Both the position numbers and the translations under genes were made by a program. 9,064 nt of DNA from CBDUXZ01 sp965371325 [NCBI: uncultured bacterium] (GTDB taxonomy: Bacteria; JAUYMQ01): assembly GCA_965371325.1 (NCBI GenBank), contig CBDUXZ010000051.1, positions 1 through 9,064 of the forward strand. The letters run 5' to 3'. The number at the start of each line of letters is the position of its first letter. Within the stretch, counting starts at the first letter, position 1. Shown one piece after another: positions 1 to 9,064 of the stretch. The notes beneath the pieces are model-generated. The model was not told the origin of the DNA. It was given only the letters and a program-made list of their open reading frames with translations, and ran no database searches.

Positions 1-321
1 CCACACAAAGATCGAGCCATCGAGGTACCGGGTGCGCCCGAGGTACGGGGGGTCGATCAGCACCGACGTTCCCCAAACGACTCGCGGGAGCGACGATATC
101 TCCTCGGGACGCAGGCCCGTGGCGCGCAGGGCATCGGCGAGCGCCGTTGCGTAGAGGGGCTCCTCAGGGGCAACCTCATAAAACGATGCTAACCGGCTGT
201 GGGAGAAGGAAATTTTATCTCGCCGGGCAAGATCCTGCCCAGCGCAGGCGCAGAGCGCCAGGAGAGATAAGAGCAGCCCAACACGGGCGCCCGTCCGGAG
301 GGGGGGTGGAGTCCGGAACAC
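1..321 (-). CDS. Exported or lipoprotein-like protein of unknown function, 3' part missing (left edge)
   Basis: A leftward frame stays open from a GTG at 321-319 to the window edge (107 codons), so the C-terminus lies outside. AAGGA, six bases upstream of the GTG, is a good ribosome binding site, and a promoter lies about 60 bases further up. The product starts with a basic stretch (R3, R9, R13) and a leucine-rich core (residues 14-23) ending LALCACAGQ. This is a signal peptide, either cleaved after ACA or used as a lipobox with C26 (LCAC, an unusual Cys at -2). The mature part contains RLASFYEVAPEEPLY, a helical LADALRATGL segment and LIDPPYLGRTRYLDGSIFVW near the edge. I do not recognise the family. 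The DPPY string resembles the methyltransferase motif, but the protein is exported. The existence of the gene is fairly secure; its function is unknown. Confidence 0.62.
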   Translation of the reverse strand, partial: MFRTPPPLRTGARVGLLLSLLALCACAGQDLARRDKISFSHSRLASFYEVAPEEPLYATALADALRATGLRPEEISSLPRVVWGTSVLIDPPYLGRTRYLDGSIFVW

Positions 322-384
322 GGCACGTCCTTGTGGGCCGAGATGGGAGGTTCGGTTTTCTAGCCACGACGTATGATGTTATTG

Positions 385-414
385 ATTTTAAAACAGGTTG
401 CCGAAAATTGTCAA
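385..414 (-). promoter_or_regulatory. Sigma70-type promoter for the leftward exported-protein gene
   Basis: Read leftward, TTGACA (414-409, six of six consensus) is followed by an 18-base spacer and TAAAAT (390-385, five of six). The expected transcription start is near 378, which leaves a leader of about 57 bases before the GTG at 321. The local AT-richness (about 361-430) contrasts with the GC-rich surroundings. The -35 box is one arm of the palindrome at 409-422. Confidence 0.5.
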
Positions 415-448
415 GATTGACAGTTTTGTGTCAACGGCACGTCAACGG
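409..448. repeat. Palindrome plus GTCAACGG direct repeats (possible operator)
   Basis: TGTCAAGATTGACA (409-422) is a perfect 6-2-6 inverted repeat that covers the -35 box of the leftward promoter and also gives a TTGACA on the other strand. Two copies of GTCAACGG follow at 430-437 and 441-448, 11 bases apart (about one helical turn). The core GTCAA also opens the palindrome at 410. The phasing and overlap with the -35 box suggest a regulator binding region; no regulator is identified. Confidence 0.4.
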
Positions 449-640
449 GCAGATTAAAAGGGGACGTTCCGCTTCGTCTCCTCGACCTTGCTGAGATAGA
501 TCCGTGCTTGAACGTCGTTCTATCCGGATCGAATCCGCCAACGGTCGCCCCGCCACGAGGAAGTCCCGCCCGGCTTGACAACCACCGGCGAAAGGGGTTA
601 AGCGCCCGTTGGGGGGGGCCATGCCCCGAGCGAGCTTGTG

Positions 641-772
641 ATGAAGCACCCCCCCTTCCAGCAAGAGGTGTCCGCGGATTTGGAAGTTCGGGCGCGTGCG
701 TGGTGGCAGCGCCTGGTGAATAGCGAAGTCCGCCCCCCGGCGAGGGAGCACCGCCGCGCAGCAAGACAATAA
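641..772 (+). CDS. Possible small protein, 43 aa
   Basis: An ATG at 641 (preceded directly by an in-frame GTG) opens a 43-codon frame ending at TAA 770-772, shortly before the RTX gene. The product is MKHPPFQQEVSADLEVRARA followed by WWQRLVNSEV and an Arg/Ala-rich tail. This gives one amphipathic helix and a basic end, with about three quarters of codons ending in G or C, as in the real genes here. The frame is open back to a TAA at 599-601. There is no strong ribosome binding site (only GAG-type matches). It could be a genuine small protein, the tail of a decayed gene, or chance in GC-rich DNA. No family is recognised. Confidence 0.28.
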   Translation: MKHPPFQQEVSADLEVRARAWWQRLVNSEVRPPAREHRRAARQ

Positions 773-810
773 CGAAACGAAGGCCACGCCCCCGGCCAGG
801 AGAATTCAAC

Positions 811-2616
811 ATGGAGCGCCATGGGAACGACTTCTGGAGAGTACCTCTCAGCGCCTTTCTCGGCGTCGTGATTACGTTTGGCGGGTTCAGTTTCGCAGCG
901 GCTGCCGATCCCCGATTGGGAACCGGGGAGCCTCCCAACCCGCCACGCGCAGTCAAGAGCGAATCGACGCGCGCGGGGGAAACGGAAGCAAAACCCGCCA
1001 GGGTCCAGTTCCCCTCGATCAGCAGCCTCACCCCAACCCCTTGCGTGAAACAGGGCGAGATCGTCTCGATAAAGGGGAAGAACCTTGGAGGTCCGGATCA
1101 GTACAACCTGTACATCCAGGCACGCGGGAAGAACCGAATTCCCCTGAAGGTCTCCTCGGGGAGGAACTGGACCAGCACACGCATTCGCGCAAGCGTTCCC
1201 GCCCCATCGCCTTCCCTTCCCCCCGGATCCAACGTCACTGTTGGCTTGACCTCGAAGGGCGGCCAGCAGATCCGAGGCGCCAGTCGAAGCACACAGCTGT
1301 GCGCATCCGAGGGAATTGCCGCACAGGTGAAGCAGGGACTCGTGCCCGGCGCTCCCGCAGCCCCGATTGATGCGTCGCTGGCAAAAAAGGCCGTGAAAGA
1401 CGGGGGCCTGCCCCCGATGGAGACGAAGTCTCTTGAGAAGCCTCCGAGCACGCTTAGGGAGAAGATAAAGCTTGCTCCTGGCGTTCTCACGAAGCCTTTT
1501 GATCCGAACGCGCCAACCTACTGCAATAACCTGACGGCGACCATCAGCGGCACGCCAGGGGACGATGTGCTTCAGGGCACGCCAGGGGATGACATCTTCA
1601 CAGGATTGGCCGGCAACGACAAGATTCAGGGTCTGGGCGGAAACGATGTCATCTGCGGCGGCGAGGGCGACGACGAGCTGTTTGGTGGTCTTGGGAACGA
1701 CCTGATCTTCGGCGAGGGGGGCAACGACAAGCTGAACGGCCAGAATGGTGACGACGAGCTGTACGGGGGTGGGGGCGATGACTACCTGATCGGTGACGCC
1801 GGCGTCGACAAGCTCTTTGGCGACGATGGCAATGACGCCCTCAGAGGCTACGCGGGCACCGACGAGATGCACGGCGGGACCGGCAACGACACGCTCTACG
1901 GCGGGGACGGCGGCGACACCCTGTACGGGGACGCGGGTCTCGACCTCATCTACGGCGAGGGGGGCGGCGACTACATGGAAGGGGGCCCCGACAAGGACGA
2001 GATGTACGGCGGGGACGGCGACGACACACTCAAGGGCCAGGGCGGAAACGATCGGATCAACCCGGGCAAGGGTAACGACATAGCGCATGGCGGAGACGGC
2101 GATGACGAGATCATTGAACTCATCTCCAGCGACGGGAATGACGAGCTCTGGGGTGATGCCGGCAAGGATCACCTGAACGGCGGTTCCGGCGACGATGTAT
2201 TACACGGGGGGGATGACGACGATCAGCTATTCGGCCTGGCGGGGAACGATACCCTCTACGGCGAGGGGGGCAACGACAGCATCGGTGGGTTCGAGGGGGA
2301 TGACGAGGCGCACGGAGGAGCTGGAAACGACGGCATCTACGGCGGACCCGACAACGACCATCTGTACGGCGATGGTGGGAACGACACGATCTGGGGAGAG
2401 AATGGCGGCAACATGACAGGCGACGATTTTCTCTACGGAGGACCCGGAAACGACACGATCTACGGCTGGGCCGGCAAGGACGAGCTGTTCGGTGAGAGCG
2501 GCGACGACACACTCGACGGTATGGATGACAAGGACAAGCTCGACGGAGGCCCAGGCACCGACACTTGCAAGGAGCTCCCGAATGATAGCCTGAAGAGCTG
2601 TGAAATAAAGAACTGA
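811..2616 (+). CDS. Exported RTX-repeat (hemolysin-type calcium-binding) protein with IPT/TIG-like domain
   Basis: This is probably a secreted, calcium-stabilised surface or extracellular protein of unknown activity. The start is fixed by AGGAGA seven bases upstream of ATG 811. Residues 1-32 form a Sec signal peptide (hydrophobic core 12-31, cleavage after AAA near A32). Residues about 69-155 resemble an IPT/TIG immunoglobulin-like fold, opening with SLTPTPCVKQGEIVSIKGKN. A Pro/Lys-rich linker follows. Residues 247-587 are 37 consecutive GGxGxDxLx-type nonapeptides, which bind Ca2+ as a parallel beta-roll. Cysteines cap the roll at C238 and C273-like ICGG on one side and C586/C597 on the other. 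No enzymatic domain is visible. The N-terminal signal argues against classical type I export, and no T1SS genes are adjacent. Adhesion, matrix or surface-layer roles are possible but not shown. Confidence 0.9.
   Translation: MERHGNDFWRVPLSAFLGVVITFGGFSFAAAADPRLGTGEPPNPPRAVKSESTRAGETEAKPARVQFPSISSLTPTPCVKQGEIVSIKGKNLGGPDQYNLYIQARGKNRIPLKVSSGRNWTSTRIRASVPAPSPSLPPGSNVTVGLTSKGGQQIRGASRSTQLCASEGIAAQVKQGLVPGAPAAPIDASLAKKAVKDGGLPPMETKSLEKPPSTLREKIKLAPGVLTKPFDPNAPTYCNNLTATISGTPGDDVLQGTPGDDIFTGLAGNDKIQGLGGNDVICGGEGDDELFGGLGNDLIFGEGGNDKLNGQNGDDELYGGGGDDYLIGDAGVDKLFGDDGNDALRGYAGTDEMHGGTGNDTLYGGDGGDTLYGDAGLDLIYGEGGGDYMEGGPDKDEMYGGDGDDTLKGQGGNDRINPGKGNDIAHGGDGDDEIIELISSDGNDELWGDAGKDHLNGGSGDDVLHGGDDDDQLFGLAGNDTLYGEGGNDSIGGFEGDDEAHGGAGNDGIYGGPDNDHLYGDGGNDTIWGENGGNMTGDDFLYGGPGNDTIYGWAGKDELFGESGDDTLDGMDDKDKLDGGPGTDTCKELPNDSLKSCEIKN
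1549..2571 (+). repeat. DNA encoding 37 tandem RTX nonapeptides
   Basis: A 27-base periodicity encodes residues 247-587 of the RTX protein. Of 37 units, two are lengthened: one at about residue 436 (12 residues, ELISSDGNDELW) and one at about residue 529 (14 residues, GENGGNMTGDDFLY). Several units lack the central glycine (GGPDKD, GGDDDD, GGPDND, GMDDKD). The copies differ at the DNA level, so this is an old, protein-selected repeat and not a recent tandem duplication. Confidence 0.88.
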
Positions 2617-2722
2617 GGCGCGATAACCGGCGCAAGAATCGTTAAGTGTTCACCCCGGGTTCCCCAGCAGGCCTTTCTACCCCCCCACTGACAGCTAATC
2701 AAAAGCCGCAGAGACACGTGAG

Positions 2723-4018
2723 ATGACCAGCAAAATTAGCTCCGGCGAAATCGATGCCACTTCCCGGGCCCGTGAATTTCTCGACCGACGCCTCGCGGAA
2801 TCGCTAACCGGCCATCTGCGGAATCCAGCACCACGCTACGGGCCTCACGGTCGGGTTCTGCGCACGGATCGCGTTCATGTCGCAGCCCTGGCAAGACGCG
2901 TCTGTCTCTTGCGAGCCATTCACCGCGGAGGCGGCCCGGAGGTTTTGGATGTTGGCGGGGGATTCGGAGAGCTCGCAGCACTCGTTCGCAACACTCTCGG
3001 CAGATCCGTCTTCTTGCAGGACCTCTCACCCGCATTCCTGTTATTTGCGCAAATCTGGATGCGCGTCCAACCCGTTTGCGGCGACGCCGCGGCTCTCCCC
3101 TTTAGATCCCACAGCTTTGGAACGGTCGTTTGCTCCGAAGTGGTTGAGCACGCGGAGCGGCCGGTCCTGATTTTTCTCGAACTCTCCCGGGTGGCCCGTG
3201 AGACGATGATGGTCTCCACCGATATTTGTTGTCCTACGCGGTGGGAGTATTCCCTCCGGATGGCCACAGCGGACCGTCGGTCCGAGTTCGGCGATCGAAA
3301 CTGGTACCTTCCGGAGCATTTTAGGGTGCTGATGGGCGCAGACACGACTCTTTCCGCGAGCCTCGCGTCGCCGCGCCGGACTCATGGGTGGAAGATCAAG
3401 CACCTTTCGGACCTGTCCGACCTCGTGGAGGTGCTCTCGGTGGAGCAACCCTATTTCGCCGGAGCCGGAGGCATCATGGCCGTGCGCGGGGCGAAGGAGG
3501 TCCAGGTCACGGCGGACAGGGAGCTGGTGGCGCAGGTGATCGAGAACGATCGCGAAGCAGGGGCCAATTTTCTCGAGGCAGCACGAAAGACCCTCGACAT
3601 CCTGGAGGGTAGAGAGAGACCCCCGGACGAGCCACCCAACCTGAAAATGCTCTGCTGCCCATCGTCAAATTGCCAGGGCGCGCTCCATCCGGAGTCTCCT
3701 TCCTGTTTGGTCTGCGCAGGCTGTGGAACTCGCTACGAGAAGCGGTGGGGTATCCCCCTGCTGCATCCCCCTACGCATGCCACGCTGGAGGATGCCCTCG
3801 TCGGCATCCCGTCCGTGCGCGCACAGGCCATCCGTGCCCTGGCGCGTGAGATTGAACGGGGAGCACGGGCCCAATGGGCCGAGCTGTTTGTGTGGGCGTT
3901 CCTGGGCGCCATCGGGTTTTTCCGTCTTCGCGTGGGGCTTCGTGAAAGAGCCCGAATTCTATATGGCTGGTGTAGGGACGCGCTTACCGGGACGAAAGAT
4001 CCGGGAGCCGAAGAGTGA
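2723..4018 (+). CDS. SAM-dependent class I methyltransferase with C-terminal Trm112-like zinc ribbon
   Basis: Predicted to move a methyl group from S-adenosylmethionine to an unknown substrate. Residues about 70-170 are a Methyltransf_11/25-type Rossmann fold. Motif I is EVLDVGGGFGEL (73-84), then LQDLSP. CGDAAALPF (119-127) gives the acidic motif, and SEVVEH (138-143) is the usual post-motif. Residues 307-349 look like a Trm112p zinc ribbon (C312, C317, C331, C334, then CGTRYEKRWGIPLLHP). The first knuckle is C-x4-C (CPSSNC), where C-x2-C is usual. A hydrophobic or amphipathic stretch near 385-408 may touch the membrane. The start at 2723 has only a weak ribosome binding site, but the homologous region begins well inside. 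It lies 106 bases after the RTX gene and 9 bases before a radical SAM remnant in the same frame. The substrate cannot be inferred. Confidence 0.88.
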   Translation: MTSKISSGEIDATSRAREFLDRRLAESLTGHLRNPAPRYGPHGRVLRTDRVHVAALARRVCLLRAIHRGGGPEVLDVGGGFGELAALVRNTLGRSVFLQDLSPAFLLFAQIWMRVQPVCGDAAALPFRSHSFGTVVCSEVVEHAERPVLIFLELSRVARETMMVSTDICCPTRWEYSLRMATADRRSEFGDRNWYLPEHFRVLMGADTTLSASLASPRRTHGWKIKHLSDLSDLVEVLSVEQPYFAGAGGIMAVRGAKEVQVTADRELVAQVIENDREAGANFLEAARKTLDILEGRERPPDEPPNLKMLCCPSSNCQGALHPESPSCLVCAGCGTRYEKRWGIPLLHPPTHATLEDALVGIPSVRAQAIRALAREIERGARAQWAELFVWAFLGAIGFFRLRVGLRERARILYGWCRDALTGTKDPGAEE

Positions 4019-4027
4019 ACCGGCGCC

Positions 4028-4258
4028 ATGGGTTACCGAAGTATCAATGAGAAGAGAAAGAGGCCGCTGGAATCGCCTCCAGGCTGTCTTTTCATCTGCG
4101 AGTTTCGCGACATCATCGCAATCTACGGCCGTAAAGCACGATCGAAGTCCATTCCCCAGATCATGAAGGAGATCGAGTATCTCACCGAACCTGGGGCCGA
4201 CAGCATCAATATCGTTCCTCTAAACCAGATCGTCTCTCCATCCGAGAGTTCGAGGTGA
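4028..4258 (+). pseudogene. Remnant of a B12-binding-type radical SAM protein (third cluster Cys lost)
   Basis: The 76-codon frame matches the core of cobalamin-dependent radical SAM enzymes: GCLFICEFRDIIAIYGRKAR, followed by KSIPQIMKEIEYL and a GAD-INIV strand. In the family this reads GC-F-CEFCDI--YGR--R-K---Q---E. The CxxxCxxC motif that holds the 4Fe-4S cluster is C20, C24 and then R27. The arginine codon CGC at 4106-4108 is one T-to-C change from TGC. Both the N-terminal B12 domain and the rest of the barrel are missing, since intact members have 400-600 residues. The frame starts 9 bases after the methyltransferase stop and is in the same frame as it. There is no strong ribosome binding site. 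It is best read as a decayed gene fragment. An expressed small protein is possible but would lack radical SAM activity. Confidence 0.6.
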
Positions 4259-4411
4259 AGGCGTTTCAATGATACGCCGGGTTCATCCGATCGGGCCGGT
4301 CCGATATAGGCGTACCCTGGCTTGCGCGCAGTTCAACCTATCTAGTATCTTCGGATGGCGCGCTTGCCGCCGAGGCAGCGCTCGATAGGCTCTCCATTCA
4401 GGCGAGGCGTG

Positions 4412-5551
4412 ATGTTCCACTACGAAGGGGCCCTGCCGCATCTTCTCTCTCCCAGAGATTACTACGACGAAGCCCCCTATCAACGGGAGATAGAAGCACT
4501 GTTCCGCCCGAGTTGGCGATTGCTGGGACTTCTCGAAGATGTTCCCCGGCCGGGGGATTACCTGGCGAGGGACGTTCTCGGCGTGCCGGTGCTACTTCGT
4601 AACCTGGATGGTGAGTTGCACGCGTACAAAAATGTGTGCCCGCACCGCCATTGCCTCGTCCTCCCGTACGGGAAAGGGCATGCACCCTCCTTCAGGTGTC
4701 AATACCATGGGTGGGAATTCGGGGCGGAGGGCCGGATCAGCAAGATACCCGATGGAATATCGTTCAAGGGCCTACGTGCGAGAGAACTCTGCCTGGAAAG
4801 GTACCGACTCAGCATGCTGGGGTCGCTCGTATTCGTGAACCTGTCGCCTGGCAGCGAGTCTTTTCTGGAATCCGTGGGTGACATCGCTCCAGATCTCGAA
4901 CGGTTCTATGAGAACCACCGGCCGTTCATGGTGAAGGCGACTGAACACGCAGTTAACTGGAAGGTGATCGCGGAGAATGCCATTGAGAGCTATCACGTGC
5001 CCGTTACGCACCCGGGCAGCTTCAAGGAATACCGCGATGAGAAGCTTCACGACCACTTGCTGGACATGAAGTTCACCCGGTACCGGGATCTGAAGCCCTG
5101 GGGGAACTCACCGCTGGGACTGAGCTTCAAGATGCTGACCGGAATGATGTTGAAGAACCCCACCTATCAGCGTTTCACGCAGGCGCACCTCTTCCCGAAC
5201 TATCTCCTTTACTACGGTGATCTCTTCTCAAGCTTCATCTCGCTCGAGCCCCTGGGCCCCCAGCGCACCCGGCACTACTTGACCGGGTTTGTCCCGCGCG
5301 AGATCAGGTATCCGCTGATTACCCGCGCCGCCCAGAAGGCGTTCGAGGTGGCCTTCAAGAGAACCGGCTGGAAGATCATCGAGGAAGACATGGCCATTTG
5401 GGATTCGATTCAAAGTGGCCTGAGGAATAGCCATCACAGGGGTGCACTGAGCCGTCGTGAAGAGCGCGTCTACACCTTCCAGAAGTACCTGGTCGAGAAG
5501 CTCGAGGGTCAGTCGACCAACGCAGCGAGTCGCCTGGAACGGGCCAGGTAG
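4412..5551 (+). CDS. Rieske non-heme iron oxygenase, alpha (catalytic) subunit
   Basis: Adds oxygen to an unknown organic substrate, using electrons passed by a reductase/ferredoxin that is not in this window. The Rieske 2Fe-2S site is C76-P-H78, 17 residues, then C96-Q-Y-H99. The mononuclear iron site is H195 and H200 in NWKVIAENAIESYHVPVTHP plus D326 in EEDMAIWDSIQSG. The bridging residue is E192 where naphthalene-type dioxygenases have Asp, as in several monooxygenase-like members (choline monooxygenase type). Total length is 379 residues, normal for the family. I chose ATG 4412 (MFHYEG), with GAGG just upstream. The frame also has ATG 4355, but its 19 extra residues are basic, unlike the family, and lack a ribosome binding site. 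No beta subunit is adjacent, suggesting an alpha-only oxygenase. It probably belongs with the upstream methyltransferase. Confidence 0.9.
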   Translation: MFHYEGALPHLLSPRDYYDEAPYQREIEALFRPSWRLLGLLEDVPRPGDYLARDVLGVPVLLRNLDGELHAYKNVCPHRHCLVLPYGKGHAPSFRCQYHGWEFGAEGRISKIPDGISFKGLRARELCLERYRLSMLGSLVFVNLSPGSESFLESVGDIAPDLERFYENHRPFMVKATEHAVNWKVIAENAIESYHVPVTHPGSFKEYRDEKLHDHLLDMKFTRYRDLKPWGNSPLGLSFKMLTGMMLKNPTYQRFTQAHLFPNYLLYYGDLFSSFISLEPLGPQRTRHYLTGFVPREIRYPLITRAAQKAFEVAFKRTGWKIIEEDMAIWDSIQSGLRNSHHRGALSRREERVYTFQKYLVEKLEGQSTNAASRLERAR

Positions 5552-5655
5552 CGCATCGAGATCTCACCCGTACAATGCGCTTTCCGGTAAACCTTAGTGT
5601 CTGCCGCATCATCTTCGATCTGCTCGGGGCCGCTTAGTGGTGACCCGTGTTGGAC

Positions 5656-5671
5656 CCCTGGGCTAACAGGG
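5656..5671. terminator. Small hairpin between convergent genes (weak terminator candidate)
   Basis: CCCTG-GGCTAA-CAGGG forms a 5-bp stem with a 6-base loop, extendable by a few pairs past one mismatch. It lies between the ends of the rightward Rieske gene and the leftward MerB operon. No T-run follows on either strand, so intrinsic termination is doubtful. Elsewhere in 5552-5662 I see no gene, promoter or repeat. Confidence 0.2.
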
Positions 5672-5890
5672 TTCTACCCACTGGAGAGGGGCAATTGGGG
5701 GGTCGAGATCGCCTGCAAGCCCCCGGACGGGATCTTTACCCTCGTATCCGAAATGGCTGGCCCGGCCAAGTGAGGTGTAAATAACACGGGAAGGAACATC
5801 AAGAATAACTCCGCCAAATGCCGCGAGCGCAACAATCCCGTACAGAATGTTCTGGTTGCGATCAATCCCGGTTAGCCAGAGTCTCGACTC
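5663..5890 (-). pseudogene. Start-less open frame for a small membrane protein, possible fourth operon member
   Basis: Just after the four-helix membrane gene, and overlapping its end in another frame, 75 codons are open from the TGA at 5893-5891 to TAG 5665-5663. From 5866 the reading is IDRNQNILYGIVALAAFGGV, then ILDVPSRVIYTSLGR, ending in a Gly/Asp/Pro-rich tail (LDPPIAPLQWVEPC). It has one clear membrane helix (about ILYGIVALAAFGGVIL) and a soluble C-terminus. There is no ATG, GTG or TTG in frame at the front. The natural start would be ATT at 5866-5864, as if an original ATG had mutated or a rare ATT start is used. There is no ribosome binding site. GC at third positions is lower than in neighbouring genes. 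It may be a decayed gene or chance; no family is recognised. Confidence 0.33.
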
Positions 5891-6435
5891 TCAGCTGGCT
5901 GTACGCGCTTCCTCCAACTAGCCTCCCAGGCATCGATACCGCTTAAGGGACCCGCCGGGCAGTAGTGCTCTGCGGTCTCGTGTCCCGACATCATCATCCA
6001 GAGGTACGGTATGGCGCGCATTTCGCAACCCGGTGTCCCTATGGCGCTCGAAAGGATAAAGGAAATTCCGAGATGGACGTACACGTACAACAGCCACAAG
6101 AAGACAAACCAACCTAACGGTGGGCCCCACAGCTTCCCGTTGGAAAAAAGACTCAGCAGCGCCATTGCCATAGCGGCGGCGATGACGAGCAGCTGAGGGC
6201 GGCGACCCCACGAACACGTGAAGCCGATATTGATAATGTACGAGAACAGATGGAACCCCAGAAACATCATGACCCAGAGGCCCGGGGCATCGGGCACTCG
6301 GGAGATCACGCGTTCCGAGCAGTATGCCAGGAGGCTGAAGACAAAATAGAGGCACCCGACCCCAAATACGAACCGCGTGAGCCGCCCCACGGGTCCGGGA
6401 CGCTCGAGCGATCCTGGCTTTTGGAATCGGGCCAT
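5872..6435 (-). CDS. Four-helix inner-membrane protein in the MerB operon, unknown family
   Basis: A 187-residue protein with predicted helices at about 20-38, 52-72, 81-97 and 107-132, a basic N-terminus (residues 3-21) and a C-terminal tail of about 50 residues. Cysteines lie at C28 and C39 (in or at the end of helix 1), C74 (after helix 2, GFTCSWGRRP), C137 (GCEMRAIPYLW) and C159 (ETAEHYCPAGPL). It is co-directional with merB, 13 bases downstream of the merB stop, with only a weak ribosome binding site, so translation is probably coupled. MerT, MerC and MerF also use membrane cysteines to carry Hg(II). However, the paired adjacent cysteines of MerT are absent and I cannot assign this to any of them. 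A transport or membrane-anchoring role is inferred from position only. Confidence 0.8.
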   Translation of the reverse strand: MARFQKPGSLERPGPVGRLTRFVFGVGCLYFVFSLLAYCSERVISRVPDAPGLWVMMFLGFHLFSYIINIGFTCSWGRRPQLLVIAAAMAMALLSLFSNGKLWGPPLGWFVFLWLLYVYVHLGISFILSSAIGTPGCEMRAIPYLWMMMSGHETAEHYCPAGPLSGIDAWEASWRKRVQPAESRDSG

Positions 6436-6448
6436 CTCAGTTATCTAC

Positions 6449-7138
6449 TCAGCCCTCAGATGGGGGCAGGTTCAAAACGTCTGGATATTGGATCTGGTTC
6501 TTCCTTCGGCCCAGGTTGTAGGCGTCTTCGATCGAAAGCAGGAAGGTTCCCTTGTTTTCCGAGACCCACTGGCCTCCCGTCTCGGGCGAGGGAAAGAAAT
6601 AGATGTAGTGACAGAAGTTCGACACGATGTTCTCGATAATGCTCGTCGCGTCCGTCGTGAGAAACGACGTGACCGCGTCGCTTGGATCCAGCTCCTTCAC
6701 GCCATCGGGCTCCACCGTCAGGCGGATCTTGGACCCGGTCACGGGACAGGTGGATTGCACGCGCGCCGGCTTTCCGAGGATGTCCGGGATGAAGAGGGTA
6801 TCCCAGCTGCACCACGTGTAAAGGCGGATGCCCTCCACGTCCATGGCATGTGAGGTCGGCTTGAGCGACAGCCCCCAGAACGCGACAACCCGGCCCCCAT
6901 CGTCGCAAAAGACCCCGGGCCTTCGACCCAGCGTTTCCTCCACCTTCTCGACGGGCGATTGGAGCTTCGCGCTCAGCTCGGCGGGGGAGATCGGGTTTCC
7001 GCGTGCCAGCAGCCGCGTGAGCATCACGGCGAAACGCTGATCCTCCGGGAACATCTTCGGGAAGAGCGGGGAGAGCGCACCCTCCAGCTCATCCAAATCC
7101 TGCGCCTTCAGGTTCATGTAGTTTTCTTCCGTTTTCAT
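6449..7138 (-). CDS. merB: Organomercurial (alkylmercury) lyase
   Basis: MerB cleaves the carbon-mercury bond of compounds such as methyl- or phenylmercury by protonolysis, giving Hg(II) and the hydrocarbon, in the cytoplasm. The 229-residue product is close to the family's usual length of about 210-220. Residues about 33-70 form the N-terminal winged-helix-like part. The catalytic set is C110 and D113 in YTWCSWDTLFIPDILG (C96/D99 of the classical R831b enzyme) and C176 in NFCHYIYFF (C159). C131 in STCPVTG matches the structural C117. The Asp form is the mercury-active type. ATG 7138 has AGGGAGG five bases upstream, preferred over the in-frame ATG at 7117. It lies 29 bases after the thioredoxin-fold gene and 13 before the membrane gene. 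No mercuric reductase (merA) is visible, so the fate of the released Hg(II) is unclear. Confidence 0.9.
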   Translation of the reverse strand: MKTEENYMNLKAQDLDELEGALSPLFPKMFPEDQRFAVMLTRLLARGNPISPAELSAKLQSPVEKVEETLGRRPGVFCDDGGRVVAFWGLSLKPTSHAMDVEGIRLYTWCSWDTLFIPDILGKPARVQSTCPVTGSKIRLTVEPDGVKELDPSDAVTSFLTTDATSIIENIVSNFCHYIYFFPSPETGGQWVSENKGTFLLSIEDAYNLGRRKNQIQYPDVLNLPPSEG

Positions 7139-7167
7139 CAGAACCTCCCTGCGGTCAGTCTGGACTC

Positions 7168-7482
7168 CTAAGGCTTCGAATGTTTTCTGCTCATGCGCTC
7201 CAGGGCCGCGACCAGCAGTTCCCGTTGTGGAACTCCGGATGCGCCGTAGGTTCGACAGGCGAGAGCAAACTGCGTGCGAAACTTCATGTCCGGGTCGATG
7301 TCAACGCCGTTCACACGCACGGTCGGAGAGCCGGGAAACCGAAGCCTCTGTGCATCTTCGTCGTCGCGGACTTCGACTTCCTCAATTTCTTCGGAGATTC
7401 CCATCTCCGACAGTACGCTCCGGGCCAAGGCAAGGGTCGCATCGAGATTAGGACACCCCTCGAAATAGAGAATTTGGATCAC
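7168..7482 (-). CDS. Thioredoxin-fold protein with single CPN cysteine, first gene of the MerB operon
   Basis: A 104-residue cytoplasmic protein of the thioredoxin-like group that often sits beside merB. Strand 1 leads into YFEGCPNLD with C10 at the position of the first CxxC cysteine. The resolving cysteine is replaced (C-P-N-L). RFPGSPTVRVNG carries the cis-proline (P53), followed by the acidic GVDIDPD. A second conserved cysteine, C76, is in LACRTYG, and GVP follows. It starts at GTG 7482, with GAGGAGG seven bases upstream. It is the first gene after the MerR-type promoter. A role in holding or passing mercury or a thiol to or from MerB is an inference from context. One Cys at the active site fits thiol binding better than disulfide exchange. 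Confidence 0.87.
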   Translation of the reverse strand: MIQILYFEGCPNLDATLALARSVLSEMGISEEIEEVEVRDDEDAQRLRFPGSPTVRVNGVDIDPDMKFRTQFALACRTYGASGVPQRELLVAALERMSRKHSKP

Positions 7483-7566
7483 GGCAAGTCCTCCTCAATC
7501 CAGCGTGTGCTTCTCATCCCCCGACGACGATGACTCAGCCGGGGACCTCGAGAAGATAGTCCGGCA

Positions 7567-7598
7567 ATCCTACACGTTGAACCCGGGTTCAATGTCAA
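7567..7598 (-). promoter_or_regulatory. MerR-family-type promoter/operator of the MerB operon
   Basis: Read leftward: TTGACA (7598-7593), a 20-base spacer, TAGGAT (7572-7567). The spacer begins with the perfect 16-bp palindrome TTGAACCCGGGTTCAA (7592-7577). A spacer of 19-20 bases with the dyad between -35 and -10 is the hallmark of promoters activated by DNA untwisting by MerR-family proteins. The expected transcription start is near 7560, giving a leader of about 78 bases before GTG 7482. The palindrome is not the classical GTAC-centred mer operator, so the regulator may be a different MerR-family member. No regulator gene is in the window. Confidence 0.7.
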
Positions 7599-7835
7599 GG
7601 ACTATTGAAGAATCGCTTTAATTACGGGTGGTTGGCTTGCGCTTTGTGACACGGTTTTCGGGGATTTCGTCGTCGCCGACACTCCTCGCAACAACGCAAA
7701 AGGGGGATCGTCCCCTGGTTCAATCGGGCGACTTGAAATGACAAACAGAACTGTGCGAGCCTACCTACAATAAAGGGAAGATTGAGGGCCCAAATCTCCT
7801 CTGCTGTAATCATATCAAGTGGGAGCCGCATAGCC
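7599..7835. other. Divergent intergenic region upstream of the patatin gene
   Basis: Together with the leader and operator (7483-7598) this makes a 353-base gap between divergent genes. TACAAT at 7766-7771 is a five-of-six -10 box facing right, but no good -35 lies 16-18 bases upstream, so it is only a candidate promoter for the cNMP/patatin gene. A 5-bp hairpin AGGGG/CCCCT sits at 7701-7716 without a T-run. I see no ORF, RNA gene or repeat of note. Confidence 0.4.
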
Positions 7836-9064
7836 ATGGATGACTCTCCGCTCTCTTCCACATCCCGGAATGTTGCAACACTTCTGAGCTCTTCCGAGCT
7901 GTTCGGCGGCCTTGACGAATCCATTCTTCGGGAATTCGAGGATCGCCTCGAGTGGGTACATCTCTCCGGCGGAGAGACGCTCATGCGCGAGGGGGACCCC
8001 GCGGATTGCTTCTATATCCTTATCAGCGGCCGGCTTCGCGTGATGGTGGAACAAGCGGGCAATAAAGAAGTGGCAGTCGGCGAAGTGGGGCGCGGTGAGG
8101 TGGTGGGAGAGATGGCTATTCTCACTGACGAGCCAAGGTCCGCCACGGTCATCGCCATTCGTGACAGCGAACTCATGATGTTTTCAAGGGAGGAATTCGA
8201 ACGCCTGCTCGAAATGCACCCGCAGGCCATGATGAGGATCGCGCGGCAGATCGTTGTCCGCCTCCGGCGAAGCATCCAGTCCAAACAAGCGCCAAGTAAG
8301 GAGTTTAGCCTTACTGTCATTCCTGCCGGGCAGGAAGCGCCGGTCACTCCCTTTATAGACGGGCTTGCCGAGGCGCTCGGCCGGCTCGGACCCACCCTCG
8401 TTCTCGACAGCAAACGGGTCGATGGACAACTGGGGCGCGGCGCCGCAAACACGCCCCAGCACGGGCCGAACAACAACAGGATTCTGAGCTGGCTGAACGA
8501 GCTGGAGGCGAAGCACCAGTACGTGATCTACCAGACGGACCCCACCTCCTCGAACTGGACGCGCCGCTGCCTCCGGCAGGCCGACCGTGTGCTCGCCGTT
8601 GGCCGCGCCGGAAGCGATCCGGGGCTGAACAAGATCGAAGAGGACATCCTGCGACATGGCGCCAGGGAGACCTTCGCCCGGGCGCATCTGATCCTCCTGC
8701 ATGAAGAGAGCGAAAAACGTCCATCTCAAACGCAGGCCTGGCTGGAGGGGCGGCAGGTCGACGGCTCCCATCACGTCCGGCTTCACTCCAATGATGATTT
8801 CAAGCGCCTCGCGCGGCTGCTCACAGGCCGGGCCTTCGGGCTGGTCCTTGGGGGCGGCGGCGCGCGGGGCCTGGCACACGTCGGCGTGATTCGCGCAATT
8901 CAGGAAGCGGGAATACCGATCGACGCGATCGGTGGAACAAGCATGGGCGCGATTATTGCGGCGAACTTTGCGATGGATTCCAACATCGACAGATCAAGAG
9001 AGATGTGCAAGTCTTCTTTCGTGGAGGCAGGGCCCCTCTTTGATTTCACTTTTCCCGCGGTTGC
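7836..9064 (+). CDS. Cyclic-nucleotide-binding/patatin-like phospholipase (NTE type), 3' part missing (right edge)
   Basis: Likely a serine lipase/lysophospholipase controlled by a cyclic nucleotide; 409 codons are present of the usual 550-600. Residues about 12-130 are a cNMP-binding domain. The phosphate-binding cassette GEMAILTDEPRSATV (91-105) keeps the ligand residues E92 and R101. A conserved middle region (about 148-330) resembles the linker of bacterial NTE/RssA-like proteins. The patatin domain starts at about 334, with the oxyanion-hole motif GGGGARG (339-345) and the nucleophile S369 in GGTSMG (366-371). The catalytic Asp of the Ser-Asp dyad lies beyond the edge. ATG 7836 has GGGAG ten bases upstream; the frame is open further up without a better start. 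It diverges from the MerB operon, with no functional link evident. Confidence 0.92.
   Translation, partial: MDDSPLSSTSRNVATLLSSSELFGGLDESILREFEDRLEWVHLSGGETLMREGDPADCFYILISGRLRVMVEQAGNKEVAVGEVGRGEVVGEMAILTDEPRSATVIAIRDSELMMFSREEFERLLEMHPQAMMRIARQIVVRLRRSIQSKQAPSKEFSLTVIPAGQEAPVTPFIDGLAEALGRLGPTLVLDSKRVDGQLGRGAANTPQHGPNNNRILSWLNELEAKHQYVIYQTDPTSSNWTRRCLRQADRVLAVGRAGSDPGLNKIEEDILRHGARETFARAHLILLHEESEKRPSQTQAWLEGRQVDGSHHVRLHSNDDFKRLARLLTGRAFGLVLGGGGARGLAHVGVIRAIQEAGIPIDAIGGTSMGAIIAANFAMDSNIDRSREMCKSSFVEAGPLFDFTFPAV

What the first reader, a model, noticed from the sequence alone, without database searches (positions are those of the whole stretch)
5663..7598. Non-canonical MerB operon without merA, merR, merT or merP
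A MerR-type promoter drives a thioredoxin-fold protein, MerB and an unassigned four-helix membrane protein, in that order and with gaps of 29 and 13 bases. Classical broad-spectrum mer operons couple MerB to the MerA reductase and MerT/MerP transport. Here Hg(II) released by MerB has no visible reductase. The unit may export, sequester or pass on mercury, or act on another organometal. The gene content is seen directly, the MerB role is established, and the system-level role is inference.
Basis: partly seen in the sequence, partly recalled or inferred. Interest (0 to 1): 0.65.

Follow-up and report, generated by a model that had tools for sequence, protein, structure and literature searches.

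The report
MerA-free organomercury operon with thioredoxin-like partner
A small bacterial operon pairs the enzyme that breaks carbon-mercury bonds with a thioredoxin-like protein and a new membrane protein instead of the usual mercury reductase, and the same three genes recur in a distant bacterium, which suggests a different way of getting rid of the mercury.

Summary
On the minus strand, behind one MerR-type promoter (7567-7598), lie a thioredoxin-like protein of the 'DF (seleno)protein' family (7168-7482), a MerB with all four signature residues (6449-7138) and a four-helix membrane protein, TM (5872-6435). No merA, merR, merT or merP was found in the 9-kb window; no genome is held, so a distant merA cannot be excluded. 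MerB without merA is already published (Christakis 2021). New here: (1) one actinobacterial genome has the same three genes in one operon (MerB-DF-TM, gaps -4 and +2 nt) behind a like promoter, with no MerA over the family cut-off in its assembly; (2) DF is a recurrent MerB partner: 7 of 17 MerB-family places in 69 DF-bearing genomes lie within 1 kb of DF, and DF or MerB occur fused with each other, with MerT and with HMA domains; (3) the two conserved DF cysteines (C10, C76) are TGA (selenocysteine) positions in other lineages. Best reading: MerR-controlled organomercurial detoxification in which DF takes Hg(II) from MerB and TM, with a conserved tail cysteine pair, is the outlet. The MerB-DF partnership is well supported; Hg(II) hand-over and export are inference.

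The parts
7567..7598 (-). MerR-type promoter TTGACATTGAACCCGGGTTCAACGTGTAGGAT (20-nt spacer, dyad over the spacer), 84 nt before the DF start codon
   Evidence: 23 of 32 bases shared with the promoter of the actinobacterial cassette L277:7355-7386
7168..7482 (-). DF-family thioredoxin-like protein, 104 aa, conserved C10 (GCPN), S52-P53 and C76 (CRxY)
   Evidence: NF049942 113.8 bits over cut-off 70; fold model; columns C10 and C76 hold Cys or an in-frame TGA in 94 and 93 of 95 aligned DF domains
6449..7138 (-). MerB organomercurial lyase, 229 aa, all four signature residues kept (C110, D113, C131, C176)
   Evidence: PF03243 108.3 bits; PDB alkylmercury lyase E 1e-30; nearest MerB found is 50% identical, in a Nitrospirae MAG
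5872..6435 (-). TM: four-helix membrane protein, 187 aa, tail TPGCE...C...IDxWEA with C137 and C159 conserved in 3 of 3 members
   Evidence: (low-confidence model, pLDDT 58.5); homolog L277:8438-9001 34% identical

Best explanation
An organomercurial-detoxification operon induced through a MerR-family regulator encoded elsewhere. MerB cleaves the carbon-mercury bond (family knowledge; catalytic residues present). The DF protein, a thioredoxin-like domain whose working residues are C10 and C76, takes the thiol-bound Hg(II) from MerB, standing in for the NmerA/MerA acceptor (inferred). The four-helix TM protein, which carries a conserved cysteine pair in its predicted cytoplasmic tail, receives Hg(II) and moves it out of the cell (inferred; weakest step). 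Shown: gene identities, promoter, one recurrence of the three-gene cassette, and recurrent DF-MerB linkage and fusions. Inferred: metal specificity, hand-over, direction of transport.
For: Cassette MerB-DF-TM in L277 with overlap/gap of -4 and 2 nt and a like promoter 21 nt upstream; no MerA over cut-off in that assembly (best 314.6 of 454.45 bits). 7 of 17 PF03243 places in 69 DF genomes lie within 1 kb of DF (P at most 4e-14 if the places are independent). Fusions: DF(TGA)::MerB-like (L164), DF::MerT::HMA (L185) and, behind DF, MerB::MerT::HMA (L015; L016). MerR-MerB-like-DF on a Pseudonocardia plasmid. Both DF cysteine columns are TGA positions elsewhere; 18 of 20 TGA-DF genomes tested have SelB over the cut-off, against 11 of 19 genomes without a TGA-DF. 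TM cysteine pair C137/C159 in 3 of 3 members.
Against: DF is not confined to mercury loci: only 5 of 78 fetched DF loci have MerB and 4 of 78 MerT nearby; 1 of 6 plasmid and 0 of 5 viral-contig DF loci have MerB; others fuse DF to a low-molecular-weight phosphatase domain. DF also occurs near true MerA (L164, L167, L188), so it does not simply replace it. Only 2 of 80 MerB loci carry DF and 0 of 80 TM. The other clear TM homolog (G834) has no MerB or DF on its 7.2-kb contig. Of the 7 linked MerB places one is a fragment (G1017 contig 144) and one is convergent with DF (L267). A strict MerR-type promoter was found in 5 of 14 other DF loci scanned, not in L015/L016. The DF of L277 is under the family cut-off (54.4 of 70) and its MerB lacks C117. 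Window MerB is just under the NCBIfam cut-offs. No metal was ever tested.
Confidence: 0.5

Rival explanations
1. DF is a redox partner, not a mercury carrier: it keeps the MerB cysteines reduced, or regenerates a low-molecular-weight thiol, and small thiols carry Hg(II) away.
For: Thioredoxin fold; Cys/TGA pair; DF adjoins pyridine-nucleotide-disulfide-oxidoreductase-like flavoproteins in L203 and L234, L191 and L007.
Against: C10 and C76 are not a CxxC pair; in L191, L203 and L234 one regular expression found no CxxxxC motif in the flavoprotein (L007 not tested); fusions with MerT and HMA metal-transfer domains point to metal handling; no flavoprotein among the window proteins scanned.
Confidence: 0.25
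2. A stray or accessory MerB: the host has merA or a complete mer system elsewhere, and this operon only feeds it.
For: The closest MerB (L013) and the next (L014) sit with a MerA over the family cut-off; 76 of 80 MerB loci give some MerA hit (a loose test that also rings for other flavoproteins and HMA domains); DF co-occurs with true MerA in L164, L167, L188.
Against: No MerA over cut-off in the assemblies of G941, G848, G1017, G971, G003 and G004, which carry MerB and DF together, although completeness is not told; G018, with MerB-like and DF, does have one.
Confidence: 0.35
3. The substrate is another organometal or organometalloid, or a MerB-like lyase reaction outside mercury, as proposed for SaoL systems.
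For: DF is fused to phosphatase-like domains that look like arsenate reductase (my reading), and to a MerB-like protein closer to SaoL (90 bits, under its cut-off of 140); the window operator differs from the classical mer dyad (recalled).
Against: Window MerB scores 28.9 bits with SaoL against 186.4 with MerB and keeps the four MerB signature residues; DF fusion with MerT.
Confidence: 0.15
4. TM is an importer of organomercurials (a functional MerT/MerC/MerE), not an outlet.
For: In L015/L016 the same operon place is taken by MerT::HMA fused to MerB; classical organomercurial operons import their substrate (recalled).
Against: No MerT or MerC match in Pfam or NCBIfam; the cysteines in TM1 are not conserved in the family, only the tail pair is.
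Confidence: 0.3

Closest known systems
Broad-spectrum mer operon (merRTPAB)
   Same: MerB with the catalytic residues, MerR-type promoter, a small thiol protein and a membrane protein in one unit
   Different: no merA, merR, merT or merP found within 9 kb; a DF protein and an unrelated four-helix protein instead
MerB-only genomes (Christakis et al. 2021, PMC8261052; abstract and passages seen)
   Same: MerB without MerA, Hg(II) outlet unknown
   Different: here a specific three-gene cassette with a candidate Hg(II) acceptor and membrane partner is named and found in two lineages; the window's own genome could not be checked
Hypothetical (seleno)protein DF, NF049942 (deep-Sep PMC12013277 and review PMC13188914; passages seen)
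   Same: family membership over cut-off; Cys form of the same domain
   Different: given as a hypothetical protein in the passages read; here linked to MerB, MerT and HMA by operons and fusions, with TGA at either of two positions
SAO system with MerB-like SaoL (Haft and Gwadz 2023; paper not held, seen only as cited in PMC13188914)
   Same: MerB-related lyase together with Cys/Sec thioredoxin-like proteins
   Different: window MerB is far closer to MerB than to SaoL; no ABC transporter among the window proteins scanned
MerTP and MerT/CopZ fusions (NF033556, NF045683)
   Same: metal-transfer modules of this kind (under the models' cut-offs) are fused to DF or MerB in L185 and L015
   Different: absent from the window; TM matches no MerT model

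Membership tests
MerB organomercurial lyase | Pfam PF03243 over the gathering score | tested here: met
   108.3 bits, cut-off 27
MerB organomercurial lyase | NCBIfam MerB models over cut-off | tested here: not met
   186.4 of 193 and 173 of 200 bits, a near miss
MerB organomercurial lyase | C96, D99, C117, C159 (R831b numbering; signature as in PMC8261052) | tested here: met
   C110, D113, C131, C176
MerB organomercurial lyase | cleaves organomercurials | not testable with these tools
   needs an enzyme assay
Broad-spectrum mer operon | merA in the operon | tested here: not met
   none in 9 kb; rest of genome not held
Broad-spectrum mer operon | merR next to the operon | tested here: not met
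   no hit with one MerR query and a two-sequence MerR HMM, a limited test
Broad-spectrum mer operon | merT/merP transport genes | tested here: not met
Broad-spectrum mer operon | promoter with over-long spacer and dyad as used by MerR proteins | tested here: met
   TTGACA-20-TAGGAT with dyad
Broad-spectrum mer operon | induction by Hg(II) | not testable with these tools
   needs a reporter test
DF family (seleno)protein NF049942 | score over the family cut-off | tested here: met
   113.8 bits, cut-off 70
DF family (seleno)protein NF049942 | Sec or Cys at the two conserved positions | tested here: met
   Cys at both, C10 and C76
SaoL organometallic lyase | NF040728 over cut-off | tested here: not met
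   28.9 of 140 bits
MerT mercuric transporter | TM matches a MerT model | tested here: not met
   no MerT match in Pfam or NCBIfam up to E 10

The most novel reading that the evidence does not exclude
A MerA-independent organomercury pathway: MerB frees Hg(II), a dedicated thioredoxin-like (elsewhere selenocysteine-containing) DF protein takes it, and a new four-helix membrane protein with an inner-face cysteine pair exports it. This would answer where MerB-only cells put their Hg(II) and would give the orphan DF selenoprotein family its first function.
Probability: 0.28. Interest if true: 0.8.

Novelty: new variant of a known kind. Interest (0 to 1): 0.55.

Why it matters
About half of MerB-bearing genomes lack MerA, and how they dispose of the Hg(II) released by MerB is open (PMC8261052, abstract and passages). 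This cassette names two concrete candidate proteins, found together in two lineages, that can be tested by adding them to MerB in a laboratory strain. It also attaches a recently described selenoprotein family of unknown function (DF) to mercury handling.

Tried and rejected
Own-genome search for merA: no genome held. TM in plasmids and viral contigs: none. TM in 198, 299 and 199 genomes of the phyla of G001, G009 and G003: one weak hit (L104), rejected because the match has 4 stops and lies opposite what I take, from recall, to be an acetyl-CoA carboxylase frame. Of 3 hits among 366 genomes of the phylum of G018, G831 (E 4e-4, partial) is rejected as probable chance: no match with the TM HMM. 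The single-sequence model of TM (pLDDT 58.5) and its PDB search gave nothing usable. Rejected: the MerA-like flavoprotein of L015/L016 as MerA, because it lacks the C-terminal Cys pair and scores 393-394 of 454 bits. Rejected: ORF 5674-5865 as a fourth gene (codon score -0.24). Folding the bases after four DF TGA codons gave hairpins, but no SECIS test was made, so I draw nothing from them. In one search the arsC HMM was built from a wrong frame and is void, and one of four merb2 sequences (L203) was out of frame; MerB calls were rechecked with Pfam, while L203 rests on the one-sequence HMM.

Full report
What is there. The minus strand of the window holds, in order of transcription, DF (7482-7168), MerB (7138-6449) and TM (6435-5872), with gaps of 29 and 13 nt. 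A MerR-type promoter (TTGACA, 20-nt spacer with a dyad, TAGGAT) ends 84 nt before DF. It is the only site of its kind in the window, and 0 of 100 first-order Markov simulations of the window contained one. The same scan found such a site in 5 of 14 other DF loci (L184, L185, L188, L203, L250) and not in L015 or L016. DF has a good-looking ribosome-binding site, TM a weak one (my reading). The TM frame scores best of six by codon usage, though only slightly above zero (0.018 against 0.04 to 0.30 for the six other genes tested), so its reality rests more on its homolog. No MerA, MerT or MerP homolog was found in the window, and no MerR by a limited test.

MerB. PF03243 at 108 bits; the nearest solved structures are alkylmercury lyases (E 1e-30). 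The four residues used as MerB signature in PMC8261052 (passages) are all present. It misses the NCBIfam cut-offs narrowly. Of 202 confirmed relatives in genome contigs the best 80 were kept (two peptide patterns, so not exhaustive). The nearest are 50% (L013, a Nitrospirae MAG with MerT-like, HMA and MerA genes) and 45% (L014, with MerA) identical.

DF. NF049942 at 113.8 bits. AlphaFold2 with eight sequences gives a confident small alpha/beta model (pLDDT 88.7); Foldseek's best matches are thioredoxins and SelW-like proteins, none under E 0.006, and a profile search finds a thioredoxin at E 8e-5. In an alignment of 95 DF domains, including the window and near-duplicates, the C10 column is Cys in 85, TGA in 9 and a gap in 1; the C76 column is Cys in 71, TGA in 22, Pro in 1 and a gap in 1. 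TGA stands at C76 in all 20 loci taken for their flagged TGA from the phylum of G001 (the other 4 from that phylum are Cys), at C10 in 8 of 40 loci from the phylum of G018, at C76 in one and at both in one of 15 domains from the phylum of G003. Of 20 TGA-DF genomes tested, 18 have SelB over the cut-off; the exceptions are G091 (a cut gene at a contig end, 231 of 242 bits) and G440 (none). The control is weak: 11 of 19 genomes without a TGA-DF also have SelB. The TGA-DF genomes of the phylum of G018 were not tested. The deep-Sep paper names DF a hypothetical protein and says it had no TGA homologs in other organisms (passages). By thioredoxin topology (recalled) C10, cis-Pro53 and C76 should meet at one site.

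DF and MerB belong together more often than chance. Three phylum draws were searched for DF: 21 of 294, 36 of 198 and 75 of 296 genomes match at E 0.001 (9, 3 and 39 over the family cut-off; 2 of 14 control genomes ring, none over it). In 69 DF genomes chosen from these lists PF03243 has 17 places in 8 genomes; 7 of the 17 (5 genomes) lie within 1 kb of DF (with the places). With 0.07-0.3% expected per place, P is between 2e-18 and 4e-14, taking the places as independent, which two genomes with two pairs each are not strictly. One of the 7 is a fragment (G1017 contig 144) and in one DF and MerB converge (L267). Of 78 fetched DF loci (80, less L202 and L203, whose genomes were picked for MerB; not all listed places were fetched), 5 have MerB, 4 MerT and 9 a MerR gene nearby. 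Of 6 plasmid DF loci read (32 records match) one has MerB; of 5 viral-contig DF loci none. Fusions: DF(TGA)::MerB-like in L164, on a contig that also holds a MerA end with the C-terminal CC; DF::MerT::HMA in L185; and in two Planctomycetota MAGs MerR, then DF (57 and 55% identical to the window's), then one MerB::MerT::HMA protein of 469 aa (L015) or 468 aa (L016). A Pseudonocardia plasmid has MerR-MerB-like-DF. DF is not only a mercury protein: in L198 and L199 it is fused to a low-molecular-weight phosphatase domain (arsenate-reductase-like is my reading), and most of the fetched DF loci have no MerB.

The three-gene cassette recurs. TM has a homolog in G941, drawn from the phylum of a Nocardioides genome (34% identical, E 1e-21). 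It is the third gene of MerB-DF-TM, all on one strand, MerB and DF overlapping by 4 nt if DF starts at the ATG I chose, DF and TM 2 nt apart. The DF of this cassette scores 54.4 bits, under the family cut-off of 70. A promoter of the same build, sharing 23 of 32 bases, lies 21 nt upstream of MerB. No merR is on that 10.4-kb contig by the local HMM. G941 has no MerA over the family cut-off (best 314.6 of 454.45 bits), but its completeness is not told. Its MerB keeps the counterparts of C96, D99 and C159 but not C117 (my reading). A further TM homolog (G834, 29%) stands without MerB or DF on a 7.2-kb contig. In all, TM was sought in 1,062 genomes (198+299+199+366), with 2 credible hits. The three TM members share C137 in TPGCE/SPGCE, C159 and an IDxWEA-like tail. 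Basic residues at the N-terminus, in the second loop and at the C-terminus suggest that the tail faces the cytoplasm (positive-inside rule, recalled).

How it probably works. MerB frees Hg(II) in the cytoplasm, DF takes it on C10/C76, TM takes it at its tail cysteines and moves it out. The first step follows from family knowledge, the second from operons, fusions and the Cys/TGA columns, and the third from position and the conserved cysteine pair alone. DF near true MerA in L164, L167 and L188 fits a general Hg(II) carrier which can serve either MerA or another outlet.

What is known. MerB without MerA is established (PMC8261052, abstract and passages; PMC12874090, passages). I saw no paper in the held library that links DF to MerB or describes this cassette (searches; I saw the listings and opened passages of four papers). 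Two relevant papers are not held (Haft and Gwadz 2023; Haft and Tolstoy 2025), so the link may be in print there. The verdict is a new variant of the mer theme, with a real chance of a MerA-free outlet.

Noticed in passing
L164-L183 (phylum of G001); L240, L243, L245, L248, L249, L251, L253, L265 (phylum of G018): DF genes with an in-frame TGA: at the C76 column in the first group and at the C10 column in the second, a selenoprotein family whose Sec seems to move between two active positions.
   Followed up: partly
L015:8016-9425, L016:7920-9326: MerB::MerT::HMA three-domain fusion proteins in two Planctomycetota MAGs, behind MerR and DF.
   Followed up: partly
L198:4740-5447, L199:3779-4495: DF fused to a low-molecular-weight phosphatase domain, arsenate-reductase-like by my reading.
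   Followed up: partly
G081 contigs 150, 180, 220; G1017 contig 75: MerB-family reading frames with two in-frame TGA codons each, possibly SaoL-like selenoproteins.
   Followed up: no
L191, L203, L234, L007: DF next to a pyridine-nucleotide-disulfide-oxidoreductase-like flavoprotein; in L191, L203 and L234 no CxxxxC motif was found by one pattern.
   Followed up: partly
window 811-2616, 2723-4018, 4355-5551, 7836-9062: RTX-repeat protein, methyltransferase, Rieske oxygenase alpha subunit, and a cNMP-NTE-patatin protein flank the operon; the host taxon was not identified.
   Followed up: no
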